From an uncultured Clostridia bacterium (GTDB lineage: Bacteria; Bacillota; Dehalobacteriia; UBA4068; CALXSR01), in the NCBI GenBank assembly GCA_944391215.1, contig CALXSR010000037.1, positions 1 through 64,000 on the forward strand: a stretch of DNA of 64,000 nucleotides, in the 5' to 3' direction. The translations under genes and the position numbers were made by a program. The notes beneath the pieces are model-generated. The model was not told the origin of the DNA, did no database searches, and saw nothing but the letters and a program-made list of their open reading frames with translations. Positions 1 through 64,000 of the stretch are shown here, piece by piece; the first letter of the stretch is position 1; each line of letters begins with the position of its first letter.

Positions 1-623
1 CCGGTCATCATGCCTGGCAAAGAGATGATACCCATACCAATCATATTATTAATGGTAGGCAGCAAAGCAGTTTCTAAGGCTTCATTTAAAAAAGGACGCA
101 AAATTTCTTTGGGGGTGGCCCCCAAAAAAAGCAGGGTATCTATTTTTTGCCGTTGGCTTTGTAATTGGCTAATGAAATGATGCAGCCCCAAATTCATCCC
201 GGTCATGGTATTGCCCAAAATCATACCGGCCAAAGGAATGGCATATTGCGGATGAAAAATATTTTGCCGCACCACCAAACCAATGAAATAAAACAAAATA
301 CTTAAACCCACTACCGCCATACAGCAAGCAATGATGATTTTAAACCGCCGGTTTAAAATTTTGGCCAAACTTAACACGCGATGAATGGCAAAAGCCAGCA
401 TCGCCGCAAGATACAAAACAGTATATATAGGATGCGCATTTTGGAACAAATAAGTAAGCAAAAAACCAACCAAAATCAGTTGTACTGTCATACGGATACT
501 GCCGATGAGCAACTGCTTGGTTTGGCCGATTTTCATTTTTTGCATCACCAATAACACCAGCAATAATAGCACATAAATCAAACTAAATTGGAAAATAGAA
601 ATTTGCGCCGCCCCGGCATTCAT
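1..623 (-). CDS. FetB/UPF0014-type ABC exporter permease (partial, runs off left edge)
   Basis: The reverse strand stays open from an ATG at 623 to the window edge, giving about 207 residues. The translation is a polytopic membrane protein with four or more hydrophobic segments and the family-like stretches GNTMTGMNLGL and LFLGATPKEI. UPF0014/FetB proteins pair with a small ATPase and have been linked to iron export. The ATG overlaps the stop of the upstream ATPase gene (TGATG), indicating translational coupling. The C-terminus lies outside the window. The substrate is inferred from the family only. Confidence 0.85.
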   Translation of the reverse strand, partial: MNAGAAQISIFQFSLIYVLLLLVLLVMQKMKIGQTKQLLIGSIRMTVQLILVGFLLTYLFQNAHPIYTVLYLAAMLAFAIHRVLSLAKILNRRFKIIIACCMAVVGLSILFYFIGLVVRQNIFHPQYAIPLAGMILGNTMTGMNLGLHHFISQLQSQRQKIDTLLFLGATPKEILRPFLNEALETALLPTINNMIGMGIISLPGMMT

Positions 624-1252
624 CAACGCCACCCGCCTTCCAAAGACACCGTATGCTCGGCAAAACGCTCGCATAAAGAATAGTCATGGCTGATACAAAT
701 CAGCTGTTTACAACTTTGATGGCAATATTGAATGACATTTTGCAGTAAAGCAGCAGCCGTAGCGGCGTCCAGCGCCGAAGTAGGTTCGTCCAACAAAAGC
801 ACATCTTGGGCAAAGGAAAGGAAAATGGCAAGCGCTACCCTTTGCCGTTCTCCACCGGATAATTTGCTCACATCATCTAACAAATGATTGGGAAAACAGC
901 AAATCTCTAACATTTGGTTCATCCATTGCGCGCTAGGGGCCGGCTCACTGCGGTATTGGGCAAAAATACGGAAATTTTCCGCCACACTAACGTCAAATAA
1001 AAAAACATTCTGCGGAACAAGCAATACACGCCGGCGTAAGGCAATCGTATCTAGCTGAGCGATATCCTGGCCACGATACAGGATGCGCCCACGGCTGGGC
1101 GAATAAACGCCGTTTAGTAACCGAAATAAAGTGCTTTTGCCGCTGCCGCTTTGGCCGGTTAAAAAACTAACTTGGTCAAGAGGGAAGCGGATATCGGAAT
1201 AGGGCAAAAAATGATGAAATTCCAAATTTTCTGTGGCAAATAAATTTGACAA
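623..1252 (-). CDS. FetA-type ABC transporter ATP-binding protein
   Basis: ATPase subunit of the two-gene exporter with the overlapping permease. Visible motifs are Walker A GQSGSGKST, signature LSGGERQR, Walker [13 protein letters not shown] and an H-loop SHD. At about 209 residues it is a single nucleotide-binding domain. The frame extends upstream to a TTG at 1279, but the TTG at 1252 sits about 8 bases after an AAAGAGGGTG ribosome binding site and is preferred. It lies behind the terminator of the amino acid importer operon, so it probably has its own promoter. Confidence 0.85.
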   Translation of the reverse strand: MSNLFATENLEFHHFLPYSDIRFPLDQVSFLTGQSGSGKSTLFRLLNGVYSPSRGRILYRGQDIAQLDTIALRRRVLLVPQNVFLFDVSVAENFRIFAQYRSEPAPSAQWMNQMLEICCFPNHLLDDVSKLSGGERQRVALAIFLSFAQDVLLLDEPTSALDAATAAALLQNVIQYCHQSCKQLICISHDYSLCERFAEHTVSLEGGWR

Positions 1253-1299
1253 AAAACACACCCTCTTTCTTTTCTTCAAAGAGTTTCGCCATTCTAAAA

Positions 1300-1325
1300 A
1301 AGACTCCTCTAAAAAGAGAAGTCTT
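1300..1325 (-). terminator. Intrinsic terminator after the amino acid importer operon
   Basis: An 11-bp stem with one mismatch and an A-rich loop is followed on the minus strand by a T-run. It lies 12 bases beyond the stop of the ATPase gene. Confidence 0.8.
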
Positions 1326-1336
1326 AGAAAAGGGTT

Positions 1337-2059
1337 TTATAAAACACGAGCCAAAAAATCTTGCAGCCGATTATGTTTGGGATGAGCGAAGAATTCTTCC
1401 GGTGGGGCTTGCTCTAAAATTTGTCCTTCAGCCATAAACAGCACGCGGGTTGCCACTTCCCGGGCAAAACCCATTTCATGGGTTACCACCACCATGGTCA
1501 TACCGTCTTCTGCCAATTCACGCATAAAACTCAACACTTCCCCCACCATTTCCGGGTCCAAAGCGGAAGTCGGCTCGTCAAATAGCATCAAATCCGGATT
1601 CATAGCCAAAGCCCGTACAATGGCAATCCGTTGTTTTTGCCCCCCCGATAGTTGCGCCGGGTAAGCCTGCGCTTTTTCCGGCAACCCAATGCGCTTCAAT
1701 AAAGAAATGGCTTTTTCATCCGCTTCCTCTTTGCTCATCAACTTTAATTGAACCGGCGCTAAAGTAATATTTTCTTGAATGGTCAAATGCGGAAATAAAT
1801 TAAAGTGTTGGAACACCATACCCATTTTTTGCCGCACTCGGTTGATATCGCATTTGGGATCATTGATTTTTTGCCCTTCAAACCAAATTTCTCCGGAAGT
1901 TGGCTGTTCCAGCAAATTAAGGCAACGTAAAAAAGTGCTTTTGCCAGAACCGGAAGGCCCTACGATAACCACTTTTTCGCCTTTTTCAATCGTTTCATTC
2001 AAATCCTTTAAAACATGATTATTGCCGAACTTTTTTTCCAAATGGCTAACGGTTATCAC
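1337..2059 (-). CDS. Polar amino acid ABC transporter ATP-binding protein (GlnQ-like)
   Basis: Energises uptake of a polar amino acid together with the upstream permease and binding protein. Motifs are Walker [10 protein letters not shown] (near residue 33), Q-loop FQHFNLFPH, signature LSGGQKQR and Walker [15 protein letters not shown]. The GTG at 2059 is chosen because AAAGGAGGT lies 9 bases before it; an ATG-like extension to 2080 would cover that site. The result is 240 aa, normal for the family. It overlaps the permease gene by 14 bases. Substrate cannot be told from sequence. Confidence 0.9.
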
Positions 2060-2768
2060 TTTTGGCCAACCTCCTTTCAAAAATACGCAGTACTTTCGTC
2101 ATCCCGATGACCATAATTAAATAAATAAGGGCGGCAATAAAAAGGGCCGTAGCATTATAGGTATTGCCTTTGATAATTTCAGCCGCTTTGGTTAAATCAT
2201 GTACCGCCAAATATCCGGCTACCGAGGTTTCCTTTAATAAAACGATAAATTCATTCCCCAAAGCAGGCAAAATATTTTTTACCGCTTGCGGCATAATAAT
2301 ATGGCGCATGGTGCTTAATTTACTTAAGCCCAAAGAACGGCCGGCCTCTTCCTGCCCTCTATCCACAGCGGCAATTCCCGCCCGAATAATTTCCGCCACA
2401 TAAGCTCCGGAATTGATGCCAAAACCAACGACCGCTACCGGGAAATTATTACGAACCGAGGCAAAAATAACAGTGGATAAAATAATCAGCTGTACCAAAA
2501 CTGGTGTGCCCCGAATGGTGGTAACATAAATATTGCAAATCCATTCTAAAGGGCGCAAGGCCTTTTTTTCTTTAGCAAAATATTTCACCATAGCAATAAA
2601 AACGCCAATGCAAGTACCAATTAAAGTGGCAAACAGCGCAATTAAAATGGTGTTTTCCAACCCTTGCAAAATTAGCAAATAACGATCCTTATAGATCAAA
2701 GCTTGGTATAAGCTTTCTTGTAGATTGGTAAATTGTGTGTACAAATACTCCTGTAAACCGGCTAACAT
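2046..2768 (-). CDS. Amino acid ABC transporter permease (HisM/GlnP-like)
   Basis: Membrane subunit of the importer, 240 aa, with about five hydrophobic segments and the characteristic EAA-type loop [20 protein letters not shown], which contacts the ATPase. The ATG at 2768 follows GGAGGAATTTC. A strong hairpin separates it from the binding-protein gene, and the ATPase gene overlaps its 3' end, so the order is binding protein, permease, ATPase. Confidence 0.9.
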
Positions 2769-2789
2769 GAAATTCCTCCATATGGAAAA

Positions 2790-2822
2790 ATATAACAGCA
2801 GATAGAAAACCTGCTGTTATAT
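2790..2822 (-). terminator. Hairpin between binding-protein and permease genes
   Basis: A 12-bp perfect stem (2790-2801 with 2811-2822) followed on the minus strand by TTTTTCC. Such intercistronic stems commonly reduce read-through or protect the upstream message so that more binding protein than permease is made. That role is inferred here. Confidence 0.65.
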
Positions 2823-2858
2823 GTTCCGTTTCATTGATTACGTAAAGGAAGAAAAAAC

Positions 2859-3683
2859 CTATTTATTGGTATTTTCGCCGCCTTCTACATCCCCTTCGCC
2901 GTCAGCGCCGGATTCCGCATTGACCGCCGTGGAATGATTGACAACAAATTCTTCAATTTTACCTTCCGCCATCAATTCATTCAACACTTTGTTAACGGCT
3001 TCCAATAAAGTGGTATTGCCTTTTTGTACTGCAATGGCATAAGATTCTGGTTCAAAACCAGGGTCAAAGCAAGCCAATTCGCCATTATTTTGTTCTACAA
3101 TTTTTTGGGCCGGTAAGGCGTCGATCACAACACAGTCAACGCGGTCTAATTTCAAATCTTCTGCCGCAGCAATGGCGTCTTTATAATTTTTCACTTCTTT
3201 GGCTTTGGTATCTTCCGCAGAAGCTAAGCTAGCGCCGGTGGTGCCTTGTTGTACCCCAACCACTTTGCCTTCTAAACTATAATCGCCAACATCCGTACCG
3301 GTTTTTACAATAATCCATTGACTGCTGGTAACATATTCAACGGAAAAATCAACTTCTTTGGCTCTTTCTTCATTGATAGAAAGTCCGGCAGCGCCCAAAT
3401 CGCCTTTACCGGCTTTTACATAGTCCACAATAGGATCAAAGTCCATATTTACAATTTTTAATTCTACGCCCAATTCATCGGCAATGGCTTGGCAAATATC
3501 CACGTCTACCCCAACCACATTTTCGCCATCCATGTATTCAAAGGGAGCAAAAGCAGCATTGGTCAACATAACCAATTCACCGTTTTTTTGAATTTGTTCT
3601 ACCGTGGGGGTTTTAGCCCCGCAAGCGCTTAAGCCAAATGCCATACAGCAAACAAGGGCTACTGCTAATAATTTCTTTTTCAT
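2859..3683 (-). CDS. Amino acid ABC transporter substrate-binding lipoprotein
   Basis: Captures the substrate outside the membrane. The protein starts MKKKLLAVALVCCMAFGLSA followed by Cys, a lipoprotein signal with lipobox LSAC. It then has the SBP family 3 fold, with the family-type stretches GVDVDICQAIADELG and DLGAAGLSINEERAKEVDFS. The ATG at 3683 follows GGAGAGGTG, so the in-frame codons further upstream are not used. The last 20 residues are acidic and Gly-rich and probably disordered. First gene of the importer operon, with a promoter just upstream. Confidence 0.92.
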   Translation of the reverse strand: MKKKLLAVALVCCMAFGLSACGAKTPTVEQIQKNGELVMLTNAAFAPFEYMDGENVVGVDVDICQAIADELGVELKIVNMDFDPIVDYVKAGKGDLGAAGLSINEERAKEVDFSVEYVTSSQWIIVKTGTDVGDYSLEGKVVGVQQGTTGASLASAEDTKAKEVKNYKDAIAAAEDLKLDRVDCVVIDALPAQKIVEQNNGELACFDPGFEPESYAIAVQKGNTTLLEAVNKVLNELMAEGKIEEFVVNHSTAVNAESGADGEGDVEGGENTNK

Positions 3684-3736
3684 AAAAATACACCTCTCCA
3701 AATTTCCTTTTTCAATACAGAAATCGTTTTAACAGT

Positions 3737-3764
3737 ATTATACTTCTTTATGCCAAAAAAGCAA
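3737..3764 (-). promoter_or_regulatory. Probable vegetative promoter of the amino acid importer operon
   Basis: On the minus strand TTGCTT (3764-3759) and TATAAT (3742-3737) are 16 bases apart, about 55 bases before the binding-protein start. No operator is obvious. Confidence 0.6.
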
Positions 3765-3806
3765 GCACTATTTTACAATTTATTTACAAAAATGTAAATT
3801 TATACA

Positions 3807-4130
3807 TCAATGCTTGTTTATTTCGTTCTTTTCTTTTTTAATTTTCAGAACAAAATAACTCCGCCTTTCACATAAAAATTGAACATCATGCTTGTATTTT
3901 ACTTGCACGTTTTGATTTTGGCTAATTTGCGCCAAAAGAAGCGCGGCCAAGGCAACAATAATCAAACAGGCTATTCGTGAAGGGTCTATCTCGTCATAGG
4001 GATCTACAACAGAAAAATAGCTTTTTGCACTCATCACATCTACATGTACAAATTGACAGGCCGTTTTATAAAAGATATCGTATATCCCTTTATCATTCTG
4101 ATAGGGTAATGTATCAACTAAGTCAATCAA
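3807..4130 (-). pseudogene. Out-of-frame C-terminal part of a SEC-C/DUF5677-type protein
   Basis: 107 codons beginning at a TTG that overlaps the TGA of the SEC-C gene, without its own ribosome binding site. The segment YDIFYKTACQFVHVDVMS resembles the conserved end of DUF5677 domains (tyrosines followed by a His-containing helix). Then come an acidic linker and one hydrophobic segment (IACLIIVALAALLLAQIS). A -1 shift near 4127-4133 would fuse it to the upstream frame with no gap, so it is probably the severed end of one protein. A coupled separate ORF is the alternative. Confidence 0.55.
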
Positions 4131-5011
4131 AGAAATGCTAACCGTCTGTTTTTCTCCGGTTTTTTATCAATTACTTTATTATAATTTATTTTACCTTCGC
4201 GGGTCTTGTCAAATTCATAATTTTTATTATCGACTTTTGGCAACAGTTTTTTTTGAAATAAACTTGTATCCCGATTCATATGACTCAGATATATATAATT
4301 TCCAAAAATTCCTCGTCCCAACGCATAAATACATTCTGGAAGATGCTCTTCCATCAATTTTTCTACGCTACGTAGCGTTTTAATTGTCTTTAGAGCCGAA
4401 AAAAGGAGATAATCCAATTCCGTTTTCATTTCATATTCATAAATTGCATTGGACTTGCAATATCTACGAATAAAATCGTTCAGAGTAGCAATGATAGCGC
4501 CAAGTACATCATGCAAGCGCTCTTGAATAAAAGAGTTTGATAATACCACAAATTGAACGGCATTGATACTACCCCCAACGGGTTCATTCATAAAATCATC
4601 ATATTCGGAACATAAATTTGCAAATTCTTCCCGTTCCACCTCTGGAAGCAAATCAATATTAAGATCACAAGGGAAAAGCCCGTCGCTTTTATAATAGGCA
4701 TAAATTATATTTTCAGGCAAATGAAGCTTCTTAAACAAATATACGCTCTGTAATAATACCTCATCATTATAAATTGGGATAAACGGCAGCACATATTCCT
4801 CTTCTTCCTGACAACGACCATAATATTCTTGAAACAAATCCTCTAGTTGTTGCAAAACAGGGATAAAATCTTCCTGAAAAGGTACTTTTCTTGATAAAGT
4901 ATGATCTTCATAGCCGTATTGAAATTTCTTTTTTTGACAACAGTTCTTATACTTTTTCCCGCTACCACAAGAACACTTATCATCACCTGAAATTTCCGTC
5001 CAATTTTTCAT
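4127..5011 (-). CDS. SEC-C motif protein, probable DUF5677 N-terminal part (frameshifted)
   Basis: 294 aa. The N-terminus carries a SEC-C zinc-binding motif (CSCGSGKKYKNCC, residues about 12-24), as in SecA tails and many accessory proteins. The rest is a helical domain of the DUF5677 kind; function unknown. The ATG at 5011 follows GGGGAGGG and is preferred to the longer frame. The frame ends at TGA 4127-4129 just where the expected DUF5677 C-terminus continues in the next frame. The longer product would be about 400 aa. No operon partner is evident. Confidence 0.7.
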   Translation of the reverse strand: MKNWTEISGDDKCSCGSGKKYKNCCQKKKFQYGYEDHTLSRKVPFQEDFIPVLQQLEDLFQEYYGRCQEEEEYVLPFIPIYNDEVLLQSVYLFKKLHLPENIIYAYYKSDGLFPCDLNIDLLPEVEREEFANLCSEYDDFMNEPVGGSINAVQFVVLSNSFIQERLHDVLGAIIATLNDFIRRYCKSNAIYEYEMKTELDYLLFSALKTIKTLRSVEKLMEEHLPECIYALGRGIFGNYIYLSHMNRDTSLFQKKLLPKVDNKNYEFDKTREGKINYNKVIDKKPEKNRRLAFL

Positions 5012-5088
5012 ATAACCCTCCCCAAATATAACAAAAAGCTGCGTTAAATTTCCTTTCCCTATACAAAGCAAAAATTTGAGATAAAAAA

Positions 5089-5117
5089 ATACGTTTTTGT
5101 ATCATACAAAAACGTAT
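5089..5117 (-). terminator. Terminator of tRNA-Ser
   Basis: A near-perfect 14-bp inverted repeat followed on the minus strand by seven T residues, 9 bases beyond the tRNA CCA end. Confidence 0.85.
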
Positions 5118-5125
5118 CTTAGTTA

Positions 5126-5218
5126 TGGCGGAGAAGGAGAGATTCGAACTCTCGAACCGCTTTTGACGGTTACACGATTTCCAGTCGTGCGCCCTCGACC
5201 AAACTAGGCGACTTCTCC
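5126..5218 (-). tRNA. tRNA-Ser (anticodon GGA)
   Basis: Reverse strand folds as a class II tRNA. The acceptor stem is GGAGAAG/CTTCTCC, the D-loop contains TAGTTTGGTCGAGGG, and the anticodon arm is CACGA-CTGGAAA-TCGTG. A long variable arm precedes a T-arm with GTTCGAATC. The discriminator is G and CCA is encoded. The GGA anticodon in the loop reads UCC/UCU serine codons. Confidence 0.97.
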
Positions 5219-5351
5219 AAATTCTATGCATTTTTGAACCAGCTTTATCATTATACAAATTTTTTAAAGGCTTGACAAGCCCCTTACAAAAAATTTCCTA
5301 TCTTTACGGCAAGCCTTTACAGTTTTGCCGCAAAGGATTGTTTTTATGCAT

Positions 5352-6290
5352 TTATGCGCTTAAAGTTTGGTTATCCTTTTTTACATTTTCTTTTACTTTC
5401 GCTTTTTGGGTTAAAGCAACGCCAGCTAAAATGATCATGCCGCCTATTATCATACGCCAGGTAACGGCGTCGTGCAATAAAAGCGCGCCCAATAGCATGG
5501 CTACCAAAGGATTTACATAAGCATAAGTGACAGCCTTAGCCGGCGGCATATGCTGCAATACGTATAAAAAACAAAAATAACCAATGCCCGTGCCAATACA
5601 AACCAAATAAAGCAAGGAGCCCAGCGCGGGCAAGGGCAAACCATCGGCTAAATAGGATAAGTCCCCAGCTAAAACGGCAATAACAAATAAAAGCATACCG
5701 CCGACGCTTTGCGCCGCCATTTCGCCGCAAAAAGTGCCGCTACGACTCAAACGGTTACTAAGGATAGCTCCCAAAGCCCAACAAAAAGCGGCGAACAGTA
5801 AAACGGGCAAAGCCGGCCAATAAATTTCTCCTTGCGCCAAAGCCGGCCACCAAATAAAAAGAATGCCAAAAATACCCAACAACAAACCAAACCAACCGCT
5901 AGCCGCCAGCCTTTTGCCCCCGGGTAAATAAGCCTCCATAAAAGCAACCATCAAAGGAGAACAGGCCAAAGAAATGGCCGAAAGGCCGGAATCCACATAA
6001 ATCATCATCCAATTAACCAAACCATTGCTCAACGCAAACATAAAAAAACCAATCAAAAGGGAATGCAAAAAATCCCTTTTGTTTTTGGGAAAAGATTGGT
6101 TAGGAACAAGTAAAACAACAAAAACACAAAGCACGAAAGTTAAAATATACCGCAAACCGGCAAAAAGCAAAGGGGGTAAAAAAACCGCCCCAAAGCTCAT
6201 GCCAACATAAGTAGAACCCCAAACAAAGCAAACACCCAAATAAGCCCATACCGCCTTGGGGCTATCTGCGCCCAGCCATTTGGTAAACAT
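5352..6290 (-). CDS. EamA/DMT-family membrane transporter
   Basis: 312 aa with about ten hydrophobic segments and the two-fold EamA repeat, typified by FVWGSTYVGM near the N-terminus and the second-repeat end YVNPLVAMLLGALLLHDAVT. Members export metabolites, amino acids or drugs; substrate unknown. The ATG at 6290 has GAGGGA five bases upstream. An in-frame ATG at 6302 overlaps the stop of the Smr gene, so coupling is possible with either start. Last gene of a pepV-smr-DMT run. Confidence 0.85.
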   Translation of the reverse strand: MFTKWLGADSPKAVWAYLGVCFVWGSTYVGMSFGAVFLPPLLFAGLRYILTFVLCVFVVLLVPNQSFPKNKRDFLHSLLIGFFMFALSNGLVNWMMIYVDSGLSAISLACSPLMVAFMEAYLPGGKRLAASGWFGLLLGIFGILFIWWPALAQGEIYWPALPVLLFAAFCWALGAILSNRLSRSGTFCGEMAAQSVGGMLLFVIAVLAGDLSYLADGLPLPALGSLLYLVCIGTGIGYFCFLYVLQHMPPAKAVTYAYVNPLVAMLLGALLLHDAVTWRMIIGGMIILAGVALTQKAKVKENVKKDNQTLSA

Positions 6291-6298
6291 GTCTTCCC

Positions 6299-6658
6299 TC
6301 ATTTCCGGTTTAGTAAAACCAATGTAATACCCCGATTATTGCGTCCCAAATCACGGTCCTTACTGAGAGCAGGGTAGGCATCTAATAATGCCCGTCCGCC
6401 TTCCTCAAAAATAGAAAATTGCTCGCCCGGTACAAAAGCTTTGATATCGCCATCACGCAGCATACGTTGTAACACTTGATGCGTCATATATTTCAAACTA
6501 CCGCCAGGCCCGCTGGAGCCATAACCATGAATGACCCGCACTGCTTGCGCGCCTTGTCTTTTGGCTTGCAATAAACCATGCTCTAAAATGGTTTTTGCCT
6601 GAAAAGCCCGCGGTTTTCCTTGTTCGATATTCAATTCTACTAAAAAAGGAGGCTTCAT
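6299..6658 (-). CDS. Stand-alone Smr-domain protein
   Basis: 119 aa, essentially one small MutS-related (Smr) domain. The characteristic VIHGYGSSGPGGSLK is at residues about 42-56, the motif that carries the conserved HG.G signature. Smr domains in other proteins act as nucleases on DNA or RNA; here the substrate is unknown. It lies two bases after the PepV-like gene and touches the transporter gene, so all three are probably co-transcribed. Confidence 0.8.
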   Translation of the reverse strand: MKPPFLVELNIEQGKPRAFQAKTILEHGLLQAKRQGAQAVRVIHGYGSSGPGGSLKYMTHQVLQRMLRDGDIKAFVPGEQFSIFEEGGRALLDAYPALSKDRDLGRNNRGITLVLLNRK

Positions 6659-6660
6659 AA

Positions 6661-8076
6661 TTAAACTCCTATTAAAGCATAAATTGCTCTGGCATAAATT
6701 TGCGCCAACTGTAATATTTCTTCTTCCCCCATATATTCATCGGTTTGATGCGCCAATTCCGCACGACCTTCAAAAACAGGCCCAAAAGCAGCAAAACCGG
6801 GAAGCGCGCGACAATAGGTACCGCCGCCAGTAGCAATCGGCTGCGGGTCGGCAATGCCCATATAATCACCATAGACTTTTAACAAAGTAGCAACCAAATG
6901 GCTATCTTTGGCCAAATATAAGGGATTTTTCTGGCTATCTTGCTGCACTGTAAAACCAGCCTCTTGTGCTTTTTGCTCTATTTTAGGCCAAATTTCCGTC
7001 AGAGGAATGGTAACCGGCCAACGCATATCATAAGAAATTTGTAATCCATGCCCATCGCCGGCAATGGTATTGCCGGTAATGGTTAAAGCGCCGGAAACCT
7101 CATCCCGGCAGGCAATCCCAAATCCTTCCCCGGTAAAAGCGCCTTGGGCAAACTGACTTAGGGCCAGGCAGGCCTCTTGCGCCGCTTTGGGACGAAAAGC
7201 CAGATGCGATAGAAAATTCATCAATAAAGCAATCGCATTTACCCCAAAATCCGGTTTGCAAGCATGGGCGTTTTGTCCTTTGGCCCGAATGGTAATTTCT
7301 CCGCCGCCTTCTTCCCAAAGCAAAGCTTCTCGGTCGGCATATTTAAAATAAGCTTCCTCCAAATAAGCGCGTCCGGCTTCCGTAACCCCAAAAACGGCTT
7401 CCGCCGAACTGGGTACCATATTGACCCGCTCTCCGCCGCTTAAGCGCATTAAAATCAAATCGCTTTCCGTGTCTTTTTCCCATTTTTTACGCAAGGTAAA
7501 GTGCAAAATGCCTTTTTCGGCAAAAATCAAAGGAAAAGCGGCATCCGGAGAAAAACCGCCTACCGGAATTTCTTCTTTGGGCATGTGTTCTTTAAAATAA
7601 TGAATACAACGAAAATCCGTTTCCTCCGCGCCGCCTATAATATGGCGGAAACGGTTTTTTATAGGCATACGGCAAGCTTTTATGGCCGCCATAGCATAAA
7701 GCACCGCCACTAAAGGGCCTTTATCATCCTCTGTACCGCGGCCAAACACTTTTCCGTCTTTTCTTTCTGCGGTAAAAGGAGGCACACTCCAGCCTTTACC
7801 GGCCGGTACAATATCGGCATGGCTTAACGCGCCCCATAATTCGCCGCTGTCACCCAAATCTACCAAAACATCATAACCATCTAAATTGCGAACTTCCAAA
7901 TCCAAATCCTGCGCCAATTCTATAATTTTATAAAATGCCTGTGCGATAGCAGGGCCAAATGGCTCATCATCCTTTTCGCACGGCGTAGATACGCTTTGTA
8001 CCCGCACCAATTCCTGCAAGGATTGGATCATTTCTTCCTGATGGTCTTTTAACCATTGGTCACAATCTTGCCACAT
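6661..8076 (-). CDS. M20 dipeptidase, PepV/Sapep family
   Basis: Cytoplasmic zinc dipeptidase of about 471 aa, the normal PepV size. Metal-site motifs are visible in order: SHADIVPAGKGW (first His/Asp), GRGTEDDKGP (bridging Asp), GGAEETDF (general-base Glu followed by a ligand), and SPDAAFPLIFAEKG. A C-terminal His occurs in RAELAHQTDEYM. The ATG at 8076 is 8 bases after GAGAGGA; an ATG three codons upstream lies too close to that site. First gene of the three-gene run. Confidence 0.9.
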   Translation of the reverse strand: MWQDCDQWLKDHQEEMIQSLQELVRVQSVSTPCEKDDEPFGPAIAQAFYKIIELAQDLDLEVRNLDGYDVLVDLGDSGELWGALSHADIVPAGKGWSVPPFTAERKDGKVFGRGTEDDKGPLVAVLYAMAAIKACRMPIKNRFRHIIGGAEETDFRCIHYFKEHMPKEEIPVGGFSPDAAFPLIFAEKGILHFTLRKKWEKDTESDLILMRLSGGERVNMVPSSAEAVFGVTEAGRAYLEEAYFKYADREALLWEEGGGEITIRAKGQNAHACKPDFGVNAIALLMNFLSHLAFRPKAAQEACLALSQFAQGAFTGEGFGIACRDEVSGALTITGNTIAGDGHGLQISYDMRWPVTIPLTEIWPKIEQKAQEAGFTVQQDSQKNPLYLAKDSHLVATLLKVYGDYMGIADPQPIATGGGTYCRALPGFAAFGPVFEGRAELAHQTDEYMGEEEILQLAQIYARAIYALIGV

Positions 8077-8154
8077 GAAGAACATCCTCTCTTTATTTAT
8101 TTTATTTTTTTCTGCACTGCCAACAAAAGTTCACTCATTTTATTATTATATAAC

Positions 8155-8181
8155 AAAAAGACGGTTTACAACCGTCTTTTT
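8155..8181 (-). terminator. Terminator after the wall amidase gene
   Basis: Symmetrical stem AAAGACGGTT/AACCGTCTTT with T-runs on both strands; it can serve the amidase gene (minus). Confidence 0.85.
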
Positions 8182-8229
8182 ATTATGATTTTTTTCATAA
8201 TCAGACATCTTAAATCTTATCGTTTGGGG

Positions 8230-9267
8230 CTATCTTGCAAAATAAGCACCAATGCCATTGGTTAAACCAACTGCCGCATTTTCAATAAAAGTAGTTTCTT
8301 TCATCAATTTTTCTTCCGTAGGATTGGAAATAAAAGCAACTTCTAACAAACAAGCTGGCACTTTACAATGCCTTAACACATTAAACCAACCTTTTATTTC
8401 TCCCAAATCTTTGCGGCCCAAGCTGGCCACCACGCCGTCTTGAATATAAGAAGCCAACTCCAAATCTGCTTTTAAGCGAACGCTATCGCTATGACAATAG
8501 GTCGCCGTGCCCTGATAAGCGCTGTTATCGTTTGCATTACAGTGAATCGAAACAAAAATATCGGCAGTATTGGCCTGCGCCGCTCTTGCGGCTAAGGACA
8601 TGCCATCTTCAGCATTTTCTCTGGTAACAATCACTGTGGCACCGCTTTCCTGCAACAATACCGCAGCTCTTTTTGCAATGGCTAAATTCACTTTTTGCTC
8701 TTGTAATCCAGTTGGCCCAACGGCACCGGGATCATATAGCCCCTGCGGATTCCAATAGCCATGGCCGGGGTCCAATACAATGGTTTTACCGCTTAAATCC
8801 AATTCACTTGTTAATTGCGGTTTTTGTCCATTCCATTCAATTAAAATGCGATTATATTGTTCTAGCCAAGTTACGCTGCATCCTAATGTTTCCGCTACAA
8901 AACGCAGCGGGATCATTATGCGGTCGTTTTTTAATTCGCAGGCAGCCGGCATAACGGCGCTTTTTTCTTCTGTTTTTGCCAACTTACTGTTTGGACGCAT
9001 TTGTAATGTAAAGTCATCTTTTTGAATTTGACATTGATTTTGCCGCGCATCCCAGTGACAAAAATAACCCAAAGCCTCAGCCACAAAGCGCAATGGTACC
9101 ATGGTATGGCCGGTGCCGTTTACATAAGTTGCCGTATCTGTTTGTACTTTTTCACCGTTTACATAAATGCCAACCCCTCCCACCGCTTGTGCGGTAATGG
9201 GAAAGAGGAACAAGAAACCGCAAAAAAGACTGAGCATAAGCAAAAATGCTATGCTTTTTCTCTTCAT
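8230..9267 (-). CDS. N-acetylmuramoyl-L-alanine amidase with copper-amine-oxidase-like domain
   Basis: Secreted wall hydrolase of 345 aa. A signal peptide ending near PITAQA is followed by a copper-amine-oxidase N-like (stalk) domain at about residues 30-140, with the repeating pattern MVPLRFVAEALG and IPLRFVAETLG. An Amidase_3 domain follows at about 155-345. Zinc/catalytic signatures are VLDPGHGYWN, SIHCNAND and LLEVAFISN. The ATG at 9267 starts the signal peptide behind GGAGGG. The N-terminal domain probably anchors or binds surface polymer rather than copper. Confidence 0.93.
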   Translation of the reverse strand: MKRKSIAFLLMLSLFCGFLFLFPITAQAVGGVGIYVNGEKVQTDTATYVNGTGHTMVPLRFVAEALGYFCHWDARQNQCQIQKDDFTLQMRPNSKLAKTEEKSAVMPAACELKNDRIMIPLRFVAETLGCSVTWLEQYNRILIEWNGQKPQLTSELDLSGKTIVLDPGHGYWNPQGLYDPGAVGPTGLQEQKVNLAIAKRAAVLLQESGATVIVTRENAEDGMSLAARAAQANTADIFVSIHCNANDNSAYQGTATYCHSDSVRLKADLELASYIQDGVVASLGRKDLGEIKGWFNVLRHCKVPACLLEVAFISNPTEEKLMKETTFIENAAVGLTNGIGAYFAR

Positions 9268-9383
9268 TTTGTATTTCCCTCCTTTAGTTTCTCCATCTGT
9301 AACTCTTTTTTCTATTCGTCTTTCATTTGAAAAAACCCCCAGGTAAATACTGGTATCCGCCAGGATGTTTTTGGCAAAAAAAA

Positions 9384-9403
9384 ACATGCCAGCTTAGGCA
9401 TGT
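9384..9403 (-). terminator. Terminator after the CAP-protein gene
   Basis: Stem ACATGCC/GGCATGT with six-base loop followed on the minus strand by nine T residues. Confidence 0.85.
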
Positions 9404-9457
9404 TCTTTTTTATAAAAAAGCTCCTATATTCCCAGATATTACCGCTAGAATACCGTA

Positions 9458-10555
9458 TTAAGCATTATGGGCTATCATACGATCATTGCCAATCATAATA
9501 ACAAAATAACCTTTTTCCCACAAGGAAATGGTTTGGCGGAAAGAACCGTCGCTATTGATGGTGATATCTACGGTTTGTTTGGAAAGATATACTTTATCAT
9601 CAGGATTTTCCACCCGATAAACTGTGATACTTTTGGCTTCCGCAGTGGCATAACCTTTGACATTCACCTGGTCTTCCGAGGCGCTGATTTCATGGCTGCC
9701 AACAAAAAAACCGTCCCCGGCTAAAAAATCCGCCGTTAAATACATCCGACCCTGGCTGTTATAATAAACGCCCACGCCAACAAAACGTTGATTTGTATCC
9801 AGCATATTCTGTCTTTGTTTATCGTCGCTTAACCAACCTTCAAAAGCGCTTTGTCCTTCTATATAGCCGGAAGAAATATTTTCAGCCGGTGTTGGTAAAC
9901 CGGCAGTTTGCGCCCTTTTAGCAATCGATCCTTTACTAGGAGAGGTGTGGGCGAAAAAGTCATTTTCCGCCATATCTTTACTATGAGCCCGAGCCATTTG
10001 TTGCATTTCCGGTACCAAAACCAATTCGGCTAAACCAAGCTCAGTTCTTTGTTTATTGATATTGGTCAACACATTCTCTTCAATGCCCTTGGCGTCCATA
10101 GAATAAATCGGGATCTCTTGCGCCGATTGAATAACCACCTTTTGTTGCGGCCCAATCCAATCTATTGTAGCCCCTAAAGATTCCCCGATAAAACGCAACG
10201 GTACCAAAGTACTGCCGCTGATTTCTCTGGCCGGCATTTGTAAAGTAACGGCATTGCCATCCACTTTAGCGTCAGCGCTGCCCACTTGCAATTCAATGCG
10301 TTTGCTTTCTTTTTTAATGATAATTTCACGAGTTGGCGCTTCATAGTCCACGGTAGCGCCCATATTTTCCGAAATAACCCGAATTGGCACCAAAGTATAA
10401 CCATTATCCACGATAGGTGCAATGGGCAAGGATAAAACCGCACCGTCCAATTCAATGGTAATATCTTCCGCTAAAGCAAATTCCACACCGCTACAGAAAA
10501 AACAACCTACAGCCAAAGCCGCTGCACAAAGCAATTTTTTGCTTTTTACCCGCAT
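9458..10555 (-). CDS. Secreted CAP-domain (SCP/YkwD-like) protein with stalk domain
   Basis: 365 aa. A signal peptide (about residues 1-29) is followed by a copper-amine-oxidase-like domain (about 33-145, with YTLVPIRVISENMG and STLVPLRFIGESLG). A CAP domain lies at about 165-280 with HSKDMAENDFFAHTSP and AENISSG, the usual His/Glu-containing cleft motifs. The C-terminal 80 residues are beta-rich. Bacterial CAP proteins such as YkwD are extracellular and of unsettled biochemical role. ATG at 10555 follows GGGAGGATT. Confidence 0.88.
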   Translation of the reverse strand: MRVKSKKLLCAAALAVGCFFCSGVEFALAEDITIELDGAVLSLPIAPIVDNGYTLVPIRVISENMGATVDYEAPTREIIIKKESKRIELQVGSADAKVDGNAVTLQMPAREISGSTLVPLRFIGESLGATIDWIGPQQKVVIQSAQEIPIYSMDAKGIEENVLTNINKQRTELGLAELVLVPEMQQMARAHSKDMAENDFFAHTSPSKGSIAKRAQTAGLPTPAENISSGYIEGQSAFEGWLSDDKQRQNMLDTNQRFVGVGVYYNSQGRMYLTADFLAGDGFFVGSHEISASEDQVNVKGYATAEAKSITVYRVENPDDKVYLSKQTVDITINSDGSFRQTISLWEKGYFVIMIGNDRMIAHNA

Positions 10556-10687
10556 TTAAAAATCCTCCCGATTTTTCCTTATATAATAGATACAATAATT
10601 TTCTGGTAAAACTTTCTACCTTTTTAAAATTTTTCGTGTTTTTTCAGCAAAATCCTGCGTTTCTTATTTTGCCAAAAATATGAAAAT

Positions 10688-10716
10688 TTGAAAAGAAGAT
10701 ACGCTTCCTTTATAAT
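10688..10716 (+). promoter_or_regulatory. Promoter of the PAP2 gene
   Basis: TTGAAA (10688-10693) and TATAAT (10711-10716) with an ideal 17-base spacer, 24 bases before the start codon. Confidence 0.75.
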
Positions 10717-10739
10717 GTAGAAAAGATAGGGAGGCAACC

Positions 10740-11246
10740 ATGAATCATCGTAATATGGATGAAAGGATTTTCCTTTTCATCAACAGCAAATGTCGCAGCA
10801 AAATATTAGATCAAATTATGCCTATCCTAACCTGGTTAGGCGGCGTTTATGGCATTACTTTGTTATGGATTTGCTTCATTTTGCTACCGCAGTTTTCCGG
10901 AACCAAAGTGTTTTTGGCGGTTTTTTGCACCCAATTTTTCGCGCATGCTTTAAAAAGGTTAACGCGTCGTTTGCGTCCTTATTTAAAAATGCCGGAAACC
11001 ACCTTATTTGAGGAACTGATTTTAACCGATTATTCTTTTCCCTCTGCCCATACGGCTAGCGCCACTTGTTTTTTACCCATTGTGGCCAGCCAAATGCCCG
11101 CTTTTTTTCTGCCTTTTTTCCTATTTGCCCTAAGCGTCGGTTTTTCCCGTATTTATTTGGGTATGCATTATCCCAGTGATGTTTTGGCCGGTCTTTTTCT
11201 AGGTTTTGCCTGCGGTTGTTTGGCTATGGCTTTGCCTTGGCAATAA
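10740..11246 (+). CDS. PAP2-family membrane phosphatase
   Basis: 168 aa integral membrane protein with about five hydrophobic segments. The three acid-phosphatase signature motifs are KRLTRRLRP (residues about 70-78), PSAHTAS (100-106) and SRIYLGMHYPSDVLAG (about 137-152). It probably dephosphorylates undecaprenyl pyrophosphate or another lipid phosphate. ATG follows GGGAGG. Monocistronic, convergent with the next gene. Confidence 0.88.
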   Translation: MNHRNMDERIFLFINSKCRSKILDQIMPILTWLGGVYGITLLWICFILLPQFSGTKVFLAVFCTQFFAHALKRLTRRLRPYLKMPETTLFEELILTDYSFPSAHTASATCFLPIVASQMPAFFLPFFLFALSVGFSRIYLGMHYPSDVLAGLFLGFACGCLAMALPWQ

Positions 11247-11250
11247 AATG

Positions 11251-12063
11251 TTATTCCATAATACGATAATGGGCGACAATGGTTGCCCATTTTTGATTGG
11301 GCGCTAAAATATCCTCTTCCCCACCCCCGCCGGCTAATCCGCTATGATGTAGCAAAAAGGGAATATCCTTGGCGTTTCTTTGATCCGATAAAATGCCGAT
11401 ATGACTATACTCCTGATCCGCTTCGCTAAAAACCACGATATCGCCTGCTTGCCACTCCTGGGTTTGCGTCAAATCTGTCGTAAGGCTTTGGGCGTGAAAA
11501 TCAAAATAAATTTTTAAATTACGCACCCGGCGAAAGTCGATATTGGGATCAGCCTTTGTGATATGCGCATAACGCTGGGGATTTTCAGCAATATCAGCAT
11601 CAATCAATTCTTTTAAATTGATATGGGCATAGGCCAAAGCCCGCCAAATCAAATCCGTGCAAACCGCTTCTCCTTCCGGCGGATAACCACCTTCATAATA
11701 GGCATTCACATAGCTGGGCTTTTTAGCGACTTCCAAACGCGCGCCGGCGACAAACTGTTCCGCAAAAGAAGCATTTACCGTAGACGACATACCCATTGCA
11801 ACAGGAATGGTTTGCGCTGGGGATATCGTTTCGATAAAGTCGGATTCCGATAAAAACGCAACCGCAACAGGAGCCGTTGCCATAAAATGCATACTTGCCT
11901 CGCTTGGCGTTGGCCAATATCCATTCTCTTGTTTTTGCGCTTGCACAGGAAATAAAAAAAGCTTGGCCATTCCCACATAGAGGAAAAGCCAAGCACAAAC
12001 AAAAAACAAAATATGAAGCCCAAAAGGCCTTTTTCTTTTTTGGTCAACCAGTTTCCCAATCAT
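11251..12063 (-). CDS. DUF1287-family protein (NlpC/P60-like fold), membrane anchored
   Basis: 270 aa. One N-terminal hydrophobic segment (about residues 16-35) would anchor or export it. The C-terminal half is DUF1287: EAVCTDLIWRALAYA holds the putative nucleophile Cys, and YSHIGILSDQ the His. DUF1287 has been grouped with papain-like NlpC/P60 folds, so a peptidase or amidase role at the envelope is plausible but unproven. It ends only 4 bases from the convergent PAP2 gene. Confidence 0.8.
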   Translation of the reverse strand: MIGKLVDQKRKRPFGLHILFFVCAWLFLYVGMAKLFLFPVQAQKQENGYWPTPSEASMHFMATAPVAVAFLSESDFIETISPAQTIPVAMGMSSTVNASFAEQFVAGARLEVAKKPSYVNAYYEGGYPPEGEAVCTDLIWRALAYAHINLKELIDADIAENPQRYAHITKADPNIDFRRVRNLKIYFDFHAQSLTTDLTQTQEWQAGDIVVFSEADQEYSHIGILSDQRNAKDIPFLLHHSGLAGGGGEEDILAPNQKWATIVAHYRIME

Positions 12064-12089
12064 TTGTCAACCACCTTTTTTGTTTTCCA

Positions 12090-12449
12090 TTAAAACATAC
12101 CACGCCGCATGCCGCCCAAAACGGAAGTTAAAATACTGCTGATGATACTTAATAAAATTGCCGCTAACACCGTTGCCCAAAAACCACCGGTGGCAAATCC
12201 GGTCATCAACAAATCCACAATTTTTAACATCCCGGCATTCACCACAAAAGTAAAAAGCCCTAATGTTAAAAAATTGATGGGAAAGGAAAAAAATAAACAC
12301 ACCGGCCGTATCACAGCATTGACAATCCCTAACAACAAAGCGGCTACCAAGGCAGCACCAGTACCATCTAAATAGATACTGGGCAAAAGATAAGCAACCA
12401 ACAATAAAGCAATGGCATTACAAAGCCAGCGCCAAACAAAATTCGTCAT
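12090..12449 (-). CDS. YvlD-like small membrane protein (phage holin 4 superfamily)
   Basis: 119 aa with four hydrophobic segments and typical family phrases (LGIVNAVIRPV and FPINFLTLGLFTFVVNAGML). Function is unknown in the family. The ATG at 12449 follows GAGGGTG; an in-frame ATG-like start further upstream lacks a ribosome binding site. Twenty-six bases precede the DUF1287 gene, so the two may be co-transcribed. Confidence 0.82.
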   Translation of the reverse strand: MTNFVWRWLCNAIALLLVAYLLPSIYLDGTGAALVAALLLGIVNAVIRPVCLFFSFPINFLTLGLFTFVVNAGMLKIVDLLMTGFATGGFWATVLAAILLSIISSILTSVLGGMRRGMF

Positions 12450-12616
12450 CCATTCACCCTCTAACAAAATAAGATTTGCCATATTATATCATAAAAAACA
12501 GGTCTCATACTATGAATTTCCTTTATGAATTGTATTTTTCACAAAGATTGGATAGAATAAAGATTAGAAAAGAATCCAAATTTTGCCTACACGGAAAAGT
12601 GGAAAGGAGTTTTCAT

Positions 12617-13774
12617 ATGCAAGATCCCAGAATAGAAAAATTAGCCAAACAAATTGTTCGTTATTCTTTGCATTTGCAACCCAAAGAAAGAGTATTAATT
12701 GAAACCAATGGTTTTGAAATCCCTTTAACCAAAGCCATCATCAAAGAAGTATACCGGGCCCATGCCGTACCATTTCTCAATATTCATAACGGCGAATTAT
12801 TGAGAGAATTATTAATGGAATCCGATACCCAGCAAATACAGGCTATTGCCCGTTATGAAGCCGCTCGGATGAAAGAAATGCATGCCTATGTTGGTATTCG
12901 CGCCGCCGCCAATGCATATGAATTAAGTGGCGTGCCCGCTGACAAAATGCAAATGTACAATCAATTATGGATGGAGCCGGTTCATCATGAAATCCGCGTA
13001 AAAAGAACCAAATGGGTTATTTTGCGTTATCCCAATGATCAAATGGCCCAAATGGCCAAAATGCCTACCGAGCAATTTGAGGATTTTTACTTTGCTGTTT
13101 GTAATTTAAACTATGCCAAAATGAGCGAGGCCATGATTCCCTTGCAACAACTGATCAATCGCACCGATAAAGTAAAAATTGTGGCGCCCGGCACGGATTT
13201 AAGCTTTTCCATTAAAGGCATCGGCGGCGTTTTATGCGACGGCCAATGCAATTTACCGGACGGCGAAGTTTATACCGCGCCCATTAAAGAAAGCGTCGAA
13301 GGATATATTACCTATAATACGCCTTCTTCTAACCAAGGATATTCTTTTTCCAATATTCGCCTGTCTTTCCAACAAGGAAAAATTGTAGCCGCCATTGCCG
13401 ACCAACACAATGAAGAATTGAAACAAATTTTCGATACCGACCCCGGCGCCCGTTATATAGGCGAATTTTCTTTTGGTTTAAATCCGTATATCAACCAGCC
13501 GATGAACGATATTTTATTTGATGAAAAAATTGCCGGCAGCATTCACTTTACGCCCGGGTCCTGCTATCAAGACGCCTGGAACGGCAACCGCAGCGCCATT
13601 CACTGGGATTTAGTGGCTATTCACACCCCAGAATACGGCGGCGGGGAAATTTATTTTGACGATGTGCTCATTCGCAAAGACGGCCTTTTTGTTTTGCCGG
13701 AATTGGAAGGCCTAAATCCACAAAATTTAATGAAAAACGATCAGGAAACCGCAGAGGACGCGGATTCCGAATAG
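12617..13774 (+). CDS. M29-family aminopeptidase (AmpS-like)
   Basis: 385 aa, close to the 400 aa of the thermophilic metallo-aminopeptidase family. Family features seen are LHLQPKERVLIETNG, the Glu-rich metal region IKESVEGYITYNTPS, GEFSFGLNPYIN and the His-containing GSIHFTPGSCYQDAWNG. ATG follows AAAGGAG. It releases N-terminal residues from peptides in the cytoplasm by family knowledge. Fifteen bases before the next gene's proposed start, so likely co-transcribed. Confidence 0.88.
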   Translation: MQDPRIEKLAKQIVRYSLHLQPKERVLIETNGFEIPLTKAIIKEVYRAHAVPFLNIHNGELLRELLMESDTQQIQAIARYEAARMKEMHAYVGIRAAANAYELSGVPADKMQMYNQLWMEPVHHEIRVKRTKWVILRYPNDQMAQMAKMPTEQFEDFYFAVCNLNYAKMSEAMIPLQQLINRTDKVKIVAPGTDLSFSIKGIGGVLCDGQCNLPDGEVYTAPIKESVEGYITYNTPSSNQGYSFSNIRLSFQQGKIVAAIADQHNEELKQIFDTDPGARYIGEFSFGLNPYINQPMNDILFDEKIAGSIHFTPGSCYQDAWNGNRSAIHWDLVAIHTPEYGGGEIYFDDVLIRKDGLFVLPELEGLNPQNLMKNDQETAEDADSE

Positions 13775-13789
13775 AAAGGACTGTTTCCG

Positions 13790-15469
13790 ATTTCCAATAG
13801 CATTACCGTTACTTATGAAAATGAAAAACACAGTTTGCCCATCGGCATTTCTTTAGCAGAAGCTTTAGAACAATATTTGCCTGCCCGTTTTCCGCAACCG
13901 GTGGCGGCTATCGTAAACGGTATTGAGCAGGAATTGGATTATACCTTATATACGGACAGCCAAATTTTATGGCTGGATTTTACCAGCGCCCAAGGCAACC
14001 GTATTTATAAAAGAAGTTTACACTTTGTCTTGGTTTTGGCTTGCCTGGCTATTTTTCCCAACCGCCAGTTGCGCATTTCCCATTCTTTAAATAATGGCAC
14101 TTATTGTGAATTTCAGGATGAAATCCCATTGGAATTGGCCCAATTAGAAGCCATTGAAGCCGAAATGCATCGTTTAATTGCGCTCGATTTACCGGTTATT
14201 CGCCGCGAAGTAAGCAAAGACGACGCCATCGCCTTTTTTAAAGAACAAGGGAAAGTGGAAAAAGCAGCTGTTTTAAGTCATCGGGTTAGTAATAAAATTA
14301 AATTATACACCTGTAATGGATTAACCGAATATTTTTATGGCCGCATGGTGACCCATATTGGCCTTTTGCATAACTTTGCCTTGGCTTTATTTGACGACGG
14401 TTTTGTCTTAAATTTGCCTTCGCAGCAGGATATTAACTTTACCGCCAGCCCCAGAGTACAACCAAAAAGGCTGCAAGCCAGTATTCAAAGCTATCAACGC
14501 TGGGTAAATTTATTACATTTGGATACGGTAGCCGAATTGAATGAAATGATAGAACGCGGCGAATACAATGATTTGATTCAAATTGCCGAAACTATCCACG
14601 AACGCAATTTGCATAAAATTAGCGACCAAATTGCCGCTACGGTACCGCAAACCAAACTGGTTTTGGTGGCCGGACCAAGCTCATCGGGAAAAACAACTTT
14701 TACGCACCGTTTGGCCATTCAATTCCGCAGCATTGGCTTAAAACCGACAATGATTTCTTTGGATAATTATTTTGTGGATCGGGATAAAACCCCAAAAGAT
14801 GAAACCGGCGAACTTGATTTTGAAAGCCTTTATGCTTTAGATTTGGAGCTATTTAACGACCATTTGCAAAAACTGGTACGCGGAGAAGAAGTACAAATGC
14901 CTTTATACGATTTTACCCAAGGCCGACGGGCCGAAAAAACGCAGTCCTTGCGCTTACAAGATGGCGAATTGCTTCTAATTGAAGGCATTCATGGCTTGAA
15001 TGAAGAGTTAACTTGCAAAATACCGGCGGCGCAAAAAAAGAAAATTTATATCAGCGCCTTAAGCCAACTGCGATTGGATGAATACAATCCGTTGGCCTCC
15101 TCGGATAATCGTTTATTACGGCGTATGGTACGTGACATGCAATTTCGCAGTACCAGTCCGGCAGAAACTTTATTGCGCTGGCGCAGCGTAAGAAGAGGAG
15201 AAAATAAAAACATCTTCCCTTATCAAGAAAATGCTGATTTTTATTTTAATTCCGCTTTGGTTTACGAACTGCCAGCCATTCGGCCTTTGATTGAACCGGC
15301 CTTACAGGAAATTGCCATGAGCAGTCCAGCCTGGTTGGAAGCCAAAAGGCTTTTGCGTTTAATTCAGTATTTTTTGCCCACCAAGCCGGACAATATTCCG
15401 TTAAACTCCATTGCTCAAGAATTTATCGGCAAATCCTTATACCATGCCTTACCTGGAGAAAAAGACTAA
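13790..15469 (+). CDS. TGS-like domain/uridine-kinase-like nucleotide kinase fusion
   Basis: About 559 aa. Residues 1-65 resemble a TGS domain (ITVTYENEKHSLPIGISLAE). A central region of the threonyl-tRNA-synthetase-editing type follows, then a uridine kinase/PRK P-loop domain with GPSSSGKTTFTHRL and DNYFVDRDKTPKDE. This architecture is common in Bacillota; its substrate is uncertain. No standard start lies near the GAAAGGA at 13774-13780. ATT at 13790 is 9 bases after it and keeps the TGS domain whole, while the first in-frame TTG (13835) would cut it and lacks a ribosome binding site. Confidence 0.8.
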   Translation: MSNSITVTYENEKHSLPIGISLAEALEQYLPARFPQPVAAIVNGIEQELDYTLYTDSQILWLDFTSAQGNRIYKRSLHFVLVLACLAIFPNRQLRISHSLNNGTYCEFQDEIPLELAQLEAIEAEMHRLIALDLPVIRREVSKDDAIAFFKEQGKVEKAAVLSHRVSNKIKLYTCNGLTEYFYGRMVTHIGLLHNFALALFDDGFVLNLPSQQDINFTASPRVQPKRLQASIQSYQRWVNLLHLDTVAELNEMIERGEYNDLIQIAETIHERNLHKISDQIAATVPQTKLVLVAGPSSSGKTTFTHRLAIQFRSIGLKPTMISLDNYFVDRDKTPKDETGELDFESLYALDLELFNDHLQKLVRGEEVQMPLYDFTQGRRAEKTQSLRLQDGELLLIEGIHGLNEELTCKIPAAQKKKIYISALSQLRLDEYNPLASSDNRLLRRMVRDMQFRSTSPAETLLRWRSVRRGENKNIFPYQENADFYFNSALVYELPAIRPLIEPALQEIAMSSPAWLEAKRLLRLIQYFLPTKPDNIPLNSIAQEFIGKSLYHALPGEKD

Positions 15470-15473
15470 AAAA

Positions 15474-15490
15474 GACCGCTTTACGCGGTC
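15474..15490 (+). terminator. Bidirectional terminator between uridine-kinase-like and SLOG genes
   Basis: GACCGC/GCGGTC stem flanked by six A and six T residues; works for both convergent genes. Confidence 0.9.
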
Positions 15491-15494
15491 TTTT

Positions 15495-15970
15495 TTAATC
15501 AAGCCATTTAGCCAAATTGCAAGCCGGCACTCCTCTGCAACAGGCATTGGCTAAAGTTTGCGCCACAGGCCCATGAGACAAAGGAGAATAAACAATGCCA
15601 TAACTGTTGCTTTCCAATAAATAACAGTTGCGTTTGGCAACACAGCCGCTACCATATTCTTCCGCAGCATATTGCATTTGATTTACTTGCTCGATACAAT
15701 AGCGCAAGGTTGCGTCATCCACATCAGGAGGCAAATAGCCGCGGTAGGGCCATACGGCTTTTATAATCAGTTGCGGATAAAAACGACGGAAAAAAAGGAA
15801 GTAAGCAAAACCATAGCGGCAAAGCCGGTGACATCGCCCACCAAAAACAAATTCTTCCCCGACAACAACTGTTTTTCCATCTCCTGCGCCAGGCAATATT
15901 GAAAAATATCTCTTTTTCGCAGGTCCACTTCTTCTTCGCCCAGGAAAAAACAAGTTTTACCGCTATTCAT
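15495..15970 (-). pseudogene. DUF1273-like (SLOG superfamily) protein, interrupted by a -1 frameshift
   Basis: The ATG at 15970 follows GGGAGG and opens MNSGKTCFFLGEEEVDLRKR..., which stops at 15767. The remaining domain continues in the -1 frame to 15495, with FYPQLIIKAVWPY and the family-like YGSGCVAKRNCYLLESNS and ACNLAKWL. The joint lies at a seven-A run (15790-15796 on the plus strand). A product of about 158 aa would fit DUF1273-type SLOG proteins, thought to bind nucleotides or nucleotide-like ligands. One extra base would restore it, so decay, recoding or sequence error are all possible. Confidence 0.7.
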
Positions 15971-16064
15971 AAAAACCTCCCAAATCATAAAACGGACTAT
16001 CAATCCAATTTTACCATGCTTTAATTTAATAGAATCAAGGAAATAATAATAACAGGTGATAAAA

Positions 16065-16313
16065 TTGGACGAAAATAAAAATATCATCAGTTCGCGCTTG
16101 CGGGAGGCCCGTTGTCAGGAGCGGCCAAAAACAACTCAAAACGATATTAGCGCAAGATTGCAAATTTTAGGCGTCACCCTCTCGGCTAGTTCCATCGGTA
16201 AAATTGAAAAAGGGCAAAGGGCTGTAACGGATATCCAATTAGTCGCCTTTGCTAAAGCGCTAAATGTTATAGTGGCCTGGTTGCTAGGGGAAGAACCGAG
16301 AAAACAAAGATAA
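16065..16313 (+). CDS. XRE-family helix-turn-helix regulator
   Basis: 82 aa Cro/C1-type HTH. The helices are visible in TTQNDISARLQILG and SASSIGKIEKGQRAVTDIQLVAFAKALNV, ending WLLGE. The TTG at 16065 is chosen because AGGTGAT lies just upstream; a GTG at 16056 is an alternative. Target unknown. It is followed by a decayed second HTH gene. Confidence 0.82.
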   Translation: MDENKNIISSRLREARCQERPKTTQNDISARLQILGVTLSASSIGKIEKGQRAVTDIQLVAFAKALNVIVAWLLGEEPRKQR

Positions 16314-16373
16314 AACGCAAGGAGAATCTTGTCAAACAAAGGAATTTGCTACATTAGAACAAGAAATAGAATA

Positions 16374-16402
16374 GAATTGAATTGAATTGAATTGAATTGA
16401 AT
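16374..16402 (+). repeat. Pentanucleotide tandem repeat (GAATT)n
   Basis: Five exact GAATT units and a partial sixth, placed between the XRE gene and the decayed HTH gene. Such tracts can change length by slippage; no downstream gene is clearly controlled by it. Confidence 0.9.
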
Positions 16403-16448
16403 AAAACAACCACACACTACTATGAATATCGTTTGGGAATATTAATAG

Positions 16449-16696
16449 ATGGATAAAAACAAAAGCATACTAAAAATAAAAGAATACAATAAAATTGAAA
16501 TAAAGTTAAAATAACTTTTGAATGCCCGCGGTATGAAAAGAAACTTTTTAGCTAGGGCAATCCATACTCGCTTTGAAGTGATTGACAAATGGTATCAAAA
16601 TGACCTAGAAAAAATTGACGCAGATATTTTATTCTAGCGTGTATTTGCTTTGTTTTACAATGTCAAGTTTCCGATATTATCGAATATAAACAGTAA
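16449..16696 (+). pseudogene. Decayed XRE-type HTH regulator
   Basis: Read from the ATG at 16449, the frame gives a lead-in, then a TAA (16512-16514), then LLNARGMKRNFLARAIHTRF and EVIDKWYQNDLEKIDADIL. It stops at TAG 16635. The -1 frame continues ICFVLQCQVSDIIEYK to TAA 16694. Together these reconstruct a small YozG-like Cro/C1 regulator (RFEVIDKWY and CQVSDIIEY are typical) broken by one nonsense codon and one frameshift. Confidence 0.75.
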
Positions 16697-16838
16697 AATT
16701 GTTCCAATTTAAGCAAGAATATGTTCAGGAACGTGTAAAGGAAGTAACGAAGTGGCCAATAGCACTCCTTTTTGTTTGCGACAAAATCATCTCTTGCAAA
16801 AAATTATCCTTTCATATGAACAGGCTAGGCCGCCTTTG

Positions 16839-16847
16839 CATATGATA
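16839..16847 (+). promoter_or_regulatory. Possible sigma-K-type -10 element
   Basis: CATATGATA matches the CATANNNTA pattern of sigma-K -10 boxes, about 37 bases before the start of the Cys-rich gene. The -35 side is weak, so this is suggestive only. Confidence 0.3.
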
Positions 16848-16883
16848 AAACATGAAAGTAATTTTTTTTAAGAGGTGATTTTT

Positions 16884-17603
16884 TTGAGAAGTTGTTATCC
16901 TTATTGCGCAGGCGGTGGTTGCGCCGGGAATTGTCCTCCCGTAAAATTCCGCCAAGTATACAGAAAAATTCAAGCACAAAGACTCATTGATCAATGCACG
17001 GATTGCCAACCCATTGAAAGGACGGTTAGCATACCCGTTTCCACTTTCCCCGGTCTTTCAGTAGGCGACCCCTTAAACTGCAAACTGAACAATTCCATTG
17101 AGTACCAGGATGTAACTTACCCCAACAACAGCAGACGCACGGACAAATGTACCAACCCGGTGGTAGACTTAATTTTCAATTTAACCTTTAAGTTATCGCC
17201 CCCAGGGTGCGACTGCAACCCGGATACCTATTTGGTACCGGTTACTGTAGCCCGCAGTATTGCCCTATGCGTTGCTCCAGCGGCCATTATAGACGCCAGC
17301 CAATCCAGTTTAATTAACTGTTTTGCGGTTGTTTCCGCCGTTAACGACACCAATTACACCATATTGCTTTACATCGTCCCCTGCTTTGTCATCAGCAGCA
17401 TTGTAAACGAAAACATTTGCATTACCGGCTTCCAACCGGTGGATGAAAACTCGGCCTTGCCGCCTTGCTGCCAAAAACTAAATTGCGCTGCTTTAGATAG
17501 CGTTTATGGTTGCGGCAACTTTGGCTACAATACCACTGCCAATAGCGATGGTACCGTGAATGTTTCCAGTATGCCTATGGTTACTACCACAACCACGCGG
17601 TAA
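16884..17603 (+). CDS. Cysteine-rich protein of unknown function (coat-like)
   Basis: 239 aa with about 20 Cys. An N-terminal cluster reads RSCYPYCAGGGCAGNCPP and a second occurs at SALPPCCQKLNCAALDSVYG. The centre is beta-rich and hydrophobic, and the tail is Thr-rich (VTTTTTR). There is no signal peptide and no domain I recognise. The composition recalls spore-coat or exosporium proteins. The TTG at 16884 is preferred: AAGAGGTGA is five bases upstream, whereas the GTG at 16875 overlaps that site. A strong terminator follows, so it is monocistronic. Confidence 0.7.
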   Translation: MRSCYPYCAGGGCAGNCPPVKFRQVYRKIQAQRLIDQCTDCQPIERTVSIPVSTFPGLSVGDPLNCKLNNSIEYQDVTYPNNSRRTDKCTNPVVDLIFNLTFKLSPPGCDCNPDTYLVPVTVARSIALCVAPAAIIDASQSSLINCFAVVSAVNDTNYTILLYIVPCFVISSIVNENICITGFQPVDENSALPPCCQKLNCAALDSVYGCGNFGYNTTANSDGTVNVSSMPMVTTTTTR

Positions 17604-17660
17604 AAAATTTTTTCTCATAGGAACCAAATACCAAAAGCTGCATACAATAAAGTAACCGCC

Positions 17661-17732
17661 GGAGGATAGAAAAAAGAGAACCGGATTGCGATTTTGTCGC
17701 GTCTTGTTCTCTTTTTCTCTATCCTCCTTTTT
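17661..17732 (+). terminator. Long-stem terminator of the Cys-rich gene
   Basis: Arms 17661-17681 and 17706-17727 pair over about 21 bp with one bulge, enclosing a smaller GCGA/TCGC hairpin, and are followed by a T-run. Confidence 0.8.
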
Positions 17733-17833
17733 TCGTTTGTCAAATCCGCCACGATTGACAACAAAAATTCCCCTTACCTCTCCTTAACCAAAGAACATCT
17801 CTTAGAAAAGAAAACGCCACAAAAATCTCTCCG

Positions 17834-17861
17834 AAAGAAGAAAGCAACTGCTTTCTTCTTT
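17834..17861. repeat. Perfect 12-bp inverted repeat
   Basis: AAAGAAGAAAGC and its complement separated by four bases, in the gene-free stretch 17604-18213. It has no long T-run on either side; role unclear. Short frames here on both strands look like shadows. Confidence 0.6.
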
Positions 17862-17953
17862 GCCTCTTATGGCTGATATGCAGCCAAAAAAGAAAAAACA
17901 ATAAATTTGGCCCAATCTGGCACAGCTTGTCCCAAATTTTCATAGTATATAGT

Positions 17954-18113
17954 AGAGAAAGGGAGCGGCTGCCTCGAAAAAATCACCGCCAAAAACCCCC
18001 GCCTGCACATCTGCTTCTCTCCTTTTGCCTTCTGTCAACAACCCCCAAAAAGCAAGGCTTCCTTTCTCTTTGATATAAAAACCGCAGGCCCACCCCCGGC
18101 CTGCGGTTTTGTG
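17954..18113 (+). ncRNA. Candidate structured RNA ending in an intrinsic terminator
   Basis: The gene-free interval holds a 13-bp closing helix (17954-17966 with 18057-18069, one G-U pair). It encloses a C-rich, mostly single-stranded interior of 90 bases. A 13-bp terminator stem (18078-18090 with 18098-18110) and a T-run follow directly. A weak promoter-like TTGTCC...TATAGT lies at 17927-17953. The closed-helix-with-large-bubble plan resembles 6S RNA in outline, but I cannot match its sequence, nor SRP RNA or tmRNA. Confidence 0.4.
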
Positions 18114-18213
18114 TATTTTCCATGAAAAATGTCTTCTTGCCCTTTTATAAAATGCCAAGTCAGGATATAATAAAAAAAGATTTTGACCAATTTGCAAAAG
18201 GAGAAGAGAAAAA

Positions 18214-18750
18214 ATGAAAAAATTGAAAAAAGTAGCATTGGCCTTGGTAGCCGGTTTACTTGTGTTTGGCCTGGCTGCTTGTGGCGATAAAAATGAGGGC
18301 AACAACAATAACAGCGATAGCAAAAAAGAAGTAACCTACTATTGGGATTTAAAAGATGGTTGGCAGGTAACATTGCCTCTTACCTGGGAAAATAATTATC
18401 TGGCGGAAAAAATAGAAAGCGAAGAAGGTAATTTTACCACTATCTATTATGCCCCCAAAGGAGATAAAACAAATTACGCTTTATTTAGTATTGGCGTGAT
18501 GCCGCAGGAAAATTGGGAACAATATGCAGAAGACGCCTTGCCCGGCATTTACTTAGAAGAACGGGACGGTTATATTTATTATTCGGTTTTCCCGGAAAAA
18601 GAGGAAACCAATGCCAAATTATATAAACAGATGTTGGAAGAAGCGCATAATACTTCTTTCCAAACCATTAAAAAGACCGAAAACTTGCCGCAAGATCCGA
18701 ATGCCCCCATCACCAGCCCGGATGATGACAATAATAATGCCAATCAGTAA
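18214..18750 (+). CDS. Lipoprotein of unknown function
   Basis: 178 aa. The signal ends LAAC (Cys near residue 24), giving a lipid-anchored protein with a short Asn/Asp-rich spacer. A globular domain follows (about residues 45-155: YYWDLKDGWQVTLPLTWENN, then ALFSIGVMPQENWEQYA) and an Asn/Asp-rich tail. The domain has no family I can name; its strand pattern recalls PsbP-like or Mog1-like lipoproteins, a guess only. ATG follows AAAAGGAGAAG. Terminators on both sides make it monocistronic. Confidence 0.8.
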   Translation: MKKLKKVALALVAGLLVFGLAACGDKNEGNNNNSDSKKEVTYYWDLKDGWQVTLPLTWENNYLAEKIESEEGNFTTIYYAPKGDKTNYALFSIGVMPQENWEQYAEDALPGIYLEERDGYIYYSVFPEKEETNAKLYKQMLEEAHNTSFQTIKKTENLPQDPNAPITSPDDDNNNANQ

Positions 18751-18804
18751 ATCGCTTGCTTGACGAAGACACCAAAATAAGCTTTCGCTTTCTAAAAACA
18801 CTTT

Positions 18805-18832
18805 AAAAAAGAGCGGGAATACCGCTCTTTTT
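18805..18832 (+). terminator. Terminator between lipoprotein and FxLYD genes
   Basis: GAGCGG/CCGCTC stem with A-run and T-run flanks, usable from both sides. Confidence 0.85.
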
Positions 18833-18842
18833 CTTTCTGTTT

Positions 18843-19238
18843 TTACCAATAGGCAATTTCCATTGCCCCAAAGCTGGTTACCACATTTTGGCTATCATAA
18901 GCGCTGGCTGTAAAAGACCATGTATCGCCAGCCTTTATTTTATGTCCCTCTTCCAAACTGGCAAAAGCCGTATCAACCCGCCTGCCAGCTTCATTATATA
19001 AAGGGAATTGAATCTGCACATAAGTAAAATCTTGACGGCCGATATTTTTGCATTCGCCACGAATTTCTATCATCATCCCGTGCCGTTCCATTTGTAAATC
19101 AGAAACCATTTGCCAAGGAACAGGCGGATTTTTTCCATTTTCCATATGTAAAAACACATTAAAACCAATAAACAAAAGTAAGGTAACGACCACTAAAAAA
19201 GATACTTTGCGGTAAATGGGCTTTTTTTCAGCTCCCAT
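18843..19238 (-). CDS. Membrane-anchored FxLYD-domain protein
   Basis: 131 aa. One N-terminal membrane segment (FLVVVTLLLFIGFNVFLHM, residues about 13-31) precedes an extracellular FxLYD-type domain. That domain shows IEIRGECKNIGRQDFTYVQI, FPLYNEAGRRVDTAFAS and IKAGDTWSFTAS, the usual pattern of neutral-to-induced strands. Function in the family is unknown. ATG follows AAGGAGAT. Confidence 0.75.
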   Translation of the reverse strand: MGAEKKPIYRKVSFLVVVTLLLFIGFNVFLHMENGKNPPVPWQMVSDLQMERHGMMIEIRGECKNIGRQDFTYVQIQFPLYNEAGRRVDTAFASLEEGHKIKAGDTWSFTASAYDSQNVVTSFGAMEIAYW

Positions 19239-19334
19239 GCCAATCTCCTTCCGTCTTTTTTCTATTACTTTATTTATCTATATCCACTATTTTTTTATTT
19301 TACCACAAATTTCGGCCGTTTCGCAAAAAACGGC

Positions 19335-20207
19335 TTAGCAATTGAAAGCAGCCAATACCGTAGCAATATTTTGCTTGATGCAAATAGATTGCTGGGCAAT
19401 TTCGAGGGGACAAAAGGCTTCTCCCCAATTACAACAAAGGTATTGCGCTTTTTGATTGGAAGCGGTCATTTGCCAAAAAGGAAATTTAATAATACCAGGA
19501 GTATTTCCGCCCACGCCCAATTCCCAGTAAAGCACCCGATCGGTTTGATGCTTGGCCAGAAACGCTTCATAACGGCTTTGGGCCGCATACCAACCGGCGT
19601 CTTGTACAAAGGTATGATCGCAATGTAAATTCATGCTCATAGGTTGGCCGCAAAGGGGGCAATAAGGGATAGCTTCTGTTGGAGTCCGCATATTTTTTTG
19701 TTCCGCTACCATGCGGCGCACGGCTTCTTCATTATCATATGTTTTTTGATGGCAAGGAACGCTGCATTGCCAAAGACCATAATCGCCTTGCGTATAAAAA
19801 AGGCGTTCTTTGGCAAAACCAGACAGTTGAAATTGATGGTCTACATTGGTTGTTAGAACAAAATAATCTTTATTTTGCACAAGTTCATATAACTTTTGAT
19901 ATACCGCATTCGGTTTGCTATCATAGCGATTATAATAAATATGACGGCTCCAATAGGCCCAAAATTCTTCTAAGGAAGGATAAGGGTAAAAACCGGCCGT
20001 ATACAGATCGGTAAAATGATATTTTTGGATAAAATCGGCAAAATGCTCGGCGAACAAAGGACCATCATAACAAAAGCCGGCCGCGGTAGACAAACCGGAA
20101 CCGGCCCCGATGAGAACGGCATCTGCTTTTGCCAAAGCCTCTTGTGCTGCTTCAATTTGCTGCCAATCGTTTTTGATAGATGATTTCATCCTCTGTTGTG
20201 AATACAT
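19335..20207 (-). CDS. SirTM-class (class M) sirtuin
   Basis: 290 aa NAD-dependent Sir2-fold enzyme. Motifs are GAGSGLSTAAGF (NAD binding), LTTNVDHQF, YTQGDYGLWQC and a Cys pair CPLCGQPM. SirTM enzymes act as protein mono-ADP-ribosyltransferases on lipoylated GcvH-L in staphylococci and streptococci and are encoded beside a macrodomain hydrolase, as here. The ATG at 20207 has GGAGGTAG six bases upstream, so the gene overlaps the macrodomain gene by 56 bases. No GcvH-L or lipoate ligase gene is adjacent. Confidence 0.88.
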   Translation of the reverse strand: MYSQQRMKSSIKNDWQQIEAAQEALAKADAVLIGAGSGLSTAAGFCYDGPLFAEHFADFIQKYHFTDLYTAGFYPYPSLEEFWAYWSRHIYYNRYDSKPNAVYQKLYELVQNKDYFVLTTNVDHQFQLSGFAKERLFYTQGDYGLWQCSVPCHQKTYDNEEAVRRMVAEQKNMRTPTEAIPYCPLCGQPMSMNLHCDHTFVQDAGWYAAQSRYEAFLAKHQTDRVLYWELGVGGNTPGIIKFPFWQMTASNQKAQYLCCNWGEAFCPLEIAQQSICIKQNIATVLAAFNC

Positions 20208-20931
20208 TGAATACTACCTCCATTTGGGTTTGCTTCATTTCTAAATAATTTTTCACAGTATCGACGGCAATTTGCGCAGCCAGCGCCTGTGGAAAATGAT
20301 ATTCCCCAGTAGAAATACAGCAAAAGGCAATGCTTGCACAATGATTTTTTTCCGCCAGTTGTAAACAGGACCAATAACAGGATTGCAATAATCTTTTATC
20401 CTCCGCGCTGGGTTCCTTTAGCACCATAGGCCCCACGGTATGCAAAACATAACGGCAAGGCAACTGAAAACCAGGCGTTAATTTAGCTTGTCCGGGAGCT
20501 TCCTCCTGTTTTTGCCGCGTCATGATATCCCAACAAGCCAAACGCAGCTGCACCCCGGCGGCGGTATGAATCGCGTTATCAATACAACCATGCCCCGGAC
20601 AAAAGCAACCCAATAAAGCGCTGTTGGCAGCATTGACAATAGCATCTACTTGTAATGTAGTAATATCTCCCCGCCATAAAAAAAAGCCGTTGGCCATGGG
20701 TTGTAATTCGGCAAGCGTTGTAATATGCTTTTTTTGTTTTTCTTCTTGTAAATACTTATCCTGCACTTGTAAAAATTCTACCGCAATGGGTCGCGGCGGC
20801 CGCATATTTTGCAAAGCACGATACCACTTTTTTAGTTCCGCTTCTGTTTCCGGCGGCTGTATGCCATCATATTGCGCATCTTCCGCCAACAAAAATTGAA
20901 CCAAATAACGCAAACGCTCTTGTTGCTGCAT
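20152..20931 (-). CDS. Zinc-type macrodomain, protein-ADP-ribose hydrolase
   Basis: 259 aa. A helical N-terminal part (about 75 residues) is followed by a macrodomain. Its signature is ITTLQVDAIVNAANSALLGC then CPGHGCIDNAIHTAAGVQLR, with the Cys/His set of the zinc-dependent macrodomains paired with SirTM. It would remove ADP-ribose placed by the downstream sirtuin. ATG at 20931 follows AAAGGGG. The upstream region is a long pyrimidine tract. Confidence 0.9.
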   Translation of the reverse strand: MQQQERLRYLVQFLLAEDAQYDGIQPPETEAELKKWYRALQNMRPPRPIAVEFLQVQDKYLQEEKQKKHITTLAELQPMANGFFLWRGDITTLQVDAIVNAANSALLGCFCPGHGCIDNAIHTAAGVQLRLACWDIMTRQKQEEAPGQAKLTPGFQLPCRYVLHTVGPMVLKEPSAEDKRLLQSCYWSCLQLAEKNHCASIAFCCISTGEYHFPQALAAQIAVDTVKNYLEMKQTQMEVVFNVFTTEDEIIYQKRLAAN

Positions 20932-20938
20932 TGCCAAA

Positions 20939-21115
20939 CCCCTTTCCTTTTTACCTTACCCTGTTTTTTACCCTTTTTTCTTTCCTTTTTCTTTGCCCTG
21001 TTCTTTTTCTTCTTCCATTTTGCCTTACCCTGTTTTTTCTTTTTCTGTCCCTTTTCATTGCTCTGCGCCTTTTCACTTTTTCTTTCCCTTTATTTTTTCT
21101 TTTCTCTTTTCTTTA
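20939..21115. repeat. Pyrimidine-rich tract with degenerate repeats
   Basis: About 175 bases that are almost entirely C and T on the plus strand, built from imperfect copies of CCTTACCCTGTTTTTT (near 20951, 20991 and 21022). It occupies the leader/promoter region of the macrodomain gene, where the message would be purine-rich. Two plus-strand frames through it encode only Phe/Leu/Ser-rich low-complexity sequence and are not considered genes. Confidence 0.7.
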
Positions 21116-21187
21116 GGGAAAAAGGAATCCTGTTTTACCAGCAAGGGCCCCATACGATAGCAGGGGGCCAATCATATTACTGTTTGC

Positions 21188-21817
21188 TTATTCGGCAACA
21201 ACGGAAATCCGTTGCTGTATATGTTGTCCTTTTTCTGCTTCATCTATCATAGCAATGGCATAATCGGCATAACTAATGCTACTTTGCCCTTTGCTGTTTA
21301 AAAGCAATTCCTCGCCGCCTAAAAGGTATTTGCCGGTACGAGGACCATCCGCCTGAAAATCTCCCGCCGGACTGATATAAGTCCATTTTACATCGTTTCT
21401 AGTTCGTAATTCAGCCAAAGCTTTTCCCATATTGCTGGCCAATGGTTTAAACATATCCGGGAAATCCGCGCCGTCCATGACTTGCGCGGTATGTTCCGGG
21501 TTAATATAAAGGCTGCCGGCCCCGCCTACCACCAAAAGACGCGTATTTTTTCCGCTTAACAAATTACATAAATGAGTTAAAGAAGTGCTATGCTGCGGCA
21601 AAGTTTCTGGCGTCCAAGCGCCAAAAGCATCGATCACCACATCAAAACCGGCCAAATCTGCGGCGGTTAAATCAAACAAATCTTTTTGTATCCTATGCTC
21701 GGCCACCGTTTTGTTTTCTCCCCGTGCAATTGCGGTAACATCCAAACCTCTGGCAACCGCTTCCTGTACCAATAAACGGCCTTCTCTTCCATTCGCACAA
21801 ACAACTGCAATTTTCAT
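21188..21817 (-). CDS. NAD(P)-binding atypical SDR (YwnB/NmrA-like)
   Basis: 209 aa Rossmann-fold protein. The N-terminus MKIAVVCANGREGRLLVQEA carries a GxxGxxG-like nucleotide site, and VVIDAFGAW, LLVVGGAGSLY and YISPAGDF follow the atypical SDR pattern. It is probably a reductase or redox sensor of the YwnB type. The ATG at 21817 lies behind GGGAGGG; the longer frame is not used. It diverges from the HxlR regulator, which suggests control by that protein. Confidence 0.85.
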   Translation of the reverse strand: MKIAVVCANGREGRLLVQEAVARGLDVTAIARGENKTVAEHRIQKDLFDLTAADLAGFDVVIDAFGAWTPETLPQHSTSLTHLCNLLSGKNTRLLVVGGAGSLYINPEHTAQVMDGADFPDMFKPLASNMGKALAELRTRNDVKWTYISPAGDFQADGPRTGKYLLGGEELLLNSKGQSSISYADYAIAMIDEAEKGQHIQQRISVVAE

Positions 21818-22021
21818 ATTTTTCCCTCCCAGAAATTTTATGACAGGGTTGTTTTCCCCTATCGCTAACCTTATAATAATTCTGTAGGGATATATTGTAA
21901 AGTAAGCACTTTTAAGTGCTATAGTTACCAAAAAGAAACCATTGCCTTTTGCTGCCAAAAACTGGTTCCCTATATTTTGTTGATAGCAATAGCAGCATAG
22001 AAAAAAGATGGGAGAAACAAA

Positions 22022-22345
22022 ATGGTAGAAAAAAAAGAACTGCCCGCTTGTCCGGTGGAAACAACGTTAACTTTGATTGGTGACAAATGGAAGGTATTAA
22101 TTTTAAGGGATTTAATGAACGGCACCAAACGATTTGGAGAATTGCGAAAATCCATTGGTCAGGTATCGCAAAAAGTTTTAACTGCTCAATTACGGGCCAT
22201 GGAGCAAAGCGGTTTGCTAAGCCGTAAAGTATATGCGGAAGTACCGCCGCGGGTGGAATACACGTTAACGGCAACCGGTTATAGTTTAAAACCCATTTTA
22301 GACGCCATGTGGGATTGGGGGCTCCATTATAAAGAAGGGATATGA
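22022..22345 (+). CDS. HxlR-family transcriptional regulator
   Basis: 107 aa winged helix with the family hallmarks ACPVETTLTLIGDKWKVLIL, FGELRKSIG and VPPRVEYTLTATGYSL. A Cys near residue 10 could sense redox or electrophiles, as in HypR/YodB relatives. Faces the SDR gene across about 200 bases, the usual arrangement for a regulator and its target. Confidence 0.92.
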   Translation: MVEKKELPACPVETTLTLIGDKWKVLILRDLMNGTKRFGELRKSIGQVSQKVLTAQLRAMEQSGLLSRKVYAEVPPRVEYTLTATGYSLKPILDAMWDWGLHYKEGI

Positions 22346-22365
22346 CTTAAATAGCCATATCCCTT
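22335..22365. terminator. Shared terminator of hxlR-type and MATE genes
   Basis: 10-bp stem AAGGGATATG/CATATCCCTT; both stop codons lie inside it, so the two convergent genes share it. Confidence 0.7.
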
Positions 22366-23750
22366 TTCGCTTGCCTTGTTGTTGGTTGGCCCAAAGGGTA
22401 AATTTCCTTTTTATAAATATGTCGCAGGAAAATGGCACATAAAGTAACGGCAAATAACTCTGCCAAAGGAAAGGACCACCAAACGGCATTGAGACTAAAA
22501 TGCGCAAAGAAATAAGCACTGGGCAACAGAACCAATAATTGCCGAATGACAGAAACGGATAAACTTAAAAAGCCATGCCCCAAGGACTGGCAAACCGAAG
22601 AAGATACGATGGAAAAGCCGGCGCATAAAAAGCTGATACTGATGATACGCAAAGCAGGCACCCCAATTTCCAACATATAGGGCGAAGCGTCAAAAATGCG
22701 TAACAAAGCCGCGGGACAGATCCAAAAAACCAAAAGGCCGATAAACATCATACCCATGGCATAAAAAACGCTTAAGCGGATGGTTTCCACCATGCGTTCC
22801 CGGTTACGAGCTCCAAAATTATAGGAAATAATGGGCACCATGCCATTGTTTAAACCAAAAACCGGCATAAAAACAAAACTTTGCAGTTTAAAGTAAACGC
22901 CAAATACGGCTGTTGCCGTAGAAGAAAAAGCAATTAAAATTTTGTTCATGCCAAAAGTCATCGCCGAACCGATGGAAGCCATAATAATGGAAGGAATCCC
23001 AATGGCATAAATTTGCTTGATAATAGAAAATTCCGGCCAAAACTGTCGCCAACGCAACTGAATTTCCTCATTTTTACGTATATTGAAATAAATTGCTAAC
23101 ATAGCCGCAACCATTTGGCCAAAAACGGTAGCCGCCGCAGCTCCGGCTACCCCCATTTGCGGAAAACCAAAATAACCAAAAATTAAAATAGGATCTAAAA
23201 TGATATTGATAATGGCGCCGACCAGTTGCGTAATCATGGTATAAAATGTTTTACCGGTAGACTGCAATAACTTTTCAAACGTTAATTGAAAAAAAATCCC
23301 AAAAGAAAACAAACAGCAAACAAATAGATAGGAAGTACCATACTCCACAATTTCCATAATATCGGTTTGCCATAAGAAAAATTGCCTGGAAAAGAATAAT
23401 CCCAGTCCAGCAAAAAGCAAATAACTAACAAAAGCCAGAAACACACCATTATGGGCCACTTTGTTGGCTTTGGTAAAATTCTTTTCCCCTAAGCTACGAG
23501 ATAGCAAAGCATTGATCCCAACCCCGGTACCCGTAGCAATGGCAATCATTAAATTTTGTGCCGGAAAAGCCAAAGATACCGCCGTTAGCGCGTTTTCGCT
23601 GATTTGCGCCACAAACATGCTATCAACAATATTATATAGGGCCTGTACCAACATAGAAATTACCATAGGCAAGGACATGGAAAGCAAAAGTTTATTGATG
23701 GGCATAACGCCCATTTTATTTTCGGCCGGCATGCTCAATTCTTTAGACAT
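22347..23750 (-). CDS. MATE-family multidrug efflux transporter
   Basis: 467 aa, 12 predicted membrane segments and the two MatE repeats. Typical phrases are SLPMVISMLVQALYNIVDSM near the start and GIPSIIMASIGSAMTFGMNK in the second half. Uses an ion gradient to export cationic drugs or metabolites by family knowledge. ATG at 23750 follows AAGGAGG. It overlaps by 8 bases the read-through end of the cytidylate-kinase-like gene, so the two probably form an operon. Confidence 0.9.
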   Translation of the reverse strand: MSKELSMPAENKMGVMPINKLLLSMSLPMVISMLVQALYNIVDSMFVAQISENALTAVSLAFPAQNLMIAIATGTGVGINALLSRSLGEKNFTKANKVAHNGVFLAFVSYLLFAGLGLFFSRQFFLWQTDIMEIVEYGTSYLFVCCLFSFGIFFQLTFEKLLQSTGKTFYTMITQLVGAIINIILDPILIFGYFGFPQMGVAGAAAATVFGQMVAAMLAIYFNIRKNEEIQLRWRQFWPEFSIIKQIYAIGIPSIIMASIGSAMTFGMNKILIAFSSTATAVFGVYFKLQSFVFMPVFGLNNGMVPIISYNFGARNRERMVETIRLSVFYAMGMMFIGLLVFWICPAALLRIFDASPYMLEIGVPALRIISISFLCAGFSIVSSSVCQSLGHGFLSLSVSVIRQLLVLLPSAYFFAHFSLNAVWWSFPLAELFAVTLCAIFLRHIYKKEIYPLGQPTTRQAKRDMAI

Positions 23751-24333
23751 GGCAACCTCCTTGCGCCGCTTGCACAATCAGTTCCGCAATCAAGTCCAAA
23801 CCAATTTTGCTATTGCAGGCCAAATCGTAATTTTGACTTTTCCCCCATACATTGGTGGTAAAATGATTATACTAGGCGCCGCGCGCTTTATCGCGACGCA
23901 ATACATAAGTGCGAATATCTTGGCTTTGCACGCCATATTCGGCTTGCGCCCGGACCATTCGGTCCGCCAAAGGAGCATGGATAAAAACTCGTAGTAAATC
24001 GGGCTCCTCCCTTAAAACATAATCCGCGCAGCGGCCAACAAATACGCCGGGCCCTTTTTGCGCCAACTGTTTTATCACATCGCATTCTGCAATAAAAACT
24101 TGATCGCCAACCGGTAAATTATTGCTGCTAAAAGAAAGATTATATAAAAAGCTACTGGTTTTTTGCCCTTCCGCTTGTTGAATATAATCCTCCGAAAGCC
24201 CCGTTTCTTTGGCGGCCATTTCAATAAATTCTTTATCATAAAAAGGGATTTGTAAATATTGCGCCACTTTTTGCGCAATCATTCTACCACCGGAGCCATA
24301 CTCACGACCAATGGTAATATAGGAATACTTCAT
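23743..24333 (-). pseudogene. Cytidylate-kinase-like protein interrupted by an in-frame UAG
   Basis: Starts MKYSYITIGREYGSGGRMIA, the P-loop of the cytidylate-kinase-like family. It continues through GRCADYVLREEPDLLRVFIH to RRDKARGA and ends at TAG 23872-23874. In the same frame it resumes YNHFTTNVWGKSQNYDLACN and runs to TAA 23743-23745, the normal family C-terminus (DKAR..YYNH.T...WG). Only the amber codon, at a position that is usually Tyr, breaks the 196-codon frame. A truncated 153-aa product would lack the last strands and helix. Confidence 0.85.
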
Positions 24334-24511
24334 GATGTCCTCCTTTTTGGTTGGCTTTGCAACTAATATTCTAGATAGTATCCTCCATTTTAAGAGAATA
24401 AAAAAATTTTGTCAAGAAAAATTTAACCTCTTAAAACCTTGACAAGCCCAATTTTGCCCTTTATGATAAAAAAGAAAAAATAGTTGCCAAGCAAACGAAA
24501 GGTGGCCAAAA

Positions 24512-24964
24512 ATGGAAGCATTTCCACAAGATGAGTTGCTTAAATATTTCTCTAAAATACACCGCAAAACAAAAATTTATTTGAACGAAAAATGCAAACC
24601 ATTGGCCATTAGCAGCGGACAAATTGCTTTTATTATGATTGCCTGTGAAAAAGGTTCCTTGCCCCAAAACCAGTTTTGTACCTTATTGGATATGGATAAA
24701 AGTACGGTAGCCAAAATGATTCAAAAACTAGAAAAAGAAAATTTGGTCTATCGCTTGACCAATGAAAACGACAACCGTTCCATTTTGGTATCACCAACAC
24801 CGCAGGCACAAGCGATATATCCAGTGTTAAGGCAAATCGGATCGCAATGGGTTGCTGAAATAACCAGCGACCTCTCCGCGGTGGAAAAAGCTGTTTTTTA
24901 TGCCATTTTAGAAAAAATCAATCAAAATATTGATCAAATGCAAAAAGAAAAACCCCTTGCCTAA
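24512..24964 (+). CDS. MarR-family transcriptional regulator
   Basis: 150 aa winged helix with helices in QNQFCTLLDMDKSTVAKMIQ and the wing LVYRLTNENDNRSILVSPT. ATG follows AAAGGTGG. It diverges from the kinase-like/MATE pair across about 180 bases, so it may control the efflux gene. The stop lies inside its terminator stem. Confidence 0.9.
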   Translation: MEAFPQDELLKYFSKIHRKTKIYLNEKCKPLAISSGQIAFIMIACEKGSLPQNQFCTLLDMDKSTVAKMIQKLEKENLVYRLTNENDNRSILVSPTPQAQAIYPVLRQIGSQWVAEITSDLSAVEKAVFYAILEKINQNIDQMQKEKPLA

Positions 24965-24975
24965 CAAGGGGTTTT
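24949..24975 (+). terminator. Terminator of the MarR gene
   Basis: 11-bp stem AAAACCCCTTG/CAAGGGGTTTT with a five-base loop. Confidence 0.88.
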
Positions 24976-24996
24976 ATAATTATGGTCTTGTTTTTA

Positions 24997-25107
24997 GCCC
25001 TTTTATTCCCAAAGGACTGCTTTTTACTTAACAAAAGCAAGCTGTTTTTGCTTGTCGATTCCTGTATCGCCTTTTTATACCCAAAAGCACTGTTTGCTTA
25101 ACCAAAA
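24997..25107. repeat. Imperfect direct repeats downstream of ilvN
   Basis: Two 39-40-base copies, 24997-25036 and 25069-25107, sharing a CCTTTTTATACCCAAAAG..CTG.TT.....CTTAAC.AAAA pattern. Part of the same motif (TTTATACCCAAAAG) recurs in inverted orientation in the ilvB leader at about 27366-27380. Confidence 0.6.
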
Positions 25108-25124
25108 TCGGCCTGTCCTTGGTT

Positions 25125-25643
25125 TTAGTATCGTCTTTCCCGTTCGGCAGTTTGCACAGCCGATTCCGGCAAACGGGAAAGGAACACTTCCCCGGTGCGA
25201 ATGATTTCAATAATGCCGTGTTTTTCCATCATTTTACAGAAAGCGTCTACTTTCTTTTCTTCCCCCGTTAATTCAATAACCATCGATTCCGGATGCACGT
25301 CTACTACCCGCGCGCGGAAAATATCGGCCACGCCGCTGATATCGGCTCTTGCTTCTGGGGTGGCGGCAACTTTAATCAAAGCCAATTCCCGACTGATATG
25401 GTCTTCTTCCGTTAAATCAATCACCGCAACAATTTGCACCAATTTTTCAATTTGGGCAATGACTTGTTCCAATTCGTCTTTATTTTCCACTTCTACCACT
25501 AAAGAAATACGGGTGATATCGGCTTGTTCGGTAGAGGAAGCGGCAATGCTGGCAATATTAAAACCGCGACGGGAAATCAAACCGGAAATATGGGTTAAAA
25601 CGCCGGGACGGTCTTCCACTAATAAGGCTAAACTGTGTTTCAT
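25125..25643 (-). CDS. ilvN: Acetolactate synthase small (regulatory) subunit
   Basis: 172 aa. An N-terminal ACT domain (MKHSLALLVEDRPGVLTHIS, then GFNIASIAAS) binds valine for feedback control. The C-terminal half (RELALIKVAATPEARADI and VIELTGEEKKVDAF) completes the family pattern. It lies 12 bases after ilvB, has its own AAGGAGGG site, and is co-transcribed with it. The symbol ilvH is used for the same protein in other species. Confidence 0.95.
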   Translation of the reverse strand: MKHSLALLVEDRPGVLTHISGLISRRGFNIASIAASSTEQADITRISLVVEVENKDELEQVIAQIEKLVQIVAVIDLTEEDHISRELALIKVAATPEARADISGVADIFRARVVDVHPESMVIELTGEEKKVDAFCKMMEKHGIIEIIRTGEVFLSRLPESAVQTAERERRY

Positions 25644-25655
25644 TGCATTCCCTCC

Positions 25656-27335
25656 TTATTCCGTCATATGGTCAATGGTAGCACCCGGCGCCACCATTGG
25701 CAAAACATTTTCATCATCTTCCACTCTTACATCTAAAAAGATTGGCCCGGGACAATTTTTTGCTTCCGTAATGGCTTTGGCCAAATCTTCTCTTTTTTCC
25801 ACTTTTATGCCTTTGGCGTCCATGGCTTCCGCCAAACGAGCAAAATCAGTTCCTTTTTCATGTTTCGAACCGCTGTAACGGTTGCCAAAGAACATTCTTT
25901 GCCATTGCCTTACCATACCCAAACCGCGATTATTTAAAATAACCACTTTAATAGGCAGTTCGTATTCGGAAGCCGTAGCAATTTCTTGGCAATTCATCAT
26001 AATGCTGCCATCCCCGGATACCATCCACACTTCTTTTCCTGGCTTGGCCAACTGCGCCCCAATGGCAGCCGGCAAACCATAACCCATGGTGCCCAAACCG
26101 CCGGAAGTAATAAAACTACGCGGTTCCTGGAAATTACAATACTGGGCAGTCCACATTTGATGTTGCCCCACGTCTGTTACCACAATTGCATCTTCTTCTT
26201 TGGCACCGTCAATGGCTTTGATGACTTCTTGCGGTTTCAACAGACCGGTCGCATTTTTGGGATACGGCAAGGGATGATCCAATTTCCAGGTCATAACCTG
26301 ATCTTGCCAAGCTTGCAACCCTTGCGGATTGACTTCCGCCAAATTGGCAAACAAAGGCAAGGACCACGCCAAATCACCAGGTACCCGTAAAGGCGTATGC
26401 ACATTTTTATTGATTTCCGACACATCCACATCAAAGTGCGCAATTTGCGCATGGGGGGCAAACCCCTTAATTTCACCGGTTACCCGGTCATCAAAACGAA
26501 CCCCTAAGCCAAGTAACAAATCACATTCGGTAATAGCCATATTGGCAGCATAAGTACCATGCATGCCGGGCATGCCCAAATGGAATTTTTCCCGGGTAGG
26601 ATAGCCGGATAATCCCATTAAGCTGGCCACTACCGGAATACCTGTTTTTTCAGCCAAATGCCGGAAAGCGTCCGTCATATTCGCGGAAACCAAACCGCCG
26701 CCAATGAAAAACAACGGTTTTTTGGCATTGCGCAAAGCGTTCACAACCGCTTGCACATCCTCTTCCCGACCAGCATATAAAGGGCGATACCCTTTCATAT
26801 GCAGTTCTTCCTCTGTGGCTTCCACATGAGTAGTTTTTTCCACTTGAATATTTTTAGGAATATCAATCACCACCGGGCCTGGACGGCCGCTAGCAGCAAT
26901 ATGAAAAGCCTTGGCAATTACCCGCGGCAACTGTTCCACCTGACGCAGGAGGAAATTGTGTTTGGTAATGGGCGTAGTAATCCCAACAATATCCGCTTCC
27001 TGGAAAGAATCTTTCCCAATCATGACTCTTGGTACCTGACAGGTAATGCAAACCAAAGGCACCGAATCCATATTGGCAGTGGCAATACCAGTAATTAAAT
27101 TGGTTGCCCCCGGACCGGACGTGGAAATGCAAACGCCAACCTTTCCCGTGGCTCTTGCATAGCCGTCGGCAGCATGAACCGCGCCTTGTTCATGGCGCGT
27201 TAAAATATGACGGATACCGCTATCATATAAAGCATCATATAAAGGCAAAGCTTGACCGCCCGGATAACCGAAAACGGTATCAACGCCTGCTTTTTTCAAA
27301 GCGTTTACAACGATTTGTGCACCAGTTAACTCCAT
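25656..27335 (-). CDS. ilvB: Acetolactate synthase large (catalytic) subunit
   Basis: 559 aa ThDP enzyme that makes 2-acetolactate from pyruvate, or acetohydroxybutyrate, for valine, leucine and isoleucine. Features are GYPGGQALPLYDAL, the cofactor-activating Glu in TRHEQGAVHAADGYARATG, and the ThDP/Mg motif VSGDGSIMMNCQE...ILNN near residue 440. Standard length. ATG follows GAGGAGG. Other pathway genes are not adjacent. Confidence 0.96.
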   Translation of the reverse strand: MELTGAQIVVNALKKAGVDTVFGYPGGQALPLYDALYDSGIRHILTRHEQGAVHAADGYARATGKVGVCISTSGPGATNLITGIATANMDSVPLVCITCQVPRVMIGKDSFQEADIVGITTPITKHNFLLRQVEQLPRVIAKAFHIAASGRPGPVVIDIPKNIQVEKTTHVEATEEELHMKGYRPLYAGREEDVQAVVNALRNAKKPLFFIGGGLVSANMTDAFRHLAEKTGIPVVASLMGLSGYPTREKFHLGMPGMHGTYAANMAITECDLLLGLGVRFDDRVTGEIKGFAPHAQIAHFDVDVSEINKNVHTPLRVPGDLAWSLPLFANLAEVNPQGLQAWQDQVMTWKLDHPLPYPKNATGLLKPQEVIKAIDGAKEEDAIVVTDVGQHQMWTAQYCNFQEPRSFITSGGLGTMGYGLPAAIGAQLAKPGKEVWMVSGDGSIMMNCQEIATASEYELPIKVVILNNRGLGMVRQWQRMFFGNRYSGSKHEKGTDFARLAEAMDAKGIKVEKREDLAKAITEAKNCPGPIFLDVRVEDDENVLPMVAPGATIDHMTE

Positions 27336-27385
27336 TTTTCCTCCTCACAATCTTATTAAAATACGCTCTTTTGGGTATAAAAAAA

Positions 27386-27406
27386 GGAACCCAACTGAAG
27401 AGTTCT
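27386..27406 (-). terminator. Terminator-like hairpin in the ilvB leader
   Basis: Six-bp stem GAACTC/GGGTTC followed on the minus strand by seven T residues. If the promoter just upstream is right, the stem starts almost at +1, which is too early for classical attenuation. Confidence 0.4.
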
Positions 27407-27410
27407 TTTT

Positions 27411-27438
27411 ATTATAACACTTTTCGCAGTTTTAGCAA
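27411..27438 (-). promoter_or_regulatory. Probable ilvBN promoter
   Basis: TTGCTA (27438-27433) and TATAAT (27416-27411) with a 16-base spacer, about 75 bases before ilvB. Confidence 0.5.
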
Positions 27439-27543
27439 TAGATTTTATGATTTGGCTGGCTTTTCCTCCTTTTCCCCTTTTTCTTTTCTTGTGCGAAAAA
27501 CAAGGGTATGATACACTAAATATAATGAAAAAGGAGGGGTTTT

Positions 27544-27846
27544 ATGATTCGACATTTGGTAGGTTGGCGTTGGCAGGAACAGCTAAACACGCCACAAAAA
27601 GAACAAGCAGCAAAATTATTGCAAGAAAAATTCGCTCAATTAAAAGATAAAATTCCCGGCGCCGAATGGATGCAGCTAGAAATCAACATGCTTTCCACCA
27701 GCGCTTTTGATCTTGTTTTAAATACTGTTTTTGCCACGGAAGAAGATTTAAAAGCGTATCAAAAAAATCCCGATCACGAAGCGGTCGCCGCCATTGTTCG
27801 CACCTATACAAAGGATAAAACCGTTATCGATTTTGTGGAGGCATAA
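27544..27846 (+). CDS. Dabb (stress-responsive A/B barrel) domain protein
   Basis: 100 aa, one dimeric ferredoxin-like barrel. It begins MIRHLVGWRWQEQL, and later shows DLVLNTVFATEEDLKAYQKN and PDHEAVAAIV, the Dabb pattern. Enzymatic role unknown. ATG follows GGAGGGG. The next gene starts immediately after its stop. Confidence 0.85.
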   Translation: MIRHLVGWRWQEQLNTPQKEQAAKLLQEKFAQLKDKIPGAEWMQLEINMLSTSAFDLVLNTVFATEEDLKAYQKNPDHEAVAAIVRTYTKDKTVIDFVEA

Positions 27847-28275
27847 ATGGATTGGCAAATGCAATATGATCCGCAGCAACAGCCTTCTTGCCAGCAAATG
27901 GGACAATGGATACAAAATTCGCTTTGGCAAGAATTTTGTCATACTATTGAAACGCAATATGCCATCGCGCCACATTTTTCCTATAGTAAATGCAGTATGA
28001 TGCCTGGATGGAATATTAAATATAAAAAAAGCGGCAAAGCGCTTTGTACCTTATACCCGCAAAAGGGCTATTTTTATTGCTTGCTTGTGATTGGCAACAA
28101 AGAGCAACCGGATGCCGACTTGTTATTGCCCACGTTAAGCCCAGCCATGCAAGAACTTTACCGGAATACGCCAAATAAAAATGGCCGTTGGCTGCTGATT
28201 CCAATTGCCAACCGCACCATGATGCAGGACGCTGAAAAGTTGATCGCCATACGGACGATAAAGAAAAACCGCTGA
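27847..28275 (+). CDS. DUF3788-family protein
   Basis: 142 aa. The central WNIKYKKSGKALCTLYPQKG and FYCLLVIGNKE match the DUF3788 pattern; its fold and function are unknown. It starts one codon after the Dabb gene stop with GGAGGC as ribosome binding site, so the two are translated from one message. A terminator follows. Confidence 0.72.
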   Translation: MDWQMQYDPQQQPSCQQMGQWIQNSLWQEFCHTIETQYAIAPHFSYSKCSMMPGWNIKYKKSGKALCTLYPQKGYFYCLLVIGNKEQPDADLLLPTLSPAMQELYRNTPNKNGRWLLIPIANRTMMQDAEKLIAIRTIKKNR

Positions 28276-28291
28276 TACACAGCGGTTTTTT
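28264..28291 (+). terminator. Terminator of the Dabb-DUF3788 pair
   Basis: 11-bp stem AAAAACCGCTG/CAGCGGTTTTT; overlaps the end of the DUF3788 gene. Confidence 0.88.
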
Positions 28292-28359
28292 GTTCTTTTG
28301 TTCTCATGCTACTGTTTCCATTCGGCACCAACAGATAACAGATACTGTTCAACAGTTCT

Positions 28360-28400
28360 ATTAGAAGGCATGTGCTCTATCCAACTGAGCTACAGACACA
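28360..28400 (-). pseudogene. 5' half of a tRNA (Arg-TCT-like), truncated after the anticodon loop
   Basis: Reverse strand reads GTGTCTGTAGCTCAGTTGG then ATAGAGCACATGCCTTCTAA: a good D-arm, 5' anticodon stem and loop with TCT at the anticodon. The bases that follow neither close the anticodon stem nor provide a T-arm or acceptor 3' strand. This is a tRNA fragment rather than a gene, alone in the gap 28276-28539. Confidence 0.6.
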
Positions 28401-28539
28401 TATTGCGTTTTGGTGCACCGTTCAAAGTTCTCTTAGGAGGAAGGTAAGAACCGTTCCATCCACTTTTCCTTCAACCCGGCATGATCTTTTTTAATTGCTT
28501 TTATGCCATCATTATGATCAGATAAAAAGTTCCTTCCCT

Positions 28540-29721
28540 TTAATAATTTTCTTTCCGTACTTCAAAATAACTTTGCGCATATCCGCAAACCGGACAAACC
28601 TGCGGCGCTTTTTTACCCATCACCAAGTGGCCGCAAACTCGGCATTCCCACATGGTTTCTTCTCCTTTGGCAAATACCTGCTGCATTTCCACATTATTTA
28701 ATAATTTCCGATACCGCTCTTCATGCGATTTTTCAATCGCCGCCACTCTTTTGAATTTGGCGGCCAATTCCGGGAAGCCTTCTTCTTCGGCGTCTTTGGC
28801 AAAGCGGGCATACATATCGGTCCACTCATAATTTTCCCCTTCGGCCGCCGCCAAAAGATTTTGCGCCGTGTTGCCCAAACCTGCCAACGCTTCAAACCAA
28901 ATACGGGCATGTTCCTGCTCGTTACGAGCGGTTTGTTCAAAAATAGCCGCCAGTTGTTCATACCCTTCTTGTTTGGCAATTTGGGCAAAATAAGTATATT
29001 TCCCCCGGGCCTGGCTTTCACCGGCAAAGGCTTCTTTCAGGTTCTTTTCGGTTTTCGTCCCGGCATATTTATTTTCAGCTTTTTGCGTTTCTTCCACTTT
29101 CACAAAAACAGAAGCCGGTTGTTTGCAACGCGGGCATTTAAAATCTTCCGTCATGGGTCCTTCATGAATATAACCACATACCGTACAACGCCATTTTTCC
29201 ATTTTTATTTCCTCCGTTTTTTCTATTTTATCATTTGGATGAAAACTTGCTAACAATTTTTCCGCCGCCGCTTTGGGGAAATCAGCCGGCGCATTTTGCA
29301 GTAAAGATTGCAAAAAGTCATGCGCGTTACCGCTTTGCGGCAACATAAAACCGGCCTCCCGCACCACGTCTTCCGCCATTAAACGATTGGAACGCACCAA
29401 AGCCTGCGCCAGTTGTTTTAAAATAGGATTTTGCGCGCTTGCCGCCAATTGACGGGCCGCAACCTCTTGCTCGGCTTTGCTTTTCACAATAGCTTGTAAC
29501 TTTTGCACTACCGCTTCTTTTTTTACTTGTTGCGGCGGCAACTGATCCGCTTCCGGTAATATGGAAAGCGCGCCGGAAGGGCAAGCCTTAACGCAAGCGC
29601 CGCAACCAATACATTTGCTTTTATCTACCTGGCCATTTTCCGTATCCGTAGCACCGGTTGGACAAACGTATAAACAAAGACAATCTTTGGTACATAATCT
29701 TAAATTTCTTACCGCATACAT
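28540..29721 (-). CDS. Ferredoxin-rubredoxin-rubrerythrin-rubredoxin fusion
   Basis: 393 aa redox protein. Residues 1-60 form a two-cluster ferredoxin: [12 protein letters not shown] has unusual spacing, [12 protein letters not shown] is canonical. A helical linker (about 70-165) precedes a rubredoxin site ([10 protein letters not shown]...CPRCK). A ferritin-like diiron domain with ExxH pairs EQEHAR and EKSHEER follows, and a second rubredoxin site (CRVCGHL...CPVCGY) ends the protein. Rubrerythrins reduce peroxide in anaerobes. The added ferredoxin could supply electrons internally. It lies 4 bases after the double-rubredoxin gene. Confidence 0.88.
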
Positions 29722-29725
29722 GGCA

Positions 29726-30409
29726 TTACCCCCTTTGCACTTTCATAATTTTCAATTTTGGTACTTTGCAAACCGGGCAAATTGCCGGCGGCTCCTCTCC
29801 CACATAAACAAAACCGCAGACATCGCAAACCCAAACATTGGTGTTTTCCAAAAAACCGTCGCCTTCTTTTTCATAGCGGCTTAAAAGAGAAGCCAAAATG
29901 CGGCTTACTTTTTCGCTCCACACCAAAACGCGTAAAGCGCCGCGATCCCCCATTTTTTTTGCTGTTTCCTGCGCTGTTGGGAATTGGTTTTGCAAATCAT
30001 CCTCTATTTTTGCCAATAAAGCGGATACGGAAGCATCCAATGCTGTTTTGCTTTTGGCCTGGTAATAATCGGCTAATTGCATAAAAAGCGCTTCCTCTTC
30101 TGGCAGATATTGTTGCCGGCAACCCCGGGCCAAATTGGAACAAAGTGCGCTCACTTCCGCAAAGGACATTTCCCGCAAGGCTTCCGCCGCCTGATTTTCT
30201 TCTTCCGCAACAGGAGAAATAAAAGGAGTTTCTTGCTTGTCTATCTCTTCTTCTTGCAACTGAAATTCTGCCTTGGACGCGCCGCATATGGGACAAACCC
30301 AATTTTCCGGCAAGGCTTCCCACTTGGTGCCAGGAGCAATCCCGGCGTCCGGCAAACCAGCGGCTTCATCATAAACAAAACCGCAAACAGAACATACATA
30401 TTTTTTCAT
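29726..30409 (-). CDS. Double-rubredoxin protein with helical spacer
   Basis: 227 aa. A full rubredoxin domain at the N-terminus ([19 protein letters not shown]...CPICGA) and a short rubredoxin-like site at the C-terminus ([20 protein letters not shown]) flank about 120 residues of helices. The helical part weakly resembles a ferritin-like or rubrerythrin body without clear metal ligands. ATG at 30409 follows GGAGGTG. Coupled to the downstream fusion gene, it probably passes electrons to that peroxidase. Confidence 0.82.
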
Positions 30410-30604
30410 CCACGCCACCTCCGCTTTCTATTTTTATATTTTTACTATATCATAAACCATTATCGGATACTGTAACAAAATTATATAAATAAAAAATTGT
30501 TTTGATTGATTGCTGCTTAGGAAAACCAGTAATTTAGAATTTTATTGATTTTAGTTTAAATTTACTGATAATAATTGCCAATAAAAAGATGGATTTTTAT
30601 GAAA

Positions 30605-30637
30605 AACAGCATCTTATAGCTTATATAAGATGCTGTT
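30605..30637 (-). terminator. Terminator of pckA
   Basis: 14-bp perfect stem with a five-base loop and a minus-strand T-run. The rest of 30410-30672 is AT-rich, with no gene seen. Confidence 0.9.
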
Positions 30638-30672
30638 GGTAAAACTTTGCTCGCGTTTTATGAAGCGATCCG

Positions 30673-32256
30673 TTATTTACTGGTTTTGGGACCGGCTGCC
30701 GCAATTTCCGGGGCAACGCCTTTTAATTTTACAAAGTTTTCGGCAAATAAATCGGCCAAATGCTGCGCCGCTTGATCATAAGCCGCTTTATCTTGCCAAG
30801 TATTTTTGGGATTTAAAATATCGCTTGGTACCCCCGGGCAAGTTTTGGGTACAGAAACATTGAAAATAGGGTGGTTTTCATATTCGACATCTCTTAAAGA
30901 ACCATTTAAAGCGGCCGTTACCATAGCCCGTGTATAGGCTAAATTCATCCGTTTGCCCACCCCATAAGCGCCGCCGGTCCAACCGGTATTTAACAAATAA
31001 ACCTGCGCGCCGGTTTGGTCAATTTTTTCCCGCAATAATTCCGCATACACACCGGCTTTGCGCGGTAAGAAAGGCGCCCCGAAACCAGCGGAAAAAGTGG
31101 CTTGCGGTTCGGTAATGCCGCGTTCCGTACCTGCTAATTTGCTGGTATAACCGGAAAGATAATGATAACTAGCTTGATTGCGATCTAATTTTGCAACAGG
31201 TGGCAATACCCCAAAGGCATCCGCTGTTAAGAAAATAACCGTTTTGGGATGGCCGCCGCAACCGCCTGCCACAAAACCAGGGATATAAGTAATCGGATAA
31301 CCGGCCCGCGTATTTTCCGTCAAGGTTTTATCATCATAATCAGGGATTCTGGTCGTATCGTCTAAAATAACATTTTCTAAAACCGTACCAAATTGGATTG
31401 CATTCCAAATTTGCGGTTCCCCTTCTTGGGAAAGGCGAATGGTTTTGGCATAGCAACCGCCTTCGAAATTAAAAATACCATCGGAAGACCAACCATGTTC
31501 GTCATCGCCAATTAAAAAGCGTTCCGGATCGGCAGAAAGGGTTGTTTTTCCGGTACCGGACAAACCGAAAAATAAAGCCGTATCGCCGTCTTTGCCCATA
31601 TTGGCCGAACAATGCATCGGGCAAATATCTTTTTCCGGCAAGAAATAATTCATTAAGCTAAAGCAAGATTTTTTCATTTCGCCGCCGTAGCTGGTACCGC
31701 CGATGATGATTTTTTTATCGGCAATCGCCATAATGACGAATGCTTCGCTATGCGTCCCATCTATTTGCGGATCTGCTTGAAAACCAGGCGCGCAAATCAT
31801 ATGAAATTGGGGCACAAAGTTTTGTAACTCTTCCTCCGTAGGACGGCAAAGCAAGTTTTGAATGAATAAATTTTGCCAAGCATATTGATTGATGATGCGA
31901 ATGGGCAAACGATGTTTTTTATCATTGCCAATATAACCATCAAAAACAAACACATCGCGATCCTGCAAATAGGCTTCCAAACGGTCTTTTAAACGCATAT
32001 ATTTGCTTTCTTCTATGGGCATATTAACAGAGCCCCAGTCCACAGTATCATGCACATCTGGTGTATCCACAATAAAACGGTCTTTGGGAGAGCGACCGGT
32101 ATATTTCCCGGTGGCCACTCTTAAGGCCCCATTAGCGGCCAATTCGCCTTCGCCGCGCCGCAAGGCTTCTTCCACCAACTGCGCCGGGCTTAAATTATGG
32201 TAAACATTCGCGACAAAATTTAAGCCAACTTGGGCCAAATCTTCTCTTTGAAACAT
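30673..32256 (-). CDS. pckA: Phosphoenolpyruvate carboxykinase (ATP)
   Basis: 527 aa, the usual size of the ATP-dependent enzyme interconverting oxaloacetate + ATP with PEP + CO2 + ADP. Motifs are GRSPKDRFIVD, the P-loop GLSGTGKTTLSAD, the metal site IGDDEHGW and the substrate-loop TRAGYPI. In anaerobes the enzyme often runs toward oxaloacetate formation. Monocistronic, with terminators on both sides. Confidence 0.97.
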   Translation of the reverse strand: MFQREDLAQVGLNFVANVYHNLSPAQLVEEALRRGEGELAANGALRVATGKYTGRSPKDRFIVDTPDVHDTVDWGSVNMPIEESKYMRLKDRLEAYLQDRDVFVFDGYIGNDKKHRLPIRIINQYAWQNLFIQNLLCRPTEEELQNFVPQFHMICAPGFQADPQIDGTHSEAFVIMAIADKKIIIGGTSYGGEMKKSCFSLMNYFLPEKDICPMHCSANMGKDGDTALFFGLSGTGKTTLSADPERFLIGDDEHGWSSDGIFNFEGGCYAKTIRLSQEGEPQIWNAIQFGTVLENVILDDTTRIPDYDDKTLTENTRAGYPITYIPGFVAGGCGGHPKTVIFLTADAFGVLPPVAKLDRNQASYHYLSGYTSKLAGTERGITEPQATFSAGFGAPFLPRKAGVYAELLREKIDQTGAQVYLLNTGWTGGAYGVGKRMNLAYTRAMVTAALNGSLRDVEYENHPIFNVSVPKTCPGVPSDILNPKNTWQDKAAYDQAAQHLADLFAENFVKLKGVAPEIAAAGPKTSK

Positions 32257-32298
32257 GAAAAATTCACTCCTATCTCAATTCATAAATCTATTATAAAG

Positions 32299-32327
32299 AA
32301 AAAAGCGTTGCAAAACAACGCTTTTCT
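32299..32327 (-). terminator. Terminator of the GH18 gene
   Basis: 10-bp stem AAAAGCGTTG/CAACGCTTTT followed by a T-rich run on either strand. It lies between the GH18 stop and the pckA start. Confidence 0.85.
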
Positions 32328-32342
32328 TTCTTTTTTCCTGGC

Positions 32343-33740
32343 TTACTTGCCTTGAATAGCTTGCCAAATGCTATCATCAAAACGGCCCAACCGCCATACG
32401 GCGACACCGCCTACGCGATATTGCCGCGCCAAATCGGTTTTTTGCCGAATGCTCTGTTCGTCTTCAAAATAAACGGTTTGTTTCACACCATTGGCGTCCG
32501 TATAAGTAAAATAAGGCACTCCTGCTACCGGATCTCTTAAAATTTCAGCGCCATACCGCTGTGCTAAAGTATAACAATCATCAAAGAAAACCGCACCGCC
32601 AGTGCCGGTTTCCGGCCAACGCCGGCCATAAGCGCCAATCCCCATAATCAATTTTTGCCGCGGGATATACTGCAATAAATATTGCAAACTTTCTTCCACC
32701 CAATCGGCTCCGGCAATCGGTCCGGGTTCGCCGCCATTATAATGTTGATCGTACATCATAATAATACATTGATCCGCATACCGGGCTAAATTTTCATAAT
32801 CCAACTTATCCAGCCAAGTTTGGTTGGCATTGGTACGACAGGTTAAAGAAAGAGATAATAAATAGTCCGGCCCCATCGCTTCCTTTAATTCCTTTACAAA
32901 GGCCACATAAGCGTCGCGGGAAGAAACCGATAACGATTCAATATCCAAATCCACCCCACGATGTCCGGTTTCCTGCAATAAATCCATAATATTGGTAATG
33001 GCTGTCGCTCGTAAAGAAGGATCGTTAAACACTTTATCCGTAATATTTTTATCAAAACCGGTAATGAGCAACAAAGGCGTAATGCCATTTTCCTGGGCTA
33101 CCGTCATCCCTTGGCTTTCGAATTTATCAGCGGAAAAATAGTCCTTTTTCCCAATCGTCCCATCCGCCTTTAGCTGATAACCGAAATGGATCACTTGATT
33201 CATCCCCGGTAAATTTTGCAAAGCGTCCAAAGAATAGGAATCATAATAATAACCGATATAACGGAAATTACTTGCATTCCCACTACGGCTAGCAACCACC
33301 ACCCGGTTGCTTTCCGGCACCCAATCAACGGTAGCATCTAAATTTTCCGATACAAAGCGAATGGGCACAAAGGTACGGCCGCCAACTTCCTTGGCCACAA
33401 CATCCATCGTAACTTCTGTCCCGTCCACCAAAGCGATATTAGAATTCATGGTTAATTCCACCAAACGGCCACCCAAATAAACGCGGGCAATGCCAGGATT
33501 GGCATCATCCGGTTCCTGCCATTCCAAAGTGGCGCCCAAAGGTTCGGTTACAAAACGGATGGGCACCAAAACCCGATCGTTTTCCATAAAAGGCGCAACA
33601 TCCGGCGTTACCGGCAAATTATCTACCACAATATTGATGGCGTGATCGTCCGCAAAAGCCAGGGGCCCGATGCTGACCATCAACAAACAAAAAGCCATAA
33701 CCAACCAAAAAAGACGCTTTTTGCTTTTTTTCTTTTCCAT
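32343..33740 (-). CDS. Secreted GH18-family protein with stalk domain
   Basis: 465 aa. Signal peptide to about residue 30; a copper-amine-oxidase-like domain at about 34-150 (RVLVPIRFVTEPLG and RTFVPIRFVSENLD). A GH18 TIM barrel follows with the catalytic DxxDxE as GVDLDIES and the late barrel motif GIGAYGRRW. Relatives of the YaaH type cleave glucosaminidic bonds in wall or spore peptidoglycan; a chitinase is possible. ATG at 33740 follows GGGG. Confidence 0.87.
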   Translation of the reverse strand: MEKKKSKKRLFWLVMAFCLLMVSIGPLAFADDHAINIVVDNLPVTPDVAPFMENDRVLVPIRFVTEPLGATLEWQEPDDANPGIARVYLGGRLVELTMNSNIALVDGTEVTMDVVAKEVGGRTFVPIRFVSENLDATVDWVPESNRVVVASRSGNASNFRYIGYYYDSYSLDALQNLPGMNQVIHFGYQLKADGTIGKKDYFSADKFESQGMTVAQENGITPLLLITGFDKNITDKVFNDPSLRATAITNIMDLLQETGHRGVDLDIESLSVSSRDAYVAFVKELKEAMGPDYLLSLSLTCRTNANQTWLDKLDYENLARYADQCIIMMYDQHYNGGEPGPIAGADWVEESLQYLLQYIPRQKLIMGIGAYGRRWPETGTGGAVFFDDCYTLAQRYGAEILRDPVAGVPYFTYTDANGVKQTVYFEDEQSIRQKTDLARQYRVGGVAVWRLGRFDDSIWQAIQGK

Positions 33741-33893
33741 GTTCTATTCCCCTTTTTCTTCCTAAATTCTACTTTTTTATGTTTTCTTATTATATCACTT
33801 TTCTTAAGACGACGGCAAATGCCCTTTTGTTTCCGGCAGTAGAGAGCGCAAAAAGGGGGATACCCCTATAAAGCTTGTTTTTTATCCTAAAAA

Positions 33894-33926
33894 AAGGCCC
33901 TGCTTTTTTTAAGCGAGGCCTTTTTA
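33894..33926 (-). terminator. Terminator of the GerMN gene
   Basis: AAAAAGGCC...GGCCTTTTT stem with a small internal mismatch, followed on the minus strand by a T-run. Confidence 0.8.
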
Positions 33927-33946
33927 CCAAAATTTCACAGACGATA

Positions 33947-34942
33947 TTATTGTACCAAATTAAGCGGTCTATTCGGCGCTAGCGGGCTTCTGATATCGCT
34001 GCCCTCCAACAAAGAATCCACCTTTTCCCCGTCAATTAAAATTTGTACCGTAACAATATCCTCAAACTGGGTTAAGGTATATACCAAACTATCGATCATC
34101 ATGGTTTCAAAAGCAGTGCCGCCGCCATAACCCAAAATCTCTTTGGAAAAATCAACTGTGGCAACACCGTCTTTTACGGTAAAATGATTGCATTTGGTAC
34201 CTTTCCAAAACACATTGGACAAACCGCTTTTGGCAGGCGGCCCCGCCAGCAAAGCTTCTACCGCTTCCTGCGGTAAATTTTCCCCTTTGGTTTTTTGGGT
34301 TACCGGCACCAAGTACATAGCCTCTCCATCGCTATAATAAGTAGTTAACAGCACATCCTCTTCTTTGGGGCTGCGATTTTTGGGATAATAATTAATCGGC
34401 CCGACGGTAACGGGCAGTTTTTCACCGCCTAGTTTTTCTAAAGTTTCGCCGTCCACCACCAAAGCCAGCTGGTTAATGCCAGCGGGTAAAGAGCTTTTTA
34501 TACTAGCAGCAATGGCGGCAATCCCAATTTCCGCTTTTTCTTTTTCTATCGTTAACAGTTCAGAAGTAAATTCCGCATAAACCGTATCTTCCTGCACATA
34601 AAGATCTTTTAATTTTACCCCTTCCGGAAAAGGCGTTTCCACATAATCATTGGGCGCACCAGCTAATAATTTGGTTAAAGATACAAAAGCGCATTCTTTG
34701 GTTTCATTTACTGCAATCGTCAAAGGCACCAAATTACTAAAATCCGTCGTTGTATAATAAACGGGCACTTCCGTTACTGCATTTTCGGTCACCAATTCCG
34801 TACGCGGAGCGGGATCCGGTCTTAAATCCTGCGGATTGTCTTTTTCTTTATCTTTACAAGCGCACAACGCAAACAAAACAAAAACCGTCAAAAACAAGAA
34901 AGATATTTGCTTGCCGATACGCCCTTTTTGGCCTTTCCTCAT
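33947..34942 (-). CDS. GerMN-domain lipoprotein
   Basis: 331 aa. Lipoprotein-type signal ending FALCAC (Cys about 29), then two GerMN-like repeats: about 60-170 (SNLVPLTIAVNETKECAFVS onward) and about 190-325 (EAMYLVPVTQKT ... GTAFETMMIDSLVYTLTQFE). GerM of Bacillus has this double domain and is needed for sporulation and germination, but such proteins also occur in non-sporing bacteria. ATG at 34942. Confidence 0.85.
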   Translation of the reverse strand: MRKGQKGRIGKQISFLFLTVFVLFALCACKDKEKDNPQDLRPDPAPRTELVTENAVTEVPVYYTTTDFSNLVPLTIAVNETKECAFVSLTKLLAGAPNDYVETPFPEGVKLKDLYVQEDTVYAEFTSELLTIEKEKAEIGIAAIAASIKSSLPAGINQLALVVDGETLEKLGGEKLPVTVGPINYYPKNRSPKEEDVLLTTYYSDGEAMYLVPVTQKTKGENLPQEAVEALLAGPPAKSGLSNVFWKGTKCNHFTVKDGVATVDFSKEILGYGGGTAFETMMIDSLVYTLTQFEDIVTVQILIDGEKVDSLLEGSDIRSPLAPNRPLNLVQ

Positions 34943-35021
34943 GGTTTTGAAATGCCTCCTTTCGCCGTATCTAAATACCTTTCTCTTTATGCAAAAGAAA
35001 TCCTTCTTTTTTCCGATTCTT

Positions 35022-36035
35022 TCATTTTTTATGCTGTCGTTTTTTGCCTAAAAACAGGGTAATTGCACAGAAAAGCAAGATAAATCCCAAGCAGCCAAAA
35101 AATGGATAAATTTTTCCCACCAAAGAGGAAAAATCGCCCAAAAACACAATGGGGAAAGCCAAAGCCGGTATCAGGAAAGCATAATCATGGTTAGCGTAAG
35201 GCAAAAAACGGCTTTGTAACGCATAAGCATTGGCAACAGCAGTTGTTAAAATGGCCGCAGCTAACACCAAAGTATACAGGCAGGCAAAAAAAGGAGAAAT
35301 ACAGGCGGCCAAATAAAAAAAAGGCATTTGATAAGCAGAAGCCTGCGGCATAATCTGCAAAGCCAGCACAAAAATACAACCCAAAAAGCCCAACAGCAAG
35401 CCGCCTAATCCGGCCCACCAAGCTGAGCTACCACTTTGTTTGGCCAAAGGAACCAAAACCGCAAAACAAGAAAAAAAGTTATAGCCTACATAAAGGCCGG
35501 CCTGCCAAAACGCCTGTCCGAAGGAAGCTGCGGTAAAAGGAAAAGCAGAAAGCGCGCTTGTCTGGGAAACCATCACGTTACCGGCTAAAAATAACATCAA
35601 AAACAACATAAAAGGAACCAAAAAAGTATTGGTCATTTGCATGCCCTTTTCCTTGCTTTTTAAGCACAAATACACCAACAGAAAAAAACAAAGATAGCCA
35701 TAAGGCAAAGGAATTTGCAAAGCATCTTGCCCCAAATGCGCAAAACCGGAAAACATAATGCTTAAGGACAAAAGCAAAAATAGCAAACAAATTTTATCAA
35801 TCCATATTGCCAAGGGCCGGGGAAACAGCAAAAACAGCAATTCCTGAAAATCAGCGCAACGATTTTTCCGCGCCAGCAAAACCACGCCGCTGCCCAAAAC
35901 AGCAAATAAAAGGCCGGCAAAAGCCATGGCCAACAGCCCTTTTTCCCCATAGCAAGCAAAAAAAAGCCATAATTCCCGACCGGAAGCAAAGCCCGCGCCA
36001 ATCATCGTACCCAAATAAATGAAAGCCAGTTGCAT
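35022..36035 (-). CDS. YkvI-like membrane transporter (APC superfamily)
   Basis: 337 aa, about ten hydrophobic segments. The opening YLGTMIGAGFASGRELW is the typical unwound first helix of YkvI-type proteins related to amino acid/sodium symporters. Substrate unknown. ATG at 36035 follows AGGGAGG. Divergent from larE. Confidence 0.8.
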   Translation of the reverse strand: MQLAFIYLGTMIGAGFASGRELWLFFACYGEKGLLAMAFAGLLFAVLGSGVVLLARKNRCADFQELLFLLFPRPLAIWIDKICLLFLLLSLSIMFSGFAHLGQDALQIPLPYGYLCFFLLVYLCLKSKEKGMQMTNTFLVPFMLFLMLFLAGNVMVSQTSALSAFPFTAASFGQAFWQAGLYVGYNFFSCFAVLVPLAKQSGSSAWWAGLGGLLLGFLGCIFVLALQIMPQASAYQMPFFYLAACISPFFACLYTLVLAAAILTTAVANAYALQSRFLPYANHDYAFLIPALAFPIVFLGDFSSLVGKIYPFFGCLGFILLFCAITLFLGKKRQHKK

Positions 36036-36137
36036 GCCAAAACCTCCCTTATTGATTCATATGCGAAATTAGCAGGAATTTGCTTATCGTCAAAGAATTA
36101 GTAGTTGTTTCATAAATGGTGGCAAGGAGGATTGGCT

Positions 36138-36956
36138 ATGGTAAAAAAAACAGCGACCAATGATTGGGCCGCTTTAAAAGAGAAACTAGCAGAAAAAGAA
36201 AATTTGGCCATCGCCTTTTCCGGCGGCGCAGATAGCAGCCTGCTTTTGGCGGCAGCAAGTTATATATTGCCAGGAAAAGTAAAAGCCTATACCTGCATTA
36301 CCCCTTTAATGCCTAAAAAAGAGGAAAAAATAGCGGCGGAAATTGCCGAAAAATTACAGGTACCCTGGCAGCCTTTATATTTAAACAATTTAAGCCTCGA
36401 ACAAATTGCCAACAATGCGCCGGATCGCTGTTACCATTGTAAGAAATTTCTATACACCCATATTTTGCAGCAAGCCCAAAAAGACGGCCTGACCACATTA
36501 GCGGAAGGCGTCAATCTTTCCGATCATGGAGAATATCGGCCGGGTTTAAAAGCCGCTGCAGAATTGGGTGTTTTTCAACCTTTTGTGGAATTAGGTTGGC
36601 AAAAAGCACAAATACGGGAACTGTTGCTGAAAATGAATTTAGAAATTGCCGACCGTCCCCCCTCCCCCTGCTTAGCCAGTCGTTTTCCTTATGGGGAACA
36701 ATTAAACCCCATTAAAATAGAAATCATTGCCACCGGGGAAAATTTATTGCATTTAGCCGGGTTTGCGGATTGTCGGATTCGACAACACGGCAAATTAGCC
36801 AGAATTGAGGTACCCATTGAGCAAATGCCGCAACTTTTGGCGCAAAGAGAATATATTGTAAGCCGCTTGTTAAAATTAGGCTTTCAGCATATCTGCTTGG
36901 ATTTGGCCGGTCGCGTAAGCGGCAGTATGGATTATGAAATAAAAAATAAGGAGTGA
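36138..36956 (+). CDS. larE: LarE, ATP-dependent sacrificial sulfur transferase
   Basis: 272 aa PP-loop enzyme (AFSGGADSSLLLAA at about residue 25). It adenylates and then sulfurates the pyridinium carboxylates of the nickel-pincer cofactor. The single Cys in PSPCLASRFPYG is the likely sacrificial sulfur donor, as in Lactobacillus LarE; three-Cys cluster-type variants are not suggested. ATG at 36138 follows AAGGAGG; an upstream in-frame ATG (36105) is ignored. Four bases before larC, so co-transcribed. Confidence 0.93.
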   Translation: MVKKTATNDWAALKEKLAEKENLAIAFSGGADSSLLLAAASYILPGKVKAYTCITPLMPKKEEKIAAEIAEKLQVPWQPLYLNNLSLEQIANNAPDRCYHCKKFLYTHILQQAQKDGLTTLAEGVNLSDHGEYRPGLKAAAELGVFQPFVELGWQKAQIRELLLKMNLEIADRPPSPCLASRFPYGEQLNPIKIEIIATGENLLHLAGFADCRIRQHGKLARIEVPIEQMPQLLAQREYIVSRLLKLGFQHICLDLAGRVSGSMDYEIKNKE

Positions 36957-36960
36957 TAGC

Positions 36961-38150
36961 ATGTTCGCTTATTTTGACGCCACTTTTGGGATCAGCGGCG
37001 ATATGTGTTTGGGCGCTTTGGTCGACGCCGGCGCACCTTTTAACCAAATAAAAGAAATGTTAAGGAAATTGCCCCTGCAAGGTTGGGATATGCAGGAAAG
37101 AAAAGTGCAAAAACATGGGATTGCCGCCACGCAAATAGAAGTGAGCATTCCCCATGAACATGTGCACCGCCATTTGAGCGATATTACCAAAATCATTCGC
37201 CAAGCACAATTCCCCGCGCCCGTGGAGCAAAACTGTTTGGCTATTTTCCAAAACTTAGCGGCGGCCGAAGCAGCCGTACACGGTACGGATATTGAAAAAG
37301 TGCATTTTCATGAAGTAGGCGCTATGGATGCGATTTTAGATATTTGCGGCACGGTTTGCGGTTTGTTTTTACTGGAAATCGACGAAATTATGTGCTCTCC
37401 ATTAGGGCTAGGGCACGGTATGATTGAATGCGCCCACGGCTTAATGCCGGTACCGGCCCCGGCTGTGGTAAAATTATTGGCCGGGAAAAATATCCCGCTT
37501 GCCCCAGATTTACCGGAAGCGGGCGAATTATGCACCCCGACCGGGGCGGCCATTATTACCACATTAGCCGGCTCCTTTGGTTTAAGACCAGCCATGGAAT
37601 TACAAAGCTGCGGTCAGGGCGCTGGTCAAAAAGAATTTTCTTGGCCTAATGTATTACGAATTTATGTGGCTAAAAAAAAACAATAAATGCTGCTTTTCCC
37701 CAAGATACGGTAGCTATCTTAAATTGTAATATTGACGACAGCAACCCGGAATGGCTGGGTTATTGCTATGAATTATGTCAAAAAGCCGGCGCTTTGGATT
37801 TTTTTATTACCCCGGTTACCATGAAAAAAAACCGGCCCGGTTTTTTGTTGGAACTGCTTTGTAAAGTAGAGCAATTAGAAGAAATGGCGCAGCTGCTTTT
37901 CACACATACCACCACCAGCGGCATCCGCTATCGGCTAGAAAACCGTTTTGTGTTACCGCGCTCTTATCGGGAAATTAGCTTGCCCTGGGGCAAGGTACGG
38001 ATAAAACAAAACGGCAGCCAAACGCTTACCACCTATGCCCCCGAATACGAAGATTGCAAAGCGTTGGCTCAAAAAAGCGGACTGCCGTTAAAAACCATTT
38101 ATGCCGCGGCCCTTGCAGCATTGCCAATAGAAGAAAAAAAGATTGATTAG
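36961..38150 (+). CDS. larC: LarC nickel-insertion protein, joined by a -1 frameshift
   Basis: Two frames. 36961-37686 gives the N-terminal part (FDATFGISGDMCLGALVDAG, HFHEVGAMDAILDI). It ends in AKKKQ-stop just after an A9 run (37672-37680). The -1 frame continues TINAAFPQDTVAILNCNIDD, NPEWLGY and the LarC2 core ITPVTMKKNRPGFLLELL to 38150, about 396 aa in all. LarC inserts Ni using CTP, and in Lactobacillus plantarum full-length LarC is known to require programmed frameshifting. The Lys-AAA slippery run fits that. LarB is not in this window. Confidence 0.9.
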
Positions 38151-38208
38151 CCGGTTGATCCAGCAACTGCAACAGTTTTTTATGCTGTAAAAACAGCAAT
38201 CCATCCAT

Positions 38209-38230
38209 CCATCAATTAATTAATTGATGG
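38209..38230. repeat. 22-bp perfect palindrome
   Basis: Centred on AATTAATTAATT with CCATC/GATGG ends, enclosed by AGCAAT/ATTGCT further out. It lacks a T-run, so it may be a protein site or mRNA end rather than a terminator. Confidence 0.6.
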
Positions 38231-38244
38231 AATTGCTTCACTCT

Positions 38245-38419
38245 AGTACCAGCAGCAAGTGCCTTTCGTATTACAAACAAAAGAAAGGCTGATTTTTTGG
38301 TTCAATCCGTCATTACAACAGATTTTGCACGCTTTATGAACAAAAAAGAAAGATTATTTGGATCATCTCAGTACCCGCAACAGGTTCTTTTCGTGTTACA
38401 AATAAAAGAAAGGCTGATT
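38245..38419 (+). repeat. Two 50-base direct repeats upstream of the HAD gene
   Basis: Copies 38245-38294 and 38370-38419 share AGTACC.GCA.CA, then TTTCGT.TTACAAA and AAAAGAAAGGCTGATT, 125 bases apart. They lie in the gene-poor stretch 38151-38512 before the HAD gene. An in-frame extension of that gene crosses the second copy but has no ribosome binding site. Confidence 0.7.
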
Positions 38420-38512
38420 CGCTGGTTTTTGATTTTTATCAATACTTTATTGATAAAGAAGGATTGGCAAACGGAAAATCCACTTGCATTATTTTGCGAT
38501 AAGGAGAAAAAA

Positions 38513-39157
38513 ATGACCTGTCAAGCAATTTTATATGATTTAGATGGCACACTATCCGACAGTTTGCCCCGTATTTTTGAGGCGAATCGCAAAACCTGCC
38601 ACGCTTTAGGAAGACCAGATTTGGCCGAACAAGCCTGCGGTTTGGTGGGTTTACCCTTGGTAACCGCCGGGGAAATTTTACTTGGAAAAGGGTGTGGTGA
38701 TACTTTTTTACGTGCTTATCGGCAAGTTTCCGCTTGTTTACCGCAACCGGAAACCGAACCTTTTATTGGCGTTCCGGAAATGTTATGGGAACTTCATGAA
38801 AAGGGCAAAAAACAAGCGGTGGTTACCGCAAAAAAATGGTTGGGATTGCACAAATCTTTGGCTTGCTTGCACATTGAACATGCAATAGACTTTTTCCTAT
38901 GCGCCGATGATTGTCCTAAATATAAGCCAGATCCGGCCCCCGCTCTTTTGGCCTTGCAAAAGCTCGGCGGAATAGATCCTCAAAAAGCAGTTTTTGTGGG
39001 CGATACCCCTTTTGATATCCAATGCGGACAAAATGCCGGCTGCCAAACAATTGCGGTCTCCTGGGGCATGCCGTTAAACGCCATTTTAAAAAATAGCAAA
39101 CCGGACTATATTGCCTACAGCGTAGCCGAACTTCGCACCCTTTTGCTTACGATATAA
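38513..39157 (+). CDS. HAD-superfamily phosphatase (phosphoglycolate-phosphatase-like)
   Basis: 214 aa. HAD motif I is YDLDGTLSDS (nucleophile Asp), motif II is AVVTAKK, motif III Lys lies in CPKYKPDPAP, and motif IV is VFVGDTPFDIQCG. Cap type 1 with helices at about 20-85. Substrate could be phosphoglycolate, pyrophosphate or another small phosphate ester. ATG at 38513 follows AAGGAG. Confidence 0.88.
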   Translation: MTCQAILYDLDGTLSDSLPRIFEANRKTCHALGRPDLAEQACGLVGLPLVTAGEILLGKGCGDTFLRAYRQVSACLPQPETEPFIGVPEMLWELHEKGKKQAVVTAKKWLGLHKSLACLHIEHAIDFFLCADDCPKYKPDPAPALLALQKLGGIDPQKAVFVGDTPFDIQCGQNAGCQTIAVSWGMPLNAILKNSKPDYIAYSVAELRTLLLTI

Positions 39158-39284
39158 ACAACATAACAAAATAAAGCAAAAGCAACCAAAACCTGATAGA
39201 CGGCAAACACTGCAAACAAAAAAATCTTATTTTTAACGGTCACGTTTCCAAAAACGAATAAATAGAAACAACAGAACCATTTTT

Positions 39285-39313
39285 AAAGTTGCGCGCATAA
39301 CGCAACTTTTTTT
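39285..39313 (+). terminator. Terminator after the HAD gene
   Basis: AAAGTTGCG/CGCAACTTT with seven-base loop and T-run. The stretch 39158-39284 holds no other recognisable feature. Confidence 0.85.
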
Positions 39314-39381
39314 CTTTTTATCCGTCTATATAAACAAGTCCCTAACCAGGACATACCACAAAAGAAAAGGATGAAGGATAA

Positions 39382-40395
39382 ATGAAAAAATTAATTAGCA
39401 CAGCTTTAATCGGCATTATGGTATGCGGATTGGCCCTACCCGCTTTTGGCGAGGAACCTGCCAAGACACCATTCATTTCCCCGGCACCTATCAGCGCCGA
39501 ACAAAAGGAAGAAACTGCCATGATACAAAAAAACCCCTGTTATATTAACACATTTGGCATTTTAAAAGAAGTGGATTGGGAACATAACCGTTTTACCGTA
39601 CAACAGAATACCGATCCGGAACAAACCATTGTTTTTCATGTGAGCGATGATTTTCTTTTGCTAAACAATGAGGACGGCATGCCTTTAGCGAAAGAAGATT
39701 TAAAAGAAGGCTTACGCATTATGGTAAGCCATTCTCCAATTATGACCAAAAGCTTACCGCCGCAAAGCGCCGCTTTTTTAGCCGTCGGCAATATGGAGGA
39801 AAACCAAACCCCGGCTACTTATATTGAAGTAGATAAAGTGATAACCAACGAAAACGGCAGTATTACCGTACTGAATGCCAACGGCGATTTGTTGGTGACA
39901 TTACCCAAAGAAATGCCCATTACCCCTTATTTAACCAAAAACATCGTATCCATACAAGATATCCAACCGGGCAGTAAATTGCTTACTTGGTTTGATATGG
40001 TATTGACAAGTTATCCGGGGCAAACAACTTCCCAAAAAGCAGTGTTGTTCCCCTATGATTACGATGGATATATTATCATCCACCCAAGCGCCCAACAAGT
40101 ATCTATCAATGGGGAGAAAACAGGGATTTCCCTTATGCCAAAAGAGGATGTTTTTTATGTGCCGTTACGCAATGTTGCCGAATCCTTAGGCTTTACGGTT
40201 CACTTCACAAATGCGGAACAAGGCGCTTCTTTACAAAACAGCCAGAAAGAAATTATGATAAGCGGATTAAAAGAAGGGGTGGATAAAATAGGCGAAGTTT
40301 CTTTTAGCGCCCCGATCATTGCGCAAAATGGTTCCTATTGGGTCCCAATTGATTTCTTTTCCCAACTTTGTCAAATTAAGGTGGTAAGCGAATAA
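39382..40395 (+). CDS. Secreted protein with C-terminal stalk domain
   Basis: 337 aa. A signal peptide ending LPAFG is followed by a central beta-rich domain (about 45-220) of a type I cannot name. A copper-amine-oxidase-like domain lies at about 235-335 (FYVPLRNVAESLGFTVHF, SYWVPIDFFSQL). Domain order is reversed relative to the three other stalk-domain proteins in the window. ATG follows AAAGGATG; monocistronic. Confidence 0.8.
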   Translation: MKKLISTALIGIMVCGLALPAFGEEPAKTPFISPAPISAEQKEETAMIQKNPCYINTFGILKEVDWEHNRFTVQQNTDPEQTIVFHVSDDFLLLNNEDGMPLAKEDLKEGLRIMVSHSPIMTKSLPPQSAAFLAVGNMEENQTPATYIEVDKVITNENGSITVLNANGDLLVTLPKEMPITPYLTKNIVSIQDIQPGSKLLTWFDMVLTSYPGQTTSQKAVLFPYDYDGYIIIHPSAQQVSINGEKTGISLMPKEDVFYVPLRNVAESLGFTVHFTNAEQGASLQNSQKEIMISGLKEGVDKIGEVSFSAPIIAQNGSYWVPIDFFSQLCQIKVVSE

Positions 40396-40426
40396 GGCGA
40401 TTCAAGATATGTTTTATCAACCTATA

Positions 40427-40462
40427 AAAAGGAAAGCGCATAATATTGCGCTTTCCTTTTTG
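40427..40462 (+). terminator. Terminator of the stalk-domain gene
   Basis: 14-bp perfect stem AAAAAGGAAAGCGC with its complement, eight-base loop. Confidence 0.9.
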
Positions 40463-40530
40463 GTTTCTTTAAAAATGAAAAAACAGAAAACAGCATAAAA
40501 ATAGTATTTGCAACTGAGATGTTAAAAACA

Positions 40531-40800
40531 GGAAGCGATTTGTTTAGGCAAGAATTACCCCAGCAATACGCCGCAAAAACAAAAACAAGATAACATAACA
40601 TATTTTAAATTATCGGTTATCCAGTTTTTTCAGAAAGCGATTTGTTTGGCAAAAGGTTACCCCAGCGATACGCTTAAAAACAAGGTATCATAGCATATTT
40701 TAAGTTACCGGTTATCCAATCTTTTTCACGAAGCGATTTGTTTGGCTAAAAGTTGCCCCAGCAATACGCCGCAAAAACAAAGAACAAGATGCAATAACAC
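40531..40800. repeat. Degenerate tandem copies of the crcB 3' end
   Basis: The segment GAAGCGATTTGTTTGGC..., with CCCCAGC.ATACGC and AAAAACAA, occurs three times, beginning near 40531, 40633 and 40729 (unit about 102 and 96 bases). The last copy is the true end of crcB. The two outer copies contain stops or shifts and share an extra block around ATTTTAA.TTA.CGGTTATCCA not found in crcB. Confidence 0.8.
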
Positions 40801-41112
40801 ATTGGAAACCGATAAAAGATAAGCGCCTTTTTGCCATAACTGCACACTTTCCAAACTAAAAGTAGAAAAAGTGGTAAAACCACCCAAAAAACCCGTTTGC
40901 AACAAAAGCTGCCATTGTTTGGCCAAACCCATTTTATGGGCAAACAATACAGCAAAAAAACCAATGGCAAAGGAACCTAATAAATTAACAGCAAAAGTAC
41001 CCAAAGGAAATCCCCCTGTTTGCCAGCGATTCCCCAGCATAGTGCAAAAATAACGTAAAATAGAACCCAAAAAGCCGCCGCAACCAACCAACAACCAATT
41101 CAAGTTAAGCAT
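40726..41112 (-). CDS. crcB: CrcB/Fluc fluoride channel
   Basis: 128 aa, four membrane segments. Signature GGFLGSILRYF at the N-terminus, GTFAVNLLGSFAIGF in the second helix, and TGFLGGFTTFSTFSLE with the Phe residues lining the fluoride path. It works as an antiparallel dimer. It overlaps the upstream desulfurase gene by 8 bases. No fluoride riboswitch is seen in front of the operon. Confidence 0.93.
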   Translation of the reverse strand: MLNLNWLLVGCGGFLGSILRYFCTMLGNRWQTGGFPLGTFAVNLLGSFAIGFFAVLFAHKMGLAKQWQLLLQTGFLGGFTTFSTFSLESVQLWQKGAYLLSVSNVLLHLVLCFCGVLLGQLLAKQIAS

Positions 41113-42247
41113 CCCCCTTTGCCAAATGGGCCAAAGCCGCTAAAGAGGCGTCTATCTCTGCCGCCGTATTAAAAAAACCAAAACTAAAACGCAAAGTTCC
41201 TGTTTGCAAGGTACCCAAACTACGATGCGCCAATGGCGCGCAATGCAAACCGGCCCGCACTGCGATTTGGTATTTTTCCTCTAAAAGCATAGCGGCCTTG
41301 GCAACAGCAATTTTTTCCAGCACAATGCTGACAACCGGCGCCCTGGGTATGTCAATCGCAGGTCCAAAACAATGAATACCGGGGATTTGGGACACCCCTT
41401 TTAAAAATTGCTGCGTTAATTGTTGCACATGAGACAAAATCGCTTCTTCTTGCCCTTGCCGCCATTGCAAAGCCGCATGTAAACCAGCAATGCCGGGCAC
41501 ATTGAAAGTGCCGCTTTCTAAATGATCCGGCATAACGGCCGGCTGTTCCGCCTGCATACTAAAACTGCCTGTCCCCCCATACAATAACGGTTGTAGAGGC
41601 TGGGCCGGATTGACATAAAATCCGCCGGTTCCCATAGGGCCATATAATCCTTTATGACCGGGAAAGGCAAAAAAATCAACTGGAATATCCAGCAAGGAAA
41701 AGGGAAGATAACCAGCGCTTTGCGCGGCGTCTACTAAAATACAAATACCTTGCGCATGCGCCCAAGCGGTTAATTCGGCAATAGGGAAAATGGCTCCGCT
41801 GACATTACTGGCTTGCAAGCAAACCAATAGTTTGGTTTGCGGCTTTACTTTTTGCTCCAAATCCTGCCAATCGATACTACCATCCGCTTGAGGGAAGAAT
41901 GGCTCTGCCAGCACTCCTTTATCGGTCATGGCCATCAAAGGTCGCCACACCGCATTGTGTTCATAAGAAGAATACAGCACATGATCTCCAGGTTGTAAAA
42001 ACCCTTGTAAAATCATATTCAATGCCTGCGTAGTATTATTTGTAAAAACAATTTGTTGCGGGTCCGGGGCCCGAAAATAGGCGGCCAATAAATTTCTGGT
42101 TTGCCAAAGCAAAGCGGAACTTTGCAAACTCATGGCATAAGCGCCACGGCCTGGATTTGCCCCATACTGTTGAAAAGAATCGGCCACGGCTTCCCGCACC
42201 ACAGAGGGTTTGGGGAAACTGGTGGCCGCTTGGTCCAAATATATCAT
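41105..42247 (-). CDS. Cysteine desulfurase-like class V aminotransferase
   Basis: 380 aa PLP enzyme of the SufS/Csd group. It starts MIYLDQAATSFPKPSVV; PLP-binding features are VDAAQSAGYLPF and the Schiff-base Lys in FPGHKGLYGPMG. It may deliver sulfur from cysteine, or act as a selenocysteine lyase. No cluster-scaffold gene is adjacent. The ATG at 42247 follows AGGAGG. A parS site lies 12 bases upstream. Confidence 0.85.
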   Translation of the reverse strand: MIYLDQAATSFPKPSVVREAVADSFQQYGANPGRGAYAMSLQSSALLWQTRNLLAAYFRAPDPQQIVFTNNTTQALNMILQGFLQPGDHVLYSSYEHNAVWRPLMAMTDKGVLAEPFFPQADGSIDWQDLEQKVKPQTKLLVCLQASNVSGAIFPIAELTAWAHAQGICILVDAAQSAGYLPFSLLDIPVDFFAFPGHKGLYGPMGTGGFYVNPAQPLQPLLYGGTGSFSMQAEQPAVMPDHLESGTFNVPGIAGLHAALQWRQGQEEAILSHVQQLTQQFLKGVSQIPGIHCFGPAIDIPRAPVVSIVLEKIAVAKAAMLLEEKYQIAVRAGLHCAPLAHRSLGTLQTGTLRFSFGFFNTAAEIDASLAALAHLAKGDA

Positions 42248-42259
42248 ATGCAATCCTCC

Positions 42260-42275
42260 TGTTTCACGTGAAACA
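42260..42275. promoter_or_regulatory. parS site 1
   Basis: Perfect 16-base parS palindrome TGTTTCACGTGAAACA, the ParB-binding site. It lies between parB and the desulfurase gene. Confidence 0.97.
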
Positions 42276-42302
42276 GCATTTTAAAGAGCATAAAAACGGG
42301 AA

Positions 42303-43166
42303 TTAAAATTCTTCTCCCGGCAATAACAGCTCTAAAAGACGGTTTAAATCATCGTTACTATAATAATCCAATACAATATGGCCGCCCTTTTTACCGGGTT
42401 GCACGCTTACTTTGGTACCCAGTTTTTGCCGCAAGCGGACAGAAATTTGTTCTAATTCCGGGTTCACTTGTTTTTTGGCCAGTTTCTTTTTGGCCGCACT
42501 TTGTTCCACTTTCGCCAAAGTTTCCGTTTGCCGTACCGAAAGACCTTCTTCCACCACTTTTTTGGCCAAAGCGATTTGCCGCGCACTGCTATCGGTTAAC
42601 AGCAAAGCTCTTCCATGACCGGCAGAAAGCTTCCCTTCGCGAATCCATTGCTGCACGCTGGGGGGTAAGGATAATAACCGCAAACTGTTAGCCAAATATG
42701 GCCGGCTTTTGCCCAATTTTTGTGCCAACTGCCCCTGACTATAGCCAAATTCATCCAATAACCTTTGATAGGTTTGCGCTTCTTCCAACTGATTTAAGTT
42801 TTCCCTTTGAATATTTTCTATTAAAGCAATGGCCAAACAATCCTTCTCTTCCGGCTTACGAATGATACAGGCAATTTCATTTTTACCCAAACTTTTTACA
42901 GCCCGATACCGCCTTTCGCCGGCGATAATTTGATATTTGCCATCGGCGGTGGGACTCACCAAAATAGGCTGTACCAAACCATATTCTGCAATAGAAACTG
43001 CTAATTCGGCAATTTTTTCCTCATCAAAATCCTGCCGCGGTTGGCTGGGATTGGCTATGACATCTTCCATCGCCACCATTGTTACTTTTTCACGCGCTGT
43101 TATTTCGGGTACTGGTTTATCCGGCAACAAAGCCGATAGCCCTTTACCCAAACCTTTTTTCACCAT
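42303..43166 (-). CDS. parB: Chromosome partitioning protein ParB
   Basis: 287 aa. An N-terminal ParA-interacting segment (KGLGKGLSALLPD) is followed by the CTP-binding boxes (PSQPRQDF, IIAGERRYRAVK). A central HTH that reads parS (YSQGQLAQKLGKSRPYLANS) and a C-terminal dimer domain complete it. It loads and spreads from the two parS sites. Overlaps parA by 23 bases. Confidence 0.96.
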   Translation of the reverse strand: MVKKGLGKGLSALLPDKPVPEITAREKVTMVAMEDVIANPSQPRQDFDEEKIAELAVSIAEYGLVQPILVSPTADGKYQIIAGERRYRAVKSLGKNEIACIIRKPEEKDCLAIALIENIQRENLNQLEEAQTYQRLLDEFGYSQGQLAQKLGKSRPYLANSLRLLSLPPSVQQWIREGKLSAGHGRALLLTDSSARQIALAKKVVEEGLSVRQTETLAKVEQSAAKKKLAKKQVNPELEQISVRLRQKLGTKVSVQPGKKGGHIVLDYYSNDDLNRLLELLLPGEEF

Positions 43167-43920
43167 TGGCCATAACCTCCTTGGCTAATTGTTCATACAC
43201 TTCGGCCCCTTTGGATTTGGGATCGTAAAGCGCAATGGGTTGCCCATAACTGGGCGCTTCTGATAAACGCACATTGCGCGGAATGATGGTAGTAAAAACT
43301 TGATCGCCAAAATAGGCTTTTACTTCTTCCACCACTTGTAAAGAAAGATTGGTCCGGGCATCGAACATGGTAAGCAATACCCCTTCCATCTCCAAATCGG
43401 GATTTAAATGCTTTCTAACAATATCATAAGTATTCATCAACTGGCCCACTCCTTCTAAGGCATAGTACTCGCACTGGATGGGAATTAAAATACTATCGGC
43501 AGCCGCCAAAGCATTTAGGGTCAATAAGCCCAAAGAGGGAGGACAGTCGAATAAAACATAATCGTATTTTTTCTTTACCTCTTTCAAGGCGCGCTTTAAT
43601 TTATTTTCCCGACTAATGGCGGTAACCAATTCAATTTCGGCGCCGGCCAATTGAATGGTGGCCGGCAACAAATCCAAATGCTCAATTTGGGTAGGGATGA
43701 TGACTGCCTCCGCCGGCAAATTATTGATCAGCACATCGTAAATGCAATACTCTAATTTTGCCCGTTCCGCCCCCACCCCACTGGTGGCATTGCCTTGCGG
43801 ATCAATATCCACCAAAAGCACTTTTTGTCCGGCTAAAGCCAAATAAGCGGATAAATTTACCACGGTAGTGGTTTTGGCTACGCCGCCTTTTTGGTTCACT
43901 ACGGCGATAATTCTGGTCAA
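43144..43920 (-). CDS. parA: Chromosome partitioning ATPase ParA (Soj)
   Basis: 258 aa ParA/MinD-type ATPase with a deviant Walker A (KGGVAKTTTV, where Gly-Lys is Ala-Lys), switch I DIDPQGNATSGVG and Walker B DYVLFDCPPSLG. TTG at 43920 gives the classical start MTRIIAVVNQKGG; the ATG at 43932 overlaps the AAAGGA site. Works with ParB in origin segregation and replication control. Confidence 0.95.
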   Translation of the reverse strand: MTRIIAVVNQKGGVAKTTTVVNLSAYLALAGQKVLLVDIDPQGNATSGVGAERAKLEYCIYDVLINNLPAEAVIIPTQIEHLDLLPATIQLAGAEIELVTAISRENKLKRALKEVKKKYDYVLFDCPPSLGLLTLNALAAADSILIPIQCEYYALEGVGQLMNTYDIVRKHLNPDLEMEGVLLTMFDARTNLSLQVVEEVKAYFGDQVFTTIIPRNVRLSEAPSYGQPIALYDPKSKGAEVYEQLAKEVMANGEKRFG

Positions 43921-43952
43921 AAAAAAGCACATCCTTTTGCGGTAAAATTTCC

Positions 43953-43968
43953 TGTTTCACGTGAAACA
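43953..43968. promoter_or_regulatory. parS site 2
   Basis: Second perfect TGTTTCACGTGAAACA, 33 bases upstream of parA. Confidence 0.97.
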
Positions 43969-44079
43969 GACTTGTCTTCTCTATTTTTCTATTATAGCTT
44001 AGCGCGCTATTTTGTACAAGCAGGAAAAGAGTATCTGGCGTCGAACCCTATCATTCATCATTGATAAAAAGGAGCCGCT

Positions 44080-44727
44080 ATGAAAAACCCAGTAATACCC
44101 CAAATTTTAACGCAAGGTGTGCCTTTAAAACAAGCCGTGCAAATGGCGGAACAAGAGGATGAAACCATTCGTCAGCATTTTTTTACCCAAAGCAATTTAT
44201 ATCAAAGAGATAGCCATGCTTTGGATTTCGATCAATGCGTATTCGATCATTGTACCTGGCAAAACAGTTTGCTGCAAAGGGTGCATTTTCGTCATGCAGT
44301 ATTTACCCATTGCGATTTTTCTAATATGGAATTTGATAATTGTTCTTTTATGTTTGTTGAAATGCGCGATTGTAAATTAACCGGGGCCACATTTAACGAT
44401 TGCGTTTTTCAAGATTGGCTGATAAAGGATACCTTAGCCAATTTAAGCAATTATCATAGTTGTAAAATAAAACAAGCCCAAATAAAAGAAACCATTCTAA
44501 AAGATAGTTCCTGGCAACTTTGCACCTTACAGCAAGTATTATGGGACCAATGCGAAATGAGCGGAATAGAATTTTTCCAAACCTCTTTAAAAGGACAAGA
44601 TTTTTCTACTTGTCAAATAGAAGGATTAACGGTATCCGATTCTGCTTACGAATTGCATGGTCTTACCGTAAATTCATTGCAAGCAGCAGATTTATCGCGT
44701 TATTTACAGCTTTTGATCAAAAAATAA
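44080..44727 (+). CDS. Pentapeptide-repeat protein (Qnr-like length)
   Basis: 215 aa made mainly of five-residue repeats with Phe/Cys/Leu at the centre (FDQCVFDHCTWQN, VHFRHAVFTHCDFSNMEFDN, FNDCVFQDWL, IEFFQTSLKGQDF). It should fold as a right-handed beta-helix. Length resembles Qnr/MfpA-type gyrase-protecting proteins, but Cys-rich repeats are also common in unstudied Bacillota paralogs. ATG follows AAAGGAG. It is the only plus-strand gene between 41 and 51 kb. Confidence 0.82.
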   Translation: MKNPVIPQILTQGVPLKQAVQMAEQEDETIRQHFFTQSNLYQRDSHALDFDQCVFDHCTWQNSLLQRVHFRHAVFTHCDFSNMEFDNCSFMFVEMRDCKLTGATFNDCVFQDWLIKDTLANLSNYHSCKIKQAQIKETILKDSSWQLCTLQQVLWDQCEMSGIEFFQTSLKGQDFSTCQIEGLTVSDSAYELHGLTVNSLQAADLSRYLQLLIKK

Positions 44728-44823
44728 GTCCCAATTCAATTTCGTGTTCTCGATAGCGTCAAAGTCTTGTGCTATCAAGGGTTAAAGCGAAACAGGAACA
44801 CAAAAGGAAATTAGGGGAAATAA

Positions 44824-44848
44824 AAAGGAAAAGCATTGCTTTTCCTTT
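44824..44848. terminator. Bidirectional terminator between pentapeptide and rsmG genes
   Basis: Stem AAAGGAAAAGC/GCTTTTCCTTT overlapping the rsmG stop. The preceding 44742-44806 stretch also contains nested inverted repeats (GATAGC/GCTATC inside GTGTTC/GAACAC). Confidence 0.75.
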
Positions 44849-45602
44849 AAGATAGTGGATTTTTCTTCGGGATACCGGCTTTACGCGGATAAGCGGCCGG
44901 TGTTTCTTCTTCTTTCACAAATTGCAGCAAAATAAGTTGCTCCGCGCTGCCATTGGTATAAGGGAAGGATACATAAAAACCGCCACCCAATTTGGCGAGG
45001 GCGCCCCTGGCCTGCGCCAGTTCTTCCTGGGCTTTCGGCCCTTTGTAGGCAACAAAAGAACCGCCTTTTTTCAACAAAGGCAAGGCATATTCCAGCAATA
45101 CGGGCAGTTCGCTCACTGCACGGGCCGTGGCCAAATCAAACTGGCCGCGTCCTTTTTTTTGTCCGTATTCTTCCGCCCGTCCTACCACAATTTTCACATT
45201 AGGTAAACGTAAAATAGCAACCGCTTCCGCTAAAAAACGGCATTTTTTTTCCACGCTTTCTAATAAGGTAACTTGCAGTTCCGGCAAAGCAATGGCCAAA
45301 GGCAAACCGGGAAATCCCGCCCCGGAACCGATATCCACCAAAGTTTTGGCGCCTTCTACCATATGCGGCAGCAAAGAAAGGCTATCAATAATATGTTTTT
45401 GGGCAAATTCTTTGGGTTCTTTGATGGCGGTTAAATTTATTTTTTGATTGGCTTGCAATACCAAACCGCCGAATAAAGCCAGCTGTGCTAATTGCTCCTC
45501 GCTTAAAACAGCCATTTGCGGAGCGGCTTTTAAATACTCAAAAAGCGCCCCGACCTGATCAAAATCAGGCGCTTGATCTAAAATAGGACCTTTTTCATTC
45601 AC
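44847..45602 (-). CDS. rsmG: 16S rRNA (guanine-N7)-methyltransferase RsmG (GidB)
   Basis: 251 aa. SAM-binding motif I is VDIGSGAGFPGLPLAI, with LLESVEKKCRFL and the late ATARAVSELPVLLEYA. Methylates G527 of 16S rRNA. The start is GTG at 45602 with GAGGAGG upstream, overlapping mnmG by 8 bases. Confidence 0.95.
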   Translation of the reverse strand: MNEKGPILDQAPDFDQVGALFEYLKAAPQMAVLSEEQLAQLALFGGLVLQANQKINLTAIKEPKEFAQKHIIDSLSLLPHMVEGAKTLVDIGSGAGFPGLPLAIALPELQVTLLESVEKKCRFLAEAVAILRLPNVKIVVGRAEEYGQKKGRGQFDLATARAVSELPVLLEYALPLLKKGGSFVAYKGPKAQEELAQARGALAKLGGGFYVSFPYTNGSAEQLILLQFVKEEETPAAYPRKAGIPKKNPLS

Positions 45603-47490
45603 TTTTCTTTTCCTCCTCTAGCCCGATGCGCCTTTTTTGTTCTAAATAAATCAGCAAAACGCTGATATCAGCAGGGGATACGCCGGTAATGCGCGACGCC
45701 TGGCCAATATTGGCCGGTTTTTGTTTTTGCAGTTTTTGCCGCGCTTCCACGCTTAAGCCCTTGATCGCCAGATAATCCAAATCAGCCGGCAGTTTCTTCT
45801 TTTCTTTTTTATCAAACCGTTCGATTTCTGCCAATTGTTTTTTGATATAACCGGCATACTTAATTTGAATTTCCACTTGTTGTTCCACCGACAAAGGCAA
45901 GTGCTGATCGCCGAACAAAGTTTTGATATCCGCATAGCTTATTTGCGGACGCAATAACAATTCCTGGGCATTGATTCCTTTTTGCAGGGGATTGCTACCG
46001 CGTTCCTGTAATAAGGAAGAAACTTTTTCCATATGCGGGCTAACCCGGTATTCTTTTAAACGTGCTAACTCTTTTTCAATGGCTTCTTTTTTCGCCAAAT
46101 AAGCAGCATAGCGGTCTTCTTTCACCAGTCCTAACGCATAGCCTTTTTCAGTCAAACGCAAATCCGCATTATCCTGCCGCAATAGGAGGCGATATTCGGA
46201 TAAAGAGGTGAACAGCCGATACGGCTCGCTGACCCCTTTGGTAACCAAATCGTCTATCATCACCCCAATATAGGATTCGGAACGGGTCATGGTAAAAGGC
46301 TCTTTATTTAATACCAGTAAAGCAGCATTGATTCCGGCTAACAAACCCTGACCGGCCGCTTCTTCATAACCGGAAGTACCGTTAATTTGCCCAGCGGCAA
46401 AAAGACCTTTTATTTCTTTATGTTGTAAAGAAAGCTGCAATTGGGTGGGGTCCAAACAATCGTATTCGATGGCATAAGCCGGCCGCATCATTTTTACCTG
46501 TTCTAAACCGGGTACCGTTTTTAAAATTTGCATTTGCAGTTCTTCCGGAAAACCGGTAGAAAGGCCCTGCACATAATATTCCGTGGTACCCAAACCTTCC
46601 GGCTCGATAAAAATTTGATGTTTGTCGCGATCCCGAAAACGCATCACTTTATCTTCAATGGAAGGGCAGTAACGAGCGCCAACCCCTTCAATAATGCCGC
46701 TGTACATGGGCGCTAAGTGAATATTATCCCGAATCAGTTGATGCGTTTTTTCATTGGTATAGGTTAAATAGCAGGAAATTTTCGGCCTTTTGTATTCGGT
46801 GGTTAAAAAGGAAAAGGCCAATTCCCCAATATCGCCCGGTTGTTCCTGCATTTTGCTAAAATCCAAACTTCTTTTATCCACCCGGGCCGGGGTACCTGTT
46901 TTAAAACGGGCCATGGGTAAACCAATCTCTCGTAAATAATGTCCTAAAGGAACCGAATTGGGCAAACCGCTGGGGCCGGAAGAGAAAATATGGTCGCCGA
47001 TAATAATGCGTCCATTTAAATAAGTGCCGGTAGTAATCACCACTGCCTGCGCCCGATATAGGGTATCAATTTGGTTATAAACCCCTTTGATTTGTCCGTT
47101 TTCTATCAATAGGGAACAGGCTTCCCCTTGTTTCACATCCAAATAAGGTTCATTTTGCACCACGGACATCATGGTTCTTTGATAATGCCTTTTATCAATT
47201 TGCGCCCTTAAAGCCTGTACGGCGGGACCTTTGCCCACATTAAGCATACGGATTTGAATTTGGGTAGCATCCGCCGCCAAAGCCATTTGCCCGCCCAAGG
47301 CATCAATTTCCCGCACCACCAAACCTTTGGCCGGACCGCCAATGGCCGGATTGCAGGGCATTAAACCGATGGCATCCATATTTAGCGTAAGTAGTAGGGT
47401 AGGCACCCCTAAACGGGCGGCAGCCAAAGATGCTTCAATACCGGCATGTCCGCCCCCTATAACAATCACTCCATATTCGTTTTCCTGCAT
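45595..47490 (-). CDS. mnmG: tRNA uridine-5-carboxymethylaminomethyl modification enzyme MnmG (GidA)
   Basis: 631 aa FAD protein: GGGHAGIEASLAAARLG (dinucleotide fold), PCNPAIGGPAKGLVVREID and FAAGQINGTSGYEEAAGQG. It acts with MnmE on U34 of tRNAs. Full length and intact. ATG at 47490, 44 bases after mnmE. Confidence 0.97.
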   Translation of the reverse strand: MQENEYGVIVIGGGHAGIEASLAAARLGVPTLLLTLNMDAIGLMPCNPAIGGPAKGLVVREIDALGGQMALAADATQIQIRMLNVGKGPAVQALRAQIDKRHYQRTMMSVVQNEPYLDVKQGEACSLLIENGQIKGVYNQIDTLYRAQAVVITTGTYLNGRIIIGDHIFSSGPSGLPNSVPLGHYLREIGLPMARFKTGTPARVDKRSLDFSKMQEQPGDIGELAFSFLTTEYKRPKISCYLTYTNEKTHQLIRDNIHLAPMYSGIIEGVGARYCPSIEDKVMRFRDRDKHQIFIEPEGLGTTEYYVQGLSTGFPEELQMQILKTVPGLEQVKMMRPAYAIEYDCLDPTQLQLSLQHKEIKGLFAAGQINGTSGYEEAAGQGLLAGINAALLVLNKEPFTMTRSESYIGVMIDDLVTKGVSEPYRLFTSLSEYRLLLRQDNADLRLTEKGYALGLVKEDRYAAYLAKKEAIEKELARLKEYRVSPHMEKVSSLLQERGSNPLQKGINAQELLLRPQISYADIKTLFGDQHLPLSVEQQVEIQIKYAGYIKKQLAEIERFDKKEKKKLPADLDYLAIKGLSVEARQKLQKQKPANIGQASRITGVSPADISVLLIYLEQKRRIGLEEEKKSE

Positions 47491-47534
47491 GGTTTTTTCC
47501 TCTAATCTATTTCTTTCATTTTCCCAAATTTATC

Positions 47535-48923
47535 TTATTTCCCTAAACAAAAACGAGAAAAAATGGCGTCTAGCAATTCTTCCGTCACATCTTCCCCGGT
47601 AATTTCATATAAAGCCTGTTTGGCCGCATATAAATCGATATTCACCATATCCAAAGGTTGATTTGCGGTTAAGGAGCACAGCGCGTCTTCCATATGATCT
47701 CTGGCTTTTTGCAAAGCGTTTTGCTGCCTAAAATTAGCCACCAAAATTTGTTCATCCGTCTGCAAAGCGCCGGACATAAAATCTTTTTTAATTTGCGCCG
47801 TCACTTGTTCCAAACCGGCGCCCGTTTTTGCCGAAATACCAATGATAGGCCACGCGGCATACTCCTTTTGTAATTGTGGCAGCAAGGAATCCGCTGTTTG
47901 CAGATCGGTTTTATTGAGGAGTAGATAAACATTATCTCGATTTTGTTCCTGCAACATGGCACCAATGGCGGCATCTTCCGCCGTGAAAGAGGCGGTTTCC
48001 ACCAACCACAAAACCAACTGCGCCTGCGCTATTTTTTCTTTGGCGCGTTTCATTCCCAAAGCTTCAATGGGATCGGCTTTTTGTTCTTCTCTTAAGCCGG
48101 CGGTATCCAATAATTTTAAAGGAATACCATCCAATAACAATTCTTCTTCAATGGTATCGCGGGTAGTGCCGGGAATATCGGAAACCAAAGCACGTTCTTC
48201 GGCCAAAAGGGCATTTAATAAACTCGATTTTCCCACATTAGGTTTACCGACCAAAGCAGTTTGAATTCCTTCTTTATAAATGCGGCCGGCTTGCGCGCCT
48301 TTTAACAAAGAATCTAAAATAGCCAGGGCGTCCTGTAATTTTGACGCCATTTCCGGCATGGATAACATTTCTACTTCTTCTTCCGGATAATCGATATCCG
48401 CTTCGATCATAGCGGTTAAATCCAATAAATGGTTTTGCACCGCAGCAATTTTTTGCGAAAAAAGGCCGGCTAGTTGGGCTGCAGCAATTTGTTCCGCCGG
48501 TTTACTTTTGGCCTCGATCAAATCAATAACTGCTTCGGCCTGCGCCAAATCTAATTTGCCGTTTAAAAAAGCTCTTTGCGTAAATTCCCCAGGCTGCGCC
48601 AATATGGCGCCTTGTTGCAGCGTTAAAAGCAAAGCGTTTTGCAGTACCTGATTGCCGCCATGGCAATGCAGTTCCACCACATCTTCACCAGTATAAGAAT
48701 GCGGTGCCCGCATAATTACCGCTAAAATTTGGTCTAAACGCCGGTCATTTTCTTCTATCAGCCAGCCCAAATACATTTGATGCGATAATAATTCTTCCTT
48801 AGCGGCAAGGGGCTGAAAAACCTTTTTTAAAATGCTTTCCGCCTCGCTACCCGAAATGCGAATAATACCGATACCAGCAGCACCGGTAGCGGTAGCAATA
48901 GCGGCAATGGTTGGTTGAGCCAT
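47535..48923 (-). CDS. mnmE: tRNA modification GTPase MnmE (TrmE)
   Basis: 462 aa. N-terminal folate-binding domain (TIAAIATATGAAGIGIIRIS), a helical domain, an inserted G domain (GKPNVGKSSLLNAL, DTAGLR, NKTD) and the C-terminal CxGK as RFCLGK. ATG at 48923 follows GGAGG. The ribosome binding site is almost directly behind a terminator. Confidence 0.97.
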   Translation of the reverse strand: MAQPTIAAIATATGAAGIGIIRISGSEAESILKKVFQPLAAKEELLSHQMYLGWLIEENDRRLDQILAVIMRAPHSYTGEDVVELHCHGGNQVLQNALLLTLQQGAILAQPGEFTQRAFLNGKLDLAQAEAVIDLIEAKSKPAEQIAAAQLAGLFSQKIAAVQNHLLDLTAMIEADIDYPEEEVEMLSMPEMASKLQDALAILDSLLKGAQAGRIYKEGIQTALVGKPNVGKSSLLNALLAEERALVSDIPGTTRDTIEEELLLDGIPLKLLDTAGLREEQKADPIEALGMKRAKEKIAQAQLVLWLVETASFTAEDAAIGAMLQEQNRDNVYLLLNKTDLQTADSLLPQLQKEYAAWPIIGISAKTGAGLEQVTAQIKKDFMSGALQTDEQILVANFRQQNALQKARDHMEDALCSLTANQPLDMVNIDLYAAKQALYEITGEDVTEELLDAIFSRFCLGK

Positions 48924-48937
48924 ACGAAATACCTCCA

Positions 48938-48966
48938 AAAAAAGCCCAGCATTGCTGGGCTTTTTT
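48938..48966 (-). terminator. Terminator between jag and mnmE
   Basis: AAAAAAGCCCAGC/GCTGGGCTTTTTT, three-base loop; its T-run abuts the mnmE ribosome binding site, so mnmE must depend on read-through or an embedded promoter. Confidence 0.85.
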
Positions 48967-48970
48967 ATTA

Positions 48971-49597
48971 CTAGGAACGATGTTTTTTGACGATAACCAC
49001 TTTGCGATATGGTTCTTCGCCTTCGCTAAATGTTTGCACCCTTCTGTCATCCTGCAAAGCCATATGAATAATCCTTCTTTCATGAGGATTCATTGGTTCT
49101 AAGCGAATAAATTTACCGGTGCGAATGGCTTTATCGGCCATTTTTTTGGCTAAAGCAGTTAATGTTGCTTCTCTGGCTTGCCGGAAACCGGTAACGTCTA
49201 ATACAATTCTTTGTTTTTCGCCGCTTTTCCGGTTCGTCGCCAAATTGACTAAATATTGCAAAGCGTCTAATGTTTCACCACGCCGACCGATTAAAGCGCC
49301 CAAATCTTCCCCTTGCATGGTAATCCACAAAATATCTTCTTTATATTCTTTGCTGCATTCCGGATGGACGCCAAAATAAGGAAAAATACCTTCTAAAAAG
49401 TTACAAGCCAATTGGCCAGCCGTATTTTTTATGGTAACGCGTACTTTGGCTTCTTTACTACCCAAACCAAAAATACCTTTATTCCCCATTTCCAAAATTT
49501 CAACTTCCACTTCATCCATCGATACTTGCAGCGTTTGCAATGCGGTATCGATTGCTTCATCTACCGTTTTACCGGTAAATTCTTCCGTATTGTTCAT
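48971..49597 (-). CDS. jag: RNA-binding protein Jag/KhpB
   Basis: 208 aa. A Jag N-domain (EFTGKTVDEAIDTALQTLQV) is followed by a KH domain (ITMQGEDLGALIGRRGETLD) and an R3H domain (NPHERRIIHMALQDDRRV). Partners KhpA in several Gram-positives to affect cell elongation and RNA stability. ATG at 49597, after AAAGGGG. Confidence 0.93.
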   Translation of the reverse strand: MNNTEEFTGKTVDEAIDTALQTLQVSMDEVEVEILEMGNKGIFGLGSKEAKVRVTIKNTAGQLACNFLEGIFPYFGVHPECSKEYKEDILWITMQGEDLGALIGRRGETLDALQYLVNLATNRKSGEKQRIVLDVTGFRQAREATLTALAKKMADKAIRTGKFIRLEPMNPHERRIIHMALQDDRRVQTFSEGEEPYRKVVIVKKHRS

Positions 49598-49657
49598 TAC
49601 CAAAGAGCCCCTTTCACTAGGCTAAGTAAAATTCCTATTCTTATTTATGTGTGATAT

Positions 49658-50548
49658 TTATTTTTTTATTACTAATTTTCTTTCTTTTGCATTATGTTGT
49701 ACTTGCGGTTTTTCTTTTTTATTTTGAGAAGACAATTGCTTTTGTTCTTTTGCTTTTTGTTCTTGTAATTGTTGTTGTTCTAATTGTTTTTGTTTTTTAG
49801 CTTCTTTTTTGGCGGCATTTAATTGACTATAGTCTTTCTTTTTGGGTACGTCAATGATTTCGCCTTTTTCGTCTTCTTCTAAGCTTTCTTTTTTCTTTAA
49901 ATGATCATCATACCAGTTCATACCAACTTGTTGTAAAACGGTCATGATACTGAACGTAATCCAGTATAAACATAAAGCGGTAGGGAAGGTACGACCCCAA
50001 AAACCCATCATCAAAGGCATAATGATTAACATATTTCTTTGCATGGAATTGCTTTTATCCACAGTAGAAACCCATTGTTGAATAAAAGTACCGGCCGCTA
50101 CTAATAAAGCCATAGCCATACCGCCGGCATCCGATAAACTATCGATCCATAAAACTCCAGGAATTAAATGCAAGCTATAATATTCCGACATAACCGGCGT
50201 AAAATTACGCAAAGCAGCAAATAAAGCAAATAAAATAGGCATTTGCACCAATAAAGGCAAACAACCGGCCATAGGATTGATTTTTTCCTTTTGATATAAT
50301 TTAACGGTTTCTTCTTGCCTTCTTTGAATATTAGCTTTATATTTTTCATTGATCGCGTCAATTTTGGGCTGAATATCGCGCATTTTTTTCATGGAGCGCA
50401 TTTGACCAAGCATTAAAGGAAGTAATGCCATTTTTAAAACAATGGAAAAGATAACAATGGCTAAAGCATAACTAGGAATTCCCAAAAATAAAGTTCCTTG
50501 GAAAATCCATTCAATAAAGCTTGTGATTATATTGGTTAAAAAACTCAT
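49658..50548 (-). CDS. yidC: Membrane protein insertase YidC
   Basis: 296 aa with five hydrophobic segments. Conserved features are PLMLGQMRSMKKMRDIQPKI in the first cytoplasmic loop, MAGCLPLLVQMPILFALF and LCLYWITFSIMTVLQQ. The 90-residue Lys/Gln-rich tail may bind ribosomes. Unlike many Gram-positive forms the N-terminus has no lipobox. Confidence 0.94.
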   Translation of the reverse strand: MSFLTNIITSFIEWIFQGTLFLGIPSYALAIVIFSIVLKMALLPLMLGQMRSMKKMRDIQPKIDAINEKYKANIQRRQEETVKLYQKEKINPMAGCLPLLVQMPILFALFAALRNFTPVMSEYYSLHLIPGVLWIDSLSDAGGMAMALLVAAGTFIQQWVSTVDKSNSMQRNMLIIMPLMMGFWGRTFPTALCLYWITFSIMTVLQQVGMNWYDDHLKKKESLEEDEKGEIIDVPKKKDYSQLNAAKKEAKKQKQLEQQQLQEQKAKEQKQLSSQNKKEKPQVQHNAKERKLVIKK

Positions 50549-50584
50549 TTCTCCCGCACTATTTGCGGGATCACCTCCTAAAGT

Positions 50585-50797
50585 TTACTTGACCGGATCA
50601 TAACCACCGGCATGAAAAGGGTGACAACGACAGATTCTTTTGACCGCCATCCATCCGCCTTTTAAGGCGCCGTAGCGGCTAATCGCAATTTTCGCATATT
50701 CCGAACAGGTGGGATAAAAACGGCAATGCGGCCCCATCATCGGCGAGAGATAAGTTTGATAAAGCCGAATCATGAGCAAAAAGAATTTTTTAACCAT
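50585..50797 (-). CDS. yidD: Membrane protein insertion efficiency factor YidD
   Basis: 70 aa with the whole family signature: [20 protein letters not shown] and [16 protein letters not shown]. It overlaps rnpA by 8 bases and precedes yidC in the usual order. Confidence 0.95.
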
Positions 50798-51155
50798 TTT
50801 TTTCCACCCCGTTTTCGCAGCGTTTTTTCCGCGCTTTATTTAACAAAAAGGTCATTTGCTCCACTTGCTTGTCATAAGGCAAATAAATAAGAGAAGGCCG
50901 GGCGATAAAAATATAATCGAATCCCTGGCAAAAAGAAGCGGATAAATTCCTAGCAATATGGCGCAATCTTCTTTTTACCTTATTTCTTTTTACTGCTTTT
51001 CCAACTTTTTTAGATACAGAAAAACCAACGCGAAAATGAGCGTTGTTATTTTTTCGGATATATAAAACCATACCGGAAGCAACAAAAGAGATGCCTCTCT
51101 TATAAATGCGATGAAAATCTTGTCTTTTTCGTAAACGATTTTCCGCTTTTAGCAT
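50790..51155 (-). CDS. rnpA: Ribonuclease P protein component
   Basis: 121 aa basic protein; [11 protein letters not shown]-type motif seen as [20 protein letters not shown] then [11 protein letters not shown]. Cooperates with the RNase P RNA, which is not in the window, in tRNA 5' maturation. Confidence 0.95.
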
Positions 51156-51176
51156 GACGACACCTATACTTTCTTT

Positions 51177-51311
51177 TTAAGCGGATAATACTTTACGGCC
51201 TTTGTTACGACGCGCTTTTAATACTTTGCGGCCGCCTTTGGAAGACATTCTGGCCAAAAAGCCATGTACTCTTTTATGCACGCGATTTTTTGGTTGATAA
51301 GTACGTTTCAC
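51177..51311 (-). CDS. rpmH: 50S ribosomal protein L34
   Basis: 44 aa: [20 protein letters not shown] and a basic C-terminus, exactly the family length. GTG start at 51311, with AAGGGAGAGAGAG upstream. Confidence 0.97.
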
Positions 51312-51459
51312 TCTCTCTCTCTCCCTTCTTACCCTTAAGAATAAAAAACAAAAATTTTTTATCTTTATTTTTCCATCAAACATGACGATAACAGCAAAAT
51401 TATATATTGGTAAGCTCAAATTGTCAAGTAAATGACCGAAGAGAAAAAAGTTATTGCGG

Positions 51460-51575
51460 CTTGTTTTTGTGGATAACTTATGATATTCTTTATTTATATC
51501 CTAGGTATATGCCTGGGATATCCTCATCTTTGTGGATAAATCTTTTCTTTTTTCACCTTTTTGTGGATAAATACC
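51460..51575 (+). other. oriC part 1: DnaA-box cluster upstream of dnaA
   Basis: Three perfect DnaA boxes TGTGGATAA in the same orientation at 51468-51476, 51531-51539 and 51562-51570, between rpmH and dnaA. They probably also autoregulate dnaA. Confidence 0.9.
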
Positions 51576-51601
51576 TTTTATTGGGGAGGTTTCATACCGA
51601 T

Positions 51602-52951
51602 ATGCAAGAAATTTGGGAAAAAGCAGCTCTTTTGCTGAAAGAATATTTAGAACCGGATCGTTATCAAAGATGGCTCAGCAATATCGTATCGGTTACGCGG
51701 CAAAATAATTTTGTATTGATCGCCGTAACCGACGAATTATCCAGAGAATGGATGGAAAGTAACTTAGCCTCCATATTTGATACTGTTTTAGAAGAAGTTT
51801 CCGGGGAACAATTAAAAACCCTTTTTATCACTTTAGAAGAAGACGATCCGTCTGCTACCCTTTCTTCTCCACAAATTTCTTTACCAACCAGAGAACCGCG
51901 TTATAAACAAAACCAAAATCAAAACGCATCGGTATTTAATGCTCGTTATACATTTGATACTTTTGTGGTGGGAAATTCCAATCGTTTTGCACATGCTGCT
52001 GCCTGGGCCGCTGCGGAACGTCCAGCTAGAGCCTATAACCCCTTATTTATTTACGGCGGTTCCGGGCTTGGAAAAACTCATTTAATGCATGCCATTGGAC
52101 ATTATGTATTGGAAAAAAATCCTGGTATGAATGTGGTTTATGTTTCTTCGGAAATGTTTACCAATCAGTTTATTTCCAATGTAAGAACCGGAGATGCCTT
52201 CCGTTTTCGGGATCATTATCGGAACGCCGACATTTTTTTAATTGACGATATTCAATTTATTGCCGAAAAAGAAAGAACCCAAGAAGAATTTTTCCATACT
52301 TTTAACACATTATACCAGGCCAATAAACAGATTGTGATTAGTTCAGACCGGCCGCCAAAAGAAATTCCTACTTTGGAAGAACGCTTGCGTTCCCGTTTTG
52401 AAATGGGTTTGATTGTGGATATTCAACCACCGGATTTGGAAACCAGAATTGCTATTTTGCAAAATAAAGCCAAAAGAGAAAATATGATGGTTTCCAATGA
52501 AGTATTAAGTTTTATTGCCGAAAGAGCGCGCTCCAATATTCGAGAATTGGAAGGCGCTTTGAATTCTATTTTTTATTATGCCAGCTTAAACGGATTTACT
52601 TCCATTTCCTTAGAAGCGGCGGAAGAAGCGTTAAAAGGCATTTTACCGGAAAAATCAAAAAAACCAATCGACGCGCAAAGAATTATGCAATGCGTAGCCG
52701 ATTATTACAATATTAAAATAGACGATTTGCAATCGAAAAAAAGAGATCGCAATTTAGCTTTTCCTAGACAAATTGCCATGTACCTATGCCGTGAATTAAC
52801 AGGCGATTCTTTACCTAAAATTGCCAAAGATTTTGGTAGAGACCATTCTACTGTTATCCATGCCAGAGATAAAATAGAAAAAGAAAAGAAAAATGATATT
52901 TCTTTAGAAAATAATATCAATGAAATCATTGCAATCATCAAAGAAAATTAA
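51602..52951 (+). CDS. dnaA: Chromosomal replication initiator DnaA
   Basis: 449 aa. Domain I begins MQEIWEKAALLLKEYLE. Domain III has Walker A GGSGLGKTH and Walker B IFLIDDIQFI. Domain IV has the DNA-reading signature AKDFGRDHSTVIHA after CRELTGDSLPKI. The ATG at 51602 is the family start; the upstream in-frame extension through the DnaA boxes is discarded. Confidence 0.98.
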   Translation: MQEIWEKAALLLKEYLEPDRYQRWLSNIVSVTRQNNFVLIAVTDELSREWMESNLASIFDTVLEEVSGEQLKTLFITLEEDDPSATLSSPQISLPTREPRYKQNQNQNASVFNARYTFDTFVVGNSNRFAHAAAWAAAERPARAYNPLFIYGGSGLGKTHLMHAIGHYVLEKNPGMNVVYVSSEMFTNQFISNVRTGDAFRFRDHYRNADIFLIDDIQFIAEKERTQEEFFHTFNTLYQANKQIVISSDRPPKEIPTLEERLRSRFEMGLIVDIQPPDLETRIAILQNKAKRENMMVSNEVLSFIAERARSNIRELEGALNSIFYYASLNGFTSISLEAAEEALKGILPEKSKKPIDAQRIMQCVADYYNIKIDDLQSKKRDRNLAFPRQIAMYLCRELTGDSLPKIAKDFGRDHSTVIHARDKIEKEKKNDISLENNINEIIAIIKEN

Positions 52952-52964
52952 ACAAGAAAAAAAG

Positions 52965-52990
52965 AAAGGCGGTGTTTTTCACCGCCTTTT
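52965..52990 (+). terminator. Terminator of dnaA
   Basis: AAAGGCGGT/ACCGCCTTT with seven-base loop. Confidence 0.85.
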
Positions 52991-53027
52991 CTGTTATAAT
53001 AAAATTTATCTTACTAAAGGAAAAAAG

Positions 53028-53334
53028 TTATACACAAAATTCATAGTATTTTTGCACAACCATTGTGTATATTGCGGATAAAAAAAGCCTTTTTTCAGAC
53101 ACCTTGTTGGCACTGTGGATAACAAAGAAAGAAGAATTTTATTATCCGCAGAAAATAAACAATCAAATAAGCCTCTTATTCTGGTAAAAAAAAGCTTATA
53201 CACAAAAAAAACAGGACCTATGATGAAAGAATACGAATAAAAAGAAAAAGAAAAACAATGGTATTCTTTCTTTAAACAAATTCCAAACAAAGAAAAAACA
53301 AATTATTCTTATTTTATTGTGGATATGTGGATAA
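53028..53334. other. oriC part 2: DnaA-box cluster and AT-rich region between dnaA and dnaN
   Basis: Exact boxes TGTGGATAA at 53114-53122 and 53326-53334. TTATACACA (the N-variant) occurs at 53028-53036 and 53196-53204. One-mismatch boxes are near 53064, 53073, 53142 and 53318. A nearly G/C-free stretch 53205-53315 is a candidate unwinding element. Together with part 1 this makes a bipartite Bacillus-type origin. Confidence 0.85.
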
Positions 53335-53345
53335 GGAGGATGACA

Positions 53346-54467
53346 ATGAAAGTAAGTTGTCATGTAGAAGATTTATTATATGGAAGCCAAACGGTAGGCA
53401 GAGCTGTTTCCAATAAAAATACATTGCCTATTTTAAGCGGTATTATGATGCAAGCCCAGGGAAACGATTTGATTTTAAGAGCGACGGATTTAGAAATGGC
53501 CATTGAATGCCATATTCCGGCTATGGTACAAGAAGAAGGCGCGGTTGTTATCCCCGGTAAAAACTTTTTAGATTTGATCCGTTGTTTTGATGAGGGAGAC
53601 GTGGATTTAACAAGCGAACAGGATTCTTTTGATTTGAGTATTTCCTTTGGTGCCTCCAATACTAAGTTTCGGGGAATGGATGTACTAGAATTTCCGGCCT
53701 TGCCGCCGGTAAGCGGGGAAATTAGCGGTAGCATTGCTGCTCCTATTTTTCGAGATTTGGTAAAACAAATTGCTTTTGCCGCGGCAACAGATGAAGTGAG
53801 ACCTGTTTTTTCCGGGGTTTTGATGGATATTACGGAAGATCGTTTTGTGATGGTAGCCACGGATACGCATCGTTTGGCTAAAACGGAAGGTAGTTGGCAA
53901 ACAGATGGAGAAAAAGACAGCAATGCCAAAGTAATTATTCCGGCTAGAACAATGATGGAATTGGCTCGTTTGGCCGATGATGATAATGAAAAAGTACAGA
54001 TGAAAATAGGAAAAAACCAAATCATCTTCCAAATTGGCAGTATTGTTTTTGTATCGCGTTTGATCAATGGTCAATATCCGCCTTATCGGGATGTCATTCC
54101 CAAAGACAGCGCTTTTCATAGTTTTGCCAAAATCGATACCAAACGTTTTCGGCAAGAAATGGAAAGAGCATCCGTTTTTGCTCGTTCCGGCAATAATTTG
54201 GTGAAATTTATTTTTTCAGAAAACAGTTTGCAAATTATGGCGGCAGGACAAGATATTGGTGAATTCAAAAGTCGTTTCAACATCGATTATCAGGGAGAAG
54301 AACTGTCGATTGCTTATAATATCCGTTATATTATGGATATTTTAAAAATTATGGACAGCGAACAATTTATGATGAAATTAACTGGTCCAATGACGCCTGC
54401 GGTTATCATTCCGGAAAAAGAAGAAAATGAATATTTATATTTATTATTGCCAGTGCGCATTTCGTAA
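53346..54467 (+). CDS. dnaN: DNA polymerase III beta sliding clamp
   Basis: 373 aa, three clamp domains. Starts MKVSCHVEDLLYGSQTVGRA, has KNTLPILSGIMM and ends LYLLLPVRIS, close to the usual LPVR terminus. ATG at 53346 follows AAGGAGG; the final DnaA box of the origin lies within 12 bases of it. Confidence 0.97.
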   Translation: MKVSCHVEDLLYGSQTVGRAVSNKNTLPILSGIMMQAQGNDLILRATDLEMAIECHIPAMVQEEGAVVIPGKNFLDLIRCFDEGDVDLTSEQDSFDLSISFGASNTKFRGMDVLEFPALPPVSGEISGSIAAPIFRDLVKQIAFAAATDEVRPVFSGVLMDITEDRFVMVATDTHRLAKTEGSWQTDGEKDSNAKVIIPARTMMELARLADDDNEKVQMKIGKNQIIFQIGSIVFVSRLINGQYPPYRDVIPKDSAFHSFAKIDTKRFRQEMERASVFARSGNNLVKFIFSENSLQIMAAGQDIGEFKSRFNIDYQGEELSIAYNIRYIMDILKIMDSEQFMMKLTGPMTPAVIIPEKEENEYLYLLLPVRIS

Positions 54468-54476
54468 AGGAAAAAG

Positions 54477-54707
54477 ATGGAAAAACAAAATATTATCGTA
54501 GCGGGACCAAAGATTACTTTGGCGCAATTTTTAAAGTATGCCGGTTTGTGTGAAAACGGCGGCCAAGCCAAGTTGTTTTGCCGAGAAAATTTGGTTTTGT
54601 TAAATGGGCAAATTTGTAATATTCCCGGTAAACAGTTACAAGAGGGTGATGAAATTTGCTTTGTAGAGCAAAAAGATACCATTGCTGTTTTATGCTGGGC
54701 CAAATAA
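54477..54707 (+). CDS. yaaA: S4-domain RNA-binding protein YaaA
   Basis: 76 aa S4 domain (ITLAQFLKYAGLCENGGQAK then VLLNGQICNIPGKQL), the normal occupant between dnaN and recF. Role unknown; S4 suggests ribosomal or tRNA contact. Confidence 0.93.
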   Translation: MEKQNIIVAGPKITLAQFLKYAGLCENGGQAKLFCRENLVLLNGQICNIPGKQLQEGDEICFVEQKDTIAVLCWAK

Positions 54708-54720
54708 ACGAGGCTTTTTT

Positions 54721-55821
54721 ATGTATTTAGAAACGGTTTTATTACGGAATTTTCGTAATTACCAGGAAGCGAAGCTTTCTTTTCATGCCCAAAATAATAT
54801 TATTTATGGAGCCAATGCCGAAGGAAAATCGAATTTATTGGAGGCGATTGGTTATTTGAGTTTGGCGACTTCCTTTCGCGATGGTAGTGACCGCCAATTG
54901 TTGCGTTGGGACGCGCCTTTTTTTTATTTACAAGGCAATGTGATAGGAAAAAATAAAATGACGCAAATTGCCGCGGGTTTTGACGGCAAAAAAAAAATAT
55001 GGAAGATAGATGGTCAAGCCAAAAGAAAATTAAGCGAAGTGCTAGGTAATTTTTATACGGTATTTTTTTGTCCGGATGATTTGCAGTTGGTAAAAGCCAG
55101 CCCGCAAATTAGAAGGCGTTTTTTAAATCGAGAAATGGTGCAATTGCAACCTTCTTTTTGTCATATTTTGAATCGCTATCATAAAGTATTACAGCAAAGA
55201 AACCGTTTGTTAATGCAAGGATTTGCCGTAGATCAAATGGTTTTGGCCAGTTTTGAAGAACAGTTGGCGGAATTGGCTGCTGAAATATATGATCATCGTT
55301 TGCGGTTTTTGCAAAGAATGAATGAAAAAGTATATGAAATGCATATGCATTTAAGCAAAGAGAAAGAGCAACTGCAAATGGCGTATAGCAGCTTTTTGCC
55401 GCAAGACCAAATGAAACAAATGGATCAACAAGACTTAAAAAAAGCTTTTTTAAAAAAATTAAAAGAAATTCGCCCCCAGGAGATGAAAAGACAAACTACA
55501 TTATTAGGCCCGCAAAGAGACGATTTATTACTTTTTATTGACGGAAAAAACGCCAAACAATTTGCTTCGCAAGGGCAAATGCGTACCATTGCCTTATCTT
55601 TAAAATTATCGGAATTATCTTTTATAGAAGAAGAAACGGGAGAATACCCGGCTTTATTATTGGATGATGTAATGAGCGAATTAGATTTATCGCGCCGCGA
55701 GCAATTATTACATTTATTGGATGGCAAAGTTCAAACTTTTATTACCACAACAGATATAAATTTTCAATTTGTAAGAGGAAAACAATTTTTTGTAGAGAAT
55801 GGCAGTATTATAGAAAAATAG
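54721..55821 (+). CDS. recF: DNA replication and repair protein RecF
   Basis: 366 aa SMC-like ATPase. Walker A is GANAEGKSNLLEAI and Walker B region is LLLDDVMSELDLSRR; it starts MYLETVLLRNFRNY. ATG at 54721; the extension into yaaA is not used. gyrB and gyrA do not follow. Confidence 0.96.
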   Translation: MYLETVLLRNFRNYQEAKLSFHAQNNIIYGANAEGKSNLLEAIGYLSLATSFRDGSDRQLLRWDAPFFYLQGNVIGKNKMTQIAAGFDGKKKIWKIDGQAKRKLSEVLGNFYTVFFCPDDLQLVKASPQIRRRFLNREMVQLQPSFCHILNRYHKVLQQRNRLLMQGFAVDQMVLASFEEQLAELAAEIYDHRLRFLQRMNEKVYEMHMHLSKEKEQLQMAYSSFLPQDQMKQMDQQDLKKAFLKKLKEIRPQEMKRQTTLLGPQRDDLLLFIDGKNAKQFASQGQMRTIALSLKLSELSFIEEETGEYPALLLDDVMSELDLSRREQLLHLLDGKVQTFITTTDINFQFVRGKQFFVENGSIIEK

Positions 55822-56039
55822 AATAGGATAAATTGAATAAATTTTTCTTATTTTATTTTTATCATAACCTATGATGATGTTATTTTATAATTGATTTGAT
55901 TGCAGCTTCAAAAGGAAGGATGCATTTTGCCGCTATCCGATACGGCCCTATTTGCAGGGTCTTTTTGTTTCTATTTTTTTAAGTTTTTTTACGATGTATC
56001 GTTAAAAACTTCTAATTGGAAAAGAAAGAAGTCTTTTTT

Positions 56040-57254
56040 ATGGAACAATGGAAAAAAAATATGATTGTATTAACCATTGCTTTCTTTGTAATGAATATTG
56101 GCTTTAATGTGGTATTGCCTTTTTTACCTCAATATCTTTCTACGGAATTGGGGGTAACGGACCCGGTAAAAGTGAAAATGTGGAATGGTTTCATTTACGG
56201 TGCCAGTTATTTTTCGCAAATTTTCTTTACTCCAATTTGGGGCATGATTGCGGATAGAACCAACCGAAAATTGATGTTATTGCGTAGCTCTATAGGAATG
56301 GCAATTACCATGACTTTAATGGCTTTTTGCCATACGCCTTTTTCTTTGATGTGCATGCGCTTTTTAAATGGTACCATAGCTGGTTTTACACCGGCCGGCA
56401 ATACATTGATGACCACCAATACTCCCAAAGATAAAATTGGTTATGCGCTGGGCAATATGCAAGCCGGTTCTTTAGCCGGCGCCATTTTTGGCCCGGTTTT
56501 AGGTGGATTTTTTGTTTCTTATTTGCCTTTCCATTATGCTTTCTTTATTTCCGGCGCCATTTGCGCGATAGTGGCCGTTTTGATGATAATCTATGTAAAA
56601 GAAATGAATGTGCCGAAAAAAACTGCTAAACATGTGGGCTTTTTTGAAGGGTTTCGTTTGGCATTTACTCATAAGCCGTTGCCTTCTATTTTTGTAGCCA
56701 GTGTTTTAATGCAATTTGCGGTGATTGGTACCAATGCTTTTCTTTCCATTTATGTGAGCGAAATGCCCTTAGGTTCCATGCAACTGGCCTTTTATATTAC
56801 ATTAGCTACAACGGTAACCGGCGTTTGTTCGGTAATTTCGGCGCCTATTGTTGGCCGCATGGTGGATAAACTGGGGGCAGAAAAAATGATTGGCTATTCC
56901 TTTTTGGCCGCTGGATGTTTTTTATTGCTCCAAGCTTTGGCCCGCAATTATTGGCTGCTTTTATTTGGCCGCTTTTTGTTCGGTTTGGCTTTGGGCGGTC
57001 TTTCACCCAGTATTAACAGTATGGTCGCTAAATATAGTATTCCGGGCTTAGAAAGCAGTATTTATTCTTATAATAGTAGTTGTATGTGTACCGGTATGAT
57101 GGCCGGCCCTTGGTTGGGAGGCTTTATTGCCGGCACTACCGGCACCAGCGGTTTATTTGCCGTATGCGGCTGCATTTTATTGTTTAATTCTTTTTGGATT
57201 CGTCGTGGTTTGGGACAATTAAAAATACATCGGAAAGAAAAAATAGCTTCTTAA
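56040..57254 (+). CDS. MFS efflux transporter, copy 1 of 3
   Basis: 404 aa, 12 membrane segments; MFS motif A appears as GMIADRTNRKLM. Family looks like the drug:H+ antiporter-1 type; substrate unknown. The ATG at 56040 is preferred to a TTG at 56016, aligning with both paralogs (MxQWKKN/MNQWRQN). The 218 bases after recF hold no gene, only a weak terminator-like stem near 55950-55970. Confidence 0.88.
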   Translation: MEQWKKNMIVLTIAFFVMNIGFNVVLPFLPQYLSTELGVTDPVKVKMWNGFIYGASYFSQIFFTPIWGMIADRTNRKLMLLRSSIGMAITMTLMAFCHTPFSLMCMRFLNGTIAGFTPAGNTLMTTNTPKDKIGYALGNMQAGSLAGAIFGPVLGGFFVSYLPFHYAFFISGAICAIVAVLMIIYVKEMNVPKKTAKHVGFFEGFRLAFTHKPLPSIFVASVLMQFAVIGTNAFLSIYVSEMPLGSMQLAFYITLATTVTGVCSVISAPIVGRMVDKLGAEKMIGYSFLAAGCFLLLQALARNYWLLLFGRFLFGLALGGLSPSINSMVAKYSIPGLESSIYSYNSSCMCTGMMAGPWLGGFIAGTTGTSGLFAVCGCILLFNSFWIRRGLGQLKIHRKEKIAS

Positions 57255-57276
57255 AGAAAAAGGAGGCGTTTTGCGC

Positions 57277-58488
57277 ATGAACCAATGGCGGCAGAATATG
57301 CTGACCTTATGCGGTTCTTTTTTCTTAATCAATTTAACGCATACCATTGTCATGCCATTTTTGCCTTTGTTAATGAAAACGGATTTTGGCATTAGCGATC
57401 CGGCAGTGATTACTCTTTGGACAGGTTTTATTTTTGCCGCAAGCTATATTACCATGATTTTATTCGGCCCTTTATGGGGCGCTTTGGGGGATCGATTTGG
57501 CAATAAATCCATGTTGATCAAAAGTGGTTTGTGGATTACGGTAATTATGGCTTTTATGGCTTTTGCCAAAACGCCTTGGCATTTATTTTTACTGCGTTTG
57601 GCCAATGGTGCTTTATCCGGCTTTGTGCCGGCGGGCAATGCCATGGCTGCGGCCAATACGCCCAAGGAAAAAGTAGGTTCCGCTTTGGGTACTATTATGG
57701 CCGGTTCCATGGCCGGCAATGTGTTAGGCCCTGTGGTAGGGGGCTTTTTAATTTCTTTTCTGTCCTTTCGGGCGGCTTTTTTATTTGCAGCCGCGCTGCG
57801 TCTTTTGGCTACCCTTTTGGTTTGGTTTTTGGTCCAAGAAAAAGAAAAAAAATCCGTTGCTGTTCCTTCCAAAGCCGGCTCCTTTGCAGGGGTTAAAACA
57901 GCTTTTGCTACCAAACCGCTACCCACTATTTTTGTTTTAGCGGCGATTACCCAATTTGCTTTGATGGGAACCAATGCCTTTCTTTCCATTTATGTAGAAA
58001 AATTTGCCCAAAGTGCGGATCAAATTGCTTATTACATTACTTTGGCTACCGCTGTAACCGGTATTGCCTCTGTGTTAGCTTCCCCTTTGTCCGGTCGTTT
58101 GACGGATAAATTGGGCCCGGGACGAATGATTGGTTTTTGTTTATGTTTGGCTGGATGTGCTTTGTTGCTGCAAAGTTTGGCGCAAAACTTTGGGCAACTT
58201 TTGTTGTTAAGACTTTGTTTTGGTTTCGCGGTAGGAGGCGTTAGTCCCAGCTTTAATAGTTTTATTAGTTTTTATGCCCCAGAGGGCATGAAGGCGCGCT
58301 TTTTTGCTTATAATAACAGTTTTTTCCAGGCTGGTATGATGCTGGGACCGATTTTGGGTGGTTTTTTCTCCAATGCTTTTGGCATGGAAAATTTCTTTTT
58401 TTTCTGTGGCGTTTTGCTTTTATGCGGTTTTGTTTGGGTGGAAAAAAGTATTGTAAAAAAAAGAAAAAAGGCCGTCTTTGGTGCATAA
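57277..58488 (+). CDS. MFS efflux transporter, copy 2 of 3
   Basis: 403 aa, clearly paralogous to its neighbours throughout (shared pattern WTGFIFAASY, AKTPWHLFLLRLANGALSGF, GTNAFLSIYV, FAVGGVSPSFNS). Motif A is GALGDRFGNKSM. ATG at 57277 follows AAAGGAGG; 22 bases after copy 1, so probably co-transcribed with it. Confidence 0.9.
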   Translation: MNQWRQNMLTLCGSFFLINLTHTIVMPFLPLLMKTDFGISDPAVITLWTGFIFAASYITMILFGPLWGALGDRFGNKSMLIKSGLWITVIMAFMAFAKTPWHLFLLRLANGALSGFVPAGNAMAAANTPKEKVGSALGTIMAGSMAGNVLGPVVGGFLISFLSFRAAFLFAAALRLLATLLVWFLVQEKEKKSVAVPSKAGSFAGVKTAFATKPLPTIFVLAAITQFALMGTNAFLSIYVEKFAQSADQIAYYITLATAVTGIASVLASPLSGRLTDKLGPGRMIGFCLCLAGCALLLQSLAQNFGQLLLLRLCFGFAVGGVSPSFNSFISFYAPEGMKARFFAYNNSFFQAGMMLGPILGGFFSNAFGMENFFFFCGVLLLCGFVWVEKSIVKKRKKAVFGA

Positions 58489-58616
58489 CAATCATACAAT
58501 AAAAGATGGAAGAAAAGACTTTATTTTAAGCAAGAAAAAAGAAGGAAAAAGGCGTTTTCTTACGAAAAAAAGAAAAAAGGGAAGTTTCTCTCCGAAGAAA
58601 GGATAGGATTGTAATT

Positions 58617-59825
58617 ATGCCGCAATGGAAAAAAAATGTGATGGTATTCTTTGTTGCTTTTTTTATCATTGATGTCACGTATAGTATGGTCATGCCATTT
58701 TTGCCTTTATTTTTAGAGCGCGATTTGGGGGTAACCAGCGCGGCGGAAGTGAAACTGTGGAACGGTTTAATTTATGGGGCCAGTTATTTAACCATGATTT
58801 TATTTGGACCTTTATGGGGTTGGTTGGGTGATAAATACGGCCGCAAATCCATGGTATTAAGAAGCGGGATTGGGTTAACCATCTCCATGTTTTTGATGAC
58901 TTATGCCACCAATGCTTGGCAGTTGCTTTTATTGCGCTTGTTAAATGGGGCTTTGTCCGGTTATTTTCCGGCTGCCAACGCCATGACGGCGGCTTCTGCT
59001 CCGCCCGATAAAGTGGGCTCCGCTTTGGGCACCAATATGGCCGGGGCTATGGCGGGGACGGTTTTGGGGCCGGTTGTGGGCGGTGTTTTAATTTCCTTTA
59101 TGCCCATTCGTAGTTCCTTTATGATCGCTGCGATTGGTTGTGCGATTGTTACTTTGCTAACTTGGATTTATGTAAAAGATACCGATGTAGAAAAATCAAT
59201 CGGAGAACGATCCGGTTTTATTTATGGCTTAAAACAAGCTTTTCATACCAAACCTTTGCCCACAATTTTCCTTTTGGGCACCGTAGTGCAATTTGCTTTG
59301 GTGGGGACCAATGCTTTTCTTTCCATTTATGTGCAGGAATTCCCTTTGGGGGCGCATGACGCTACTTTTTATATTACATTAGCCACTGCGGTAACCGGTT
59401 TGGCCTCGGTTTTTGGCGCGCCTTTTGTAGGGCGTTATTCCGACCAAATTGGGGCGGAAAAAATGGTGGCTCTTTGCTTAATTGTGATGGGCGGCACCCT
59501 TATATTGCAAAGTTTTGCTCAAACTTTTGTGCTGTTTTTGATTTTTCGCTTTTTATTCGGTTTGGCGGTGGGCGGCGTTACGCCGAGTTTTAACACTTTA
59601 ATCAGTAAATACTCGCCGTATGATATGGAAAGCCGTTTCTTTTCCTATAACAATAGTTTCTTTAATTTTGGTATGCTTTTGGGCCCAACGGTGGGTGGTT
59701 GGATTTCCACTGCTTTTAGTACCCGCGGCTTATTTAGTATCTGTAGCGTTTTATTGCTTTGTTGCTTTGTTTGGGTAAAATTGTTTATTTTAAACCGCAA
59801 AGAGCAATTTAAACCACAAATTTAG
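58617..59825 (+). CDS. MFS efflux transporter, copy 3 of 3
   Basis: 402 aa with the same layout (GWLGDKYGRKSM motif A, GTNAFLSIYVQEFPLG, LAVGGVTPSFNTLISKYSP). By eye it shares the most residues with copies 1 and 2 in the first, seventh and tenth helices. It follows a 128-base purine-rich gap without a clear terminator. ATG at 58617 follows AAAGGATAGG. Confidence 0.9.
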   Translation: MPQWKKNVMVFFVAFFIIDVTYSMVMPFLPLFLERDLGVTSAAEVKLWNGLIYGASYLTMILFGPLWGWLGDKYGRKSMVLRSGIGLTISMFLMTYATNAWQLLLLRLLNGALSGYFPAANAMTAASAPPDKVGSALGTNMAGAMAGTVLGPVVGGVLISFMPIRSSFMIAAIGCAIVTLLTWIYVKDTDVEKSIGERSGFIYGLKQAFHTKPLPTIFLLGTVVQFALVGTNAFLSIYVQEFPLGAHDATFYITLATAVTGLASVFGAPFVGRYSDQIGAEKMVALCLIVMGGTLILQSFAQTFVLFLIFRFLFGLAVGGVTPSFNTLISKYSPYDMESRFFSYNNSFFNFGMLLGPTVGGWISTAFSTRGLFSICSVLLLCCFVWVKLFILNRKEQFKPQI

Positions 59826-59840
59826 CAGAGGTGGAAAGAC

Positions 59841-60596
59841 ATGGCCAATTTATTGGTAATTGACTCTGGGGTGGGCGGAATTGTTTTTTTGGCTGCGGCC
59901 AAGGCGCAATTACCGCAGGAAAATTTTATTTATTATGCCGATACTTTTTACGCCCCTTATGGCGATAAAGATCCGGAAACGGTACGCCGCCGTTTGGTGG
60001 ATATTATTGAATATTATAAGCCTTATGATATCAAAGCCATTATTTTAGCTTGCAATACGGCGACTTCTTCTGCGGCTTCTTATTTGCGTTTTGCTTATTC
60101 TATTCCCATTATTGGCATGGAGCCGGCGGTAAAACCAGCCTGCGAACAAACAAAAAGCAAGGTTTTAGTTTTAGCCACTGCTTTAACGGTGCAGGGGGAA
60201 AAGTTTCAGCAATTAAAGGAACGTTTTCCGGAACGGGATATTATTGGTATTGGTTGCCCCGGTTTAATGGAATTGGTGGAAAAAATGGCTCCGCAGGAGG
60301 AAATTTTGGCTTATTTAACAGAAAAATTAAATCCTTTTATGGCGGAAAAAGAATTGGCCTTGGTGATTGGCTGCACGCATTATAGCTACTTAAAAAGGGA
60401 AATGCAGCAGCTTTTGCCGCAAGCGCAAATTTTTGACGGCATTACCGGCACCATTCGGCATGTAAAAGAAGTATTAAATACTTTCCCTGCGCAAAAGGAG
60501 CAGCAAACGGGACGCTTGCTTTGGCAGTCCTCCTTACCGGGAGATTATCGCCGCATTGGGCTTCCTTTTTATGAAAAAGCGCAAAAAGTTTTGTAA
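59841..60596 (+). CDS. murI: Glutamate racemase
   Basis: 251 aa. The two catalytic Cys lie in ACNTATSSAA and VIGCTHYSYL; VIDSGVGG is the usual N-terminal Asp/Gly motif. Makes D-glutamate for peptidoglycan. It starts 15 bases after MFS copy 3 and may be read from the same message. Confidence 0.93.
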   Translation: MANLLVIDSGVGGIVFLAAAKAQLPQENFIYYADTFYAPYGDKDPETVRRRLVDIIEYYKPYDIKAIILACNTATSSAASYLRFAYSIPIIGMEPAVKPACEQTKSKVLVLATALTVQGEKFQQLKERFPERDIIGIGCPGLMELVEKMAPQEEILAYLTEKLNPFMAEKELALVIGCTHYSYLKREMQQLLPQAQIFDGITGTIRHVKEVLNTFPAQKEQQTGRLLWQSSLPGDYRRIGLPFYEKAQKVL

Positions 60597-60712
60597 GAAA
60601 AATTGCCGATGGGGAACCGTCGCGCAATTTTTTTTGTCTAAGGAATAAGGGATAAAAAGAAGCGTTTTGGGAAAAAATGGGGTTAGAAAAGAATAGATAA
60701 TAGGGGTGCAAG

Positions 60713-61498
60713 ATGGCTAAGTGGGATAACTTTTGGCAAGAAAAAGAAAATGAAACAACTGAGATAAAAAAAGAGCCGCTGCGCGAAACAATAGCCGAAG
60801 ATAAATTGCAGGAAATTCGGCAAATTCGGCGGCAACTGGCTGCGGAAGCGAAAAAACAGGAAGAATTAAAAGAGAAAAGATTGCAGGAATACGGCAAAGA
60901 GCTTTCCTTACCTTTACCGGAAACAAAAGAAAAGGATTTTTCCGTCATGACCCAAAGAGATTTCACTGCATTGCCAAAGAGGATTTTTGCTGCGGGGAAA
61001 AAAGAGCCAGGTAGCGATAGCACAAAGCCGGAAGCGGAAAAAAAGGGGCGGAAGCGGAAAGATTCCGGAAAGCCTAAAAAACCGGCTGCGCAAAAAGCGG
61101 AAACGACCATGACCGTGGTGCAAAAAGAAGAAAAGCAGAAACAGGTTTTAAAAATGGCTATTGCTTGTTTTTTGGTGGCGGCGGTGGCCTTTGGCGGCAC
61201 GCAATGGATGTTATATCGGCAAAAGCAAGCCATTGCCCAGGAGGTGGCGGCGCAATTAACGGTGATTGAACAAAAAAATACGGAAACATTGGCTTCCATG
61301 GAAGAAAAAATACAAAGTTTTGCTGTGGAATTGCAATCTATTACCACCGCATTGGAAGAAGCCGGGGCAACCATCGATTCTACCGGAGCGGAAAACAGGG
61401 AAGCCATGGCCAAACGAATTGAAGATTTGGATAAGCAGCTAAAAAGTTTGGAACAGAGCCTAAATATTTTAAGGGAGGATAAAAATGGCAGGCAATAA
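60713..61498 (+). CDS. Membrane-anchored coiled-coil protein of unknown function
   Basis: 261 aa. A charged, basic cytoplasmic part (about 1-140, Lys/Glu-rich) precedes one membrane segment (MAIACFLVAAVAFGGTQWML, about 145-164). The C-terminal outer part is a heptad-like coiled coil (about 170-255: VEQKNTETLASMEEKIQSF, IEDLDKQLKSLEQSLNIL). No known domain. Overlaps the next gene by 14 bases; the two likely act together. Confidence 0.75.
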   Translation: MAKWDNFWQEKENETTEIKKEPLRETIAEDKLQEIRQIRRQLAAEAKKQEELKEKRLQEYGKELSLPLPETKEKDFSVMTQRDFTALPKRIFAAGKKEPGSDSTKPEAEKKGRKRKDSGKPKKPAAQKAETTMTVVQKEEKQKQVLKMAIACFLVAAVAFGGTQWMLYRQKQAIAQEVAAQLTVIEQKNTETLASMEEKIQSFAVELQSITTALEEAGATIDSTGAENREAMAKRIEDLDKQLKSLEQSLNILREDKNGRQ

Positions 61499-62552
61499 AT
61501 GGTTTATGGTTTCTTTATTGGCCGTTTTCCTTTGTGTGGGTTCCTTTTTGGCGGTTTGTTTTGATCAGTCTTCTTTGGCTTCCGCACCGGATACGGATTT
61601 GCTGCCGATGGCGGTTATTGGGCCGGCTTTTGATAGAATGGATACCGTTTTAGCGCAAACGGGCAGTTCCCTGGGTTTGTTTCAAGATGCGGTTGTGGCG
61701 CAAGCCAATGCCGATAAAGCCATCAGCGAGCAATTGGCGGCTTTGGCCGAACAAAGCAAAAATAATAAAAATTTATCGGACCAAGTGTATGAAGAAATGA
61801 TCGTTGAGCGTTTGGGAAAAGCTGTTTATACTAAAAACGGCACCAATTCTAAAATACAAATTTTTAAATTGGAAAAAGAAGATTTGCGCGGTTATATGGC
61901 CAAAGTTACCTTAAAAACGGATAAAGCTTTGCGGGTTACCATTAATCCCAGCAGTAAACCGGCGGGGGAAACCACTTTGGAAGCTTGCAAAAGGCTGGGC
62001 GGTATTTTGGCCATTAACGGCGGCGGTTTTGCTACTGCCAAAGATGAAAATGGGAAAACACAAATGTTGCCTTTGGGCAATGCCATGATAGAAGGCAAGC
62101 TAATTGGCGATTTTCAGCCTTCCTGGAATGATTTAGCTTTTGCCGGTTTTAGCAAAAGCGGCAAATTGGTGGGTGGCATTTATGAGGAAGAGGAGGATTT
62201 ATTAAACAGCGGCGCTTGGCAGGGGGTTAGTTTTGTACCGGAATTGATTCGTAATTGGGAACCTTCTAAAATTCCATCAAAATGGGCCAAAGCCAAACAA
62301 CCGCGTACCGTTTTAGGACAATATCCCAACGGCGATTTGTTTTTTATTGTGGTGGATGGCCGGCAAAGCAACTGGAGCTCCGGCATTACCTTAGAAGAGA
62401 TGCAGGTTTTATTATTGCGTTTGGGTGTGATGGAAGCCTTTAATTTAGACGGCGGCGGCTCTTCGGCTTTTGTGTATAATGGCAAAATATTAAATAAGCC
62501 TTCCGATGGCAATTTACGCAAGTTACCTACCAATATTGTCATTATGCCTTAA
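61485..62552 (+). CDS. Membrane-anchored NAGPA (phosphodiester glycosidase) domain protein
   Basis: 355 aa. N-terminal signal/anchor (FMVSLLAVFLCVGSFLAVCF), a helical region (about 45-110), then a NAGPA-like domain at about 125-355. That domain shows ILAINGGGFATAKDENGK, RTVLGQYPNGDLFFIVVDGR and the characteristic AFNLDGGGSSAF. Relatives remove GlcNAc-phosphodiester or similar groups from polymers. ATG follows AGGGAGG. The terminator follows. Confidence 0.87.
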   Translation: MAGNKWFMVSLLAVFLCVGSFLAVCFDQSSLASAPDTDLLPMAVIGPAFDRMDTVLAQTGSSLGLFQDAVVAQANADKAISEQLAALAEQSKNNKNLSDQVYEEMIVERLGKAVYTKNGTNSKIQIFKLEKEDLRGYMAKVTLKTDKALRVTINPSSKPAGETTLEACKRLGGILAINGGGFATAKDENGKTQMLPLGNAMIEGKLIGDFQPSWNDLAFAGFSKSGKLVGGIYEEEEDLLNSGAWQGVSFVPELIRNWEPSKIPSKWAKAKQPRTVLGQYPNGDLFFIVVDGRQSNWSSGITLEEMQVLLLRLGVMEAFNLDGGGSSAFVYNGKILNKPSDGNLRKLPTNIVIMP

Positions 62553-62597
62553 CAAGAAGTTTACTTTATTTTGACAAAAGAAAAATGATATTTTTAC

Positions 62598-62637
62598 ATG
62601 CGCTTTTTACAATAGGAAAAAGCGCGTATTTTTTTAT
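62598..62637 (+). terminator. Terminator after the NAGPA gene
   Basis: ATGCGCTTTTT/AAAAAGCGCGTAT with a T-run of seven. Confidence 0.75.
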
Positions 62638-62699
62638 GATAAGAAAGATAAAAAGAAAAAACGAAAAGAAGAAATAAAAAGAAGAAGGAAGGAAATCGC

Positions 62700-63611
62700 T
62701 TGCGTTACGGGCTGATTGACATCGGTTCTAATACCATTCGCGGAGTCGTTTATGAAGCGGAAGGAACATCTTTTAAAGAACTTATCACCAAAAAAGAATT
62801 TACCGGCATTTTAAATTATATTGAGGACGGTTGTTTGAATGATGCCGGCCTGCTTGTTTTAAAAGAAACCGTGGCGCGTTTGTTTTCTTTTTGCCGATTA
62901 TTAAATTGCGCCGAAACGCATGCTTTTGCCACGGCTTCCTTGCGGAATTTGCAAAACGGCCCGGCTGTTTTGGCAAAATTGGCCCAAGAAGGCTTAACGG
63001 TTCGTTTGCTTTCCGCAAAAGAAGAAGCGGCATGTGATTTTTATGGCTTGCTTGCCGCCGGCTGCCCGGATAACGGTTTGGGTTTTGATTTGGGCGGCGG
63101 AAGCTGCCAAATTTTTACGTATGAAAAAATTAGGTTACAGCAATCTGTTTCTTTGCCGATGGGCAGTTTGGCTATGTATAATTCTTTTGTACGAGGCATT
63201 TTACCCACGCAAAAGGAAAGGAAGGCGATTGCCAAATTTGCCCAAAAACAACTGGCGCCGTATTCGTTTTTATCCGACTGCGGCTACCAGACCATTTTTG
63301 CCATAGGCGGAACCATAAGGGCGACGGCGAAATTACACCGGGCCTTTTTGGGGCAAGATATTCCCATTAACGGCTATCTTTTGCAAGTTTCTCAGTTAGA
63401 AGACTTATGCGCTTTGCTGAAATCTCTGGATATGCAGGGGATTCGGATGATGGAAAAAGTTGCTCCGGAGCGCATTACGACTTTATTGCCCGGCCTAACG
63501 GTAATACAAGCAGTTTGCCGGTATACCGGAGCCCAGCAAATTAAAGTGGTCAAAAAAGGCGTGCGGGAGGGATATTTATGTCATTATTTGTTGCACCAGA
63601 AAAAAAGTTAA
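62700..63611 (+). CDS. ppx: Exopolyphosphatase/GppA-family phosphatase
   Basis: 303 aa, the short form with the ASKHA fold. Motifs are [16 protein letters not shown] (phosphate 1), [10 protein letters not shown] and [14 protein letters not shown] (phosphate 2). TTG at 62700 follows GAAGGAAGGAAA. It overlaps ppk by 34 bases, giving a polyphosphate operon with opposed activities. Confidence 0.87.
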
Positions 63612-64000
63612 ACGCCGATCAGCTTTTTATCAACCGCGAATTAAGCTGGCTGGAATTTAATAAAAGAGTATTAAGTCAAGCCGGGGAACAGGAAATTCCT
63701 TTATGGGAAAGATTGAAATTTTTAGGGATTTATTTTTCTAATTTAGATGAGTTTTTTATGGTGCGGGTGGGTTCTTTAACGGACCAGTTTTTTTTCGATC
63801 CGCAAAAAAAAGACGATAAAACAGGCTGGACGGCCAAAGAGCAAATAAAAGAAATTTTTACCAAAGTAGAAAGTTTTGCCCCTTTGGCTTTTTCATATTT
63901 TCAGCAAATAAAAAATTTATTGGTTTTACGCCAAGTGGAATTTATTGATTTTGCCCATTTGCCGCGAGTAGAAGAATTATTGCTTTCCAAACGCTTCCAT
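63578..64000 (+). CDS. ppk: Polyphosphate kinase (partial, runs off right edge)
   Basis: First 141 residues. The N-terminal domain signature [18 protein letters not shown] and [20 protein letters not shown] identify PPK1. The ATG at 63578 follows GGGAGGG inside the end of ppx. Catalytic His lies outside the window. Confidence 0.93.

Follow-up and report, generated by a model that had tools for sequence, protein, structure and literature searches.

Whether the spacer between two genes of an uncultured Clostridia bacterium encodes a small RNA of its own, and what such an RNA might act on, is the question raised by this locus. The DNA analyzed (hereafter the window, 64,000 nucleotides in full length) contains the spacer 17604-18213 (610 bases), which separates the open reading frames (ORFs) 16875-17603 and 18214-18750, and both flanking genes lie on the + strand. 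In agreement with the original prediction, by which the interval was gene-free, no convincing gene was found between these two frames; a small ORF at 17954-18125 was rejected, because none of the five start codons there has a recognisable Shine-Dalgarno sequence upstream (judged by eye). Coordinates of all features are compiled in Table 1.

Table 1. Features of the candidate RNA locus and its flanking genes, in window positions
Feature	Positions	Strand	Remarks
Sigma-K-type promoter match of upstream gene	16818-16847	+	GAACA-N15-GCATATGATA, 36 bases 5' of start codon
Predicted target 1, upstream gene	16874-16888	+	Shine-Dalgarno and TTG start codon (16884)
Gene of Cys-rich 239-aa protein	16884-17603	+	start taken as TTG 16884; no family match
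Sigma-K-type promoter match of RNA	17920-17949	+	GCACA 17920-17924, TCATAGTATA 17940-17949
Closing helix, 5' arm	17954-17966	+	AGAGAAAGGGAGC; predicted RNA 5' end, placed from the promoter
Loop segment 1	17973-17987	+	CTCGAAAAAATCACC; complementary to 16874-16888, 15 bp, one G-U
Two CCCCC runs in loop	17996-18046	+	starts 17996 and 18042
Loop segment 2	18018-18028	+	TCTCCTTTTGC; complementary to 18194-18204, 11 bp; mean unpaired probability 0.62
Closing helix, 3' arm	18057-18069	+	GCTTCCTTTCTCT
Intrinsic terminator	18078-18110	+	third CCCCC run in its loop
Sigma-A-type promoter match of downstream gene	18144-18171	+	TTTATA-N16-TATAAT, 10/12, after terminator
Predicted target 2, lipoprotein gene	18194-18204	+	Shine-Dalgarno, GCAAAAGGAGA
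Gene of 178-aa protein	18214-18750	+	lipoprotein-type start, no known family

The architecture described in the original prediction, a helix of 13 bp around a C-rich region of 90 bases with a strong terminator behind it, was recovered in all its parts. The closing helix consists of 13 pairs including one G-U, 35 of the 90 loop bases are C, and the terminator has 13 pairs and a 7-base loop, with a z of -6.59 for the fold of 18075-18118. Between the helix arms the predicted interior is one large, mostly unpaired C-rich loop. The CCCCC run in the terminator loop starts at 18093, and three CCCCC starts within 100 bases occur at two other places in the window too. When the 610-base interval was dinucleotide-shuffled 200 times, an equally good helix arose in 4 cases, and in 1000 shuffles of 17954-18074 (121 bases) it never arose. 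The + strand of the window contains three helices with 13 or more pairs, no more than one G-U and arms 50-130 bases apart, and the - strand contains none; the closing helix alone is thus weakly above chance and proves little. Without the terminator, the fold of 17954-18074 does not surpass those of shuffled sequences (z -1.18, with 25 of 200 shuffles folding equally well), and with the terminator included z is -4.63.

Homologues that could corroborate the helix were sought at several levels. Among the matches listed, a blastn search of 61 genomes returned besides the locus itself short matches only (best E 0.0048), and in 398 genomes of the phylum the single match to the RNA was the RNA itself; no second genome of the window's own family is among the matches listed. 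A covariance model built from this single sequence and run on 35 genomes of the order and 43 of the class pointed to six places in other genomes at E up to 0.03, and the five examined are taken as chance or plain terminators. L109 (39 bits, E 1.1e-6 for one genome) forms two adjacent hairpins without a 90-base loop and was lost under stricter filters, L118 has retained the terminator and, of the closing helix, four pairs, most closing pairs are missing from L111, and L113, whose E of 0.026 refers to one genome of 35, has 3 of 13 closing pairs broken and falls partly in a spacer. In L110 13 closing pairs are present, but the site is located within an ORF of the other strand. L112 was set aside as a terminator-only match.

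For the flanking genes no syntenic relative was found either. Apart from its own sequence, the Cys-rich protein matches one protein in the 35 genomes of the order (in G032, with E 3.8e-5 for one genome, 21% identity, and 25% in pairwise alignment); this homologue was not recovered by tblastn at 1e-3, and a comparison with the PDB gave nothing convincing (best E 0.22). Three matches besides itself were obtained for the lipoprotein in the 35 genomes of the order, each of 35-64 residues at the N-terminal end, and no viral contigs with the lipoprotein were found; plasmids and phages gave no match. For the uridine-kinase-like neighbour 256 relatives were found and 80 loci kept; in the loci collected, tblastn of the other neighbours found only those of the window itself, and the ORF list of the nearest locus (L028, 9000-21611) contained none of the window's other neighbours. 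Further downstream, at 19335-20937 on the - strand, a sirtuin-like gene overlaps a macro-domain gene, an arrangement that we take to resemble SirTM/macrodomain pairs.

Three such helices on one strand, the unremarkable fold without terminator and the lack of a homologue in these searches would all fit spacer DNA without a functional RNA, in which a purine/pyrimidine inverted repeat and a terminator came together by chance. Against this explanation, which we regard as quite unlikely, stand a + strand terminator of 13 bp that has no gene to terminate, positioned past the upstream gene's own hairpin at 17661-17727, as well as a promoter match that ends at the helix and a loop complementary to both neighbours.

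The original prediction also held that no family was recognised, and it was correct in this respect, as Rfam reaches threshold in the window for a tRNA only. Up to an E of 10, no Rfam family, the sRNAs RsaE/RoxS, FsrA, LhrC and others included, has a + strand match listed within 17954-18113; the 29 matches in 17600-18215 are all under their gathering scores and 15 of them concern microRNA models. The lowest E (0.0018) belongs to Atu_C9 on the - strand at 18079-18176, which was rejected at 21.2 bits against a cut-off of 40 and rests on the terminator hairpin.

The suggestion that the RNA was perhaps 6S-like had to be given up. A long closing helix and a similar length are shared with 6S RNA (RF00013), and the two 6S RNAs described for B. 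subtilis (PMC7430163) offer a precedent for a second, diverged copy. However, the matches listed for 17600-18215 up to an E of 10 include none to RF00013, the genome's 6S RNA lies on another contig (C47:67688-67864, 90.3 bits against the Rfam cut-off of 46.4), and the interior of the candidate is a mostly unpaired C-rich loop without a strong terminal hairpin, so that the central bubble of 6S between closing stem and terminal hairpin is absent from the predicted fold. A second 6S RNA is hence extremely improbable.

Neither a promoter nor a complementarity to the two ribosome-binding sites had been mentioned in the original prediction, and it is on these that a further reading depends. In B. 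subtilis the sigma-K consensus is given as KCACM / GCATANNNTA (PMC3416734), and a very similar one, with AC at -35, is reported for sigma-K promoters of C. difficile (PMC3789822). The putative promoter of the RNA agrees with the B. subtilis consensus in 5/5 and 6/7 specified bases, and that of the upstream gene in 4/5 and 7/7. With 15 bases between GCACA and TCATAGTATA, or 16 between CACA and CATA, the elements before the RNA resemble a sigma-K-type promoter at the usual spacing. The match ends 4 bases before the closing helix, and were transcription to start 5-10 bases past the -10 element, the RNA would begin at the base of the helix. The bacterium carries spore-formation genes, and its genome contains a sigma-K gene at 330.9 bits against a cut-off of 298.65, which was passed by none of 14 control genomes, B. 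subtilis included.

Genome-wide, the pattern MACM-N16-CATANNNTA has 30 matches (~8e-6 per position and strand) versus 20 for the reversed pattern, so that single matches mean little; in 380 kb, eight matches were counted against 1-5 for wrong spacings and three for the reversed pattern, and the enrichment in the genome is modest. Two matches fall at this locus, one before the RNA and one 36 bases ahead of the Cys-rich gene's start codon, and the remote homologue of the latter in G032, a member of another family, shows AACA-N16-CATATAATA also 36 bases before its ATG. As sigma-K was chosen after looking at the sequence, promoter probabilities are post hoc. According to a crude test, 10 of the 30 matches lie in apparent spacers, and five of these ten have a gene start within 150 bases, namely those before the coat-like gene (the Cys-rich gene, listed a second time as L165), L167 (95-aa Cys/Gly-rich protein), L169, L173 and L160; the products of the last three are presumably YtaF-like, vWA-like and HD-like, respectively. 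The RNA's own match is among the five without a nearby gene start.

The matches at L167 and L173 (motif at 1501-1529, - strand) precede a Cys/Gly-rich and a vWA-domain-like protein, which are perhaps spore surface proteins, and four spacer matches without a gene start within 150 bases by the crude test (L157, L170, L171 and L177, motif at 1501-1529) are candidates for further sporulation RNAs. Within the spacer itself, a second sigma-K-like match, AACC-N15-CATACAATA with a 15-base spacer (17622-17649), lies between the Cys-rich gene, whose stop it closely follows, and the long hairpin 17661-17727, which is 11 bases away (z -7.83 for the fold of 17640-17740); this hairpin region is perhaps the terminator of the Cys-rich gene or another short sporulation RNA. 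A purine/pyrimidine hairpin of 12 pairs with no gene attached (17834-17861) is located between the long hairpin and the RNA, and an inverted repeat (17902-17939), whose arms AAATTTGG and CCAAATTT are about 20 bases apart, spans the -35 region of the RNA promoter and might be an operator.

That the RNA is independently transcribed, as its layout originally suggested, is supported at the level of sequence only: the candidate has a promoter match and a terminator of its own, the upstream gene is followed by its own hairpin, and the downstream gene is preceded by its own sigma-A-type promoter match. Synthesis of the RNA, its two ends and use of the promoter are what we infer from these signals.

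The second element concerns the loop, in which two segments are complementary to the ribosome-binding sites of the two flanking genes (Table 1); a mean unpaired probability of 0.85 was calculated for 17974-17988, which overlaps segment CTCGAAAAAATCACC. Among 63 crudely called genes of the window, 11 exact pairs with the loop occur at the two neighbours only, the next best gene having nine, and after addition of 257 genes from 316 kb of the genome at least 11 pairs are reached at 7 of 320. With one G-U allowed, the coat-like gene ranks first of 320 with 15 pairs. By approximate opening energies the neighbours rank third and seventh of 320, with L130:12685 and L136:99 above both and three more above the coat-like gene. 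Gene starts were taken from a simple script and at least one is wrong, L136:99 being internal, since its Pfam match begins at profile position 99; it was excluded from the comparison without the neighbours given below and is retained in the 320-gene scan, the opening-energy ranking and the tests with 2000 shuffles, 200 shuffles and 1572 intergenic pieces. The other genes with at least 11 pairs (KdpC, ABC permease, rubrerythrin, polyprenyl synthetase) have no common theme.

In 2000 dinucleotide-shuffled loops at least 11 pairs were never obtained at both neighbours, and singly in 66 and 9. A second set of 1000 shuffled loops gave at least 15 pairs with one G-U at the coat-like gene in two, at least 11 at the lipoprotein gene in four, and both in none. 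Intergenic pieces of 90 bases (1572, overlapping and from both strands) reached at least 11 pairs at both of their flanking genes in no case and at a single flank 11 times. All these probabilities are post hoc, as the lipoprotein match was seen by eye before the systematic scan and the statistic was chosen after seeing the sequence. The 11-mer GCAAAAGGAGA occurs seven times in the genome, including the opposite strand of the RNA and the lipoprotein Shine-Dalgarno; of the other five sites, four lie inside open frames of 486-737 codons, and the fifth (L123) resembles one arm of a hairpin and is not followed by a start codon in the next 16 bases. The same 11-base coat match is present at one other gene, L136:10892, and in half of the pairing with the coat-like gene an A-run faces a T-run.

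A general anti-Shine-Dalgarno character of the loop was considered as well. Against shuffles the loop appears exceptional (7 of 320 versus a mean of 1.16, with 0 of 200 shuffles as high). With the neighbours and the one wrong start removed, matches to ribosome-binding sites fall to 4 of 317, a number equalled or exceeded by 64 of 1568 intergenic pieces and by 29 of the 202 pieces with C+T of at least 0.60. This claim was dropped, because the loop is not enriched compared to real pyrimidine-rich spacers. Complementarity beyond chance thus appears confined to the two neighbours and does not extend to ribosome-binding sites generally.

The ordinary complementarity of the loop to ribosome-binding sites, as expected for pyrimidine-rich DNA, leaves room for an RNA that is driven by sigma-K and pairs with its neighbours only by coincidence, acting instead on other mRNAs or via a protein, or having no action; promoter match and terminator do not depend on any pairing. 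We consider this unlikely, because both neighbours at 11 pairs were encountered in none of 2000 shuffles and none of 1572 control pieces. Very unlikely, in our estimation, is a cis-acting leader of the lipoprotein gene, either an attenuator or a riboswitch, in which the helix would be the P1 stem and the hairpin a conditional terminator, and the loop would pair in cis with the Shine-Dalgarno on readthrough. Such a leader would agree with the terminator ending 103 bases before the lipoprotein start codon and with the complementarity to the Shine-Dalgarno of this gene, but the lipoprotein gene has its own promoter match (10/12) after the terminator, in the fold of 17954-18090, a stretch extending over the 5' arm of the terminator, this arm stays unpaired, no Rfam family reaches threshold here, and the match to the upstream gene would be left unexplained.

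A regulatory RNA seems likely because of the sigma-K promoter match and the complementarity of the loop to the ribosome-binding sites of both neighbours taken together; that it is, specifically, a sigma-K-driven small RNA that blocks the Shine-Dalgarno sequences of both neighbours is proposed tentatively, at slightly less than an even chance. It would be a non-coding RNA of about 155-165 bases, transcribed late in sporulation in the mother cell between the sigma-K promoter and its own terminator. By locking the 5' end to the 3' part, the 13-bp helix would shield the 5' end and present the C-rich middle as an open loop, of which two segments would pair with the Shine-Dalgarno regions of the flanking genes and block translation. 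On account of its cysteines and its promoter the Cys-rich protein is perhaps a spore coat protein. If so, the same sigma factor would switch on transcription of the coat-like gene and, through the RNA, then damp its translation, an incoherent feed-forward loop which would cap the amount of the product or set its timing, whereas the downstream target would be a vegetative-type lipoprotein gene. That the RNA pairs with these sites in the cell, that it represses them and that the upstream protein has a role in the coat are all presumed here from the sequence, and the complete scheme, in which a single locus of the late mother cell forms an incoherent feed-forward loop with a sigma-K RNA repressing both a sigma-K coat gene and a vegetative lipoprotein gene, is less likely still.

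The proposed mode of action has relatives in the Firmicutes. FsrA and RoxS are described as sRNAs which block Shine-Dalgarno sequences via C/U-rich segments, a C-rich region of FsrA having been proposed to pair with the ribosome-binding sites of its targets (PMC7430163), and LhrC is reported to have three CU-rich sites, one of them in the terminator (PMC4132741). With FsrA, RsaE/RoxS and LhrC, as these sources portray them, the candidate would share unpaired C/U-rich segments for Shine-Dalgarno pairing, several per RNA; unlike them, it has no Rfam match and a sigma-K-type promoter, its predicted targets adjoin it, and its entire binding region is enclosed by a long helix. In Bacillus subtilis, SurC is an sRNA under sigma-K control (PMC9147052), likened to the candidate by description only. 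SpoY of Clostridioides difficile is a sporulation sRNA that represses by base-pairing with the ribosome-binding site of a sporulation mRNA (PMC10267692); by this account it acts on spo0A at the start of sporulation, whereas the candidate would act late and on its neighbours. Hence both the functional class and the control of an sRNA by sigma-K are already known from these reports. An sRNA that joins late timing in the mother cell to targets next door did not turn up in searches of open-licence papers, which is no proof of absence.

If the proposal is true, this bacterium would have a late-sporulation sRNA with named, directly testable targets, and since the locus supplies the RNA, the type of promoter and two base-paired targets, the question could be addressed with few constructs. 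It also suggests a general search, in which gene-free spacers with a sigma-K-type promoter, followed by a terminator, would be inspected for complementarity to the flanking ribosome-binding sites.
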